This document shows positions 1-64,000 of a stretch of 64,000 nucleotides of DNA, in pieces. Each line of letters opens with the position of its first letter. Position 1 is the first letter of the stretch. The DNA comes from Leptasterias polaris (taxonomy: Eukaryota > Echinodermata > Asteroidea > Forcipulatida > Asteriidae). The DNA lies in the NCBI GenBank assembly GCA_037783415.1, contig JAZGTN010000094.1:3720001-3784000 (forward strand), in the 5' to 3' direction. The notes under the pieces were generated by a model. That model searched no databases, was not told the origin of the DNA, and was given only the letters and a program-made list of their open reading frames with translations. A program made the translations under genes and the position numbers.

Positions 1-462
1 TTATTTGAAGGAGTTTTTTGCTGCTTTGAGGAGTTTATACTGCATGGTAAATCAAAGCATTCAGCTCATTAGCATGACTCTTACTAGACCTACCCATTCC
101 ACTTCTCCATAAATACTTTCTTATCAACCAAAACCACCCAGTCACCATATCCTTCCAATTCCTATAGCAGCCGACAAAGCCAAACAGAAACCATGGGCTG
201 CAAGGTACTGAACACATTAAACCCAGGCATAGGCGTATGGCCCAGGTTGGGGGGGAACTAGGAGGGGGAAACTGCCCTCCCAAGTTTGGGCAAAACAGTG
301 CGGAAAATTCTGGCACAACAAGACGGAAAACAAATGGCTAGAGAAAGAAGACTTTTTTATGCGGTATTAGCAATTTGTACTTTTATCCGTGTAAGATTTT
401 GGGCAAATTAACCCTTCTGTCCCCCCCCAACCAAACAGTCTACACAGACTCGTGAACCCAGG
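1..462. other. Non-coding flank, nothing recognised
   Basis: No coding exon, RNA gene or repeat family could be recognised here. A 93-codon open frame on the minus strand has low-complexity composition and no familiar motif, so I do not call it. A run of C residues starts near 421. Confidence 0.5.
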
Positions 463-753
463 CGTGGTGTGGCCGAATGGTCTAGTACACCAGATTCAAA
501 TTCTAGTCATCAGGGTGTGGATTTGAATCCCACTTACGATACCTGTGTCCTAAAGCAAAACACTGAGGTACAACTGGGTGCTTGGAGGTCAGAGACTGCT
601 CTTGTTTTTGCTTTAGTTTGGTGCGCTACTTACTTGGCAGCACAGGTTGTATACTCCCCAAGAATGAGATGGTTTGAGGAATGAAATAAATGGGTAATAA
701 TGTTCATGTGCTTTGAGACCCTTGATTAGAGATACCGGTGCTATATAAATGCC
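463..753 (+). mobile_element. tRNA-Leu-like SINE, copy 1
   Basis: The left end reads like a class II tRNA: an A-box (TGGCCGAATGGTCT, about 469-482), an anticodon-arm region with CAA and a long variable arm, then a B-box-like GGATTTGAATCC near 528-539. The body ends with the motif gctatataaatgcc. The same head and body recur at 32.4, 37.4, 49.8 and 58.7 kb. The head is too diverged at the B-box to be a working tRNA gene. Confidence 0.7.
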
Positions 754-2761
754 CAATAGTACAACCAGGCAAGTGATTTTGGAGGATATATGGGTGGTTT
801 TGGTTCACCCTCCGTCTCACCCACCCCAGTCCTTTTTCAATCGACCTTGGTAATGATTTGATATCAACCGAGGCCAACGTAAACTTCCACTGTTTAAAGA
901 CTTATCTCAACCCATTTCAGTGGGTAGTTTTTAGATTTGCTAAAAACCCCAAAATTGTTGCAAAATTTGTGTACATAAAGTAAAGTTGCAGTTGAAGATG
1001 ATGATTTACAATTAGCATGGACAACACACCTCATCATTTGTTGTATGGTGCAAGGCATCTTAGATTCCACAGTGATAATTAGCAATAGTGGCTTTTGTTT
1101 TTTGGAAACAAAACAAAATTACATACTTTTAGGTCATCTTGGATTTCTAGTTTATGGTTGTGAAGTTTGACGGTTTTCATTATTGCAGTATACAGAGTTT
1201 AACAAAGATGAGTTGAAGGACTTGGGGACACAGTGGTATGTAGCATGTCAAGGCTGAGCATTCAAGTGCAGCAGAAAGCATAAATTACTTCTTATCACAT
1301 AGTATAGTACAGTCAAAATTAAACAAATAAACACAAGCTTGCTTTGAAACAACAAAAACAACTTATATTTCCCCAAACTCTTGATACCGACTGTTTAATA
1401 CAGTGTATGTACTACAATGAAAAACACTGCAGCCATCTTGTCTGGTTCCCTGTACCCATGATGAGAATAACAAACAGAAACTCTCATTTCATAAAACAGA
1501 GGACAGACACTTCCCCTCCAGCCTCATTGACAATGTAAGTCCCCCCCCCCCTCACTCCTGCACCAACCCAAACAAACCTGCAAATTGGGCTAGGACCACA
1601 AGGGAGCAAACATCTCAGTGGAGATGTTAAAGAGAAAGATTAAGTTTATTTCAATGGGAAAAATAACATTGCTGTACAAAAATACTATGAAATACGCTAT
1701 TCAATTTGAATAATGTCTGAGCCAATGAATTGGATTGTCACAAGTGGGCGCTGAACTTTGAATACCACAGGTAGTGTTGCTACATGTACATAACGTCACA
1801 TGGTGCCATACCTCTATGTCCAGGCTTTTGCTTAGTTTGCATGGTGACCCACATACCAATGCATGGGTATGGCACACAGGTACCAGGCTTTGCCCAACTG
1901 TGCAAAGCTTGCCCAAAACCACAAGATAAAGCAATACTGTTACGGTCAGTTTTCCTTTTAAAGTGAGCGTTATATTACTGCATAGCAAGTCAATGTACCA
2001 GACGTTATTCAAATTTAACTCACACATAATTTGGGGTTTAAAATGTGCACAACCCATGTGTTTGCATTGAATGCCGATTTCAACCCGTCTTCTGTTAAGG
2101 TATAACACTATTAACCACGCCTAATTCTACACAACAGACAAAACGTTTACATCGATAAAAATATTTCCAAAAAGTGTTTGTTATTAACACATATATATAT
2201 GTATATATTTATACTAAAATGTATCAGTGAAAACTTGTCAGTAAAATTCTAAATTGACACTATACCTTCTGCTCGTAATGATCCATCAACCAATGAGAAC
2301 ACACGTAAGAAAGCGTCTTCCCAAATCCCAAGGTATGTGTTATTTGATTGGAAGGGGGGCAAACGGAATTTAAAAGGACGGAAGTTGCCTTTTTGTTGTT
2401 GTTCCTTCTGTAGAAACCAACCAAAGACAATGTATAAAACGGCGAGCAAAATAATTCAGTGCATGAATAGATATGACTCTAGCTTGAATACAGAAATGAA
2501 GAGAAAACTAAGTTCTCTTATGTTTAAATCCTTCAAACAAAAAATATTGCACCCTGCCAACCTATGGTTTAAAAAGAAGAATAAATATTGCCCCAAGCCA
2601 CACTAGGAAAAAATTATGTCTAAAGCCTTACTATAAAAAAATACGCCTATGGAAATGTGCACTAATAACAACCAAATATTGCCCATGGCCAAGTTTGAGT
2701 TGAACAGTGGTTAGAATATACCTTTGACTTGTTAAAGAGAAAATTTGATTTTTATATGCAA
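754..2761. other. Non-coding stretch downstream of junctophilin
   Basis: I see no gene. It holds a C tract near 1540-1550, an AT-rich microsatellite near 2190-2215, and a 135-codon minus-strand frame at 1701-2108 with no recognisable motif. Confidence 0.5.
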
Positions 2762-2767
2762 TTTATT
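2762..2767 (-). other. JPH: Candidate polyadenylation signal for junctophilin
   Basis: This is the first AATAAA on the minus strand downstream of the junctophilin stop codon. It would give a 3' UTR of roughly 950 bases. Another AATAAA lies further on near 1645-1650. No transcript evidence is available here, so the choice is inference. Confidence 0.3.
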
Positions 2768-3711
2768 TCATGTCTGATATGTTGACATGAAGAATGGCTT
2801 CTTGAGTTTTTAGTATTTCATTGGTCTTTTAAAAATTTGATTGAACAAGAACAAGAAAAAAAAAAGACAGACAGAGGAGGAACTAATCATAAACTCACAA
2901 GGCAGCCATGTTAGTTAGACTCCCTGACTAACCATTGACATTTGGATGGTAAAATCTCATAAGATAACATTGGAGCAGACCATTTGCCCAAGGGTGGGAC
3001 CTGACCATTTGCCCAGCCAGCATCTGTTTGGGTTCATTTTGAAATGGAAGAAAAACAAAATGGCGGCTATGTGATAAAAGATCTTGTGTTCACTCAAAGT
3101 ACTCGGCAATTCCCATTATCATTTTTTCACCCTTTTTCTTGTCATACAAGATATATAAAACCTGTCTCTCCAATGCTTATGTAAGTTATTTCTACACACG
3201 TCAACATGACTTCTACTAAGTCAAATCTGTTTTTTTATCTCTTGTGTTAACAAAGAAGAGCATATTTGTCTCAAAGAGAAGCTGTAAGGAGGTAAAAAAG
3301 AAACTAAGATGGTTGAAGAAATTGAACATAAATTCTTGAAGCCACATCATCTCACACACTTTGATGAACACTCATGTAAAAAAAAATCTAATGCAGCCCC
3401 AAATGGCATTGAAGTCATCTACGTACATGTCTGTTAACACCTGCACAGCAACCAAGAATACAAATATTTATATGAAAAATTTCGCCCTCTGTTGCTCTCC
3501 CATGGTGAGGACCAGGTGTAAGGTGTCCAATCACTGTGCAGCAATTGATGTCGCGCTCGATCCGTTCCCGGCTGATCATGACCAATCAATCACCGACCAG
3601 CGATAGGAGCACGGACGACGACAGGAGCAGAGTATTTCATCATCCAATCACATTGCTCCACCGTGACATCATGCTTGGCGGCATCCAATCAGGCTGGCTG
3701 GGGTTGTTCGC
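2768..3711 (-). other. JPH: Presumed junctophilin 3' UTR
   Basis: This sequence follows directly after the terminal-exon stop codon and has no long open frame in phase. Its limit is inferred from the first downstream AATAAA. It contains a short direct repeat (gaccatttgccca, twice near 2975-3020) and is otherwise unremarkable. Confidence 0.4.
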
Positions 3712-3837
3712 TCAAGGCCAGCCTTCCCAGGTGTCCTCCTCTTCCTCCATTTGAAGGAAGAGGTTGGTGAAAAGAATAGCAAAGCCGATGTTGAGAATTA
3801 GCACCAATAGGACAAGCCCACGACTTGCAGACCAGCT
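3712..3837 (-). CDS. JPH: Junctophilin, terminal coding exon (membrane anchor)
   Basis: This is the last coding exon: 42 codons including the TGA stop at 3714-3712. It starts after a strong acceptor (tttttttcag) in phase 0, matching the phase of the upstream exon. It encodes a single hydrophobic segment (GLVLLVLILNIGFAILF) followed by a short acidic tail with four consecutive Glu and a terminal EGWP. In junctophilins the C-terminal transmembrane segment anchors the protein in the ER or sarcoplasmic reticulum membrane, while the MORN repeats bind the plasma membrane, holding the two together. The exon is too short to stand out as an open frame. I identified it from the acceptor, the phase and the anchor sequence, so the call depends on its fit with the other exons. 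Confidence 0.85.
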   Translation of the reverse strand, partial: SWSASRGLVLLVLILNIGFAILFTNLFLQMEEEEDTWEGWP

Positions 3838-4324
3838 CTGAAAAAAGGAGTACTTAAGTATATTTGTTTGTCTGCTAAGTTAAAGGAAATCAATGTTCAA
3901 AATAATTAGTTTAACACTGATGCTTATGCTTACTCCTCCATCATGATGTAAACTGCAGTTTGTATATTTTAAATTTTGTTGTAACCCTTCCCCAGGGTAA
4001 TGGGGGTATGTTCCTTTCGGAATAAAACAAGAAATCAATCAAATATTATCAAATTGTCTGTTCCAACCACTAAAGCCCGGTTCATACTTCCTGCGAATGC
4101 AAATGCAATGTGAATTTTGACGTCGTAAATACGCAACAAACACTTCGGAAGAGTTGAGCTGTGCTGAACTCTTCCAAAACATTCGCAGCAAAAACTGAGC
4201 TGGGACGTCAGATTTACTTCGCACGAAGCATTCGCAGGAAGTATGAACCGGGCTTCACTTGGCCAAAAGTGACACCCAGTAAAGACAGAGTGCTTTGCCA
4301 CTGAGTTTTGAACAAGCTTCTTGG

Positions 4325-4910
4325 TAGTTACATAAATGACAGTACACAACCATACACAATTTCCAATGAATGTGTGGGGTGTGAAGTTAACAGGCTTGAG
4401 AATAAGTGATGTTTGAAGCTTTGCATAATGTGGATCATAGTAGTAAACTTGCAGGGTATAGACCCATTGCACAACGCGGAACGCACGTTCGAACATGATG
4501 CGCGCCCTTCCATTTTGGGAGTCAACTCTACGATTCTTGTGCACAGTTTGATCCCCAAAATGGAAGGGCGCGCATCATGTTCGAACGTGTGTTCCGCGTT
4601 GTGCAATGGGTCTATAACCATGTATAAAAAACTATTTCTGGAGAAGTGTTGGTTCTTCTGAGACGAACCAGTGTCTTCAGGTTAGTTACATAAATAACAG
4701 TACACAACAATACCCAATTTCCAATGAATGTATGGGGTGAAGTTTTTTTGAACGCTGCTCTCCTGAAGACGAGTATACTGTTTGAAACGTCAAGACCACA
4801 CCGATTCTTCTCAGAACCAACTCTTCTCCCAAAAGAGATTTTATACATGGTTGTACCGGTTCCTGCAAAGTTTACAAACTTCAGTTTTTCTAAGGCTTGT
4901 GAATGATAAA
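4325..4910. repeat. GAAACGTC-family repeat, two rearranged copies
   Basis: A segment beginning gttacataaatgacagtaca at about 4327 recurs at about 4684. The right copy carries gtttgaaacgtcaagacc and cttctcagaaccaactcttc. The same modules occur at 61.5-62.0 kb in both orientations. Sequence around 4410-4453 is the reverse complement of the flank at 62030-62070. The left copy is interrupted by the MITE at 4455-4619. I cannot assign a superfamily. Confidence 0.6.
4455..4619. mobile_element. Palindromic MITE flanked by TA
   Basis: The arms of about 65 bp (4455-4522 and 4553-4619) are near-perfect reverse complements (TATAGACCCATTGCACAACG against its complement) around a loop of about 30 bp. It sits inside the sequence that in the related copy at 61.8 kb reads continuously from gcgggta into accatgtata, so the insertion point is visible and involves TA. 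This would suit a Tc1/mariner-type element, but no transposase is present. Confidence 0.7.
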
Positions 4911-4962
4911 ACAACAGTAATATATACATTTCAAATTTGTGTTTTTGGATTTATTCACATAC

Positions 4963-5951
4963 CACTTTCCCTGACTGAACAGCAAGAGCACCTTCAGCAT
5001 CCAGATCTGGATCAGTCCAATCCTCGTCTCGGCTACAGGACTTGGGTAGATACCTGATGCTACAACGGGCCGGAAACTTCCCATCAAATGTGCGAACGTG
5101 CCCTGGCGGCATGTCCGATATAAGGTTCACTTCCTTAAATTTGCTCTTTTGTTTCTGTTTTTGCTGTTTGAGTTTTTCTTCTTCTTCTTCCTCGTCGAAT
5201 CTTGCATTGGCGTAGGCAGCTTGTGAGAGTAGCTCCTCCTCGAGCTCATCTACATTGTAATTATCATAGTCGTCGTACTGACCGTGCCCGTGGCTCGGAA
5301 TCTGGCTGTGGCCCTTACTCCTACTTTGGCCCTGTTGATGGTCGTACACATCGTCTTCCAACACTTCTTGTCGCGACAGTTGACGCTTATTTGCGAGGGT
5401 GTGCTTCCGCTCTGACATTGCGCGGCGGAGTCGGTCAGAATCAGACGTGGTACTTATGCCCGAGTCTGGGGTGAGTTCTGCAGAGCCTCTCTCACCATAG
5501 CGCTTTTCAGGGAGGTTGCGTTGTTGCCGATCGTCATAGTAACCTTCTGAACCACTGTACTCGCTGTCATGGTAACCGTTGAACCGCACCCCTACTTCAC
5601 CCTGGGGCTGGTGGTTTCTCGGGTGAAATGACGAATGGTTCCCGTTACTTGGATGCTCTGATGACTGCAGCCTTCGCCTGGGTACCGGGCTTCCGTCAAA
5701 TAGATTACCGGTCGAGCGGGCTTCCCGCATCGTCGAAGACTCGTATGAGGGATTCGAACCTCGCCCATCCCATTCATTGGCGAGTCTGCTTGGATGGTTT
5801 TTACTGTCAGCCGAGTGAGTTGGCGTCTGGAAGCTGGGCTCTTGCTTGACCTCGATAATCGTGCCGCGCATGTGACTCTTCCTATCGAAGCCACCTAGGT
5901 GTCGGCCGAAGAAACTCTTTTTCCGATCCAGCTTTATGTCTCCAGTTCCAC
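4963..5951 (-). CDS. JPH: Junctophilin, divergent-region exon
   Basis: This 989-bp exon has acceptor cag at 5954-5952 and donor GTATGT after 4963. It begins with two bases of a split Gly codon (phase 1) and ends in phase 0, fitting both neighbours. It encodes about 330 residues corresponding to the poorly conserved divergent region between the alpha-helix and the membrane anchor. It contains basic stretches (LDRKKSFFGRHLGG), Ser/Arg/Gly-rich and His/Gln-rich low-complexity sequence, the motif SAELTPDSGISTTSD, and an acidic run followed by a Lys/Gln run (EEEEEEKLKQQKQKQKSK). It is probably disordered and cytosolic. Exact exon limits rest on splice consensus, phase and continuity with a 368-codon open frame that runs into intron sequence at both ends. 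Confidence 0.88.
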
Positions 5952-6670
5952 CTGTGTTTGAAGGACAACAACATACAAAAGTAAAAATTTTAAACGGTTG
6001 CTTTGGAAAACAAAAGCTTGTACTGAGGGGTTGAATGCTGGAGCGGGATCTTTTCAAGAAGGAGCGGGATCAACGACAACAGCTCAATCAGAAACAACAA
6101 CAGAGACACAAACATTCTGTAAACAACACAATGGTGTCTTGAGACAACTCACAATGAAACAACGTATGGAGACGAGGTTCTGTCTGTACCAAAAAGAGAG
6201 GGCTGGGTTATAGAAAGTTGACTGTTCCCTTTCAGCGAAATCCTAAAGGTTTGAAGAGAGAAATTCACAATTTTCTTTACAGATACAATGTATGCCATCA
6301 AGCTGAGGATGCATTCATTCATATACAGTAAACTCAACAAGCAACAAATAGATGCCTTTCTTCTGATTCGGGACCTGGCGTGGAAGAAGTTTTGTCATCT
6401 ATTACTTTTTGCACTCTCACTTATGTTGGTCTGCTGGCTTAAAAAACTGTAGTGTTTTTTCGCTGCAAGAATTGATCTTCATGCTAGTGAAAATAAAAAT
6501 TTACTTTCTTTTGAGCGAATGAAACTATTAATGGCTGACAAAACCAACAGATAAACAATACAGTGTTGTTTAGAAAGGAATCAGTCCATCACACTATGTG
6601 GGAGAATTATTTGTGTTTCAGAACAAACTGTTAGCAATAGACTGTGCAAGTCTTGCATATTCGAACATCG

Positions 6671-6820
6671 GGGCTCGATTTCACAAAGAGTTAAGATTGA
6701 TCATAAGTGTTTATCCATCGTAGTTGCTTAGCAAAGAGTGACGTCACAATACAAATCACTATGGTAATACTGACAACTCATCTTAAGATGAATCTTAGTG
6801 CTTTGTGAAATCGACCCCAG
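6671..6820. mobile_element. MITE-A, copy 1
   Basis: A 150-bp palindromic element opens with GGGCTCGATTTCACAAAGAG and closes with its complement CTTTGTGAAATCGACCCC. The interior shares the block gtcacaatacaaatcactat with seven other copies in this window. It has no coding capacity. Confidence 0.75.
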
Positions 6821-6989
6821 GACCTGTAAAAGTGCCCTAGTTTGTTTCTTTCACACAGTAAAGAAATGTACGTGGGACCAAAAGTGATCCCCCAAAAATG
6901 TTCAAATACAAGTGAAACCTGCACGGTCTATTACCGTAGTATTCAAAACTAGGTGACAAATACAACTCATGGTTTGCCTTGAACTTTTT

Positions 6990-7059
6990 CAGGACCAGTT
7001 AGCTAAACAGGACCAGTTAGCTAAACAGGACCAGTTAGCTAAACAGGACCAGTTAGCTT
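6990..7059. repeat. 18-bp tandem repeat, about 4 copies
   Basis: The unit caggaccagttagctaaa is repeated three times exactly, followed by a partial fourth copy. Confidence 0.95.
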
Positions 7060-7715
7060 ATCAATCCACTAGTCCATCAGCTTTGTCACTAGTCTGTAAC
7101 TCAAGAATAGGAATGGTTTTGAACACTGATTTAGCCAGCCGGACAACTTGGAGAGTATTTTGAATGGTCCTTTAGGTGTTTTAACTGGCATTTGGTTTAG
7201 CGAACCACTATTAATGGAGAACGCTGCATTATCCAATACGAAGAAAAGCAAAGACATTGCATTCAGTCACTTGTTTGTGACCTAACTGTTATCCCAAAGT
7301 CCACATAACTGTTGGTGAAAGTTTACAGATTAATGCATGACTGTAGTACAGAGAACAAGAAAAAGGAAACAGTAGTGTGTTTTTAGATGATTTAGAATTA
7401 TAAATTAGTGGTACATCATTAATAGTAAGGCTTCAAAATGTCAAGAAACTTTGCAGTGAATCAAAACAGCTGTTAGTCTTGGAAATACAGAATTTCAAAC
7501 TTGGATTATTTAAGGAAACTGGTGCCATGCATGCATGCAGTTTAATACCCCTGTCACTAACAAATTGCCAATAGACCTGGTGCACAAGATATCACACTCA
7601 AAAGCAGCACCCTCACTGAGGCAAAAGTAGGTAGATCATTGGACGACAGCTGTTCTTGGTGCGTAAAGATGGGATACAGGACCTCTGCGTTGCGCGTTAT
7701 GCAAGGGGTCTATCT

Positions 7716-7813
7716 GACTGCTGAGTTGTGTTGTTCCGACACCCCTAACCTTAACCCTGTCGTCAGAACATAGGGTTGCTAGAAAAATAGGGGTGTCGGA
7801 ACATAGAGCAGTC
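7716..7813. mobile_element. Short inverted-repeat element (possible MITE)
   Basis: The arms gactgct...ttccgacacccct and aggggtgtcggaac...agcagtc are inverted repeats about 25-30 bp long around a short centre. It lies beside a half-copy of the MITE seen at 4455 (gcgttatgcaaggggtctat). Confidence 0.5.
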
Positions 7814-7881
7814 AAGGAGTTGAGTACATTTTTTTAATTGTGCTGTGACGGAATCAAATACTCCATATGAAACTATTCAAT

Positions 7882-8115
7882 ATCCAGTTACATTTTTCTT
7901 ATGAAATATCAATGGGAGATTTTTGAGTCACTAGGTGGCAGTAGAGTTATTTATTTATTTATTCTTATTATTTTAATTCTTTAAAACGAGCAGAGGCCAT
8001 CCAGTTACATTTTTCTTATGAAATATCAATGGGAGATTTTTGAGTCACTAGGTGGCAGTAGAGTTAGTTATTTATTTATTCTTATTATTTTAATTCTTTA
8101 AAACGAGCAGAGGCC
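7882..8115. repeat. 117-bp direct tandem duplication
   Basis: Two head-to-tail copies, starting at 7882 and 7999, differ at very few positions. Each contains a TTTA-rich patch and ends in gagcagaggcc. The third boundary at 8116 confirms the period. Confidence 0.93.
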
Positions 8116-8242
8116 ATCCAGGGAATGGCAAAAGTCAAAAAAACTGTCATCAAAAAAATAGCACATTCTTTCCATTGTATCTGATGAAGTAGTTGTTGCT
8201 ATAAAAGCTTGTGCAGTAATTTTTACTTTCAGTTTGTCTTTA

Positions 8243-8480
8243 AAGGAGGGCATAGATTGGTAAATACCCCCAAAAATAATGACTATAAAAACTTACTTGG
8301 TGAAAAGCACTGCAGCTGTTGATAGTATTAACTATTTTGAGAAAGGATTCTCTAAGAAGTAATATTGTTTGGGTAATTTTTCACCTCCAAACATTTGAGT
8401 CTGAGAAACGATTCATGCATGAATCAGTTCTCAGATTTCTGAAAGTTGGTGTCAGACCAACACAGCTATCTCCATCACTG
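8243..8480. mobile_element. Partial AAAGG-end MITE
   Basis: It opens aaaggagggcatagattggt and continues with aaaacttacttggtgaaaag and agcactgcagctgttgatag, shared with the copies at 17.2 and 52.1 kb. An internal hairpin-like stretch contains tctgagaaacgattcatgca. The right end is not recognisable. Confidence 0.6.
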
Positions 8481-9107
8481 TTCATTGTTTGTGCGATATT
8501 TTGTGAATTCATACAACATCATGATCAACAGGGACACCGCCTAAAAGTTAACAATGAAATGCTTGCAGTATAACTGCACAGAAATCCATCCTTCAAGTCA
8601 GAACATTTTATAGATAAGAACATTTGTTTTTTGGGGGGCTTGCATGTTTGTTGTTCACTTTACAAAGTCTTCTTTGCTTACACAGCTAGCCAAGAAATTC
8701 TGCGCTAGCCCTGTAAGCGGAGATTGATGACTGTATTACTAAAATGTAGCAAACAGCGTCACACAAACGGGCCCTAGTGAGTCTCCATGCCACCTAGAGT
8801 CACCAAAGCCTCCAATAACTAAAGAAAGGATATATTGTCTGGGGAAAAAATGATATCAAATCACACACAAAGCACACTCTGTTTTCCAAATATCTGTTCT
8901 TTGGTTGTGGAGAGTGGTGTCTGCTCTTGTTGATTGGACATTAGTAGGGACATGTCGTTAGGAACAGCTACATTTCATAAAAGTGTTCTTAATTAGTAAT
9001 TACAAAACAGTAAAGTGTCATCAGTCACGGTGAAAATACCGCAGAGATTTGTTTTTGGTGTCACACAGGCATCAAACAAAAACATGAGTGCCGGGGGGGG
9101 GGGGGGG

Positions 9108-9440
9108 CCAATTTCAAAAAGAGTTAAGATTGATCTTAAATTTCGTAGCAAGGGACCATATGGTAATTTTGTTGTTGTGTGAAAAGGGCTTTACTGTGTA
9201 TAAATCTTTAATAGACCTTATGCACATGACGTCATTTGAGTAGGGCGCCCTCGCCTAGAGGTCAAAAGTAAGATGTTCATTGGTCAATCCTGTGCGCCGC
9301 GCGTACAAAGCTGTGCGTTTCCATTGTTTCATCATCAGTTTACCTCTAAGATGGCGGCTTGGTGACGTCAATGTATAAGGTCTATTGCTAAGCAAAGTAT
9401 GATGTCAAAATACAAATCACTATGGTCACAGCTGTGAAAT
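9108..9440. mobile_element. MITE-A, copy 2, interrupted
   Basis: The left part (aagagttaagattgatctta) and the right part (gtcaaaatacaaatcactat) match MITE-A, but they are separated by unrelated sequence including the MITE at 9210-9386. The outer end is degraded and abuts a 15-G tract. Confidence 0.6.
9210..9386. mobile_element. MITE with AATAGACCTTAT ends
   Basis: Inverted ends read AATAGACCTTATGCA...GACGTCA at the left and the complement TGACGTCAATGTATAAGGTCTATT at the right. The interior is non-coding. It lies within a MITE-A copy and is therefore the younger insertion. Confidence 0.65.
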
Positions 9441-10314
9441 CCAAATGAGGAATCAGCCAATCAGCTGACAAGTTGCATGCCTGATTAATTATTAGTAGAA
9501 CAAAGTGAATGTTAGTTTGGTGTAAAGAAAATTAGCAGGAACAAGTACATAATATACAAAGTAAAACTAAATTTTGTTTTGCAAAAATCACAAATACTGT
9601 TCACAAAAGATCTAGGTGTGTTATATCAGAGAATAATGAAACTTGTCTTACTTGTTTCAGGCCGAGTGTGAATGGATGTATCAGAAAATTAATGGGTGAA
9701 AAGTTGAGCTGTTTTTACATAGTACAATAAGAAAATAATATGCAGGACAAAAATGATTATTCATTTGCTCTGCTAAATGATTGGTCATTTATGAGGGAAA
9801 AAAAATTAATAATTCCTGTCAAAGCGAATATTTTAACAACTTGTCTCTTTCACATTTTAAAAGTGATCATCACATTTTGGCCATAAGACTTAAAAATGAA
9901 GTTAGTTTATCTTCACATCAATATTTTATAAAAAGTTTCTTATTTGTAAAAAAATATATAATAATACAAACATGACATTCATTTTCCTGGCAAAGAGTGG
10001 ATATTCTGGATCTATTCTTTTCTATCAAAAATGAAACGGCTATTTCTGTATGAATTAACATCAAAACGTTACGATTAAAATTTTCATTTTAATAACGCGA
10101 ACTAATGAAGGATACCTCATGTTTCAGGAAAATATTAAAACAAACAGGGAAAGAACTTTGTTCAACCTTGGCTTTAGGATGCACGATAAATAACCCTGGT
10201 GATTTTAGTTTTGCTGAATAAGGTTACCAGCAGAAATAATATTTCACGTGCTGGTTATCTTTTGACTGGTTTCCTGCTTATTTTCATTCAGCTGGGGATT
10301 TTGTCAAGTGAAAT

Positions 10315-10440
10315 GGCCCAATTTCACGGTGCTGCTTCCACGGAATTCTGCATTTACCGCCCGAAGAAATATGTGCGTTAAAGGTAGCCATAATTGCAGC
10401 ATTCCACGGCCAGCAGTGCCATGATATTGGGGACTGGGCC
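10315..10440. mobile_element. Palindromic MITE-B relative, degraded
   Basis: The ends ggcccaatttcacggtgctg and cagcagtgccatgatattgg...ggcc are imperfect inverted repeats related to the element starting at 10434. The two elements abut. Confidence 0.5.
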
Positions 10441-10695
10441 AAATTTCATAGAGCTGCTTATAACGGTAAGCAAATTTTTGTGCTAACTGTAGCAGAAAAA
10501 TGTGCTTAAGCATAAGCATATTTCACAGGTTAGCAAGAAAATAAGGCGGCCACCTTGCGCGCTCACAATGGATTTGCATTGTTGCGTCATTCATTTTCGT
10601 GCAGTAAGCACCGGAAGGTTAGCAGCGCTATGAAATAGAAACTTGTACGTAAGCACAGAATCGGCCGTTAAGCAGCTCTATGAAATTGGGCCCAG
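10434..10695. mobile_element. MITE-B, copy 1
   Basis: It begins ctgggccaaatttcatagag and ends with the complement ctctatgaaattgggcccag. The interior, including ataaggcggccaccttgcgc, is nearly identical to 14471-14753. It is non-coding. Confidence 0.75.
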
Positions 10696-13203
10696 GTATT
10701 ATCAAACGGTGTATAAAATATCTTTATTGCAGGCGTCACTCTTATAATTTCTTCAGTCGGATCAAATCAATTCACCATTTTGAAATATGTTGGACGCAAA
10801 ACTATTACACCATTAAGTTTGGGTAAATTTGTCTGTAGGCACCTAAACCAAACAGTGCACTCCTATTCGCCCTTTGCACTGTCTCGAATTGTAGTGCCTC
10901 GAATTGGAGACAGCAGTGAATAGAAGCATTATATATCTCTGTATTGTCACGGTAATGTAATGACACTTTCATCCAAACAGAGATACATAAATACAATACG
11001 AATGAAGCATGAAGTTGAGGCTCTACACGCACATGGCGGATCAGTGCAAGAAGCGAACAGTGGCCACCATACCTCAAAAAGGGTATTAGCCAATCTGAGG
11101 CCACATTTGGCTGTAATGTTCCTTGTAATATGAACAATGGTTCAAATACAACAACAAAATTGAGCCAGGATAATTTCCCTTCTTGACTCAGTTTAGTTAC
11201 TTGGTTTTTAAAGGGAGACCCCCCTCCTCCAAACACCAAAGAAGATGGCAGCTCAATCACAAAGATCTATTATATCTGAACATTTTGCCATTTGACGTGT
11301 CATTCTCAATCCTGTCAAACAACCCTTTGCAACTCCTCTCGACCCAGACATGATAACGCCATGAGTTTAACAAATGTCAATACTCAAGTGCAAATGCTAC
11401 ACTTGACGGCCATAGAATTATTCCATACTTTGTCCTAAAGTTGTCTGAAACTACGCAAGCCACATGCAAAGCATCTCATCGGGGTCACGTAACCACAACC
11501 CTAAATCTCAGATCTGGCTTTGTTGAAAACAAATTAAAAAATAAAATGCAAACTCAAATCAGGAACAGAAGAAGCGAACCAAAAATATGAAGATTTTTCA
11601 CAAAACAAGCAACGATCATGACTTTTTCAAAAATTAAACGAATCCGTCTTCTGAAAAACATTGACAAAGCTAATTTCCTGACTATGGCACAGTGATTTTG
11701 TAATGTCAAAATGAACAGTTCTATCAATTAATTTGTATGAGTCGAACACAGTCCAACTGAGGTCGACTCCTACACCAAAGTTTTCGTTTGAAATTTGAAT
11801 TGCATTTACTTCCACACCAAATTATGAATGAGTCTTTCAAAGTGCGATCATAAATATTTTGTGAAACAGATGCTACCTGACTACGCAAATAATCAGTCAA
11901 CTTTGGTCTAATTGCATGGTTTCTATGTTATTTGATTTAACTCAAAAAAGGAGAATGTTTTTTTAGACATGACATAGCATCAGACACATTGGTTCGTTTC
12001 AACTACTTCGGTGCATGTGCAAGCTACAGTGTGTATAATGACGATTGAGAGAAAAGAACCAATATGTCGTCTGCTGCCACCTACTGTTGAAAGACACTCC
12101 CAACCAAATCCAGATCTGAGATTTGAGCTGCAGACTATTCTCTTTAAAAAGAAGGCACAACATTTGGAACTTATTATAGATTGACTAATAATTACAATGC
12201 TGTACCTTCCTTGTGCGAGTAGGTTGGAAAATTGAAGCGGGGGAGCCAAAATGGAAGAGGCGGGGGCGGGGCGGGGGGAAAGAAAAGAAGGAGGTAGAGG
12301 AGTATTGGAGCCCACCATAAATACCATCTGGCGACAGAGAGTTGGCAAACCGAACGTTGGCAGTCCTGCACCCAAAGCCGGCTACTCTTGACACATTACC
12401 TATACGTGCGATAACATTTTGTCATCAATGAGAAAGCAGTAAAAAAGCAATCAGAACATCAACAGTTATCAGGCCTGGGAGATGTAAAAAAAAAAAAAAA
12501 AAAAACCAAGAAAGAAAGAAAAAGGTTGCATGCAGCAGGGAGGCTTCTTTGAGCTTTTTTTTTGTGGTGCAAATAATAGCATGACCATCTAGAAACAAGA
12601 CAATTTGATCTTTAACCTTGAACTAAATTCATCATTACCTTGTGACCCATTTGAAGATATTTTAAAGGTCATATATACCACCAACGTTTTTTTTTCTAAA
12701 GTAGTGGCACAGTAAGATAATTCCTCCCTACAACTTTAAATCAGATGTTATACTTGAAGTACCAAATCCGCCTTTAGGAATACAATTAACCTTTACAGTT
12801 TTGTCATTCTTGGAACAACCTTGTTGCTAGAAAACAGAAGACAAAGCAATAATAAATAAAGGACTAGACGCTAGACCAACAAAACAATCAGTGCAATTCA
12901 TTCACACCTCGGACGATGCTACTAGTAGTAGCTTTATCAGCTACTGTGTATTATTACGTGAATTATTACCAAACCGGAGGGCAAGCAGCTTTGTGTTAAT
13001 TGTTTTGTTTTTTTCTTCTTTGCAAAGTGCTTGGAAAATGCAATGCTAGGAGCTGGGGATACAGAGTGTCTTACACATGACAGATGATTTCAAAGCAGCC
13101 ATTGCAGAGAAAAAACCTGTCAAAAAATGCACTGGGTGCAGGTTGATTGAAACTGTGCAACATGTAGAACAACTGGGCCCAAATTCTCAGCGCTGCATGA
13201 CCT

Positions 13204-13352
13204 GGGCTCGATTTCACAAAGAGTTAAGATTGATTGTAACTGCAAATCCATCGCAGTTGCTTACCAAAGAGTGATGTCACAACACAAATCACTATGGTAA
13301 TACTGACAACTCATCTAAAGATGAATCCTAGTGCTTTGTGAAATTGTCCCCA
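13204..13352. mobile_element. MITE-A, copy 3
   Basis: It has the same termini and the same interior block (cacaatg/cacaaatcactatggtaat type) as copy 1. It is directly followed by a MITE-B relative. Confidence 0.75.
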
Positions 13353-13476
13353 GGGCCCAATTTCATGGCTTCGCTTACCGCAGAACTCTGTGCTTACATC
13401 CCGTAGAATCGTGTGCTTTACAGGGTTCTGTAAGCGCAGAATTCTGCGGTAAGCAGAACCATGAAGCTGGACCCTG
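13351..13476. mobile_element. Palindromic MITE-B relative
   Basis: Arms starting cagggcccaatttcatggct and ending with agaaccatgaagctggaccc fold back on each other. The centre contains further self-complementary gcttaccgcagaa / ttctgcggtaagc. Confidence 0.7.
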
Positions 13477-14470
13477 TATTATGCAAATGGTGGTGAAGGC
13501 ATAGTTTGTGTAAACTTAGATGCTTTATTAAAAGGGTTTACCCAGGAGATGAATTTGAGTTTGGCATCATGAATTCGCTACCAATGACTGCCAGAAAGTT
13601 AGCAATCCCTGTTCAATCAATTGTAAGCAGTAACAGGCCTGGATAATTTAAGATTGTGGGGAGAAAAATAATGTTTTTGTTCAATGGTAAATGACACCTC
13701 TATGAGGAGAATTTAAGGTCTAAAGAGAACATTTCAAGGAGTAGAAATGTAGACAAAGACGAGGAGCATGGAGGCAGCTGCCTTTGTTACCTTGAAGTTT
13801 CGTGGCGGCTGTACTAAGCACTATGCAAAGAGGGCTTCCGGCTGAGGGACACTTTATGTCTTCTTATTACAAGCTCCAAGAATCTGGGCCCCCATAAAAG
13901 TCAACAAAGGAACCACAAAACAAAGACATGAAAACTAAGATTGCAGTCTGACAGAAGGTAAGCCTGTAGCCAAAGGGAATGGTGACTGTTAAGAACTGTT
14001 TTTTTTGTTCGCCTTTTGAACATTTTATAAACCTTTATCAAGCTGTGGCCATCTTGTTTCTCTGTAGTGATCAACTTAATGATAATCAAAATGAGGCTGA
14101 GAGGACAAAGAATTAGAACTTGTATTGTAACTTGTGTACCGGTGCATTATGTGTCATGTAAAATCAGGCCTAGAGTTTTGACGCAAATCTGTGAATCAAA
14201 CTGTGCAAAATTGTGACAGAGAGAACCTTCCTAGATTTGCGCATTAGGAGATTTCGTTTTGAGGCACCTTTACCAAGATTGCCATGGCCGTGGCATGATA
14301 AAAGTATACTGAGTAGTGCAAAGGTCAAACCCAGAACTGTGTATTGAAAGAGTTGCGAAAATGTGTGATTGGAAGCCATTTTCGGGCGCCAATTTTCCAG
14401 ATCAGACTGCACATTGAGTTGTGCTGCGTTCGGACCGAAATAGGAGTCCATCAACCATGACCAAAGAGAA

Positions 14471-14753
14471 CAGGGCTCAATTTCAGAGAGCTGCTTAACA
14501 GTAAGCACATTTTTCGTGCTAACTGTAGCAGAAAAATTTGCTTAAGCATAAGCGTATTTCACAGGTAAGCAAGAAAATAAGGCGGCCACCTTGCGCGTTC
14601 ACTACGGATTTGCATTCTTACCTCATTCATTTTCATGCACCGGGAGGTTAGCATGCCTTTTCGTGTGCTTACCGTTAGCAGCGCTATGAAATAGAAACTC
14701 GTGCAGTAAGCACAGAATCGGCCCTTAAGCAGCTCTATGAAATTGGGCCCTGG
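14471..14753. mobile_element. MITE-B, copy 2
   Basis: It matches 10434-10695 over almost its whole length, with the same inverted ends (cagggctcaatttcagagag and agctctatgaaattgggccc). A small internal segment near 14656-14680 (ccttttcgtgtgcttaccgt) is absent from copy 1. Confidence 0.75.
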
Positions 14754-15808
14754 ACCCTCCATGTCACAACTTTCTCAACACACAGCTCTGGGTAAGCCGA
14801 ATCAAAATCAATCGAGTGTGGCTATAGCCGTTGGCTGCACTGTCAATGTTGAAGAGTACATCTTTTCAACAACCCGGCCACTGCCAAAAGCCATCAATTC
14901 GGACATGACCCAACACTGTTCTTAAACCCAAAACTGAGGACTTTTATAAAAATTTGCTCTCTTGCAAAGCATCAAAATTTAATCCGCACCCCCCTCCCTT
15001 CCGTAAAACTTGGCTACAGGCTCAACAGAAAGTGTGCGACATCCACCCATGACTAAATACTACAACAGTTGTGTGTGCTTAAGCTAGCAAATTATTCCCG
15101 ACAGAGTTGCAATGCTTTGAGTTCATTACTCAAAGCATTGAAGGACACTTCTAAAAACTTGGCCCACTGCCTCTGTAACAGTAACAGCTATTATTACATC
15201 TGTATAATTTGCACTTAATTTCTTTAGACCTGTATCACAGTCCGGCCACCCTATATTAATAACCAATATCATCAAATCAAGAATTGAGAGTGAATTAGTC
15301 TGGTATCCATTTATAAAATGAAACTTTAAACTATTTTTATCACTGGGTATACAGGGAACTGACATGAGCCGTCAGTAACGTTTGCTTCTGGTTCAAAACT
15401 GATCTCTTTAACTTTCAACCCAACATTTTAAAGAAAATTTGAATTTAAGATGTGTCAAAATTATTACGTTTTAAAAAACACACATGGAATATGAAAACAA
15501 TTTGTGAATAAATTTTGAGAACATCTTGCTGTTATGATTATTTCAGTTGAAAATAAATGGAGGTTAACTTAAAAAAGGTGTTATGTAAACAATGTGAAAT
15601 AAAAAGTAAGAGGCGAACAAAAAAAACCCTAAAACAGCAAATAACAACCCGCAGAAAAAAAAAAAAATTAAAAAAAGACGAAGAAAAGAGACAGAAAATC
15701 TGAAAAATGAGATCTTGAGAAATGATGATTACATTTTCCCTTCTAAAGTTTGAAATGGTCTTTAGTCTTACGGTACACAATCTTACAGACATTGTTGGAA
15801 ATACCTAC

Positions 15809-15927
15809 CTCTAGGTGGGAGGGAAGCGATGAGTTCTTTGGATCGTTGCCTCGCTTTGCTGCCCTCCTCTCGAGACTCTGAGGCTGCTTCCTCCGCCATC
15901 TCCGCCTTCTCCCTGGCATAAGACGCC
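15809..15927 (-). CDS. JPH: Junctophilin, alpha-helix exon
   Basis: This 119-bp exon has acceptor tcctttcag and donor GTAGGT after 15809. It starts with one base completing an Arg codon split 2+1 with the upstream exon and ends one base into a Gly codon completed by the next exon. It encodes an Ala/Glu/Arg-rich stretch (ASYAREKAEMAEEAASESRE) ending IASLPPR. This continues the Ala-rich helix that begins at the end of the preceding exon (AVEAANQAANIARQKADLA). In junctophilins this helical segment lies between MORN repeat VIII and the divergent region and is thought to span the gap between membranes. The joined reading is uninterrupted, which strongly supports the exon. Confidence 0.88.
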
Positions 15928-15984
15928 CTGAAAGGAGACCACACAAATTTGAATTTACAGTACTGGTATAATAGTCGAACATTC

Positions 15985-16198
15985 TGGTGGCATGGGTGTT
16001 GTAGTGCGTAAAGCACTCGCCTCTCACCGATGTGGCACTGGTTCGATTCCCTGCAAAGGCCGTGTGTGAGTAGAGTTGTTTGTTGGTCTCTCCTATGCCA
16101 CAAGGGTTTTTCTCAGGGCCCCTCTGGTTTTCCTCCCTCTGGATAAATCAAACACTTTTGATATCTGGCTGTGCCCCGTGCTCATATAAATGGGTTAC
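15985..16198 (+). mobile_element. tRNA-Glu-like SINE
   Basis: The head (about 15991-16065) has an A-box-like TGTAGTGCGTAAAGC, an anticodon loop with CTC inside gcctctcacc, and a B-box CTGGTTCGATTCC, resembling tRNA-Glu(CUC). The body ends near ctcatataaatgggttac. It lies in the opposite orientation to JPH, just upstream of the helix exon. Confidence 0.6.
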
Positions 16199-16565
16199 TA
16201 ATAATAATACTAAAATATTTATAGAGTGCCTTATGCGAGGGCCTCAAGGCGCTTCACAGATAAAAACAGAAGCGCTAGCAAAAAAGTACGAAAACAGTAA
16301 AAAGTCAGCCAAAAAACAAGTCACAAGAGACAAGTCATCAAAAACTAAAAGAAAAATACACAAAGCCTAATTTTTTTCAAACTCAGCCAAGTGACAATTA
16401 GGCGCCGTCGCATGCCTGTTTCTCGAACACATTGTAGCTGCGTCCTTGCTCCGGGTTAAGAACTGTGTATTCATGGACTTAAAACTTTCTCCTTATACAA
16501 GGCCCAAGGCTGAAGTGGGATTTGAACCAGGGTTCTCAGAAGTGGAAGCCAGTGATCCATGTAGT
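16199..16565 (-). mobile_element. Probable SINE with tRNA-like head
   Basis: At the left a taataata tail precedes tatttatagagtgccttatg. At the right the minus strand has a B-box-like CTGGTTCAAATCCC (about 16515-16535) in a tRNA-like context. The middle is unrecognised, so calling it one element is inference. Confidence 0.4.
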
Positions 16566-17225
16566 ATATAGATCAATTCATTTTAAGGCAAACATCATAT
16601 CTGCCATTACTTTTTTCAAAGAGGAGTCTAGCTTAAGTGTACTCACACTTAGATGTTTTCAGGTAAAGCTCAAAAATTGAATGTCTCATCTCCCAAAAAA
16701 TTAAATTGAGTTGTTAGCATATATTTTTGATAAGATTCCAAGAGGCTGAGAGATATAAATGTAGCGGTTTTGGTTTTGTTTCATATTTTGTATTTTGAAT
16801 ATTTAGTATTTTGCATTGGTTGATGTGGGGACCTTAGACAGGCCATTTTTGAAACCAAAGCTAAAGAGCCAGCTCGGATAGGGGCCTTAGCATGGTGGAG
16901 CACATTAAATGCTTTTATGGAGCAGGCAGAAGCAAACTTACATAGCCCCCTCTTGTGGCGGAGGTTGTGGCATCTTTCACTCGATGCTTTACACGCACTG
17001 CTTTATACCATATTTGCATATGAGCGACCATGCCATGTACGAATAGTAAACAAATTGAATTTTACCAATCAATCTAAGTTTTTCCAGCAGTGAACAGTTA
17101 AAATGGGACTGATAGAATTGGCCCATGACGACTATTGTTTTTAAATTACATAGAAAAGGAAGGGAAAGTAATAATATTATAATCATCTAAGTATAGGTCT
17201 GCCTTGAAGGGCTGGCAGGTTTAAA

Positions 17226-17653
17226 AGGTAGGGTCATAGATGGGTAAATACTCCAAAATTTAATGACCCTAAAAACTTACTTGGTGAGAAGCACTGCAGC
17301 TGTTGATAGTATGAACTACTTTGAGAAAGGATTCCTTATGAAGTAATATGGTTTGGATAATTTTTTCACCCCAAATACATTTGAATCTGTTTCTCAGATT
17401 TCTGAGGGTTGGTGTCTATTCGCAAATGTTGCAGAAAAAGATGCGGTTGGTACCCGCTGTCACCTGGCTAAATGTAGTTTGATTAGACGTTCGTGTCGGA
17501 AAATACCGTGACAGTTTTTTTTCTGTTTTCTCAGCAAGCAGGCAATGTATTCAGCTGAAACTTCTACATGCGAACTTTAGTGTATATTTCTTTCTAATTT
17601 TGCCTATAAATCAGCATTGCAATGACAAAAAACAATGCATGACCCTACCTTTA
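17226..17653. mobile_element. AAAGGTAGGGTCAT-end MITE
   Basis: The left end AAAGGTAGGGTCATAGATGG is mirrored by the right end CATGACCCTACCTTT. The left half shares acttacttggtgagaagcac and gctgttgatagtat with the copies at 8.2 and 52.1 kb. It is non-coding. Confidence 0.65.
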
Positions 17654-18423
17654 AGAAAAGTTTAAACATAGTGCCCTTTAAACTTTACCATTTTTAAAAA
17701 GAGGATTCTCCAGTTTAAACAAGAAAAAAAAAACCTTTGCTTTAATATGGTAAGTAGTTTGTTATGTTTTTATTTTTGCTTTAACAGATGAAGGACTTTT
17801 AAGAGAAGATGGTGACCATCAGATTGTCTCTTATGTGTTCTCCTATCACCCCCTTTGATGCTTGAGAGAGTACACAACTGGCAACTTGTACAAAAATGCC
17901 CCCTAATGGAGCCATCAACTGCAGTATTCACAATTCTCCAAGAAAGTAAACAAGGGTCATTATGAGTAAGTCGTTGAGTTGAACATTTTCCCCAATTTCC
18001 CATATTAAGAAACTCAAACTAACAACCTCAGTATAGGAAGACGCAGCAAGATTACCAAAAGATTTCAATGATAAAGAGAGGGAGAGTTCAACTCAGAACT
18101 GATTCTTGTTCTGAGGAAACCGGTTCCCCGCGACTTGAAATGATTTTTGTTTCAGGTCATGACCGGTTCATGGCATCTTCAATATTATAATTTGTAAGAG
18201 TTGAATTTTCAGTCATATCCAACAATCTCAAGAGAAAGTGTTTTAACAGACGTTGGCTCCTAACTGAATATCCGTGCCTTGGTCTTCATAATCAGACAGA
18301 GCTTAGAATGAAATTTCAAATTTACACAGTTACATTACTCTGTCTTATTAAATTTACAAATTCCCAACTTTAAAATCTTAACCTCATCATGAAATGTCTG
18401 GTTTACTAACAGCTTTTATTTTT

Positions 18424-18604
18424 AAATGATTTCTGGGTTGAACAAAGAAAAATTGACTATAGCGGGAATTGAACCAACGACCTCCGAATTAACGTGCCGG
18501 CGCTCTACCAACTGAGCTATCTAGCGCTGGCACGTTAATCCGGAGGTCGTTGGTTCAAATCCCGCTCTAGTCACTTTTTCTTTGTTCAACCCCAAAATCA
18601 TTTA
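18424..18604. mobile_element. Foldback tRNA-Asn-like SINE dimer
   Basis: Two arms of about 80 bp (18424-18504 and 18522-18604) are reverse complements. Each carries a tRNA 3' half (Asn-like anticodon loop ACGTTAA, B-box GGTTCAAATCC or GGTTCAATTCC) and a tail reading ctttgttcaaccc. The short centre contains the A-box (AGCTCAGTTGGTAGAGC on the minus strand). RNA from either strand would form a long hairpin. Confidence 0.8.
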
Positions 18605-20221
18605 AAATTTACCCAGTCAGTTTCCCTTGTGGTTTATTATTTAATAGCTTTTAATTTTAGACAGATTGTAAAACTCTTTTGGGAAAAAAACCAAAACTAT
18701 CTAATTTAGATTGAGAGCACATCAGATTTTGGAAGTCATTCTCTGAGCCATGTTTGCTCGCTTTGGGATTTTTTTTTTATAGTACTCCTCACAGGAAGAG
18801 GATGGCGTTAGACTTGGGGTCCACTGTTATGGTTGAACCTTGACTGCAGATCAAACTGAAGTCCTTTACACTTATATTTCACCCTGGCCGAATTCTTGGT
18901 ATGCTTTCCCCTTCAGGAGCAATATATGCTGTATGGTCTGTACACAAGTCCCATCTTCAGTACTCGTAACACCCGGGTAGGTTATTGGGCCCAGAAATAT
19001 CATCCAGCAGTGGACATCTCGCCTGCATTCCGCACATACCAACGGAACCAATCTTTCTATTGATAATCTATATAAATATAATGTACGGCCTTTGGGGTCG
19101 GACGGGGAGCCAGACAGACGTAAATACACGGTATACATGTAATTACATTTGTAATGGGCTTGTCTAAAGGCTCCATCATCAACAAATGTGAAGCCTGCGT
19201 CAAATAAACAGCTATCTTATTGTATAAACAGACATTCCTCGCTTGCGGATTCACAGCACATCTTGAAATGATATCATCACACAAAGTCCCATCTGCCCTC
19301 TTCAATATGATGCTAGGAAGTCAGTTTTGCATCATGTTTTAACGCTACATACGAAGTGTGGACCTGAGAACAAAAGAGGTCCACATAATGTAGGGACTTG
19401 AAACACTATGTGGACGTACTATGTGATCTGTTTGTTTCTATCTTCATTTCTTTTTGTTTAATTCTGTTGTTGATTGTGAGACACTGTGTTCTTTGTAGAG
19501 CCCCACATAAATGTTCTGTACTATTATTATTATGATGATATGTTTAGCGAAGACTATTTCACAGCACTACAGCACTGTTCAACCTCGCGCTGCCTGCATT
19601 GCAAATTGATCCTGCACAAACTCAACACCTCAACAATTAATCACACTGCATGGCAAGATGTCTTCCAGCAGATTTAACTCGCACACAAAGATCACAATGA
19701 AGCATCGCTTCACATTATTGCAATGCTTCCTTTGTACTCGTCTGTTTTTCACCCGTTGCCCTGGTGATCACAGATCAAATAAGTCTGAAATTACCAGAGA
19801 ATAACCGTACAAAGGCTTATTTTTACACCATTGGAGTTTGAAAGAGTAATTCTTTTTCTCCCATCCTTAAGTTTTCAACGATCACATCAGACTTATAACT
19901 GACCTGTGAAAGTTTCATTAAATTTGGTTTTTGTTGAAGTGAAAAACAATGAAGAACGGTTTACAGCAAGGGGTGGTTGTGTACTCTTTTGTGAAAGAGT
20001 CTGCTAAGGTCGAAGCATTCCAAATAGGCAACAGTGATTTTATGGGGTCTTCATATAAAGCTGAAGGCTGATATAATGCCGAACTGAAGGCAACAGCAAC
20101 TGCTATGTTGCCAACAGGGTATCTGCACGCTTCAAAAAGTCATGTTTAAGGCTTTCTAAGACCCTTTTAATGCTACCTTTAACAAAATTTAAAACCCCAA
20201 ATAAGTGAATAAAGCACCAGT

Positions 20222-20320
20222 GTATATTGTTGATTACACAAAACATGAACACTGTCTGAAACTAGTTTGTCAGCTTTACCAATCCAGTATAATACCTTTA
20301 AGTAGTCGGAAGTGCTAGGC
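20222..20320 (+). mobile_element. Partial Asn-like SINE (non-tRNA part)
   Basis: The block gattacacaaaacatgaaca followed by gtcagctttaccaatccagt matches the 5' part of the SINE at 33424. The tRNA-related part is missing and is replaced by a C-rich tandem patch (ctcgaccccagcccccc, twice near 20345-20385). Confidence 0.55.
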
Positions 20321-22689
20321 CTCTCCGTGTCCTCCTCCCCCCCCCTCGACCCCAGCCCCCCCCTCGACCCCAGCCCCCCCCCCAAATTCCGCTCATGGTA
20401 GAGATAATGTACTATTGTACTGTGCTGAATTATGCACGCCAAACACAGCATGCACTATCCATAACCACAGCACAGGGGGACTGGCCACGAAGATTGCGCC
20501 GTTCATCTGTCAAATGCAAACGGACTTCTAAAAATACTTTGACCCCCGAGCGATTCTATTTGGTCTGTAACAGCAGACGTCAGGTTCGCGGCATCACAAT
20601 GGCGCACAATGCAATTCATTGAATGTCAACCATGTGTTTGATTGTGACGAGGAATCCTTCATCCTGTTTACATCACATACTCTCCAAAAAAAGAAAATGC
20701 CTTGAAACTGTTGACAGTAACTTGCAACTTGTTTGAGGAAAGACATAAAATACCATCATCAACCCTCCCCCCCATTTTTTGTTCAACAGCGCTGAGATGC
20801 GATCAATAATCGGAAGTAGCAAAGTATTCAATCAGTGAGGCGGATATTGCATTACAATGGATGACGTAAGACAAACACCCAAAACAGCACTTGCAACATG
20901 AAACAAACAAACTAATGGTGTCCTTGAATTGTTTACGTATACTCGCAGATTCATAGCTCTGCAATTCATAGAAAACAGTTGTTCCTCTTTTTAGAGGCAG
21001 TGCTGGGAATCCAGCTTCATGTTTTTACCACAACAAATCATTTTGAGTAGAGACCATTTGGTGAAAAGTCTGCACGGCAGTTTGAGAAATGAACTGTTTC
21101 CAGCATCACAAGATGGATGAAGATCTTAATCATGGCATCCATCTTGGTTCTGTCACCAAACCTAGGCTGGAAATTGAAAATTAGCCTGGTCCCCCCTTTC
21201 TCCATGGGGGTGATAGTTAGAGCTATTATTGGTCGGTGTGTAGGCAGGGAGCCAGACAAAGAGGGGGCACAGTAGGATTGAAGGTATTTTCCCATACGTC
21301 ATCCGAGCCGGGCTGGTAATGCATGACCACAGCGGGGCATCCATCTAGAGAAAACACCCAAGCAGTGAAGGGGAATCAATTACGTGCCAGCGCAGCCTTG
21401 TAATTGGGCCGTGTCTACAAGAGTCCACGTCCTTATACATTATGTACAATATCGACACACAGAGCTTTATGATGAAACAACACATACAAAGAGAGAGGGA
21501 GGAAAAAAAGGGGGAAAACAAGAAAAGAGAGAGTGAAGATTCCAACATGGCTGAGTACACATGATCAGCCACTTGTGAAAATGTCAAAGCGTGCTGGCTA
21601 AAGATCACAGTGCTTTTTAGCTGCGCAGATGGAATCCAGTGCCGGAATCCAGTGCCCCATGGCATTTTGTGCAACACACAGATTTGTTTCTCTCTCTCCT
21701 CCTGCTTCTCAGGATGCAAATCGAACCGGTTGCCATGGCAATAAGATAGCTGCATAAAATATATATGCTCCATGCTTTTTTTCCCTTCAGCACATCACCA
21801 CAGGAAGACATATGTACGAACGACACCACACGGCACTAGAAATTTAACCATGTAGACGGCTGCTTACATGATACCTACTCAGGTGTAGATGAATACATCA
21901 GTAACCATGGCATCGAGGTAAAAAACATGCATGTGGCCTTGTCAAGGGCTTTACAGAGGGGTGGATATTTTTCTCTCCGACCGACCGAGGGAAGGGCAGA
22001 TGACATGCGATGTCATTATAAGAAGAGTAGGGCAATAACCTTAAACATGAGATGTATTGACGGAACGTGACAAAGCGATAACAATTGACAGTGTGTTTTG
22101 GCTGAGCTTTATCCAAACGTACCGCGCTAATTTAGGATGACATTTAAGCCAAAAGACAAGCTGACTATGGGCACAATCATGACCTCCACTGTCGGTGAGG
22201 GTTTTTCTAGTAATACTACAAAATAGTTTCTTTGAAGGGTTACAAGCGTGTGACGTTCTTGACTTTCTTGGGAAGGGGGAGTTAATGCATTCGTGACATC
22301 AGCCTTGTCAAAGCAGATTATCTTGTTTTGTTTTTAAGAGGGGTTTTGCGTGCCGGCAAAGTTATTCACTAATTATAATTTTGCTTACAGCACTTGTACG
22401 TGTGAATTGTTTTGTTTATTGACCTCCAAAACCTTCTGTAGTTCTCAGTTGGCGAGTTTTTTCTTCTTCAGGAATTCAAGCTTACATGTACATGTACAAT
22501 CTGAGAGTTTTCTTGACAAAATACTGGACTGATGGAAGAGGGGAGAGAGGGGTGTTACACATCTTTTACTTTCCTGTTTTCATATCTTTATGTCAAGCAC
22601 TTGGGGCATTTTATCACAAGGGGTTTGCAGCAAGATAAGTGTATTTTATATCATTATTATTAATAATCTTTTCCCATAGATATATCAGA

Positions 22690-23795
22690 GCCCAATTTCA
22701 TAAAGCTGTTAAGCAGAATATACTGCCTAGCAAATTTTGTTCAAAAAATGAGTGGGGCACCAGTCATACCAATGTAAACTGTTCTATAAATTCTGGTGTT
22801 CCGCAAGGCTCAGTACTTGGTCCCACTCTCTTTCTTGTTTACATTAATGATCTGCCCGATGAAGTTTTGTCTCAGCTCGCCATGTATGCTGATGATTCAA
22901 CCCTCTACTGTGTTTCCCCTAACTCTTCCAACACTTCTCGCTGTGAGGTAGGTGTCTCACTAAACAATGACTTAGAGAATGTGCTAAAGTGGGGGAATGA
23001 TTGGCTAGTAACCTTCAATGCAAAGAAAACTAAACTTCTGTCTCTGTCTCGCTCAAGAGATGTTACATTTCCATCTATTCATATGGGTCCATTGACTTTG
23101 CCTGAGGTAGCAGATTTTTGCCTTCTTGGACATCTCCACCAACGCCAGTTGGGAGAGGTATATCTCAGGCATTGCAAAGAGTGCTTCCATGCGAGTTGGT
23201 TGTCTTTACCGAGCTCGGAAGTTCTTACCTCCTGATGCTACTCTCTACCTGTATAAGACAACTATACGTCCCCTAATGGAGTACTGTTGTCACATCTGGG
23301 CCGGAGCTTCTGCCTGTCATTTATCTTTATTAGATAGGGTGCAGAAGCGTATTGTTAATCTTGTTGGTGAAGTGTTGGGATCAACGTTACAACCTCTTTC
23401 CCACCGTAGGTCTGTAGCCAGCCTCTGTCTTTTCTACAGATATTTTCATGGTAAATGTGCCACCAGTGTGTCCGACCTAGTTCCTCCTGTCAGAGTGTTT
23501 GAGCGTGAAACCAGACTTTCTGCTTCTTCTCACCCATACACTCTTAATTTGCTGAGATGTAGAACAAAGAACCATTCCAACAGCTTTATTCCACGTACTG
23601 CATCTCTTTGGAACTCCTTGCCTGGTGCATGTTTCCCCCCATCCTACAATCTAGACTGTTTTAAGAGGAATATCAATTCCTACCTCCAGCTCTCCTGAGT
23701 TATTTCCATGTTTAATAATTTTCTTCTTGTAGCCCCTTACCAAGAGTGGCTTTTAGCCTTGTTTGGGGCGAACTTGCATAAAAAACAAAAAACAA
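22690..23795 (+). mobile_element. 5'-truncated non-LTR retrotransposon
   Basis: This is the 3' part of a LINE: the reverse transcriptase C-terminal half and thumb-like region, then a short 3' UTR ending in an A-rich tail (cataaaaaacaaaaaacaac). A second piece of the same family lies inverted at 45868-46110. The left limit is approximate because everything upstream of the RT motif block is missing. Confidence 0.8.
22710..23698 (+). pseudogene. Non-LTR reverse transcriptase, truncated and frameshifted
   Basis: The first frame (to 23235) contains the RT motif SGVPQGSVLGPTLFLVYIND and the catalytic YADD box (AMYADDSTLY). The second frame (from about 23126 to the stop at 23696-23698) carries the downstream region, with YKTTIRPLMEYCCHIWAG, RVQKRIVNL and a C-terminal TASLWNSLPGACF. 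The frame switches near 23126, where the first frame runs into nonsense residues, so the copy is broken. The endonuclease and N-terminal RT motifs are absent. The family is in the Jockey/CR1/L2-like range by motif style; I cannot place it more precisely. It opposes JPH and is probably inert. Confidence 0.82.
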
Positions 23796-23889
23796 CTTCT
23801 GAATGTAAAACACTGAATAGACAGTGCTTTACACACATCGGTGTATTAATTAAACCAAATAATATTCAAATAAAGCTGGCAAAATTTCG

Positions 23890-23966
23890 TTATTGGCCTG
23901 ACGTTTCGACCTTAGCTTTTCTCAAAGGCTAAAAGACTCTGCTAGGGTCGAAACATCTGGCCACTA
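23890..23966. repeat. Inverted repeat with GGTCGAAAC core
   Basis: The arm ttattggcctgacgtttcga (from 23890) is mirrored by tcgaaacatctggccactaa (to about 23966), with a second inner inversion, agcttttctcaaaggctaaa. The style resembles retroelement ends with GAAACGTC motifs. Confidence 0.55.
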
Positions 23967-25499
23967 ACTAATTTTTTGCATTTATACCACAGGTCCTTTT
24001 GGTTGGTAAGCAGTTTGCAACAGCTAATTCTATTTTCTCAAATAAAGCTTGTTACATGTATTTTGCAATCTGTGCATAACTCCTCTCTCTAGTGTGTGAT
24101 TTATGCTTGCCAGTATTGGGTCTCTGGGCATTTTTTGCCAAGTTAGTAATATAACATTCTTATTTAAAGTTTGCTGCTTGGAAATTCTGGTATGAAAAAG
24201 GTCTGAAGAAACTAGGACCCAAATTTTAGGAAGTACATGTATGTTGAAATGATGGCATTTCCACCTTTTAGCAACCCATGCATGGATTTATAAATTGCAA
24301 GAAGCTTTTGTGAACAATATTCTCAGCACTAGAGAAGCATGATTGCCAAAGTGCATAATTCCTTTATACATGTTATATGTAAAAAAATAAATAAAAAAAT
24401 AACAGTATCTTTTGTTCACCAAATGCAGACATAAAAAGGTCGGGAACTTGGACAACAATCTGAAATTTCTCATCTCTGGAGATACATCTCAGAGCCTTGA
24501 ATACCTACTGTCTTGCAATTGTACACACAAAAGAAAAATCAACAATGCCCGTCTCGGGCCGAGCTCAAACTCCCCGAGCTGTTTTAATTTTATTTACATT
24601 TTTCGCTAATTGTGGCCCTGAGAATCGTACAATGCCCATGAACACAGTGCATGCTATTAGGGAGATCTGAAATGTTCACAATGCGAAATCAGGAAGGCAC
24701 GATACATGAATGGTTATCGCATCATGGATTTAATCAACTCGGATCTATACCCATGCCTCTTCTGCCACTCAAAATCCAATTTCTGAAACCGTCCCTCCCG
24801 CCCTCAAATCCCGCCACCCCAGGGGGGTTGAACCGCTCGTGAGGAACCAACAGCGGCAGAGAGCACGTAATTGTTATCCTTGCCTAGGCTTTGAGGAGGC
24901 TGTTAACGATATGAAGATGGACAGCCCCGGTGAGGTGCCTTAACGGAAAAAAATACCGAGTCAATAATTACTATTATTTTTGAATGATTAAAAAAGAAGA
25001 AGATTGGTAGCAATTTAAAAGATCACTGTTCTTAAAGTTCATAAAGAAGCGAACATCCTGAGAAATTCTTGCGTCTGAAATACTGTTTGAGAAAATAACA
25101 TTTGAAGCTCCCCCCCCCCCACCCTCAATTAATCAATGATCATTTGATTGCCACAACTGAAATAAGAACATAAACAGGAAAAAAATCCCCGACAAAACAT
25201 GTCACTAAACACATGTATAGACATAATAATTGCATCTGAGGTTAAAGTTATCCGAGTTAAAGAATATAATTATTACTTTCTGTTGGCTATTAGGGCTCAA
25301 ATTTGGGGGGACAATCAACAAGACGGCAGGGCTTGTAGCTCAAAATATTGACTGGACCAGACATTTTGTTACAAGACAGATTCAATATGAGAGAAAAAAA
25401 CCTTGCTCACACAGTTTAATAACATGCATTTAACAGCTTGGATACGAACAGGCACTATGATATGTAAGAGAAGATAATCTCATTTGTCTTAATGGTATT

Positions 25500-25660
25500 A
25501 AAGGGAAGGTACACGTTTGGTAATCACTCTTAAATCTAATGGCAATAAAAACTTATATTGGTTAGAAGTACAGCAGCTTTCAATAGTATAAAGCATTTTC
25601 AGAAATATTTCACTCAGAGTAATGTGGTTATGTAAAAAGGTATCAGTTTTTATGCCCCAA
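25500..25660. mobile_element. TTAA-type MITE, left half only
   Basis: It opens with TTAAAGGGAAGGTACACGTT and shares aatggcaataaaaacttat and ttcaatagtataaagcattt with related copies at 27.0 and 47.9 kb. No matching right end was found. Confidence 0.6.
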
Positions 25661-25810
25661 AATGCCCCAAGACTTGTCTGGTCATGAGTTTACTGGCCGG
25701 ACACTAAAATCACTGGCCTCGGGCCTGTGGTCCGGTGTGAACTTTGAGCCCTGCTGGTGGTTTTTTACGCTACACCAAACTTTTGTATACTCAGTGCTTT
25801 ATCCAAGTCC

Positions 25811-25956
25811 TGGGGTCGATTTCAAAAAGCACTAACACTCATCTTAAGATGAGTTGCTATAGTGATTTGTAGTGTGACCTCACACTTTGCTTTAATAGCA
25901 ATTAAGAGTGATTTGCAGTTAAGATCAGTCTCAACTCATTGTGAAATCGAGCCCTG
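25811..25956. mobile_element. MITE-A, copy 4
   Basis: The ends tggggtcgatttcaaaaagc and cattgtgaaatcgagccctg are inverted repeats. The interior has diverged but keeps agatgagttgctatagtgat. Confidence 0.7.
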
Positions 25957-26297
25957 CTGTTTTACGCTGCTTTTATTCAATGTGATCAACTAATTTAATG
26001 AAATGCTCACAGGCTGGTCTAGAAGGTGTGTTTATTTGACAAACTAATGTAGATGGTGACAATTAATTTCAATCTTCGATTAAACCAACAGATGTAGTAT
26101 CTTTAATTGAGTTCATGAAAATTTTGTGATTGAGATGTTGTAGACGGTTGAGTAACTATGGGGGGGGGGGGGGGGGCGGCAATAGATGTCATTGGTGTTT
26201 TGATCTGGGGCATCATTTAATGTATTTTAATATTTGCGATACAAATTAATAATCAAACACTGCCAAATCTAAGTCACTTTAAACAATGTATCAATTA

Positions 26298-26532
26298 TTT
26301 TGGGGTTGAACAAAGAAAAACTGACTAGAGCAGGATTTGAACCAACGAAATCCGAATTTACATTGCATGACGGCGCTCTACCAACTGAGCTATCTAGCCC
26401 TTTGTTGGCGGTCTCCCTATTTTGTCAATATATTTGTTCGGGGGGTGCCAGTCAGGGCCTGTTAATCCGGAAGTCGTTGGTTCAGATCCCGCTCTAGTAA
26501 TTCTTTTTTTGTTTAACCCAAAATCATTTAAC
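26298..26532. mobile_element. Foldback tRNA-Asn-like SINE dimer, longer loop
   Basis: The left arm (ggggttgaacaaagaaaaac and a reversed B-box) and the right arm (cgttggttcagatcccgctc, then gtttaacccaaaatcattta) are inverted, as at 18424. The centre is longer and contains the A-box plus ttggcggtctccctattttg, which is the reverse of the segment preceding the tRNA part at 33520. This places that segment within the full SINE. Confidence 0.72.
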
Positions 26533-27022
26533 ATTGATCCAGTCAGTTTCCCTTGTGGTTTATTATTAAACTATAAATGCAAGAGCTTTACAAATTTCAA
26601 GATCTGTCATGTGATACATGTATGTTGAGCTTGCCAACTCATCTGGGAATTCCATTGCCCACTGCCTTCCCCATTTCACTTGCTTGTAAATAGTTCAAGT
26701 TAAATACAAAGTGTGACTCAAGTTCACATTTTAGGATTTTCTGCGAACTATGAGCTTCTTATCTAACATAACAATAAGAAAATGTAGTCACGATTGATAC
26801 ATTGTACGTATCACAGATGCAAGGAAGCTTTTGGCCTCAAGTCCCTGGTTGTTGCCGTAGCCCCCTTGGGGAATTTTTCGGTCGAAATTTACATTTTCCT
26901 CAAAAGAGGTGCCCCTGTCCAAGGAAAAAGTACCTTTGCCTCTTTAAATACATGTACTAATAGGAGAAAAGCATCAGGACTGGAATAAGCATCAGGACTG
27001 GAATACAAAGTCCAAGATTTAA

Positions 27023-27399
27023 AGGCAAAGTATACATGTACCTTTGCTTTTTGGAACCGTTTGATATATACAATAAAACTAACCTGAGAAAGTTTCATTT
27101 CAAAAGGTGGTTTGGGTTTTTGAGATATCGCTATAAATCCAGAGCAAATATGTCCAAGCAGGAAAAATAATCCCTAATAGGAATACACAATCTGAGAAAC
27201 GTTTCTGACAGAAAGGTTTCTCAGATTCAAATTTGGGGGCATACAAACTGATATCTTTTTTACATAACCACATTACTTCGAAGTGAAATGTTTCTCAAAA
27301 TGCTTTATACTATCGAAAGCTGCTGTAGGCTTCTATAACCAATAGGGTTTTAATACCATTAATTTTAAGAGTGATTACCAATATGTGTATACATTCCCT
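27023..27399. mobile_element. TTAA-flanked palindromic MITE beside a JPH exon
   Basis: TTAA at 27019-27022 and 27400-27403 flanks inverted ends (AGGCAAAGTATACATGT and TATGTGTATACATTCCCT). An internal hairpin, aatctgagaaacgtttctga / agaaaggtttctcagatt, sits at 27188-27231. TTAA target duplication is typical of piggyBac-like elements. It ends about 70 bp from the donor side of the JPH exon. Confidence 0.7.
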
Positions 27400-27469
27400 T
27401 TAAGGAGGAGAAGATGCAGACAAACTTAGAATTGAGATAATGGCCTGCTTTCGGCACTGTTTGACCTAC

Positions 27470-28292
27470 CTTGATATAGCAAGGTCAGCTTTTTGTCTGG
27501 CAATATTTGCTGCTTGATTTGCTGCTTCCACTGCCCGTTCCACCCTATCGCTGATTCGCTTGGATCCAATCACAAATAGTTTCTTTTTCCCGGAGGCCAC
27601 CAGGATATTGTTCTTCCACTTCCCCTCTTCCTTGTGCCCGTCGGGGTACGTGAGACAGCCGTATCCGTGCCGTTTGTTCTGGTGCCAATCCCCGGCGTAC
27701 TGAAAGGCATCCGAGCGCTGGCTGATCCCCACCCCTGAGCGTTTGTCCTGTTTCCATTCTCCGAGGAACACTTCGGTGATGTCTCCTGTCGCCTCCTCAT
27801 CGTGGAGGTGACTCGGATGACTGAAGTCGCTGTCCATGACGGAGGAATGGAGCGAGCTGGAGCTCATCCGACTCTCGCTCTCGTTACTCTTCAGCGAGTC
27901 CTGATGGTTGAGTCGGGGACGGAAGGACGCCACGCTCCCCTGCGTGCTGTCAGAGCTGTCCTTGTGACTCTGAGACCCATTCTTGTCCTTCTTTCGTTTG
28001 GTTCTTAGCCCAATCAGGGCTTTGCTCACGCGCACAGCGTCCCCGCGTTTAAATGTTCCACCCCGACTCTCCGTGTCCGTCGTCCCGTCGTCCGAGATGT
28101 CCAGAACGAAACCCCCTCTTTGGCCGAAGTTGTCCGGGACGGAAGCAATGGATCCATTTTCGTGCTCACTTCGCAGTGATGTGAGAGAGGTACGGAGGGC
28201 GGGTCGTACGATGGAGGCCATCCCATAAGGCACACTGTTGCGTATTCCACAGCCATGGCGCATTCCGCCAACCCATTGTCCCTGATAAATAC
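27470..28292 (-). CDS. JPH: Junctophilin, MORN VI-VIII and joining-region exon
   Basis: This 823-bp exon has acceptor ttccaaccag before 28292 and donor GTAGGT after 27470. It starts two bases into a Gly codon and ends two bases into an Arg codon. It opens with a MORN repeat (YQGQWVGGMRHGCGIRNS) followed by the junctophilin-typical VPYGMASIVRPALRTSLTSL. A Ser-rich joining region with a basic patch (RTKRKKDKNGSQSH) follows. Two MORN repeats come next (FLGEWKQDKRSGVGISQR and YAGDWHQNKRHGYGCLTYPD), then KEEGKWKNNIL and the start of the Ala-rich helix. MORN repeats bind plasma-membrane phospholipids; junctophilins tether that membrane to ER/SR at calcium-release sites. The order and spacing match the family, and beginning at MORN VI resembles vertebrate exon 2. 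The N-terminal MORN repeats are not in this window. Confidence 0.93.
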
Positions 28293-29610
28293 CTGGTTGG
28301 AAATCAAAAGAGAAACACACATGAGAGCATAAAGTTACCACCCATCAATTTGATTCCTTCAATTTGATTCCTTGCAAACTGTTCCTCAGCAGATACAATA
28401 TACATGTATTAAGCTACAATAAAAGAGTTTGTAAAACCCACCTTGCACCTACTAAACCCTAATAAGGTGCTACATAAATCAGTCTCATAATTCATAAAAA
28501 TTTCAAAACCTGTCTTAAAAAGTGTCTCTCTTTATTCAAGCACCTAGAGCACTTTATTGTTGGATATGTACGCTACATGTATATATATGTAAGACTCCAA
28601 TATCATTATCATTATATCTGGGCATAATGGCCATGATAAAGAAAAGCATGGTCTCCACTGCCTGACAAATAATAATTAATGTCCCATCGTGTTACAAAAT
28701 TTTGAGAGAAACTGTTTGTAAATGCCACAAAGAATTCTAAGCCAGTTCCGTTAATCAATTTCTGTTTTTTTGATACAATACTTTACATTTGAATGGAAGA
28801 TACATGTAGAATAGGGTGTCAAACTGTCAAAGTGTTTGTACGCAAGACACAAAGCCAAAAACTATGATGCTACACACTCAAATTTGACAAAATTCTACCT
28901 TTGCAGTCATATGGAAGAAAAGGACAGGAAGCAAGACAGACAATTCTCGCTGAGAGGATGATGTATCTCAAACCATTATTTAATATAACATGAACTGCCA
29001 GAGCACTTGATGGAGTACCCGCTTCAAGATTCGACCGCAGTATACTTTTTGTTATAAACATTAACATGTCTCTGGTCGTACGGTAAGGGTTTACACAAGA
29101 ATAAAATGATCACAAAAAGAAGGTTAGCCAGAATTTCTGTACGTCATTTCTAGAGACGACCGCATCAAATTCTTTTTGATTATCTTACATGTACATGTAG
29201 AAAGAAAGAAAAAAGGACATTACTGTTGAGGAAGCAATATTTTTTTAAAGAGAGAGAGCCAGTTGAGTTTACAATATGACGTCACCCAGAGACGAGAGTA
29301 CTGTACCAACTCGTCTCCAATTATCACAAGAAAATCTCCCAGAATGCATTAACCCACTTCTTCGCTTGGAGAGACATCGCTGGGGCATTCCATTTCACCG
29401 CGTCAGCATCCCTGAAGTCAGACCATAGAGAGAGAGAGAGAGAGTGAGAAAGATCCTCACAGTGAAGGAGGAGTGAGTCGCCCCCCTACAACTCTGAGGA
29501 GATTGGTACCACCGTGGATGCTGATAATGTCAAAAGATGACCCTGCGGGTAGTCTGAGGCCAGACCTCAGAATCCTGCCAGGGTCATTTGGGTGGATAAT
29601 CCGGTATTGC

Positions 29611-29691
29611 GACACTCTCCTTCCCAGAGAGCACATGTGAATAATATGACAGACACTCTCCTTCCAAGAGAGCATGTGAATAATATCACAG
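29611..29691. repeat. 41-bp tandem duplication
   Basis: gacactctccttcccagaga at 29611 recurs at 29652 as gacactctccttccaagaga. Both copies continue into catgtgaataatat. A GA-rich microsatellite precedes it near 29425-29445. Confidence 0.85.
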
Positions 29692-29887
29692 ATTTATGGG
29701 CGACAGGGGAATGTATGCTAAAATAATGACGTACAGAAAATGAATTTCACAGGCCAGATAGAATACTCTTGTGTGCCTCACATGAAACAAACAAACAAAC
29801 CAAAAGTTGACCACAACATTTGACAGTTTCCAAAAATACATGCATATTATAATCTCTTCCACTTTTGGTAATTTACAAAGCAAAGTT

Positions 29888-30145
29888 CCATTTACAGTCA
29901 TGCCATCATTCTAACAACTGTTTCCAAATCTTTGTTCTGTGCCAAAATTAAAGGTATATTTACATCAATGATTCCATTTACAGTCTTTCCATAATTCTAA
30001 CAACGGTCTCAAAATCTTTGTTCTGTACCAAAACTAAAGGTATATTTACATCAATGATTCCATTTACAGTCTTTCCATAATTCTAACAACGGTCTCAAAA
30101 TCTTTGTTCTGTGCCAAAACTAAAGGTATATTTACACCAATGGTT
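29888..30145. repeat. 86-bp tandem repeat, 3 copies
   Basis: Copies start at 29888, 29974 and 30060, each opening ccatttacagtc and containing tctttgttctgt and aaaggtatatttaca. The second and third copies are closer to each other than to the first. Confidence 0.93.
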
Positions 30146-30824
30146 TTTGGAGTGAGTACATGGCCATTCTTCAGTTTTCAACCAACACACCACAAATCCA
30201 GGGCATGATCCTGGTTTGGTTTATATGTCTCTTCAGGGATTACGCTCACATACTTATTTCAATTGCGGCAATAGAAACAACCATGCATGGTATTAGGGGT
30301 ATTAAAATAATATTTACTATTATTTCAGACGGATATATTTCTCTGGTGGATAGTTTACTACATGTACATGTAGTATGAATTTTGTAATTGCAGAAACTTT
30401 CAAACTGAAACTAATCATTTGTTTTGTGATAAATACCAAAAATTAATGAATTTGTAGTTCCTATAATAGTACATTTTTATGAGCAGCAGTGAACCATGTG
30501 ATTGGCTCATTGGTTTTTGTTCAGGTCTTAGTAGTTTAGACATTTATTCCAATAATGCCACACATCCCCAGCTTATCAGCTCTTGTAAATGTAGAACTAC
30601 ATCCTCAGCAAGGTTTTAGCCAGGATTTGGTAAAAGGGTGTCCAAATCTGCTGGAAATTTAAAAACTGGGTGTCCAAATTGTTCACTTACAATACATTTA
30701 CATGTAAATGACAGATGAAACAGGGTGTCCAAATTTAAAACAGGGTGTCCAAAAGACACCCAGACACCCCTCTGGCTAACACTATGATCCTCAGTGGCAT
30801 TTGTTCACTTTTGCACTTCATTAA

Positions 30825-31193
30825 AGGCACTGAACATGTTTGGTAATTATCAAAGACCAGTATTGTCACTCGGTGTATCCAAACATATGCATAAAATAAC
30901 AAACCTGTGAAAATTTGGGCTGAATCGGTCATCGAAGTTGCAAGAAAATAATGAAAGAAAAAATCACCCTTGTTGCACAATTTTGTGTGCTTTCAGATGC
31001 TAATAAAAGGCTTCATGCATGAAGTCTTTTATTATTTTAGTGAGAAGTTACCTCTTTCTCAAAAACTACGTTACTTCAGAGGAAGTGGTTTCTCACAATG
31101 TTTTATACTATCAACAGCTCTCCGTTGCTGGTTACCAAGTAAGTTTTTATGCTAATATATATTTTGAGTAATTACCAAACGTGTTCAGTGCCT
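30825..31193. mobile_element. TTAA-flanked palindromic MITE, complete
   Basis: TTAA at 30821-30824 and 31194-31197 flanks inverted termini (AGGCACTGAACATGTTTGGT and its near-complement ACCAAACGTGTTCAGTGCCT). The two halves fold back, with a central gcttcatgcatgaagtc palindrome near 31010-31026. It is non-coding. The TTAA duplication suggests mobilisation by a piggyBac-like transposase. Confidence 0.8.
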
Positions 31194-32145
31194 TTAAAAC
31201 TAACAAACAAATGAAAAACTGGCAAAATGAAAACAAAAGTTACATTTTTGTTTAAATTTTAAGCCACTTTGGCTTAATCATTAACAAGAGCCTACAATTG
31301 AGCACCTAAAATCAGTCAGAAAACTCTTATTTGACATCACATTAATTTAAGCAATTTCACCGGCTGAAAATATGCAGTTGTTTTTTTTCCTAATAGAAAC
31401 CTCGCTTCACACATCTCAACTCACTGCGCAATTGTATGAATCAATAGGCTTTCATCATAGGGAACTACAGGAAAGCATCTTCACCAACACGGACCGAATG
31501 CCCAAACGGATGCACGACCAAAGAGCAAGGACTTCCCAACACAAATCAATTACGAACATTTCCGTGATGAGGAAACCACAGACTTTATAAGTCCACGCAT
31601 TAACGAGTAGTCACAGAGCACGGAGACGACGACATCTGGTGTTCTACTGATCATCATTATGCGATCATCTTGTGTGTATTTAAGTCTACTATCACGTTCT
31701 CATCTACAGAATTGAGATGTCATACAATAACAGTCGCTAGATTCTGTTACTCCCTCGCTGAGCCAGAAATACATTTTATTTAGATAGCGTCCGATACTTT
31801 CGAGGAGTATGTATAATACTTGTGTTTATTAAAGTGGGGATTGAGTTTTGACCCTTTGTTTTTTTACCCTGGTTCGAATCCCAGTTGTATAATTGATGTC
31901 ATGGATTACATTATCATTGGATCTTGTAACCACAGCTGGGCTGGGATAATCTAAGAAGCTCTTCTGTACAGTTTATCTTACAAGGAACCCCTGAATAAGA
32001 GGTCAACCCAAGACCTGAAGATACCTGAGGCAAGGGCCATGGGTACCCCTTGAAAGCTCATTGTTTCCTACCCATGGAAGTGCACTTTATCAAGGAAAAG
32101 TTCATGTGACCCATCAAGAAAGAAAGTCAAAATGGGTGTCAATAA

Positions 32146-32312
32146 CAGGCCTGGAATTACAAGCAGGCCACGGCCTCAGTTGCCCCTGGTCTTCATGGTC
32201 TTGGCCTTGGAGCCACTTTAAAAGTTTCCCATAGACTTTAAGACTGTCCAATGGAAGTGTCTTTTGAAAAATGAAAATGGCCTTGCCCTCTCAAAGAAAA
32301 AATTTCAGGCCT
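32146..32312. mobile_element. MITE-C, copy 1
   Basis: It opens caggcctggaattacaagca and closes aaaatttcaggcctac, giving imperfect inverted ends. The interior shares ccttgccctctcaa and tttcccatagactttaa with 55441-55612. Confidence 0.6.
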
Positions 32313-32360
32313 ACAACAACACCAGATAAACATGTAGGTTTATTCTCTCCTGCCTACATC

Positions 32361-32711
32361 ATAATAATAATAATAATAATAATAACCAGTTCTTATACAT
32401 GTATAGCGCATTTTACATTAACGTCTCAATGCGCTTTACATTAGTGCCCTGGTCATTGGGCCAATAACATTCCTTTAATCTTGCTCAGCTCCCTGGGGAG
32501 TGTACAGCCCGAGCTGCCATGGCGCTCAGTTTTTCAAACACAATAACAACCTGTACCCATTTATTATACCCCTGGGTGAAGAGAAGCAATTATAGCGAAG
32601 TGTCTTGCTCAAGGACACAAGCGTCATGACCGGGACTCGAACCCACACCCTGATGACTAAACCACCAGAACTTGAATCCGATGATCTAAACCACTCGGCC
32701 ATGACACCCTA
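32361..32711 (-). mobile_element. tRNA-Leu(CAA)-like SINE, copy 2, near full length
   Basis: On the minus strand it begins with a class II tRNA-like head: A-box TGGCCGAGTGGTTTAGATC, anticodon loop TTCAAGT, a long variable arm and B-box GGGTTCGAGTCCCGG. The body continues through cttgagcaagacacttcgct, acccctgggtg (plus strand) and gcgcattgagacgtt, and ends in a taa/att trinucleotide tail (plus strand 32361-32385). This is the best reference copy of the family here. Confidence 0.82.
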
Positions 32712-33138
32712 CGAACTTTGGTGGGCACTAGTTCATACTTTGGTGGGCACTAGTTCATAATCCCACTGGCAGAACTTAAGTCATCATCAGCCATGTATTA
32801 CACTCAAATTGGACAGCAAAGTGTTCGAAAAATCCCTGACTAAACCACTTTTGCTGTTTCCCAAGGATCACCTTATAGCACTCTGTAATGCTAAAAATAG
32901 AAGCTAAAAAGTAATTGCCCGGATCTCATACGCACAAGTTTTATGTTTACTCAAGTGTAACTAGAACAGTTTGGCGCGTTGATGATGTGATGACAGCGTA
33001 AGTGGTGGAATGTTCATCTGACAGACGGGTATTTTCAGCAAAAGTTATGTTGGGAAAGTACTGAGTATACAGTGCTTAACACACATTGGTAAAAACCAAA
33101 TTATATTCGTTATCCCCGATGCAAAATTAACATCTATT

Positions 33139-33421
33139 AAAGGCCCTGTACACTATTGGTAAGATCGAAAAACACAAATGTTCACAGATTCACACATAAC
33201 TTACATGATTTAAAGTAAGTAATGGTAGAAAGGGTTCCTTAAAATATTTCTGCCTAAAATGCTATCGTTTCTGAGAAATGAGTAAAACAATAGTTTTTAT
33301 CGCGCGCGATAATAAACTCGATGTTTGAAAAACAGAAAACACATACGGTCTCTTTTCACTATTTTCTCGTGACCTCGATGACCAATTGAGCTCAAATTTT
33401 CACAGGTTTGTTATTTCATGT
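33139..33421. mobile_element. TTAA-type MITE, truncated by a SINE
   Basis: It opens attaaaggccctgtacactattgg and carries the interior ctcgatgaccaattgagctc and tttcacaggtttgttatttc seen at 30.9 and 49.6 kb. It stops at the SINE beginning at 33424. Confidence 0.6.
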
Positions 33422-33423
33422 AT

Positions 33424-33625
33424 GTGGTTGATTACACAAAACATGAACACTGTCTGTGATTTTTGTGTCAGCTCTGCCAATCCTGTATAATACCTTTAAA
33501 AAAGTTACGTCATTGGATAAAGACCGCCAACATAGGGCTGTAGAGCGCCGGCACGTTAAACCGGAGGTCGTTGGTTCAAATCCCGCTCTAGTCAATTTTT
33601 CTTTGTTCAACCCAAAGTCATTGGT
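33424..33625 (+). mobile_element. tRNA-Asn-like SINE with deleted A-box
   Basis: It starts gttgattacacaaaacatga, continues through attggataaagaccgccaac, then a tRNA-like 3' half (ccggcacgttaaaccggagg and B-box GGTTCAAATCCC), and ends ctttgttcaaccc. The A-box stretch present at 18.5 and 26.4 kb is missing, leaving agggctgtagagcgcc. Confidence 0.7.
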
Positions 33626-33756
33626 ATTTGACGAAGTTTTCATTGGTTGGATGGTGTTGTAACTGAAAACTAGAGGATAGAAACAAGAGCTACATATATG
33701 TACTCTTTCAAAGAGCAAAACTTACAATTCGGGCAGATTCAGCGAATGGTTCCTTG

Positions 33757-34095
33757 AAACTAAAAGTTCCCACTCTATGAGCCTTAGATCAAACCGGATT
33801 GTTAATGAATACTCTTTCACCTCAAACAGATTTAAGAACAGTCCTGTGCCATACCTCACCAGATTACTTTACAAATGAATGTTATCTTTTTATCTTTATA
33901 CAAACTAAGGTTTTTATATTTTTATTGCTGTTGTTTCTGTTTTACAGTTAATTTTAAAGATTTTGTGTATGCTCTGTATTTTATTGTATTTTTAACGTTT
34001 TTAATTCATGTACTTGTAAGCACTGTGCAATTCAGCCTTTGGGCTGCAAGGAGTGTTTTGAATAAACCAATAATAATAACAATAATAATAAAATT
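33757..34095 (+). mobile_element. 3' end of a second non-LTR retrotransposon
   Basis: A short frame ending at TGA near 33876-33878 gives SNRFKNSPVPYLTRLLYK, typical of the C-terminus of some LINE ORFs. A T-rich 3' UTR follows, then gcagcc/gggctgcaaggagtgttt, and a tail of aataaaccaataataataac repeats. It is heavily 5'-truncated. Confidence 0.6.
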
Positions 34096-34756
34096 GTACT
34101 TCCCTTAAGTTTGGTTTACACATGAACCATGTGTATGTGTTCTTATGGATTTCCTCCTGCATCCCCCGAATCGGTTTCTCCGGGCCTAATAGTTTACGGA
34201 TTACAGAGCTTTTTTGAAGATTCTTTGGTTTCCATCACAAGGACATACAAATGACATGATATCATGCTCATCCCTTCCTTCCGCTGAATGAAACCAAAGC
34301 TTGAAACATAAGCGTCCATGTATGCTGTCCTCATTTTCTCGAAGACGGGTGCATTTCATGCAGAAATAATAATGCTGAAGCCAATTTGTAATTGAACCAC
34401 TTTTATTATGTAAAGCAGAGTTTGTCATCAAGTTTTTGGGGTCAAGTTTTTGGGGTCAAGTCTTTGAGGTCAAGTCTCAAGTCCCAACATAGTGCGACTC
34501 AAATCCGACTCGCAGACTCAAGTTGCCAACTCTGATGTAAAGTAATCATAGATTATTGAGCGGCGAAGGCACAAGATGGAACTGGAGCTCTATCTTTTGT
34601 TGGAACGTAAAATACAGATGGGCGCCATTGCAGCAAGCAATTGTTTTGTTACATGACTTATCATAGATAGTGATGGTCATTGTATGCACTGATCTATTGA
34701 TACATCAAAAGAGTTGCTTCCTGAAATGGCATCCAATGCATATTTTACATTTAAAC

Positions 34757-36107
34757 CAGTGTTGTGACCAGAAGTTTTTAAGAGCCGGTTAATTTTCACA
34801 GAGGAGCGAGCTAAGCGAGGTACCGAGCGCTTGCGCGAGGCGTTCATCAGGGGTCCAAAGGGGGTGGCCCTGAAAATGTTTACATTTTACACCCTTAAAA
34901 ATACATATTTTATGGGTTCTAGACACTAACAACATACAATGTATTTTGCTGAATTAGAAGTACACATGTTGAGCCATATATCAAGTTCTTATACCCAGCC
35001 TGCTTATACCTCACAAATTCTAAAATCCTTCATATATCTGGAGCCGACAAGTGAAATGAGACGAGTGTCAAATTTAATCAAATGAAGTATTTGTTATTTA
35101 TTAAATGTAAGTTGTGTAAAATTCTTGCAACTTAATAAGGTAAGTTAGTATTAAGAAAACATAGAATGATCCAGGGATGTGATTCCTCCGGTTTTTGCCG
35201 GAAATTCTTTTTTTTTTTACCAAAAAGTCGACCCGTGTGAATCGTGTAAATCCAGTGAGAAAAATGGGGACAGAAGCTCGCGATACATTTGGTGTGCGAG
35301 CGCTGAACGCAGAAACCTTTGAAAATTGATGGACTTTTAACAAGTCTAATGTGCAGTGAGTCAAGTACCCAGTAGAAGTCAATGTGGTTTGCGCAGTTAC
35401 GCACGTACGGTCCAGACTAAAAAAATAATAATTATTGGATTGTGCACTGCTCGGAGATGTGCGCTTTCTTTCTTCATACTTCCGTAAGAAAATAATTTTC
35501 TTGTCTATATCTCCCTCGTGAACACATAAATGTGACAAAAATAATGAAGAAACAGTGGAGAACGATTTGTGAACAACTGGTATGGCGGAGCGGCGTGAAA
35601 CGAGGGTTTTAATGAGCGTCGTATCTGTCGTTCAATAACGACAAGAAAAATAACACCGCCGCGTGAACGACATTGTGTGCTCACAACTTGGTGAGTTAGA
35701 AAAAAATTAAACACATGCATCAAAAGGAGGAAGTCTGGCTACGTGTACTGATGCGTAACGTAGGTTTTTCTAATGCTTTACTCAAAGGATGCGGCAGCAA
35801 TCAGACGCTGTGAGAATATATTTTGTTCTGCTAACATGGAAAGGGGAAACATCGCTGCATCAAACAGTCAACTTGAAATAAAAATGACACAACAAGAAAT
35901 GATCAATCGCGATCGTCGAGGACAAGATTTAACAACACTTTTGATTTTGATAGTTTTCAGTTACGTAAGAAGAATTCCTTAGTTTTTAAGCGTATTTAGT
36001 AGCAAAAAGTACCGGTCGGCAATGTCGTAACATTGCTTGAGAGCCGGTCAGGATTTTTTTGAACTGGTTAGTGCCGACCAGCCCCGACCAGTGTAGTCAC
36101 AACACTG
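34757..36107. mobile_element. hAT-like non-autonomous transposon with perfect 8-bp target duplication
   Basis: The element starts CAGTGTTGTGACCAGAAG and ends with the inverted form CTTTAG-less ...GTGTAGTCACAACACTG, so the terminal CAGTGTTGTGAC is an inverted repeat. Subterminal agagccggttaa and gagccggtcagg are also mirrored. The 8-bp sequence ATTTAAAC lies immediately outside both ends (34749-34756 and 36108-36115), as expected for hAT transposition. The 1351-bp interior has only short frames (a 145-codon minus-strand frame at 35101-35538 with no recognised domain), so it lacks a transposase. Confidence 0.85.
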
Positions 36108-36229
36108 ATTTAAACCCGAGTTCCCAATCTTGCCCCTTTGGCTCTCTATAATCTTTGAGAGTATCTACATATAAGCCTTCGTTATGTGTACTTTGTATTG
36201 CTATAGTTATTATAGTGTACAGTATGTTT

Positions 36230-36494
36230 TTCTGGTGATGAAACCAAGGAATCCTTTATATAAGTGTCCTTGCCCTGTAATCCGTAATCCTGAAGGTACC
36301 TGTGCAGAGATGATGATGAGGAACTCTCTGCTTTAGACGTGGGAGGGAAAAAACCCAGCAGGGCTAGACCCATGCAACAGGCAGGGACTGAAAAGTCATT
36401 CCACATGCAGGCTTCCGGTCTGGGCGGGAATGGAACCGGGTTCCACTGAAGTGAAAGGCAGGGAAAGAAGCCACTAGGCCAAACTGATACCCTA
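36230..36494 (-). mobile_element. tRNA-derived SINE, another family
   Basis: On the minus strand it begins with A-box-like TTTGGCCTAGTGGCTTC and B-box-like CGGTTCCATTCCCGCC (36420-36490) in tRNA spacing. The body contains gatgatgatgagg (plus strand) and runs to about 36230. I saw no second full copy in the window. Confidence 0.5.
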
Positions 36495-37311
36495 AACTTA
36501 TTTGTAGCTTGCAGGTTGATGTGGTACACGCCAAAGAGGCTCTTTAAATGAATGAAGTATGAACGGATAGTAACAAAATGAACAAATAAAAACCACAAAT
36601 TATTTTCAAACTCGGAGGTAACTCTTGATGAACTTAAGACTGTCTCAATTTCTCTTTGAGTACAACCAACTGAAACACGGCCACATTATAATATCTTTTC
36701 GGATTTGCCAAATCAAACAAAAACCTATACATGACATATACATGTACATACATGAACTCATGAGCAAAACATCCCTTTAAAAAAACAATCAATTTTTTAC
36801 TTCAAAAAAGTAACCCTTTTATCTGATGAAATTTTCACAGATAGAGTGGTTAAGATGTGCTAATTGAGAAAGAAGGCGGTTGGAATGAAAACGCTCTTCC
36901 CAAATCCAATTATGTTTGAAACCTCAGAATTACAGTTGTGTAAACAAATAACACTGCCTGCACCAAACAAAAACAGAACATTGGAAACAAACTTATAATC
37001 ATGTTTGTTATCCGCTAAGGACAAGCGTGGCATTAACTAGGTTTCGACATGGTGGGATTTTGCCGTCTGCGGACAACAGCTGCAATGTTCCGCCAGATTA
37101 TGTGACTCAAATGTTATCAATTTCTCGGCACCACTCTTAATGAATATTTTGACACTTTCAATGCAGCGTCTCAGCGTGCGTGCAGTGGGGGAGATTAAAG
37201 GGGGAATGCCAGCATGGATGATCAGTCTTGTTCTATTTCTATTTCTATGATGGTAAAGCCTGTTCAGCATCTAGATGAGGCATTTTAGCGCATTGGATGC
37301 CGGACATACCG

Positions 37312-37545
37312 AGGCCAACCCCTTCTTGTAGCGATAAGTGTGTTCTGGGGTCTTTTATAGTTCTTAATACAACACACGGGACCTACGGCTTTACGGCCCA
37401 TCCCAAGGATGAAGCAATAATGGTCAAGTAAGTGTCTTTCTTAAGGACAAAAGTGTCAAGACCAGGACTCGAACCCACACTCTGCTGATCATAAACACCA
37501 GAGCTTGAGTTCGGTGCGCTTAACCGCTCGGCCACGACACGCCGT
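37312..37545 (-). mobile_element. tRNA-Leu-like SINE, copy 3
   Basis: The minus-strand head reads TGGCCGAGCGGTTAAGCGC, then gaactcaagctctggtg, then B-box GGGTTCGAGTCCTGG. The body contains a plus-strand stretch like other copies (tcttaaggacaaaagtgtca). Confidence 0.72.
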
Positions 37546-37619
37546 AAAATTTCACTTGCCAGGAAGAAAAGTTACCAGCCAATAAGCCACTTGTGTGTTA
37601 GATTTGAATGGTGTCTGGT

Positions 37620-37738
37620 ACAGCAGCTTGTTAGCTTTTTTAATCTTTGTATAATTATTTTTGTTATGCGCTTGTGTACATTTTATGGAATGGGCGCAAT
37701 ATAAATGAATAAATTATTATTATTATTATTGTTCGGTC
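37620..37738 (+). mobile_element. Retroposon 3' tail
   Basis: The block gggcgcaatataaatgaataa followed by attattattattatt matches the 3' ends of SINE or LINE copies in the window. Only the tail is recognisable. It abuts the DIRS element. Confidence 0.45.
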
Positions 37739-37774
37739 ACAAGTTAATTCCCACCCCACAGTAGTGTGGGCTGG

Positions 37775-37929
37775 GTCTACGAACGAATACTTACCTGTAG
37801 AGCGAATACTACAATTGCATTGTTCCCTATGCCGGCAGGCAAAAGGCTAAGAGTTTTACACACAATAGCGCCCTCTGGTGTCCGACCCCGACGCCCTGCG
37901 ACATGCGCACTACGTCAGCTTCCTCTTTT
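37775..37929. repeat. DIRS left inverted terminal repeat
   Basis: It is the reverse complement of 43360-43514. Both ITRs begin GTCTAC; the next seven bases differ completely (gaacgaa here, ttcactc at the other end), and 142 identical bases follow, starting tacttacctgtagagcgaat. An extra 26 bases (37749-37774), present only at this end, contain a small hairpin (CCCACAGTAGTGTGGG). Confidence 0.92.
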
Positions 37930-37992
37930 CTCGAGCGCTACTTGACGCGTAAGCACCCAAAGAATCGAGTATAGTGGGGAAGGAGGGAGGGT

Positions 37993-38093
37993 GCTCTACA
38001 GGTAAGTATTCGTTCGTAGACCCAGCCCACACTACTGTGGGGTGGGAGTCTACTTCACTCTACTTACCTGTAGAGCGAATACTACAATTGCAT
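37993..38093. repeat. DIRS internal complementary region
   Basis: These 101 bp are the reverse complement of the right end joined to the left end. Bases 37993-38048 are complementary to the left terminus (37749-37804, including the 26-base cap), and 38049-38093 are complementary to the right terminus (to 43514). In DIRS elements such a region is thought to template joining of the ends in the circular intermediate. Confidence 0.9.
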
Positions 38094-38169
38094 AGACTCG
38101 CACCGAATAGGCGGTGGGTATACGCGAACTATCGTATGTCTATACAGGGGCGTAGGACACAGGGCGTGC

Positions 38170-39150
38170 CTAAAAAGACCCCGTAAGCGCACCGTAGCTC
38201 ATGCGCAAAGTCAGGAGGGTATCACCGTTATGGGAGTAAAAACATAATGGGTACACCTCATTAGATTTTAAATGCACATAAAAATGTGTATGAGAAGTGA
38301 ACTCACCGGTAATAAATAATTGGTGGTCCGTACGGAGTGATCTCGTACGGTGTACATACCACTTCAGTGCCCGGACTGGGCACCAAAATTTGTCGTCTGA
38401 CTCGGACGAAAAGGACTTGATGTCCGGGACAAAAATGTCCGGAGGCGTAAAAGACGCCGACTGATTCTTTGTAAGGAAGCCGGCCGAAGGAATTAGGCGG
38501 ACACCGCCTGGCTCCCAACGGATGTGGCCCGCTTCTACTGACAGAGCGTGCAGTTCACTGCGCCGCCGGGATGTAGCAACCGCCAACAGGAATGAAACCT
38601 TAATGGATAGTTGCAATAGCGTGGAACAGTCCATTGGTTCGAAGGGGTGTTTTGCCAAAGTCGATAGAACGCTAAAGAGGTCCCAGGACGGAACTAGTTT
38701 GCGTACCGGGGGACGAGTGACGAACATCCCCTTGATCAGTTGGCTGATCGCCCGGTTATCCGAGACGGAAGAACCGTCTGGGAAGCCCATATGTATTGCG
38801 GCGACGGCCGACCGGTAATTTTTTACCGTGCCCGTCGAGAGGCCGCTGTCAAAAAGGTATAAGAGGAAATCCCCAACCTCCCCTACAGAAGTATTGGGGG
38901 GACGGAGGGATTTCCGTCTACACCATTTAAGGAAATGGCGTAGTCGGCTCTCATATACCTTTCTGGTGGAGGCTCGGCGCGAGTGAGCTGCGACAGTCGC
39001 AGCCCGTCGCGAAAGGCCTGCTGAGCGGAGGGATCTCGTGATAGTACCCAACAGGTCAGGTGAAGATCCCCCGGAGCCGAGTGAATCCTCCCCGAGCTGG
39101 GCTGATATAGGATATCCGCTCGCCTCGGTAGGATCACCGGGCGGTGAACC
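38170..39150 (-). CDS. DIRS tyrosine recombinase, C-terminally truncated
   Basis: The frame is open from 40860 to the stop at 38172-38170; only the part from about 39150 looks like recombinase. It has the N-terminal SAM-like region (TRKVYESRLRHFLKWCRR, then VGDFLLYLFDSGLSTGTVKN) and the catalytic domain through the first catalytic Arg (LAVATSRRRSELHALS, about 38540-38590) and the CPVRALKWYVHRT segment. The reading then changes character after HQLFITG. The HxxR motif and nucleophilic Tyr, expected about 70-100 residues later, are absent, and only about 75 bases remain before the internal complementary region. A donor-like G|GTGAGT lies at 38307/38306. Splicing to ttttag at 38170 would add only 13 codons. 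The frame is -1 to the RT frame with no nearby Met, so expression probably needs frameshifting or splicing. Confidence 0.8.
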   Translation of the reverse strand, partial: GSPPGDPTEASGYPISAQLGEDSLGSGGSSPDLLGTITRSLRSAGLSRRAATVAAHSRRASTRKVYESRLRHFLKWCRRKSLRPPNTSVGEVGDFLLYLFDSGLSTGTVKNYRSAVAAIHMGFPDGSSVSDNRAISQLIKGMFVTRPPVRKLVPSWDLFSVLSTLAKHPFEPMDCSTLLQLSIKVSFLLAVATSRRRSELHALSVEAGHIRWEPGGVRLIPSAGFLTKNQSASFTPPDIFVPDIKSFSSESDDKFWCPVRALKWYVHRTRSLRTDHQLFITGEFTSHTHFYVHLKSNEVYPLCFYSHNGDTLLTLRMSYGALTGSF

Positions 39151-41405
39151 AGGAGCCTGATGATCCGGGGAAACCACGGCTGGCGGGGCCAGAACGGGGC
39201 TATGAGGAGGACTCGGCAGTCCTCCTGCTCGATCTTGGTCAGCACCCGAGAAATGAGGGAGATGGGCGGGAACGCATAGGCCAATAGGCCGTCCCACTGC
39301 ACTGCCAGTGCGTCGATCTGCCACGCGTTGGGGTCTGGACCCCTTGCGCAGTAAACCGGCAGCTGGTTGTTCGCATGGGAGGCGAACAAGTCCACGTGGG
39401 GCCGGTCGATCAGTTGGAAGAGCGACCGGGCCACTTGCGGGAGCAGAGACCACTCCGTCGGGGCGATCCAGCCCCTGGAGAGAGCGTCGGCTGTGACGTT
39501 CTCTATGCCCGCGATGTGGACTGCCGACAGTGCTATCTCGTGGCGTATGCACCAAAGGACGAGGACCCACGTCAGTGCACACAGCCGGCCCGACCGAGTA
39601 CCCCCCTGGTGATTGATGTAAGCCACCACCGTGGCATTGTCGCATCTCACCAGGACCGCTCGTCCTTTGACGTCTGCTTGGAAATGTTGCAGTGCGTTGG
39701 AGACTGCCAACATTTCCAAGACGTTGATGTGGGACGACTGGTGTTCGGGACCCCATACACCTGCGACCTCTTTCGGGTGTAGGGTCGCCCCCCATCCGTG
39801 TAGCGACGCGTCGGTAGTGACTGTCACTAACGGACGGGGCGGGCGGAAGGCGCGGCCCTGCGCGATGTTCGCCTCGGCTAGCCACCAACGAAGGTGGGGG
39901 ACCAGCCATGGCGTAGTGGGCACCGGATGGTGGATAGGATGCCGGATGGGCTTGTAGACAGAGAGCAGGTGAAGCTGAATAGGCCTCATCCTCAGCCTGC
40001 AAAAGTCTACCAAATCCACCATGCTGGCCATAAGGCCCAACAGCCTGAGCCAGGCCAGAGCCGGAGCCACCACCGCTGGGAGGAAGAGGGAGACGCACTG
40101 TCGAAGGTTCGACAGACGGTCTTCCGAAGGGCGGGCCAGCCCCCTGCGAAGGTCGAGACACGCACCCAAAAAGGTGGGGACCTGCGAGGGGGTGGGGTGC
40201 GATTTCTCGGCGTTGATGATGAATCCGAGGTCGGAAGCTAGACGCCAGGTTAGCTGGAGCGCCGCTTCCGTTTCCTCCCGAGAACGGCCCACGACCAGCC
40301 AATCGTCGAGGTACATGAATAGCATGATGCCTCGCCTCCGCAGAGCCGCCCCGATCGACTTTGCGATCCGGGTGAAAACCCGCGGTGCGGTAGAAAGTCC
40401 GAACGGGAGCACCACAAATTCGTACAGGGTATCGTTGTACTGGAAACGTAAGAATTTGCGGTGCTCCGGCCTGATCGGTACGTGAAGATAAGCGTCCTTC
40501 AGGTCCAGACTTGCCGCCCACGCGGGTGTAATTATTGACCCCAGTATGGTCCTCAGCGTCTCCATACGGAAACGCTTCGGACGTATGAATTTGTTGAGGG
40601 GCTTTAGATTCAAAATCGGGCGCCAAACGCCAGCCTCCTTCTTGGGTGTCAAGAAGAAAACTGACATGAAGCCCGTCCGAGCCCCCGATCGGGGGACGAT
40701 CCGCACCGCCCGCTTCTGGAGGAGAGTGTTGATCTCCGCCTCGAGAGCGCGGCGCTTTGACATGTCGGACGGGACAGGTGTCGGCCGATTGAGCATGTCC
40801 GACGGGGGGGTTCTCGTAAACTCGAGCGCGTAACCGCGGCTGATCGTTTCGAGAACCCACCCGTCGGAGGTAACCTGGCCCCAGGACCCCATAAACTCCT
40901 GAATGCGGCCTCCCACGGGTCCGTCGGCGGGAGGTCGCCAGGAGGCCAGCCCATCACTTGCGCCACGCCCCCGTATATCGGGGGGTGGGCGCACGGAAAC
41001 CGCGGCCCGACTGGGCACGTTGTTGTCCGGGTTGGGGCTGCGTGAAGTGTGGGCCGGCGGTGTTATCGGTACGGCCACGAAAGCTTCCCCGGGTCGCCTT
41101 TTGCGGGCGGCGTCGTGGGATGGTAAAGGCCGTCTGCTTCCTCGCCCTACCCGCGGCTTTGGGGGCCGGGGGTTGAGGCTTCTTGAGGTTGATTTTATCC
41201 GTGGCCTTGAGGCGTTTAGCCTCGGCCTCCATGGATTCCTGGAACTGTCCCGCAAACAAATCCGGCCCTGAGAGTGGGAGATCATCGAGGCGCTTACGCG
41301 CCCCCGGTGATGGGAGAAACAGCGCATCGAGCACGTTGGCTCGGCGCGTTGTAGTCGCCAGGGTCGACACTCTGGTGAACTGGTCCAAGACGGACCGTAG
41401 ACCAT
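38883..41405 (-). CDS. DIRS reverse transcriptase-RNase H-methyltransferase-like polyprotein
   Basis: This 840-codon frame begins at an ATG (41405-41403) inside the gag frame; the true start may differ. Residues near 185-225 carry the DIRS-type EFMGSWGQVTSDGWVLETIS. The RT fingers and palm follow (WRPILNLKPLNKF, SLDLKDAYLHVPI, FVVLPFGLSTAPRVFT), with the catalytic FMYLDDWLV near residue 367. RNase H spans about 528-642, with TTDAS, an Asn-Val-Leu-Glu segment, RCDNATVVAYIN and ENVTADALSR as likely acidic-residue sites. A C-terminal segment (DLFASHANNQLPVYCARGPD to AYAFPPISLISRVL and LLIAPFWPRQPWFP, about 670-740) corresponds to the methyltransferase-like region of DIRS elements. The frame is +1 to gag and overlaps it by 452 bp. 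No stop or frameshift was seen. Confidence 0.92.
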   Translation of the reverse strand: MVYGPSWTSSPECRPWRLQRAEPTCSMRCFSHHRGRVSASMISHSQGRICLRDSSRNPWRPRLNASRPRIKSTSRSLNPRPPKPRVGRGSRRPLPSHDAARKRRPGEAFVAVPITPPAHTSRSPNPDNNVPSRAAVSVRPPPDIRGRGASDGLASWRPPADGPVGGRIQEFMGSWGQVTSDGWVLETISRGYALEFTRTPPSDMLNRPTPVPSDMSKRRALEAEINTLLQKRAVRIVPRSGARTGFMSVFFLTPKKEAGVWRPILNLKPLNKFIRPKRFRMETLRTILGSIITPAWAASLDLKDAYLHVPIRPEHRKFLRFQYNDTLYEFVVLPFGLSTAPRVFTRIAKSIGAALRRRGIMLFMYLDDWLVVGRSREETEAALQLTWRLASDLGFIINAEKSHPTPSQVPTFLGACLDLRRGLARPSEDRLSNLRQCVSLFLPAVVAPALAWLRLLGLMASMVDLVDFCRLRMRPIQLHLLSVYKPIRHPIHHPVPTTPWLVPHLRWWLAEANIAQGRAFRPPRPLVTVTTDASLHGWGATLHPKEVAGVWGPEHQSSHINVLEMLAVSNALQHFQADVKGRAVLVRCDNATVVAYINHQGGTRSGRLCALTWVLVLWCIRHEIALSAVHIAGIENVTADALSRGWIAPTEWSLLPQVARSLFQLIDRPHVDLFASHANNQLPVYCARGPDPNAWQIDALAVQWDGLLAYAFPPISLISRVLTKIEQEDCRVLLIAPFWPRQPWFPRIIRLLVHRPVILPRRADILYQPSSGRIHSAPGDLHLTCWVLSRDPSAQQAFRDGLRLSQLTRAEPPPERYMRADYAISLNGVDGNPSVPPILL

Positions 41406-43194
41406 TGTCCAGACAGTGGAGGGCAGCCACCATCATATCGGCTGGCACCACTGAATCTTCCTCACATCCCAGTGCCAGATACTCGGAGAGTAGCAGGAGG
41501 AAGGAGGTAGCACGCATGCCCATGCGTGCCGAACGGTCCATCTTCCGGGCGACGTCTTCCAACTTCCCGCGGGTCTTGTCCGCAAACGGGAGTTTGGAGG
41601 ACGCCGATCCTCTGTCGGCGGCTAATTTGTCGGTGGCCGAGTCCAGCAGGGCGGGGGTGGCAAAGTACTTTTTGTAATCCCGATCGGGGAAACGGTAGTA
41701 CGGCTCCATACGTTTGGAGAATGGGGCCCATGTTTTCGCACCCATCACCCCGTCCATTCGGTCAACACACACGCGATCCAAGGGCATCACAGGGAAGGCC
41801 TTGGGCGCTTCAGCCGGACCCGATCTCCTAATGAACGATTGATGTTCCGGAGGAGGGGGTTCGGGGTCAGCAGGGAGTTCGAGGACTCTTATCATGTCCC
41901 TCTGGACTAGACGCAGTTCGGTCTCGGAGATCGAAAGGCGCTGGACAGAGTGGACTAACTCGGCGTCTTCCTCGGCCGAGTTGGCCGAGTCAGGGGGCCG
42001 AGATGCCTCCGAACCATACACCGCTGGTGAGATGGCACCGTCACGGTGTTCCGATGAGCCGTGATCCGACTCAAAGGACGCCGACGGGTGCAGGCTGATG
42101 CCTGGCGGGGATGCTATCATGCGGGGGGCCGTGCGTGGCACTACCCGCTGGTCTGCAGTCACGCGCCCCTGGCCATGGTGACCGGCGGGCGGGGGCTGCC
42201 GGCCTGGGGGGGACTCCGGAGCACGGCTAGCCGTGTGTGGTAGGCTCCGTTGGCCCGGCGTCATCCAGCCGTGGCCATAGTGACTAAGGGGCACCTGTGA
42301 GGTGACCGAGTCAGGGGGGCCTTGTCCCCGGCCCGAAATTGAGGCGGCCAGAGTGTGAAAGGCCTCCAGAAAATCATCACGGGAGATCGGGTCCCCACCC
42401 CTGTTGCGTTTAGCACGGTGGGACCGTCCCGGGGACCCGCTCGAGCTCGAAGATGAACGACGAGAACGGCGGGCCTTTTTGCTCTTCTTTTTCTTGGAAG
42501 AGCGTCGGGTGGACTCCGAGGAAGCCTCAGAGGTCACCTGGGTCACGGGGATGCCCGAGCAGCGGGAAAAACCCGCTGTGGAGGGCTGGCTCCCGGGGAG
42601 TATCTCCCCAAGGGGGCCCCATGGGACCTGTTCCCCGTGCCCAATGGCCTGGGCGGCCGACAGTGCCCCAAGCCCGATGGCGTAGGCAGGCGCTGTGCGG
42701 TCGAGGCGGCCGTACAAGAGCCCGTCCCTAGGCACCGCGGAGTTCACGATGGCATCGGGAGGGTCTGGGCGCATTGAGCCGTGGAGGGGTATTATTCCCT
42801 CTGGCTGTAAATGCTCCAAAGAGGGGGCTTTTATAGCTCCGTGGTCAGTCATGGTGGGCTCTGCAACCGAGTCACGCTTGACTGACCGCCCTCTTTTGGG
42901 TACAGCCGCGGTATCCGACAACTTCTTTGTCTTAATACCGGGGCGTTTCCCCTTCGGTTGGGTGGACCCATTCACGCTGGTCGGAGACGATGGGGCCGCA
43001 AGGTCCCTCGCTCGGCCAATGGGTCCCTCAGCTCCGCCAGCCGGTAGTGGCTGGGGGAGCTGATCGGGGGATTGCAGCCGCGGTGACGACGTGTCGCCGG
43101 TGCAAATCCCCGAGGGCTCGGGCTGTCCCGGTGGAACGCAAGTCCCTCCGGTTCTGACACGCCCTGTCCTCCCCAACTTCTTAGAATTACTCAT
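40954..43194 (-). CDS. DIRS Gag-like protein
   Basis: This 746-codon frame starts from the ATG at 43194-43192 (MSNSKKLGRTGRV). The frame is open six codons further upstream without an ATG. The N-terminal half is Pro/Ser/Gly-rich with a very basic patch (KKKKSKKARRSRRSSSSSS, about 42430-42490) that could act as a nuclear signal or bind nucleic acid. The C-terminal third is more ordered, with VCVDRMDGVMGAKTWAPFSK, ARMGMRATSFLLLLSEYLAL and LDQFTRVSTLATTTRRANVL, and ends in an Arg/Gly/Pro-rich tail. Position, size and composition fit DIRS ORF1. No zinc knuckle was seen. Assignment rests mainly on location in an otherwise clear DIRS element. Confidence 0.82.
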   Translation of the reverse strand: MSNSKKLGRTGRVRTGGTCVPPGQPEPSGICTGDTSSPRLQSPDQLPQPLPAGGAEGPIGRARDLAAPSSPTSVNGSTQPKGKRPGIKTKKLSDTAAVPKRGRSVKRDSVAEPTMTDHGAIKAPSLEHLQPEGIIPLHGSMRPDPPDAIVNSAVPRDGLLYGRLDRTAPAYAIGLGALSAAQAIGHGEQVPWGPLGEILPGSQPSTAGFSRCSGIPVTQVTSEASSESTRRSSKKKKSKKARRSRRSSSSSSGSPGRSHRAKRNRGGDPISRDDFLEAFHTLAASISGRGQGPPDSVTSQVPLSHYGHGWMTPGQRSLPHTASRAPESPPGRQPPPAGHHGQGRVTADQRVVPRTAPRMIASPPGISLHPSASFESDHGSSEHRDGAISPAVYGSEASRPPDSANSAEEDAELVHSVQRLSISETELRLVQRDMIRVLELPADPEPPPPEHQSFIRRSGPAEAPKAFPVMPLDRVCVDRMDGVMGAKTWAPFSKRMEPYYRFPDRDYKKYFATPALLDSATDKLAADRGSASSKLPFADKTRGKLEDVARKMDRSARMGMRATSFLLLLSEYLALGCEEDSVVPADMMVAALHCLDNGLRSVLDQFTRVSTLATTTRRANVLDALFLPSPGARKRLDDLPLSGPDLFAGQFQESMEAEAKRLKATDKINLKKPQPPAPKAAGRARKQTAFTIPRRRPQKATRGSFRGRTDNTAGPHFTQPQPGQQRAQSGRGFRAPTPRYTGAWRK

Positions 43195-43359
43195 TCTACA
43201 CTCACTACACAACTACACACAACTCTACAAACTGTAGTTTAACTATATTTTATTTGAAACAAGCTTTCTCGAAGCAGTAAGCACGTAAATTTAATGAAAT
43301 TTAATGAAATTTCTTTACGTGGCTTAAACTCACATGTAACCTGTGCCTGCGCTAAGAGA

Positions 43360-43514
43360 AAAAGAGGAAGCTGACGTAGTGCGCATGTCGCAGGGCGTCG
43401 GGGTCGGACACCAGAGGGCGCTATTGTGTGTAAAACTCTTAGCCTTTTGCCTGCCGGCATAGGGAACAATGCAATTGTAGTATTCGCTCTACAGGTAAGT
43501 AGAGTGAAGTAGAC
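43360..43514. repeat. DIRS right inverted terminal repeat
   Basis: It is the reverse complement of 37775-37929, except for a block of seven bases near the outer end. It precedes gag in the sense orientation and is the likely place for transcription initiation, though I see no clear TATA box. Confidence 0.92.
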
Positions 43515-44881
43515 GCTCAATTTTTGAATTCCTCCGACTAAACCAATTGTAGCTATGTCACATGTTATTAAGTTGAAAGCTGTTTCTTAGTTACATAAGA
43601 GACGACAAACATCCACACACATTTCTCAAAGAAATGAAATGTGTGGCATAAGGACACCAGTCTTTGCTTATCTGGAGATTGCAATGCAAAAGCTTGCCCT
43701 TAACCATGTGACACTTGGTTTAGTCTGAGGAAATCAAATTGAGCATTCACATGTGATTGAGCGAGACAATGTACCAGACATCATTCTAATCTTATTCACA
43801 AATTGTTTATCGTCATGGTTCATTGTCAAATATTTATTGTCACATCATATTGCAGCTTTGAAGCAATTATCTTGATAACCAACATTGTTCTGCTTAACTT
43901 CTTTATGAACTTTGCGACAAAATATGTTTAAACAGTCTCGGCTACTTAAACATCCTGTAAATAAGTAAAAAGCAAAGTTTACTAGCCTTCTGTGGGCTGC
44001 TTATAAAAAGGCTTAAGCCAAGGGCATGATCGGATATATTAGATGAGCAAAACAATTTTCTGCTCTTACGTATGTCCTGTTTTTGCAAAATCTAATGGGC
44101 ATTCTGAACATTACTTGTAGGTGATCATCAAGATCACCTGTGAGTTTTTGTGTGAAGGAAAACAAATCACGGAAGTTTGGCATGTCCAAATATTATTATT
44201 TTTTTTTATTCAGCCAAGTTTTTTGTTTCATACTCCAATGAACAATCCAGCCATGAAACATAGATGGTGTACATGTAAGCTCTCACAGTAACAGTAGCCC
44301 ATGAATCTTTCTGATGGTAACAAGTCCTGACTCCTGATCAATATGCATAATGGCGTGATTCAATGACGGCCATCGTTAAGGACGTAACGCGGCCTTTTGT
44401 CCGGCCATCATCGTCTCTTCGTCTCCTCACTGACTCTGACTCCCCCTGTTAGCGTGTTGCCTTTGTGCAAATGTCACAGGGGGGGGGGGGGGCTGTTGAC
44501 AGGTGAAAAGGTGGCAAACAGGGGGGAAAAGAACGGGGCATGTGGTTTCCTCCACAACTGTCTCAATATATACATCATTTCCGCCCTGGAGATCGAAACG
44601 GTAAAAATTATCATGATTTCCGTTTTTGTTTCTTTTCGTACAAAGGATATTCATACTTGCATGGGCTGCATGCATGGCAACAGAGCCGTTCTGAATGAGA
44701 TGCCAATCAATTATACAGTGACTGACAGTTTGTTCGTTAAATTTTCACATGCCAGAGAGTGTCTCTCTTACTTGACGCTCAAGTTGAATAGGAAATAAAA
44801 GATAGTTTAAAGGTATGGGTTTTACGGTACACTGTAATAAATATATTGTTTTCCGTACTTGCTATGTATTTAATAGGGGTC

Positions 44882-45033
44882 CTGGGGTCGATTTCACAAA
44901 GCACTAAGATTCATCTTAAGATGAGTTATCAGTATTACCACAGTAATTTGTATTGTGACATCACTCTTTGCTAAGCAACTGCGATGGATTTGCAGTTACG
45001 ATCAATCTTAACTCTTTGTGAAATCGAGCCCTG
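44882..45033. mobile_element. MITE-A, copy 5
   Basis: The ends ctggggtcgatttcacaaag and ctttgtgaaatcgagccctg are inverted repeats, with aagcaactgcgatggatttg in the interior. It is one of the best preserved copies. Confidence 0.78.
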
Positions 45034-45218
45034 TTCCTACAGAAGTACGTAATCTTCTGTTATTTTTTGGAGAAAGTTTGTCTTTGAGCATGTTGATCTT
45101 CTGTTAATTTTTGGAAAAAACATGCGCATGTTGAGTTAGCTCAATATATGCACGTAGCGTGCATGTATTAAGGATGAGATTTGGCAAATGTGAAAATTCC
45201 TGAAAATCACTTCCGGCC

Positions 45219-45270
45219 CACGGTTCCTCCTCACGGTTCCTCCTCACGGTTCCTCCTCACGGTTCCTCCT
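45219..45270. repeat. 13-bp tandem repeat, 4 copies
   Basis: The unit cacggttcctcct is repeated exactly four times. Confidence 0.95.
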
Positions 45271-45867
45271 CATTCCAGACCCAGAACCTCCCACTAGAAA
45301 TGTTACAATTCAGGAGGGTTAACTACAGACTTTGTGCATTACCAGAATTACATGTGCAAAACTACTGGTTACAATACAATGTGGACTATTTCCTTCTCCA
45401 TTTGGTGATTGCTTTATGTCCTTCCAGAAAATCTGAAGGCTCAAGGAGACTATGAGAAAAACCTGAAATCAGGAAAAATGCTTTTAAAGGGAAATCAAAT
45501 GCCTGTTGTATAGGTCCTACCTTTATTAACGAATGACATCCGCTAGACTGAAAGCATATGATCCCTAAAGATCAGGGAATTTCCAAGGCCGTCCCTTAGG
45601 CCACGATCATTCACAATATTCAAACAATTTATGGAACGTTTGGTGGACGTACAAAACTTCAGTGAACCGACCGCACAGCTGATGTTGAGCAGCTCTTAGT
45701 TAGGGACCCCCTGCCTCCTTGCCAATGACGAAGGCTTTCTTGTGTTCATCACATAAACACAGTGTACAGTCTACATGCTAAACCTGAAAGATGATCCATC
45801 ATTGTTTTTCGGAAGCGTACATATACTCCAACCTTCTCCCTTTTCCTTTTAAATGTCCGCCCTAATT

Positions 45868-46110
45868 AAAGCTAAAAGCCACTCTTGGTAAGGGGCTACT
45901 AGCAGAAAAATATTAAAGATGAAATTTACTCAGGGAATCTGAAGGTAGGAATTGATATTCCTCTTGAAACAGTCTAGATTGTAGGATGGAGGGAAACGTG
46001 CACCGGGCAAGGAGTTCCAAAGAGATGTAGTACGTGGAATAAAGCTGTTGGAATGGCTCTTTGTTCTACATCTCAGCAGAGCAAGAGTGTAATGAATGAG
46101 AACAAGCAGA
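45868..46110 (-). mobile_element. 3' fragment of the 22.7-kb LINE family
   Basis: On the minus strand it gives the same C-terminal coding motif (PRTTSLWNSLPGARFPPSY) and the same 3' UTR start (gccccttaccaagagtggct) as 23600-23760. Only the last ORF segment and the UTR remain. Confidence 0.8.
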
Positions 46111-46744
46111 CAGTCCGATTTGAAGAAACATTTTCATAAAGAGATGGTTCATTGTTGGAATTTTGTAAGAATACATCCTTTCCAATCCTCTTGCTTTCGG
46201 GATGAGGGGATTGGTCCATCATGAATTTTTTGAGAAGTACATTCATTCATACTGTATGGTATAGTTTCAAAGCAAACATCGGAACAAAATGGCCCACATC
46301 ATTTAGAATAAGTTAAAACTTCTAATTTTCTATAAAATAAAATAAAAAAATTTAAAAAAATGGATGGTTGTATTTTTGGGCATGTTGGATGAGCCATGAA
46401 TTAAACCCCAACTGATTACTGACTGGAGTACATACATGTATATTAGAACACAAAAAGAGGTGACTGATTCATGTGCATACTGTGCAGGAACCGCTAAATC
46501 AAAATATTGCATTGTCCGATTACCAGTACTGTTCTCTCAAAACATACATGTACAAGTAACAATCACAAAAGTAATATATTCGCAGTTTCCAACTTTGCTT
46601 TATCACACCTGAAGGATCATCAAAGCACTCATTATTCTTTCTGACAGGAATGAAGAGTAATATTTGAATTATGACACTCCAATTAGATAACACCTTGTAG
46701 CTGTTTGTGAGGTAAAGAGGTGCAATCTGCAGCCAACCCTGCCC

Positions 46745-46972
46745 AAACACTAGGGCAAACCTCTTCTCTTAGTGATAAGTGAATTGGGTTGTCATATACA
46801 CAGAACAGGGGGATCTATGGTTTGTAGTACCATCCAAAGGACAAAGCAATTATAGTTTAAGTGTCTTTCTCAAGGACGTGCCCTGACCTGGGACCAAAGC
46901 ACTCACTCTGACAACACCACAACTGAGTCTGGTGCATTAAATAACTCAGCTCCAACCACCTAAATAGACCTT
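46745..46972 (-). mobile_element. Degraded tRNA-Leu-like SINE, copy 4
   Basis: The segment catccaaaggacaaagcaat followed by aagtgtctttctcaaggacg matches the SINE body. A decayed tRNA-like head (ggaccaaagcactcactctg to aactcagctcc) follows. Confidence 0.5.
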
Positions 46973-47907
46973 TACATTCTCCCAATGCATATGTGCTCCT
47001 TGCCTACAAGTTCCTGGAATTAGACAATCTAAATAGATAGACCCCCTTGCATCAGCCCCAATCACTGTGGGCCACGCATTCATGTGTGAACAAGCCGCCA
47101 ACAACTCTCAGCCAACGATAGGCCGTCCTGTAGCTGAACTCAGTGAGGGCGCTGTTTGAGGTTTTGACCTCATACACGCACATGGGGTCTCAAAAACTCT
47201 TTATGATATTAACAATTTTAGTGGCTTCTTATATAGCCCTCAAGTCCGTAACTCACTGACGCTCATGGCGCTCCAACATTTAGTGATTGTCTTTCAAGGT
47301 ATGTGGAGCTACGTGTTGAAATACGAGACCTACATTTGTATTCCTTTACATAGCACCATGTAATGGTTTACAAGGTGCTGTGGCGCAATATGCAGCCAAT
47401 CAAACCAGGAACATAGCGACGAACCAATTCGCTTTACGATCAGTGCACCGAGTTCTTTCAGGTGCATTGCACAACACATTACAGCTTTACGTCCCATCCG
47501 AAGGACAATAACCAATAGCGTATTACAACTTCCCTTTAAAAATGATGGAAAAGGATGCAGGAATCTCGACCAGCCACGGAGAAGAGGGGGAACTGTAATT
47601 AAACACCATATTCAAACATCCTTTTGATGAGTCTGTCCACACTGGCCGACGTATCTGTAAACACTCAGATTGTATGTCAATATCGCATTAAATTCAAAAC
47701 ATCCCGCCCGATTGTGACAAAATCATCATTGCTATTTGATGAAGATATCTGGATGACAAGAGAAAGAGTAAAGACAAATGAAAGAGTCTTTAATTACTCT
47801 TCAATTGTCAAAAGCTCTCCAGTGCAGGAAAGAGTGTCGAAATTGAATGCCAATTCTTCATGAAATCCACAAATGTATAGCAATTTAGGTTAGACAAATT
47901 TGTTTTA

Positions 47908-48010
47908 AAGGGCAAGGTATGCGTTTGGAAATCACTCTTAAAACTAATGGCAATAAAAACTTATTGGTTAGAAGCCTGCAGCAGCTTTCGATGGTATAAT
48001 CCTGTACAAC
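47908..48010. mobile_element. TTAA-type MITE, partial
   Basis: It opens taaagggcaaggtatgcgtt and continues aatggcaataaaaacttattgg and cagcagctttcgatggtata, as at 25.5 kb. No right end was identified. Confidence 0.5.
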
Positions 48011-48709
48011 ACCAAGAACTATTTTCAAATGGTTTGGAAGTTCACTACAGTTGGTGCAAATTACTCTTTCTAAAGACAGACAATTTTATGACCAAAATGC
48101 CCAAGGACTATTCAAAAGAAGTTGTATGCAAAACACAGATTTATAACATAACAGACATACATGATGTATTTAACACAACGTTTTTCACAATATTTCTCAA
48201 TAGTTTAAAACAGTAAACTACGTTTTGGTGACACATCTCTTGAAAGCTAGACTTGAACGAAACTGCTCCTCCAAAAAACCCAATCTTGTATCATGTCGCC
48301 CTTTGATTAGTTATGAGAGTTTGGGGGTAGCAGCAATGGTAAGTGGCATTTACTCTGTAATTCGAGTTCTGATTACTTTAGTGCAGCTTTGTACATCAGA
48401 GGACTGCGGTGTAGTTGAGTGTTCTAATGTCACTGTAGAATACATGACTACCCTTTCCTTGTGACAAGTCCCTACACAATTCCATTTTCTCCAAGCATGA
48501 AAATGAACGCATGAACGTGAAAAGCTACAACTAAATTAGTCAAGGTTTCATTATGAAAAACTGATAAAAAAAATATGGAAAGTCATTCAACTATCAATTC
48601 ACTATTCAGCTGTTTGTCCTCACAGAATAAAGGCACTTTCAAGTTTGTCACAAACAAAATCTAATCAAAAAATTATACATTTTTCTTTTACCGTTGTGAT
48701 AAAAAGGTG

Positions 48710-48853
48710 TATGCATGTCTTTACTTGCATAATGCATACACATGTCTTTACACTATGCATAATACAATGTACATGGCTTTACATGCATAATGCATGGCTA
48801 ACTTGCATAATGCTGGTCTTTACATGCATAATGCATGTCTTGCCCTGCATAAT
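48710..48853. repeat. Imperfect tandem repeat of tgcataatgcat-type units
   Basis: About six irregular units contain tttacatgcataatgcatg or close variants, 20-30 bp apart. Confidence 0.75.
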
Positions 48854-49072
48854 TAATTAGGATCATTCAAAATGAACAATGTTTAAAAACGTCACCTTCT
48901 CTTCAAAATTGTGGTTGGGTGGGTCGAGGAAGCAAATTGAACAACATGTTGGTTTTTCAATAAAAAAACACATTGTCAAACGATAAAAATAAAATAATAA
49001 AAAAATAAAAACACCTGACAGCCGTTTTTAGAGTGTCTGCGCTGCTTTATTGTCATTGGTCAACATTGCCTC

Positions 49073-49238
49073 AATAGATCGATCCATTAAGCCCCGCCTC
49101 CTTACGAGTTGACCAATCACAGCCGCGAAACATGATCACCATTAGTGCAAAGATCACCAAACGGCTCAAATGGTGATCAGATTTCGCGGTTGTGATTGGT
49201 CAATGAGAAATGGGCGTGGCTTAATGGATCGGTGTATT
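49073..49238. mobile_element. Palindromic MITE
   Basis: Arms of about 70 bp (aatagatcgatccattaagc ... gttgaccaatcacagccgcg, and the complement cgcggttgtgattggtcaat ... gcttaatggatcggtgtatt) enclose a short centre with a second small inversion (tgatcaccatt / aatggtgatca). It contains inverted CCAAT-like motifs. Confidence 0.72.
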
Positions 49239-49377
49239 GTTAACCTCGTCTGAATAGTCCACCTTGTTCAAACGGCAAATAGAAAAACATTGTACACAGT
49301 TTTGTCTCCTTGGCAATTTCCTCTTGTTTTTGTTCTTTTTCAACTGTCAACGGTGCACATATCTGATTGCATAGTCC

Positions 49378-49716
49378 TTAAAGGGTGTGCATAACATTGG
49401 TAAGAGTAAAAATATAAATGTCCACAGATTTGCACATAACTGATGTGGTATAAAGATGGCCATGGTGGGAAACCATGAAATATTTTCGCTTGAAATGCAA
49501 TAGTTTTTGAGAAATATGAGTAAGACAACTTGTTTTGATCTTGCAAGTCAAAAACTCAAGGCTTGAAAACAGTGGAAACATTGAAGGTTTTTTCCCCCCA
49601 CTTTTTCTTGTGAAATCAATGACCGATTGAGCTTAAACTTTCACAGATTTGTTATTACATGTATGTTGGGTCACATCAAGTGTGGATACAATTACCAATG
49701 TGACACGTGCTTTAAA
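49378..49716. mobile_element. TTAA-type MITE, complete but diverged
   Basis: The ends ttaaagggtgtgcataacat and atgtgacacgtgctttaa are loosely inverted and carry TTAA at both limits. The interior tcaatgaccgattgagctta and actttcacagatttgttatt matches 30.9 and 33.4 kb. Confidence 0.62.
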
Positions 49717-49829
49717 AACTGAAGCTGCAAGCCTGGAAAAACCATTGAAATATCCTGAGCTAGGAGAGCAGTGTTCTAAAATATCTGCTTCGTTTGAGGC
49801 ATCGGTTTGTCTTTTAGTTTTTAGGATAT

Positions 49830-50043
49830 AGTGATGGAGGAAAGGTTAAAAGCATTGGGACTCATAAGCTCTGGTGTTTCTGATCAGCAGAGTGCGGGTT
49901 CGAGTCCTGGTCATGGCACTTGTGTCCTTGAGAAAGATACTTTATCATACTTGTTTTGTCCTTCAGATGGGACACTAAGGTGTACATGTAGGTCCCATGT
50001 ACTAGGATGGTAATGCATGTAAAAGCACCCAGAACACTTTCGT
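49830..50043 (+). mobile_element. tRNA-Leu-like SINE, copy 5
   Basis: The B-box GGGTTCGAGTCCTGG (49906-49920) and the following cacttgtgtccttgagaaag match the family; the A-box region has decayed. The body runs through gatgggacactaaggtgtac to acccagaacactttcg. Confidence 0.65.
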
Positions 50044-51066
50044 GGAAGAGTAAGGGTGTTTCTGGTTTACATAGCAAGCACCCTTGTTAACAGGTTTCCT
50101 CCGGCCTGCGAGCTCAAGGATGTGATAGGCTGTTGAAAAATAACCTGAACTCTGAGCGCAAAGCGTGAAAGCTTGAAAGCTCGAAATTCACTAATAACAT
50201 TTATCTTTTGTTTTAAAAGCCCTACTCTGCAATCTGGGGGCGTTCTATATGGTTGTATCTTCATTTTTTTTATGAAATTTGATCTTACAAGTTAAGAGTA
50301 AAAAATATTATGAGGCATCTTTGGTTTCATTACCAGAAATATATAATAATAATAATCACTTTGTCCTTCATCATGTAGGATAAATTCAGCAAGTAGTCAA
50401 TATCTTTTAAATCAAAAATTGGGATGGGTGGGCAAACACATAATTTGTTTTTTAAAGCCGGAACTTGTCAACATTGGTTCTTCTGAACTGCCCCTTTAGT
50501 AAGACTTAAATTTGTAGAACCGAAAATCAACAATACTTCTGCATTCAAAACAAAAAGGCAGAGAAGAAATTCAGATCAGCTCATAGAAATTACAACTTGA
50601 CACGTGAACATGTTTCACTTCAGCTGCAAAATCAACAAGAACTAAGTTATCCATTGACATGCCTGTGCCCAACTCGATCGATTCCACCCAGTTTTATTCC
50701 TGTTCCGTCCTCTTTCACCACAGATCATGCTCTCTAATTGGCCATGTACTAAACATCTCCGAGTTGTGGCTGTCCCACCATCATTGCCGATGCTTTTGAC
50801 CGCCTTTGCTTCCCACCCCCCCCCCCCCACCACCGAATCATCCAGCCGTAGGGTATTCGTGTTTCTATGGCAACCAGCTGATCAATGACTTGCATGTTTG
50901 GAGGGCATGGCGGACAAGACACGGGGAAGACGCGAGCTGGTACAGTACAGTCTGCTCACTGCACATGCACAATCTGAACACACTGAATTCTGGCAATGAG
51001 AATGCGAATATGTTGATGATGTGTTTGATTTTAAAATATGCTGAATACCTCATATATATTCAGCTT

Positions 51067-51420
51067 AAAGGCAGTGTATACTTTTGGCAATTGCCAAAGA
51101 CCAGTATCCTCACTTGGTGTGTCCCAAAATATGCATAAAATAACAAACCTGTGAAAATCTGGGCTCAATTGGTCATCGAAGTTGCACGAAAATAATGAAA
51201 GAAAAAACACCCTTGTTGCCTAGAATTGTGAGGTTTCAGATCCCTGAGAAATTCTTCATGCCTGAAGCCTTTCTCTCAGATTCAAATTAATTGTGTAAAA
51301 AACAACCTCTTTCTCTAAAAAGTGTTATTACAAAACTATTTATGTACTAGGAACTGAAACTTGCTCAAAATATAATAAGTGTAATAAGAATTTGTGCAAA
51401 ACTGATTTGCCAAATTTTAC
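51067..51420. mobile_element. TTAA-family MITE, degraded
   Basis: It opens aaaggcagtgtatacttttgg and shares ttgccaaagaccagtatcct, caaacctgtgaaaatctggg and cgaaaataatgaaagaaaaa with 30.85-30.97 kb. The right half is eroded. Confidence 0.6.
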
Positions 51421-51808
51421 ATAAAGGGTCACTTCATAAACAATAACATTTCCATAAGTTCTTACATTTGACAACCCTAAAGGTACAATACATCATTAGT
51501 TTTTGGAAATGTGTTAATGTATTCTCTCCAAACCTCAAGCTTTCTTCAATAAAAACAACAAGCAAAAAATTTATCATTTCGGTTGGTTGTTTTTGAGTGA
51601 ACACAAAATAACAGATTATATTTTGCCATGGATTTTTACAGTTGCTCATTTAGTATAGTTGATTTATTATCACATTATATACACATAAATATATAGTATA
51701 CAGTTAAATGCATTTTGGTTTTGCATGTCTAAAAACATTATTTTTTAGTAATGCACTAAAAATCACAAGTACACAAATCCTAACAAAAATAAAACAATTT
51801 TGAACTGA

Positions 51809-51858
51809 GAGTTGGGGACAGTGGAGGGGGTGGAGTTGGGGACAGTGGAGGGGGTGGA
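51809..51858. repeat. 24-bp tandem duplication
   Basis: gagttggggacagtgga...gggggtg occurs twice head to tail, followed by a diverged third start (gagatggggtcagt). Confidence 0.85.
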
Positions 51859-52081
51859 GATGGGGTCAGTATACATGTGTAGGGATAGGAGAGTAGGGTC
51901 AGTATCCTTGCAAATGATAGCATTTCAGAGAGCAAACACTCTCAAGTCTCAGGAGAATTAGTGTCCTTACTAAGTTTATCACTTAACCTGTCTGATGATT
52001 AAACAGCTGTTTATATTTTCTGCAAACCATTACCAATCCATCATGTATCACACCTTTAGCGACATTTCACTCAGTGCACTA

Positions 52082-52437
52082 AAGGGCAAAAATTAATGAC
52101 CATAAAAAGTTACTTGGCAAAAAGCACTGCAGCTGTTGAGAATGTTTTACATTTTGAGAAAACAATTCCCTTCAAAGGAATGTGGTTTGACAGTGAGGGA
52201 TTCAAAAACACTTCAATCTGAGAAACGTTTCTGCATGAAACGTTTCTCAGATTGAGTATTCCACGGATTGCTCTTCCTGCGTTGAAGATTTTCGGCAATA
52301 TCTCAAAAAAGCTACCACCTTTTGAAATGAAATGTTCACAGGTTGGTTTGATTGAAAATTACATCTACATTCATATAGGATGGAAACAATCAAAATGTTT
52401 ACAAAAACAAAAAATTGCCTTGATTATAAAGGGCTGA
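52082..52437. mobile_element. AAAGG-end MITE with internal perfect hairpin
   Basis: The left half shares agttacttggcaaaaagcac and tgcagctgttgaga with 8.2 and 17.3 kb. The centre has a perfect 18-bp hairpin (CAATCTGAGAAACGTTTC, loop TGCAT) at 52214-52254. Confidence 0.65.
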
Positions 52438-52861
52438 ATTATTGATTCATAAATAAACACAACATTTGTTTTTTGGCTCAAGGGTTTTTCAGTCTATTTG
52501 CTTGTAACTGTTCACCACCAAAATAAGGTGTACCCAAGATTGGAATGTTACAAATCAAAAACTCAATGTACAATTTTTAGGATCCCTCAGCTTTAAACCC
52601 CATCAACTTTTTAAACACATCTTCATTTGACATGTCATGCAGGAAGGTGGGGATAACATTTTGAATAATAGATGAGATATGGCAGCGAATATACATGTTT
52701 AACCTTCTACATGTAGCTTCATAAATTATGAACGTCATTCTTGTCCGGGACGGAGTTGCGATATGACTGATTAGTTTATTACCCCCCGCGGTAAACTTAA
52801 TGTCTCCTGATTGCATAATTAAGGCCCTTTGGTTAACGATTACAGATAAGGCAGAGTGTAA

Positions 52862-53235
52862 GGTTGGTAAAACTGCAGAGCCGTTCGGGCTTACCTACTC
52901 TCTTTGAATCAAGATAAGGTACAGCATTGGAATTGTTGTCAAAACTGCCCAGACTTTTGGTGTACTTACTACCTTTGAATTAAGATATGGTACATCATTG
53001 ATAATGTTGGCAAAACCGCTGTGACTACTGGTGTATTTACTGCCTTTGAATCAAGATAACGTACAACATTGGTAATGTTGGCAAAACCGCTGTGACTACT
53101 GGTGTACTTACTGCCTTTGAATCAAGATAACGTACAACATTGGTAATGTTGGCAAAACTGCTGAGACTACTGGTGTATTTACTGCCTTTGAATCAAGATA
53201 ACGTACAACATTGGTAATTTTAAGCAAAACCTGGC
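52862..53235. repeat. 71-bp tandem repeat, about 5 copies
   Basis: The boundaries tgcctttgaatcaagataac recur at 53041, 53112 and 53183 (period 71), with diverged copies before them. The later copies are nearly identical and the first ones older. The array ends near the hAT-like element at 53252. Confidence 0.9.
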
Positions 53236-53251
53236 TATTCTGAATCAACTC

Positions 53252-53980
53252 ATGGAGGAATAAGAACACAAGGAGTTACAACGATCAAAGGGATCAAATG
53301 GATCAAACGTCCAAGGTCTGGTACCGCCACAGATAAAAGCGCAATTGTAACGCACTTCCTAACCGCACGCGACACGCCGCCTCTCTGTGTGCGCTTGCGC
53401 AGTATGGAGCCAAGATTAAAAGACTTGGAAGGGTGGCACGATCATTCATATCAAAATAGTACGATGTTTTGGAAAAAGTCAGATTTTTCATTCGTCCCCC
53501 CTAGAAATGCTCCACGACGCTCCACGTAAATGTCTGCACGAATGCGTAGACAAAGGGTTCACTGAGCAAACACCGTAATTTTTAACCAGCCAAACTCGGC
53601 CAAAAGTTATCAAAATCTCAGAAATATTCAAGTATATTTCCATTCATATATCAATTATTGTATAACCGGAATATCAACGTAACTTACCTTCTGAAAGTCG
53701 GATTTTAATGAAGGAAACGTCGGCAGAATCAGAATTTCAAAGCGCATCGAACAGACAATTAGGCTGACCTATACGTGCGGCATAGAGCTACTGCGCATGC
53801 AAATACTGTTTCGTTTGTTTGTTCGAAATTATGTACTATTAAAAAGCACGAACGAGTCATTTCTCCACTGTGCGGTCCGAAGCGGTACCAGACCCTGTGC
53901 ACAAAGAGATATTATCGCGCACGTAAATCTGTGGGGGGTTGGCGGGCCGTTCAAACTCCTTGTGTTCTTATTCCTCCATG
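53252..53980. mobile_element. hAT-like non-autonomous element, about 730 bp
   Basis: The inverted ends ATGGAGGAATAAGAACACAAG and CTTGTGTTCTTATTCCTCCAT extend at least 25 bp. ATCAACTC lies directly outside both ends (53244-53251 and 53981-53988), an apparent 8-bp target duplication. One C is ambiguous between repeat and target, so the duplication is 7 or 8 bp. The interior has no recognisable protein. Confidence 0.75.
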
Positions 53981-54045
53981 ATCAACTCAAGCATACAGTT
54001 TTGATATTAATCCCCCAAAATGGCTGTCACAATGCTTGCATCAAG

Positions 54046-54120
54046 ACAATGTACAGCAATGGCAATGTCGCCAAAACTGCTGAGACTATCAGTCTGCTGG
54101 CAGCCTTTGAAACAATGCAA
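54046..54120. repeat. Stray unit of the 71-bp tandem repeat
   Basis: The sequence gtacagcaatggcaatgtcg followed by ccaaaactgctgagacta resembles the array unit. It lies about 65 bp beyond the hAT-like element, which suggests that the array originally extended across the insertion. Confidence 0.6.
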
Positions 54121-55182
54121 TGGTAAAGTTTGCACAATTGCAACTCAAACATGCATCTTGCGGATAAAGACGGGGCACCAGTCTAAGCTGACAAGTGCAT
54201 CTTTTAATCAGGGAGATTTTTTCACAACAATCAGGAAAATCGTTAGAATTAAATTCAACATACTAGGGGGAAAAAGTTTCCATAATCAGGGAAATTTTCT
54301 AATTTGTTCATTAAATCATAGAAAGATTAGGGTTTTTTCCAGGGAACTTTCTGCAGAGTTGGCAGCTCTGCACGGGTTTTAATAACGTAAGGTGCTTTAA
54401 TACGATGTTTAAAACAGCCTTACAAATCTCTATTAATATTATTATTGCATAGAAACCTTTCCTATATAATAAATAAAGGAGCTGTAAACTAACAAAACAA
54501 AAGTATGTGCGTCTCCACAGAAACCCAAGTAGCAGTCTGAGGCTCCATTAACCTCTCTCTCCGAGCAGAGGTCTCCATTCCCATAAATTGATTGATATTT
54601 CATATTTATTCCAGTCTCATCATTTCACTTCCACAGGCCTGATCCGACCAAAGCTTATTACTTCCAGCCATGCCGACCCTCTGGGCAAAATTCATGTTGT
54701 TGATGTCGTTCACTTGGCTCCGCGGCTTCAGCCAAATTTGTCCATATTGCAATGACTGAGTCCCATGCATGTTAAGTCCGATGTCTATTTCAATCAAGTT
54801 AATTGTCATTTTTAATACAGATCATAGCCATTATTTGACGGCGATATGATACAGCGGACAACAAGATTAATGGCTAATACCTTTTATGCAAATGAGACAC
54901 AGGGTATCGGAGCCGGCGTACATGTGGATTTTTAATTGTGAAGGTCGGAGTTAATGCTTGGTTGGACGTTTAATGTTTCATTACAGGCTGTAATAGCGTA
55001 TTGCTGTAATACTGTATTTCTGTACAGCAGAGTAGTTGTACCAACAAAATACACTGTACTGTACCAGTTTATTACAAAAATCATATATCAAACACACCAG
55101 AATAGAGGTTTTTATGATAAATGTGTGATCAATGTATCCATAGTTTTATGACACCAATTATTGACAAGGATAAAACATTTCT

Positions 55183-55327
55183 AGGGCCGATTAAACAGTT
55201 AAGATTGATCTTAACTGTGTAGCAATCTTAATTTCTAAGCAAGTGTCATGTCACAATACAAATCACTATGGTGACATTGTCAACTCATCTTAAGATGAAT
55301 CTTAGCTCTTTGTGAAATCGAGCCCTG
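55183..55327. mobile_element. MITE-A, copy 6
   Basis: The left end is eroded (agggccgattaaacagttaa); the right end ctttgtgaaatcgagccctg is intact. It abuts copy 7 directly. Confidence 0.7.
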
Positions 55328-55637
55328 GGCTCGATTTCACAAAGAGCTATACGCTGTGATCTTTAAGTTTGAATCAACCTTAACTGCAGAGCAAAGTGTG
55401 ATGTCACAATACAAATCACTATGGTAATACTGACACCTCAAAGGCCTGGAATTACACGAAGCCCACAGATCGAGGCAATGACCTCTGTTTCCCCTTGTCT
55501 CATCCTTGGTGCCTCTTCAACTGTTTCCCATTGACTTTAGCATTTTCCAAAGAAAGTGCTCTTTCCAAAATAAAAATGACCTTGCCCTCTCAAGGATGAA
55601 ACTCCAGGTCTTAACTCTTCTAGTGCTTTGTGACCCT
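55327..55637. mobile_element. MITE-A, copy 7, interrupted by MITE-C
   Basis: Left part gggctcgatttcacaaagag to actgacacctca, right part ttctagtgctttgtga. The two are split by the MITE-C copy at 55441-55612. Confidence 0.65.
55441..55612. mobile_element. MITE-C, copy 2
   Basis: It opens aaggcctggaattacacgaa and ends atgaaactccaggtct. The interior block gaccttgccctctcaagg matches 32146-32312. It is nested in MITE-A. Confidence 0.6.
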
Positions 55638-55939
55638 AAATTTGTAATCATTTTTTTCTAGCTCATGTACGTATCTTATACACACTGTTCGCCATGTCTG
55701 AATTAGCCTTGCTCAAGGCGGTCGCAGTTTTCACTCTGAAAAGACGCCGTAAAATCCACCACTGTAGCCTATATACACAAGCACTGTGCGTAATGTTTGT
55801 ATCACATCGCACGACGCCCGTACTACTACTGTGCGCAGGTCATCCGCACTCGTATTACTATCCGCATGCGGAGGCCGTTAGGCCGACTGCCTTGTCGCGT
55901 CTGTATCTTCCGGGTTTAATGTGTTTCCTGTTTTTATTT

Positions 55940-55997
55940 CCGCTAGCCCCCCCCCCCATTTTCGTCCACTATTGGATGAAAATGGGGGGGCTAGCGG
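55940..55997. repeat. Near-perfect hairpin with C/G tracts
   Basis: The arms ccgctagcccccc...attttc and gaaaatggggggg...ctagcgg are inverted around about 8-10 bp, with unequal C and G run lengths. Confidence 0.85.
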
Positions 55998-56906
55998 ATA
56001 TGCTGGTATGCAGATCATGAATATTTAAATCTTTCGTTCGACCGACTGCAAACAGCGCAGAATGGGAGGCAAATGATTCATTTTCGACGGTCCAATCACA
56101 AGCTTCCCTCATTATGACCTTTGTACCATGCTTCCACACATGCACACGATTCGAACACCGTGGCCGTTGAGACTGGGAGACTGGTTGGACGAGTCTGTTT
56201 TATCTGAGGGTGATGAAATCTTCAAATGTTGTAAACACGTAATCTTTACACTACGAGAACATTCGAAAATGATTATTTTTACGTTGTTAACTGCTTTAGT
56301 AATTTGAATAAAAAACTACAGGCCCTACTGTTATGATGTTAGTGCTGATAGAGAAAGAATTTCAACGATACGATTTTCTTTTTCTTTGTTAACGGTAAGC
56401 ATCTCTTTTTAAAAATGGAGTGTACTCAAACCGCGATTGCAAATGATTGCGCAATGCGCCCCCCCCCCCCATCCTATTAGTAAACATGACTTCCGCCACT
56501 GACCAATGGGGTCTTACAAGTCTTATGCACGCATTATAGTAATGACCCTGGCTAGCTCAAAACAGAACCATCAAGGCGTTGATTCAGATAGTCTACGTGT
56601 ACACATCTCACACCACGCAAGCACTGCGTTACACATGCTTGGCACACATCCAGAGACTGCACATAATATTATAGCTCGGGTGCATGGGTAGCGCAATGGC
56701 GCAATAGCGCAAAGGGAAAACCAACTAATCTAAAAAGACAATTAATAAATGAAAGTAAAACTCCAACGCCTTGGTCAAGGCTATGTCTGAATAAGCAGCT
56801 TCAGCAGCAGCCGATCAGTGGCTACGGCTATAGATTGCTAGAAAGTCCTACATTCTTCAACAATGTCACTGCTGCCGTAGCCAAAGTCACTTGATTCCAA
56901 CACAGC

Positions 56907-57036
56907 CCGGGCTGGATTTCACAAAAGCACTAAGACTCTTCTTAAGATGAGTTGTCATTATTGCCTACTAATGATTTGTATTGTTAAATCATTATTACCA
57001 TGCTCAGTAATTACCACTGTGTGAAATCGGCCCCTG
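56907..57036. mobile_element. MITE-A, copy 8, degraded
   Basis: The ends gggctggatttcacaaaagc and tgtgtgaaatcggcccctg remain. The interior is shortened. Confidence 0.6.
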
Positions 57037-57325
57037 TACATGTTAAGTATAAACCCAATTTACTCGTGGAAAGTATGGCACTGTTAAAGCAGAAAGCTGT
57101 ATGCTTTACATTATGTAGATGTATGTAAGTGTACAATTAGGGCAAGAAACCTTTTGCAAGAGCAATAAATTAAAGTCGTTAACTTTTACTACTAATACTA
57201 GATGAAGGATGCAATTAGTGGATGTGTACTTTCTCAGGGTTGTCAGAGTGTTTTTATTCACAGGTTGAAATCCAAAGCTCAGTACACTGGGTATGTATGC
57301 AGACCTGTTTACTCTTGTCATGGCA

Positions 57326-57893
57326 AAGGGGGCACCTTAATGAAGGGGGAACCTAAATGACGGGGGCACCTTAAAGAAGGTAGCATCTAAATGACAGGGG
57401 GCCCCTTAATGAAGGGGGCACCTTAATGAAGGGGGCACCTTAATGAAGGGGGCACCTTAATGAAGGGGGCACCTTAATGACGGGGGCACCTTAATGACGG
57501 GGGCACCTTAATGAAGGGGGCACCTTAATGACGGGGGCACCTTAATGACGGGGGCACCTTAATGACGGGGGCACCTTAATGAAGGGGGCACCTTAATGAA
57601 GGGGGCACCTTAATGAAGGGGGCACCTTAATGAAGGGGGCACCTTAATGACGGGGGCACCTTAATGACGGGGGCACCTTAATGAAGGGGGCACCTTAATG
57701 AAGGGGGCACCTTAATGAAGGGGGCACCTTAATGAAGGGGGCACCTTAATGAAGGGGGCACCTTAATGAAGGGGGCACCTTAATGACGGGGGCACCTTAA
57801 TGAAGGGGGCACCTTAATGAAGGGGGCACCTTAATGAAGGGGGCACCTTAATGACGGGGGCACCTTAATGAAGGGGGCACCTTAATGAAGTAT
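57326..57893. repeat. 17-bp minisatellite, about 33 copies
   Basis: The unit is gcaccttaatgaagggg, with one frequent variant position (gaagg or gacgg). The first five copies are diverged (for example aacctaaatgacggggg) and the remaining 28 are almost identical apart from the A/C site. The period is not a multiple of three and no coding frame is kept. Confidence 0.96.
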
Positions 57894-58663
57894 CAGGTAT
57901 GGTTTTATACCTCAAAATGAAGTCAATGGCGTGTTTTTCATTTAAAATGTTTCAGTTTAGATCGATTTGAAACACATGGAAGTCTACTTCCGAAGATTTT
58001 CTGTTGAATTTATCTTCCATATTAAAAATTTCTTAAAATGTGAGTGTGGTGGTTTTTTGGGGGGGAGGGCTTATTACTATTTTTTTTTTTGGGGGGGGCC
58101 AAAGTTAATATGAGCAGCATCAACCTACTAATACATGGAACACTAGACAAAATGTAATTTAAACATTACAGCCCATAATAAATGTACTAGGCCCTAATAT
58201 GGTAGTGATGTACAGCATATGGTTCTCAACAGGTGTACATCACACTGAGTCAACATGCAACTGGTGCATTGGTTCTGAATCCTCCCCCCCCCCCCCCCCC
58301 CCCGTTAAAACAAATAATAAACAAAACATGTTGATGATTTAGACGCCTGTGCACAATGTAAACAAACATTTGTTCAAGCCTAATATTTACATCTATGGAT
58401 TATTATGACAACAAATTGTCTTCATTACGTTTGTCATTATGAACATAAACGCAGTTTCCCCCCCCCCCCCAAGGACATTTCAGATTTCAAGCGAACGCCC
58501 TGAACGGACCATCTGATAACGCTATTGATTTTGATGCATCCGGAATTCCTAAAAATTCCTATTGAGGAATGTGCATCGAACACCAAACATTTTACACTTA
58601 CGAGTTGTAAGGAATGAGAGAGAGATAGAGGAACAGAAAACAACAACAGTGACAACAGTGACA

Positions 58664-59025
58664 ACAATAATAATATGGATTTATATCGCGCTTTATCACA
58701 CCCAAGGGCGTCTCAAAGCGCTTCGAACATTATTACCCCTGGTCACTGGGCCATTTATTTCATTCCTTAAACCATCTCAGCTCCCTGGGGAGTATACAGC
58801 CTGTGCTGCAATATATGCGCTACTAGGCTACATTGTAAATCAATCACAAGAACCATCTCTGCCCTCACAGGTACCCATTTTACCCCTGGGTGGAGAGAAG
58901 CAATTATAGTTAAGTGTCTTGCTCAGGGACACAAGTGTCACGGCCGGGACTCGAACCCACACTCTGCTGAACAGAAACAACAGAGCTTGAGTTCGGTGCT
59001 CTTAACCGCTCGGCCACGACACGCC
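58664..59025 (-). mobile_element. tRNA-Leu-like SINE, copy 6, near full length
   Basis: The minus-strand head has TGGCCGAGCGGTTAAGAGC and GGGTTCGAGTCCCGG. The body includes acccctgggtggagagaagc and ggagtatacagcctg (plus strand) and ends in an ataataata tail at 58664-58676. Short acaacaataac tracts lie on both sides and may reflect the target. Confidence 0.8.
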
Positions 59026-60504
59026 ACAACAACAATAACAACAATAACAACAATGGCATTCTAACCACATACTGGTATACATGTACTACTCTCATGACTG
59101 TACAATAGTACAATTTGTTGCACAATGGTTTATGGTTAAATTTTACTGATTGTTGAAATTCTCTCAGATTTTTTCATTGGGTTGGAGAAACTGTCTTGAC
59201 CATACCTACATGTATGCATGCATGCAAAATGTTTATGGTCTTGTAATAATATTCTGAAAGAAGTGCCCCCCCCCCCCCCCAACATGTAAAATGTTGTTTT
59301 TCCAAGGTACACACCTACATGTAAAAACACAATCTCCGGCCTGATTATATACAAATACAGCAAGAGAAAAATAAATTGAAAGTTAAAACACAAAGACTGC
59401 CAACGATAAAGAAACAAGCTGTTTCTGTTACAAACAAAATATATATTAAAATAAAGACTTTTTAAACAAAAACACCCCAGGCAAGAAACAAATTGTTATA
59501 GTGAGTCAGATGACTAAGCGAAAATAGTAACAAATCATATCATCACTTCATGTCACCACTTTGGAGTTGTGTGTATACGATCCTCATGCAAATTAGGTAG
59601 AAAAAAACCTCTCACTATTTGAGTGTGTTTAAAGATGAACACATATGTGACATAAACCCACTCTATTGACGACCACTGAACGAGGCATTGATGGAACAAA
59701 AGACACGACTAATTACCGGTCTGTGCACCAGATAACAATCAATAATGGATACTACATGTATTATTGCTGCATCCACACACCAGTTGAACACATCGTCAGC
59801 GTCTATGTGCGAGGGTTATTAGACTGTCAGAGGGATGATCGCAACTCCGTAGAGGACTGCTTCACCATATTGACTAGGATTCACATCATCCATTCATGCA
59901 TAAAAACACCCGTAACAGCATTACAAGTTTTCTTTGTATGGTTGCTAACGCTTATCACACATCAAAAAGATTTATTATAACATAAAAAAACTAAAACATA
60001 TTGTTTGCTTTGTTTTTGGTTTTTGCTTGATATACATATATATCTAGATATTGGCAAGTCGTTAGATAATGGCAAGTTCCTGGTAAACTTGTAATTACGT
60101 CATGATGACATCATCACAAGATTTTTTATGATTTTTTCATTTTTTGCCCATTTAAGTCATAAATTACTAACGGAACATGCTAAAATCAAAATTCTTTTTT
60201 AAACGGGCTTGATACATCATCAATTCTTCAAAAACAAATTGACGTCATCATGACGTCATCATTTGTCAGGTTATCTTACCTTAAAGGTACAGTTTTTCAA
60301 GATATATAGACAAGACATTCGAATAACAAGGCATTAGATATTGTAATATTACATGTAACTTGATTATGTACACACTATAAGGGTTTCGTATTCAAATGAG
60401 TAATTTGAAAATATTATTAGCGAAACAGCTCTGCATTTGTGCACAAATGCAATTATGTCTAGTTATTTTGTGTTATTCTGGCTGACATCTACAGTACATG
60501 TATA

Positions 60505-60740
60505 ATAACAATAATAATAATAATAATATTTGCATAGCGCTGGTATCTAGAAAACTATTCACTGCGCTGAGACCTCGGGAGAGTTAATGATGCCTGATTG
60601 AAAAGGTAAGTTTTGAGACGTGATCGAAAAGAAGCAATGTCAGGTTGTGTTCTAAGAGTCATTGGCAAACTGTTCCATACATGTAGGTGGGGTGCTGCAA
60701 CTGAAAAACTCTGTAAGCTCCGTAAGCTTTCATCCTGGCA
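60505..60740. mobile_element. Retroposon fragment with trinucleotide tail
   Basis: An aataataataat tract is followed by tttgcatagcgctggtatct and, further on, cattggcaaactgttccata. The pattern resembles SINE or LINE 3' ends seen elsewhere in the window. Its family is unclear. Confidence 0.4.
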
Positions 60741-61470
60741 GATGGAACCACAAGCAAGTGGGCATTACTTGTATGGTGATACAAGTTGCTACTTCTTGTT
60801 TAGTTATGCACAAATTATATGCATTATGATTGAATTTTGTATTTTATTTTATGGCCTACATGCAGTTTCGGTGAATATGCAATTTGTATGCAAATAAAAA
60901 TTGATGACTTTTCATCTCCGCATAAATGGCTTACACATGTACTTTTAGTGATAGCATAATTTGGTTTAAAGTTGGAACCAGCACTCACATTAATAATCAT
61001 CAAATGTGTAAAAACTAGTTGTCATTTTTGTGAAAAAAGTAGTTGCATTCAATTTTTTTTTTAAAACTTACATATATCCATGAACCCTTGATAAATTATT
61101 AAGTTATTCACCTTATACACAATGTTCTTTTTTCTGGGAAAACCTCACCTGGGATGTGATGAAGTGGAAATAATTTTAAATAAAAATATAAATACCCCTC
61201 CCGCAGATTTTGTTTTGAATCTGAGTAAGGAACATCTAGAGAAAAAAAAACAAACAATAAAAAAACTCAGCTAACCTTAATGAAAATGTCACAGGTTCAG
61301 GGTTAAAATAGGTCGACAGAATTTGTTGTTCAGGCAGCTTGACAAATGGAGTGTCACAAATTGCCCCACTGACTGTACTTCAATCTATTTAGTAAAACGG
61401 AAAATAAAAGGATGGTGCCAATATTCAAAACAGGGTGTCCAACAGAAAGACACCATGGTTCCCCTCAGGC

Positions 61471-62000
61471 TAATAAAACACTAGGCGACTGTTACACGTG
61501 GTCAAGAAAGTAAACCATACGTATAGAACTCTTTTGGGAACAGTGTTGGCTCTGAGAAGAGCCGGTGTGATCTTGATGTTTCGAACAATATATTCTGATT
61601 CAGGAGACCGTGCAAAATTACTTACAAAACACTCTCGACCTAAACCTATTCTTTTCCCCTGAAGACGAGCAGAGTATAGAGTTTGAAACGTCGAGACCAC
61701 AACAGCGCTTCTCAGAGCCAATACTTCTCCACTAATAAAACACCAGGCAACTGTTACATGTACATGGTCAAGAAAATAAACTTGCGGGTACAACCATGTA
61801 TAGAACTCTTTTGGGAACGGTGTTGGCTCTGAGATGAGCCGGTGTGATCTTGACTTTTCGAACAGTATACTCTGATTCAGGAGAATGGCATGGTTACTTA
61901 CAAAACTCTCGACCTGAAGACGAGCAGAGTATACAATTTGAAACGTCGAGACCAACAACGGCACTTCTCAGAGCCAACACTTCTCCCAAAAGAGTTTGTA
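61471..62000. repeat. GAAACGTC-family repeat, tandem duplication
   Basis: Two units of about 262 bp, starting at 61471 and 61733 (taataaaacac followed by gactgttacacg or caactgttacatg). Each is itself palindromic: gttggctctgag...gttcgaaa (as cgaac) on the left mirrors gtttgaaacgtcgagacc and cttctcagagccaa on the right. Confidence 0.75.
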
Positions 62001-62144
62001 CCCACAAGTTCACAACCCGCAGGTTTCCCCATGATCCACACCACGCAAAGCTTCAAACATCATTGGTCAAAATAAATTTCAAAAAAAAGTCACACTTTTT
62101 AGAATGAACGTGCTCTTAAAAAAAAACACCCCACATCAATGAAC

Positions 62145-62195
62145 CAGAAAACCAAACTAAACAGAAAACCAAACTAAACAGAAAACCAAATTAAA
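62145..62195. repeat. 17-bp tandem repeat, 3 copies
   Basis: The unit cagaaaaccaaactaaa occurs three times; the last copy has one substitution. Confidence 0.92.
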
Positions 62196-62712
62196 TAGTA
62201 GCCAAATCAAGGCTCTTCTCCATACACAAGTGATATGTAGCATTCATACAGATATGCACAGTAAAGAGTTGGAATGAAATGTGAAAAAAATAAATTGAAC
62301 TCGAAACGCTTGACCTTCCTTTTAAACTTGTATTTCAGTTACACGTTGCAGTATCGCGATAATTATGAGTAAAGTGTTTCATGGAGGACTTGCAGACGAA
62401 TCTACCCTTGACGTTGTTTTGATAAGACAGTAGAAAATCATTGGCGTCCTTAACTAAATAACAAAATCCCCCCCCCCCTTCTCCTCCATTAGCCTGCAGT
62501 ACATGCTCGTCGTAAATAGTTATTGGCAGATTATCAAATTAACAGCCTATTATTTGGAAGCTTTCTTTGGCCATGAAGTCTGATGTAGCCTCGTGCAAAG
62601 GCTTGCTCCATGGACTTTGTCGGCTAGTAGTCATTGCAATCTTGGACTTGAATGGAGAGGAAAACAAATTGTCGTTTGGGGAGATTTTCGATAGACGGAG
62701 ATGAAAAAAGGG

Positions 62713-62717
<5 letters not shown>

Positions 62718-62744
<27 letters not shown>

Positions 62745-64000
62745 TTATTTGCCATAACAGTACAAAACAAAATACAAGACAATATACCCCGAGATGGGCA
62801 AGGGACAACAAAAGCAAATACATACTATGATCCGTAGATCTGTTGCCCCACATCTGGGGTACACAATGAAATAAATATAGATTTAAACATATAATATAGT
62901 ACACGCAATAATAAAAGCAGATAATAATACAAAACCAATAATAAATAAATAATAAATAACTAATTTATAAAACGAAAATAAATGAGTAAAATAACAGTAA
63001 AAGTAAAGATAAACAAATAAAGAAGTATGTATATAAATAAATAAATAAATAAACTTGTAAATAAATAAATAAATAAATAAACTTGTTAATAAATAAAAAC
63101 GATTTAAATAAAAACGATTTAAAATATTGCACAAGTGAATGGGCTATAGCAGGCTATTAAAAGGGTGGACTAAACCCCAAACAAGTCCCAACACTAGAGC
63201 CACACTCCCCTCCCCGGAGAATTATACATGTATAAATAAATAAAAATGAGAACAAATAAAATAGTACAAAATTTACAAGTAAGAAAGAGTAATACAAAAA
63301 TACGGACAGAAAGCCCTGCCCACACTGAGAAAAATAATAAAAACTATTCAAGTTGATTCATGAGATTGGCAGACAGAATATCTAAGTGATTTGAGGAAGC
63401 TGTGGAAGGGCAATAGCAGTAGGGAATTACGAATGTTTTCTGGTAAACTAGACCAAAGTCTGGGGAAAAGATGAGGAGCAGACAAATGCAAAGCATCGGT
63501 TCTAGCATACAGGTGTTTGAAGGTGAGAACGTCAGGATATCTATGGTTGACAGAAATGATGCCAGCCACATCACAATGAATAAGGTTAAACTTACACTTA
63601 ATGATAAAATACAAAACAGAAAAATTACGACGAATTGACAGAGACGACCAATTAAGGGACTTAAGTCTATCGGGGTAAGACATCTCACCCATCCTCTGCC
63701 CAAGAATAAATCGAGTAGCACGTTTTTGTACCCGTTCAAGGGCCTGAGTCTGGAGAGATGTATGAGGGAGCCATGCTGGCATACCATATTCTAAAATAGG
63801 GAGAACTAGAGATTTATAAAGACAGAACTTGGCTGAAACAGAAGAATTGAAAGCAATGGTCTTAATGAGGCCCAATGTTCTATTGGCACTTGAAACAACA
63901 TTCTTGATATGGTTAGTCCAAGAGAGCTGAGCATTCAGAGTGACTCCAAGGTATTTGACAGAGGTTGTGGGTTGCAAGGGAAAACCTGAAAGAGTGTAAA
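62718..64000 (-). mobile_element. Third non-LTR retrotransposon, continues past the edge
   Basis: On the minus strand it holds the C-terminal coding region (63348-64000), then a 3' UTR with aaataaataaat-rich patches (62935-63120) and gtaccccagatgtggggcaa, ending in AATAATAAT repeats at 62718-62755. The ORF, UTR and trinucleotide tail order fits CR1/L2-like elements. The upstream part lies outside the window. Confidence 0.8.
63348..64000 (-). CDS. Non-LTR retrotransposon ORF2, C-terminal part
   Basis: An uninterrupted frame runs from the right edge to the stop at 63350-63348, about 216 codons, with no initiation codon needed because it continues beyond the window. It encodes the region downstream of the RT catalytic core: SVKYLGVTLNAQLSWTNHI, LYKSLVLPILEYGMPAWLP and LERVQKRATRFILG, then a Leu-rich C-terminus with LWSSLPENIRN. 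These motifs are typical of Jockey/CR1/L2-type ORF2 proteins. The catalytic YADD box would lie just upstream, outside the window. It could be part of an intact element, but that cannot be judged here. Confidence 0.8.
   Translation of the reverse strand, partial: YTLSGFPLQPTTSVKYLGVTLNAQLSWTNHIKNVVSSANRTLGLIKTIAFNSSVSAKFCLYKSLVLPILEYGMPAWLPHTSLQTQALERVQKRATRFILGQRMGEMSYPDRLKSLNWSSLSIRRNFSVLYFIIKCKFNLIHCDVAGIISVNHRYPDVLTFKHLYARTDALHLSAPHLFPRLWSSLPENIRNSLLLLPFHSFLKSLRYSVCQSHEST

Follow-up and report, generated by a model that had tools for sequence, protein, structure and literature searches.

A predicted DIRS1-like retrotransposon copy in Leptasterias polaris with well-preserved repeats, gag and pol and a broken tyrosine recombinase

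Within a 64-kb stretch of the Leptasterias polaris genome, analysed here as a whole (the window), a preliminary description had placed a DIRS-type retrotransposon that was called nearly complete and apparently young, which raises the question of how complete this element is, and how a copy in its present state could have reached its site. As set out below, the locus very probably represents a single DIRS1-like copy of rather recent insertion, with open gag and pol frames and a full set of repeats, in which a rearrangement near the 3′ end has removed the catalytic C-terminus of the tyrosine recombinase. The features of the element are collected in Table 1, with its termini named according to the scheme used in the relevant parts of PMC3266345.

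Table 1. Positions of the features of the DIRS1-like element in the window, and of two distant relatives in other contigs.
Feature	Position	Strand	Remarks
DIRS1-like retrotransposon, defective copy	37749–43514	-	Limits from ICR match, 101/101
5′ divergent ITR part, 13 bp	43502–43514	-	6/13 identical to 3′ counterpart
Conserved ITR, 5′ side, 142 bp	43360–43501	-	
gag, 746 aa, open	40957–43194	-	Aligns with relatives
pol frame	38886–41432	-	RT (YLDD), RNase H, MT-type domain; no internal stop
Recombinase part alignable to relatives	38308–39036	-	SAM-like core-binding domain and first half of catalytic domain (ATSRRRSEL region)
Recombinase-frame tail, 45 residues, unrelated	38173–38307	-	Relatives carry HxxR box and catalytic Tyr here
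Unrecognised DNA, 214 bp	38094–38307		Recombinase break to ICR
ICR arm complementary to element 5′ end (43469–43514), 46 bp	38048–38093	-	
ICR arm complementary to element 3′ end (37749–37803), 55 bp	37993–38047	-	
Conserved ITR, 3′ side, 142 bp	37788–37929	-	
3′ divergent ITR part, 13 bp	37775–37787	-	
Right extension (rE), 26 bp	37749–37774	-	Imperfect palindrome, predicted hairpin adjoining crossover point
DIRS retrotransposon L001	L001:1–5301		Contig filed as bacterial MAG, Proteobacteria Glo_12
DIRS retrotransposon L002	L002:1–4877		Contig filed as bacterial MAG, Parachlamydia CoA8_M59.1

The coding strand of the element is the minus strand, on which it runs from a 5′ end at 43514 to a 3′ end at 37749. 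The two arms of the conserved inverted terminal repeat (ITR) are complementary at 142/142 bases, and the internal region at 37993–38093 (ICR) matches, at 101/101 positions, the reverse complement of the element ends placed together (43469–43514 followed by 37749–37803), with the two ICR arms abutting at an overlap of 0 bp. The window holds four copies of a 16-nt core, TACTTACCTGTAGAGC, of which each ITR carries one and the ICR two; none of 100 shuffled sequences contained it (maximum count 0). The repeats thus bear out what had been described for the 142 identical bases of the inverted-repeat ends and for the 101-bp internal region, which matches both ends; these exact repeats also support the DIRS type, the element limits and the ITR/ICR architecture, and the ICR match allows the predicted circle-junction sequence to be read directly, as claimed. 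No further copy of the element was found by blastn within the 64-kb window.

Both of the frames described as open throughout, gag and RT-RNase H-MT, indeed lack an internal stop. The gag frame aligned with the proteins P0228–P0230, the best two of the seven relatives found being P0228 (63% identity over 99% of the query) and P0229 (58% over 83%), while the others covered 20–95% of the query, with one Patiria protein among the seven (coverage 20%); there was no Pfam match for gag. The pol frame, open from 41432 with its stop codon at 38883, matched the Pfam families RVT_1 (3e-21, above cut-off) and RT_RNaseH (4.9e-05, slightly below cut-off), and its YLDD, RNase H and MT-type blocks could be aligned with those of seven relatives; an MT profile gave no match on pol, and the name of this domain is taken from the literature. 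The C-terminal motif PPILL of pol is the same in P0109 and P0110, and reads LPILL in P0108. From 7991 candidates scored as pol relatives 556 passed, and among the best 120 of these 556 the named organisms were all sea stars (Asterias rubens and Patiria miniata), at identities of up to 84%. The pol frame was 83% identical to P0111 (A. rubens LOC117294748) over 83% of the queried region, 84% identical to P0117 (P. miniata LOC119730278) over 65% of the query, and 86% identical to P0108, a metagenome protein, at a coverage of 97%.

On the strength of its sequence features the element is classified as a DIRS1-like retrotransposon: it has inverted terminal repeats, an ICR matching both ends, a gag-like first frame, a DIRS-type RT and RNase H followed by an MT-type domain, and part of a tyrosine recombinase gene. 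An RT, an RNase H and a tyrosine recombinase are encoded by PAT and Ngaro elements as well (as described in parts of PMC3266345), which would share these coding features with the element; however, PAT elements have split direct repeats at their ends and Ngaro elements are described without an MT domain (same parts of PMC3266345), whereas the element studied here has inverted repeats with an ICR, together with an MT-type block that can be aligned with relatives, making a PAT- or Ngaro-type element extremely unlikely. A known element of similar layout is SkoDIRS2 of Saccoglossus kowalevskii, for which the passages of PMC3266345 that describe it give a gag frame, RT/RNase H/MT and recombinase frames that overlap, ITRs and an ICR. 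In comparison with Table 3 of that paper, the conserved ITR has the same length in both (142 bp), the divergent ITR measures 13 bp here and 15 bp in SkoDIRS2, and the rE 26 bp and 27 bp, an rE of 26–30 bp being present in eight of the 11 deuterostome elements in that table. The ICR arms, of 46 and 55 bp, differ from the 63 and 65 bp described for SkoDIRS2 in PMC3266345, and unlike SkoDIRS2, as described there, the copy in the window lacks the catalytic C-terminus of the recombinase and has abutting ICR arms without a shared 3-bp circular junction; Table 3 of the same paper also lists SkoDIRS2 without the long ORF overlap seen here.

The recombinase is where the copy departs from a complete element. 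Its full open frame (38173–40953, minus strand) overlaps pol, and its N-terminal and first catalytic part matched two Patiria proteins at 75% and 62% identity, the former being P0001 (P. miniata LOC119735737; 84% of the query), with further matches in a shrimp (Macrobrachium) and a catfish (Hemibagrus), both at low identity. The recombinase C-terminus is complete in P0001, where it carries HEVR and CYLKD motifs, and is absent from the copy in the window. When nine relatives were aligned to the window by tblastn, the alignment stopped at 38308 in eight and at 38311 in one. Among the 227 fetched proteins, 110 matched the recombinase at E ≤ 1e-5; in 64/110 the last aligned residue of the best alignment was 242 or 243, where an LFIT motif ends (window position 38308), and in a further 14/110 it fell at residues 244–251; overall, the ends fell before residue 240 in 26 relatives, at 240–251 in 78, at 253–255 in two and at 265–287 in four (four of the 110 alignments pass the break, by 22–44 residues at 34–45% identity). 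Most relatives whose alignment ended at 240–251 (65/78) extend at least 80 aa further, and 64 of these 65 extended C-termini contain an H-x-x-R box, with a strict CYLxD-type tyrosine box in 32/65; the looser pattern H-x(1-2)-R was likewise present in 64/65 of the real C-termini, versus a mean of 25 and a maximum of 34 in 200 shuffles. The HxxR box and the tyrosine are catalytic in tyrosine recombinases, and a recombinase containing both, as is a feature of an autonomous DIRS1-like element, was not found in this copy. The term nearly complete is accordingly not supported, with approximately 100 recombinase residues missing, including the HxxR box and the catalytic tyrosine, and 214 bp of unrecognised DNA in this part of the element.

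Searches for the lost part gave no remnant. None of the 227 proteins was related to the 45-residue tail that now ends the recombinase frame (best E 1.4), the C-termini of nine relatives searched by tblastn against the whole 64-kb window reached a best E of 0.03, and a profile of the 65 C-termini, which were picked for a length of 80–140 aa (actual length 81–129 aa), reached a best E of 1.2 on the 38094–38311 region. A local alignment of the 38094–38311 region to seven relatives was equalled by 80/300 shuffles and a frameshift-aware profile alignment near the break by 66/150 shuffles, and a remnant there was rejected; the frameshift-aware alignment likewise gave no support, beyond chance, to an out-of-frame AHELR motif at 38192–38206, near the expected HxxR site, as a remnant. 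Pfam is a weak witness for the recombinase loss, since Phage_integrase was matched by four of the six scanned recombinase relatives, all below the curated cut-off, and not by the window protein; one of the four matching relatives was hit solely in the part that the window retains, and two relatives bearing the C-terminus had no match.

Two further readings of the break were weighed. A splice donor-like sequence, GTGAGT, is present on the coding strand at 38306–38301, starting two bases past the last aligned recombinase codon; it may be there by chance, or the element could be complete, with its recombinase finished by splicing from this site. The 214 bp that remain before the ICR show no detectable recombinase C-terminus, and the C-termini of the relatives (81–129 aa) need at least 243 nt, so that an intron at the break is rejected because too little sequence is left before the ICR, and we regard completion by splicing as very unlikely. 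The abrupt end of the homology at 38308 and the higher AT content of the sequence after it (GC content 47.5% for 38094–38310 and 34.6% for 38230–38310) could also reflect an assembly error in which the DIRS element was joined, close to its 3′ end (38094–38307), to sequence from elsewhere, but the ICR and the 3′ ITR beyond the break are perfect matches to this element's own 5′ end, and a misassembly is thus considered quite improbable. A rearrangement within a real copy of the element is the reading that we prefer.

The insertion is apparently rather recent. No differences in 142 ITR positions correspond to a divergence of at most 2.1% (95%), an upper bound only, which presumes that the repeats were identical at insertion; when the ITR and ICR comparisons, which partly overlap, are counted together, the bound becomes ≤1.2%. 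The identical repeats and open frames agree with the description of the element as apparently young, although the bound on its age is a loose one, with up to 2.1% divergence allowed. In the flanks as read, no flanking duplication was seen. Taken on the plus strand, the sequence across the left junction is AAGTTAAT/TCCC and that across the right junction GTAGAC/GCTC (the slash marking the element boundary), the joined ends would read GTAGAC/TCCC, and the corresponding triplets are ACT for the joined ends, ATT for the left flank junction and ACG for the right. All three junctions would follow, without duplication, from one clean crossover of the circle with a AAGTTAAT/GCTC site, and this simple crossover model predicts an empty site reading ...CACAAGTTAAT/GCTCAATTTTTG... 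in which the modelled target triplet ATG has only the first base in common with ACT. Over 16 positions at this one site, the circle junction and the modelled empty site agree at eight, a score equalled by 2.3% of window positions. In the published integration model, as presented in the relevant part of PMC3266345, element and target share an identical 3-bp motif. Such a 3-bp circular junction common to both ends is absent in this copy, because its ICR arms abut with no overlap; since the start and end triplets are also unequal in several of the published elements in Table 3 of PMC3266345, the missing 3-bp junction does not by itself exclude an autonomous DIRS1-like element.

The element lies just past the TTA-rich tail of a SINE-like repeat copy (37411–37740), members of the same repeat family being present at 32598–32707, 49866–49971 and 58897–59025; ARAGORN recognised part of one related copy (32621–32705) as tRNA-Leu. 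Elsewhere in the window, a plus-strand reverse transcriptase fragment, probably of non-LTR type, is found at 22639–23698 (RVT_1, 1.6e-14), and a 267-bp stretch from its 3′ part recurs in inverted orientation at 45855–46121 with 88% identity. A minisatellite at 57326–57890 consists of 33 copies of a 17-bp unit (AAGGGGGCACCTTAATG) with 94% matches. A junctophilin-like exon with MORN repeats is located at 27466–28344, on the same (minus) strand as the DIRS element, with Junctophilin-2 and -1 as best PDB matches (E about 1e-47) and a Pfam MORN match; a motif scan for an upstream exon of this gene found none.

As read from its sequence, the copy retains recognisable cis signals and the predicted copying proteins, and would not encode an active recombinase. 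Following the published model, its arrival may be pictured as a transcript missing parts of both ends, which would have had these ends restored by reverse transcription on the ICR as template; the cDNA would then have closed into a circle, with a junction corresponding to the complement of 37993–38093, and the circle would have been integrated by a recombinase without target duplication. A 2020 paper reportedly names linear, single-stranded cDNA intermediates in its title. The passages of PMC5633606 that treat DIRS replication describe the order of incomplete transcript, ICR-templated completion, circular cDNA and recombinase-mediated integration, and in these passages the authors state that the model is not fully proven, with circular cDNA demonstrated in one Dictyostelium mutant strain. 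For the copy in the window, we infer that the recombinase was either supplied in trans, or was its own and was damaged after insertion. The retained part of the recombinase is approximately as similar to P0111 (84.5% identity, over 84 residues only) as is pol (83%), and this is consistent with the loss being recent, with the copy being young, or with both. As a refinement of the main explanation, the recombinase end may have been lost before insertion, in a lineage that spreads on the recombinase of intact sister copies; the perfect ITRs and ICR and the open gag and pol would then reflect recent mobility, and the recombinase remainder indeed shows no visibly greater decay than pol. Such a lineage finds no echo in the relativeless 45-residue tail or in the unrecognised DNA, as 38094–38310 had no second match inside the window that could point to its source, and loss after insertion accounts equally well for the same facts, so that we hold loss before insertion to be a tentative option, with somewhat less than an even chance.

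The rE adjoining the predicted crossover point raised a further possibility. This 26-bp sequence is predicted to fold into a hairpin of -9.7 kcal/mol (z -3.9, with 0/200 shuffles as good), and in the modelled fold of the junction the crossover C/T forms a 2-nt bulge in the predicted stem, the inner 57 nt giving z -3.2 (2/200 shuffles); the stability of the junction is largely trivial, because the junction joins inverted repeats. For comparison, two relatives, L001 and L002, were obtained from 58 pattern matches in genome contigs, while four scans of viral contigs (1, 13, 1 and 9 pattern matches) yielded none that tblastn confirmed. Both contigs are filed as bacterial and probably represent eukaryotic contamination of bacterial bins. 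L001 (best pol segment 42% identical) retains a recombinase frame with HEIR and FYLRD motifs and was compared in its ICR only, and L002 (29% identical) is nearly whole, with its 3′ end cut. Their inner ICR pieces were predicted to fold comparably (L001, 52 nt, z -3.5, 1/200 shuffles; L002, 62 nt, z -3.4, 0/200), although such pieces contain diverged ITR bases that are possibly paired by descent, and their rE pieces, with limits set after the fold was seen, were equalled by 0/200 and 1/200 shuffles, respectively. The L002 hairpin lies approximately 15–17 nt from the inferred junction, and L001 was considered without a defined junction. By ungapped palindrome score the rE in the window was unusual (reached by 11/5000 shuffles), and those of L001 (736/5000) and L002 (1288/5000) were unremarkable, while the 3′ end of the element as a whole (82 nt) gave only z -2.6 (4/200 shuffles as good). 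With such mixed controls the rE hairpin remains a lead, and that it is a conserved crossover-point hairpin, recognised as a folded single strand by the recombinase or by a cDNA-closing step, is in our estimation unlikely. Recognition of this kind would resemble that of folded attC sites by integron integrases. The words palindrome and hairpin are absent from the main text of PMC3266345 and PMC9210276, and the wider literature may differ; in the relevant passages of PMC5633606 these words concern other subjects, in those of PMC4482531 hairpin refers to RNA constructs, and the passages of PMC2685390 contain nothing on this question.

DIRS1-like elements have already been listed in echinoderms (in parts of PMC3266345), and the copy described here is an ordinary one, a further DIRS1-like element whose recombinase is broken. 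Its repeats and its gag and pol genes are well preserved while the end of the recombinase is gone, which makes the copy a good structural specimen rather than a complete element, with the ends, the ICR and both flank junctions cleanly readable. If the rE hairpin were to hold true across elements, it would offer a concrete candidate for the site that is recognised in DIRS integration.
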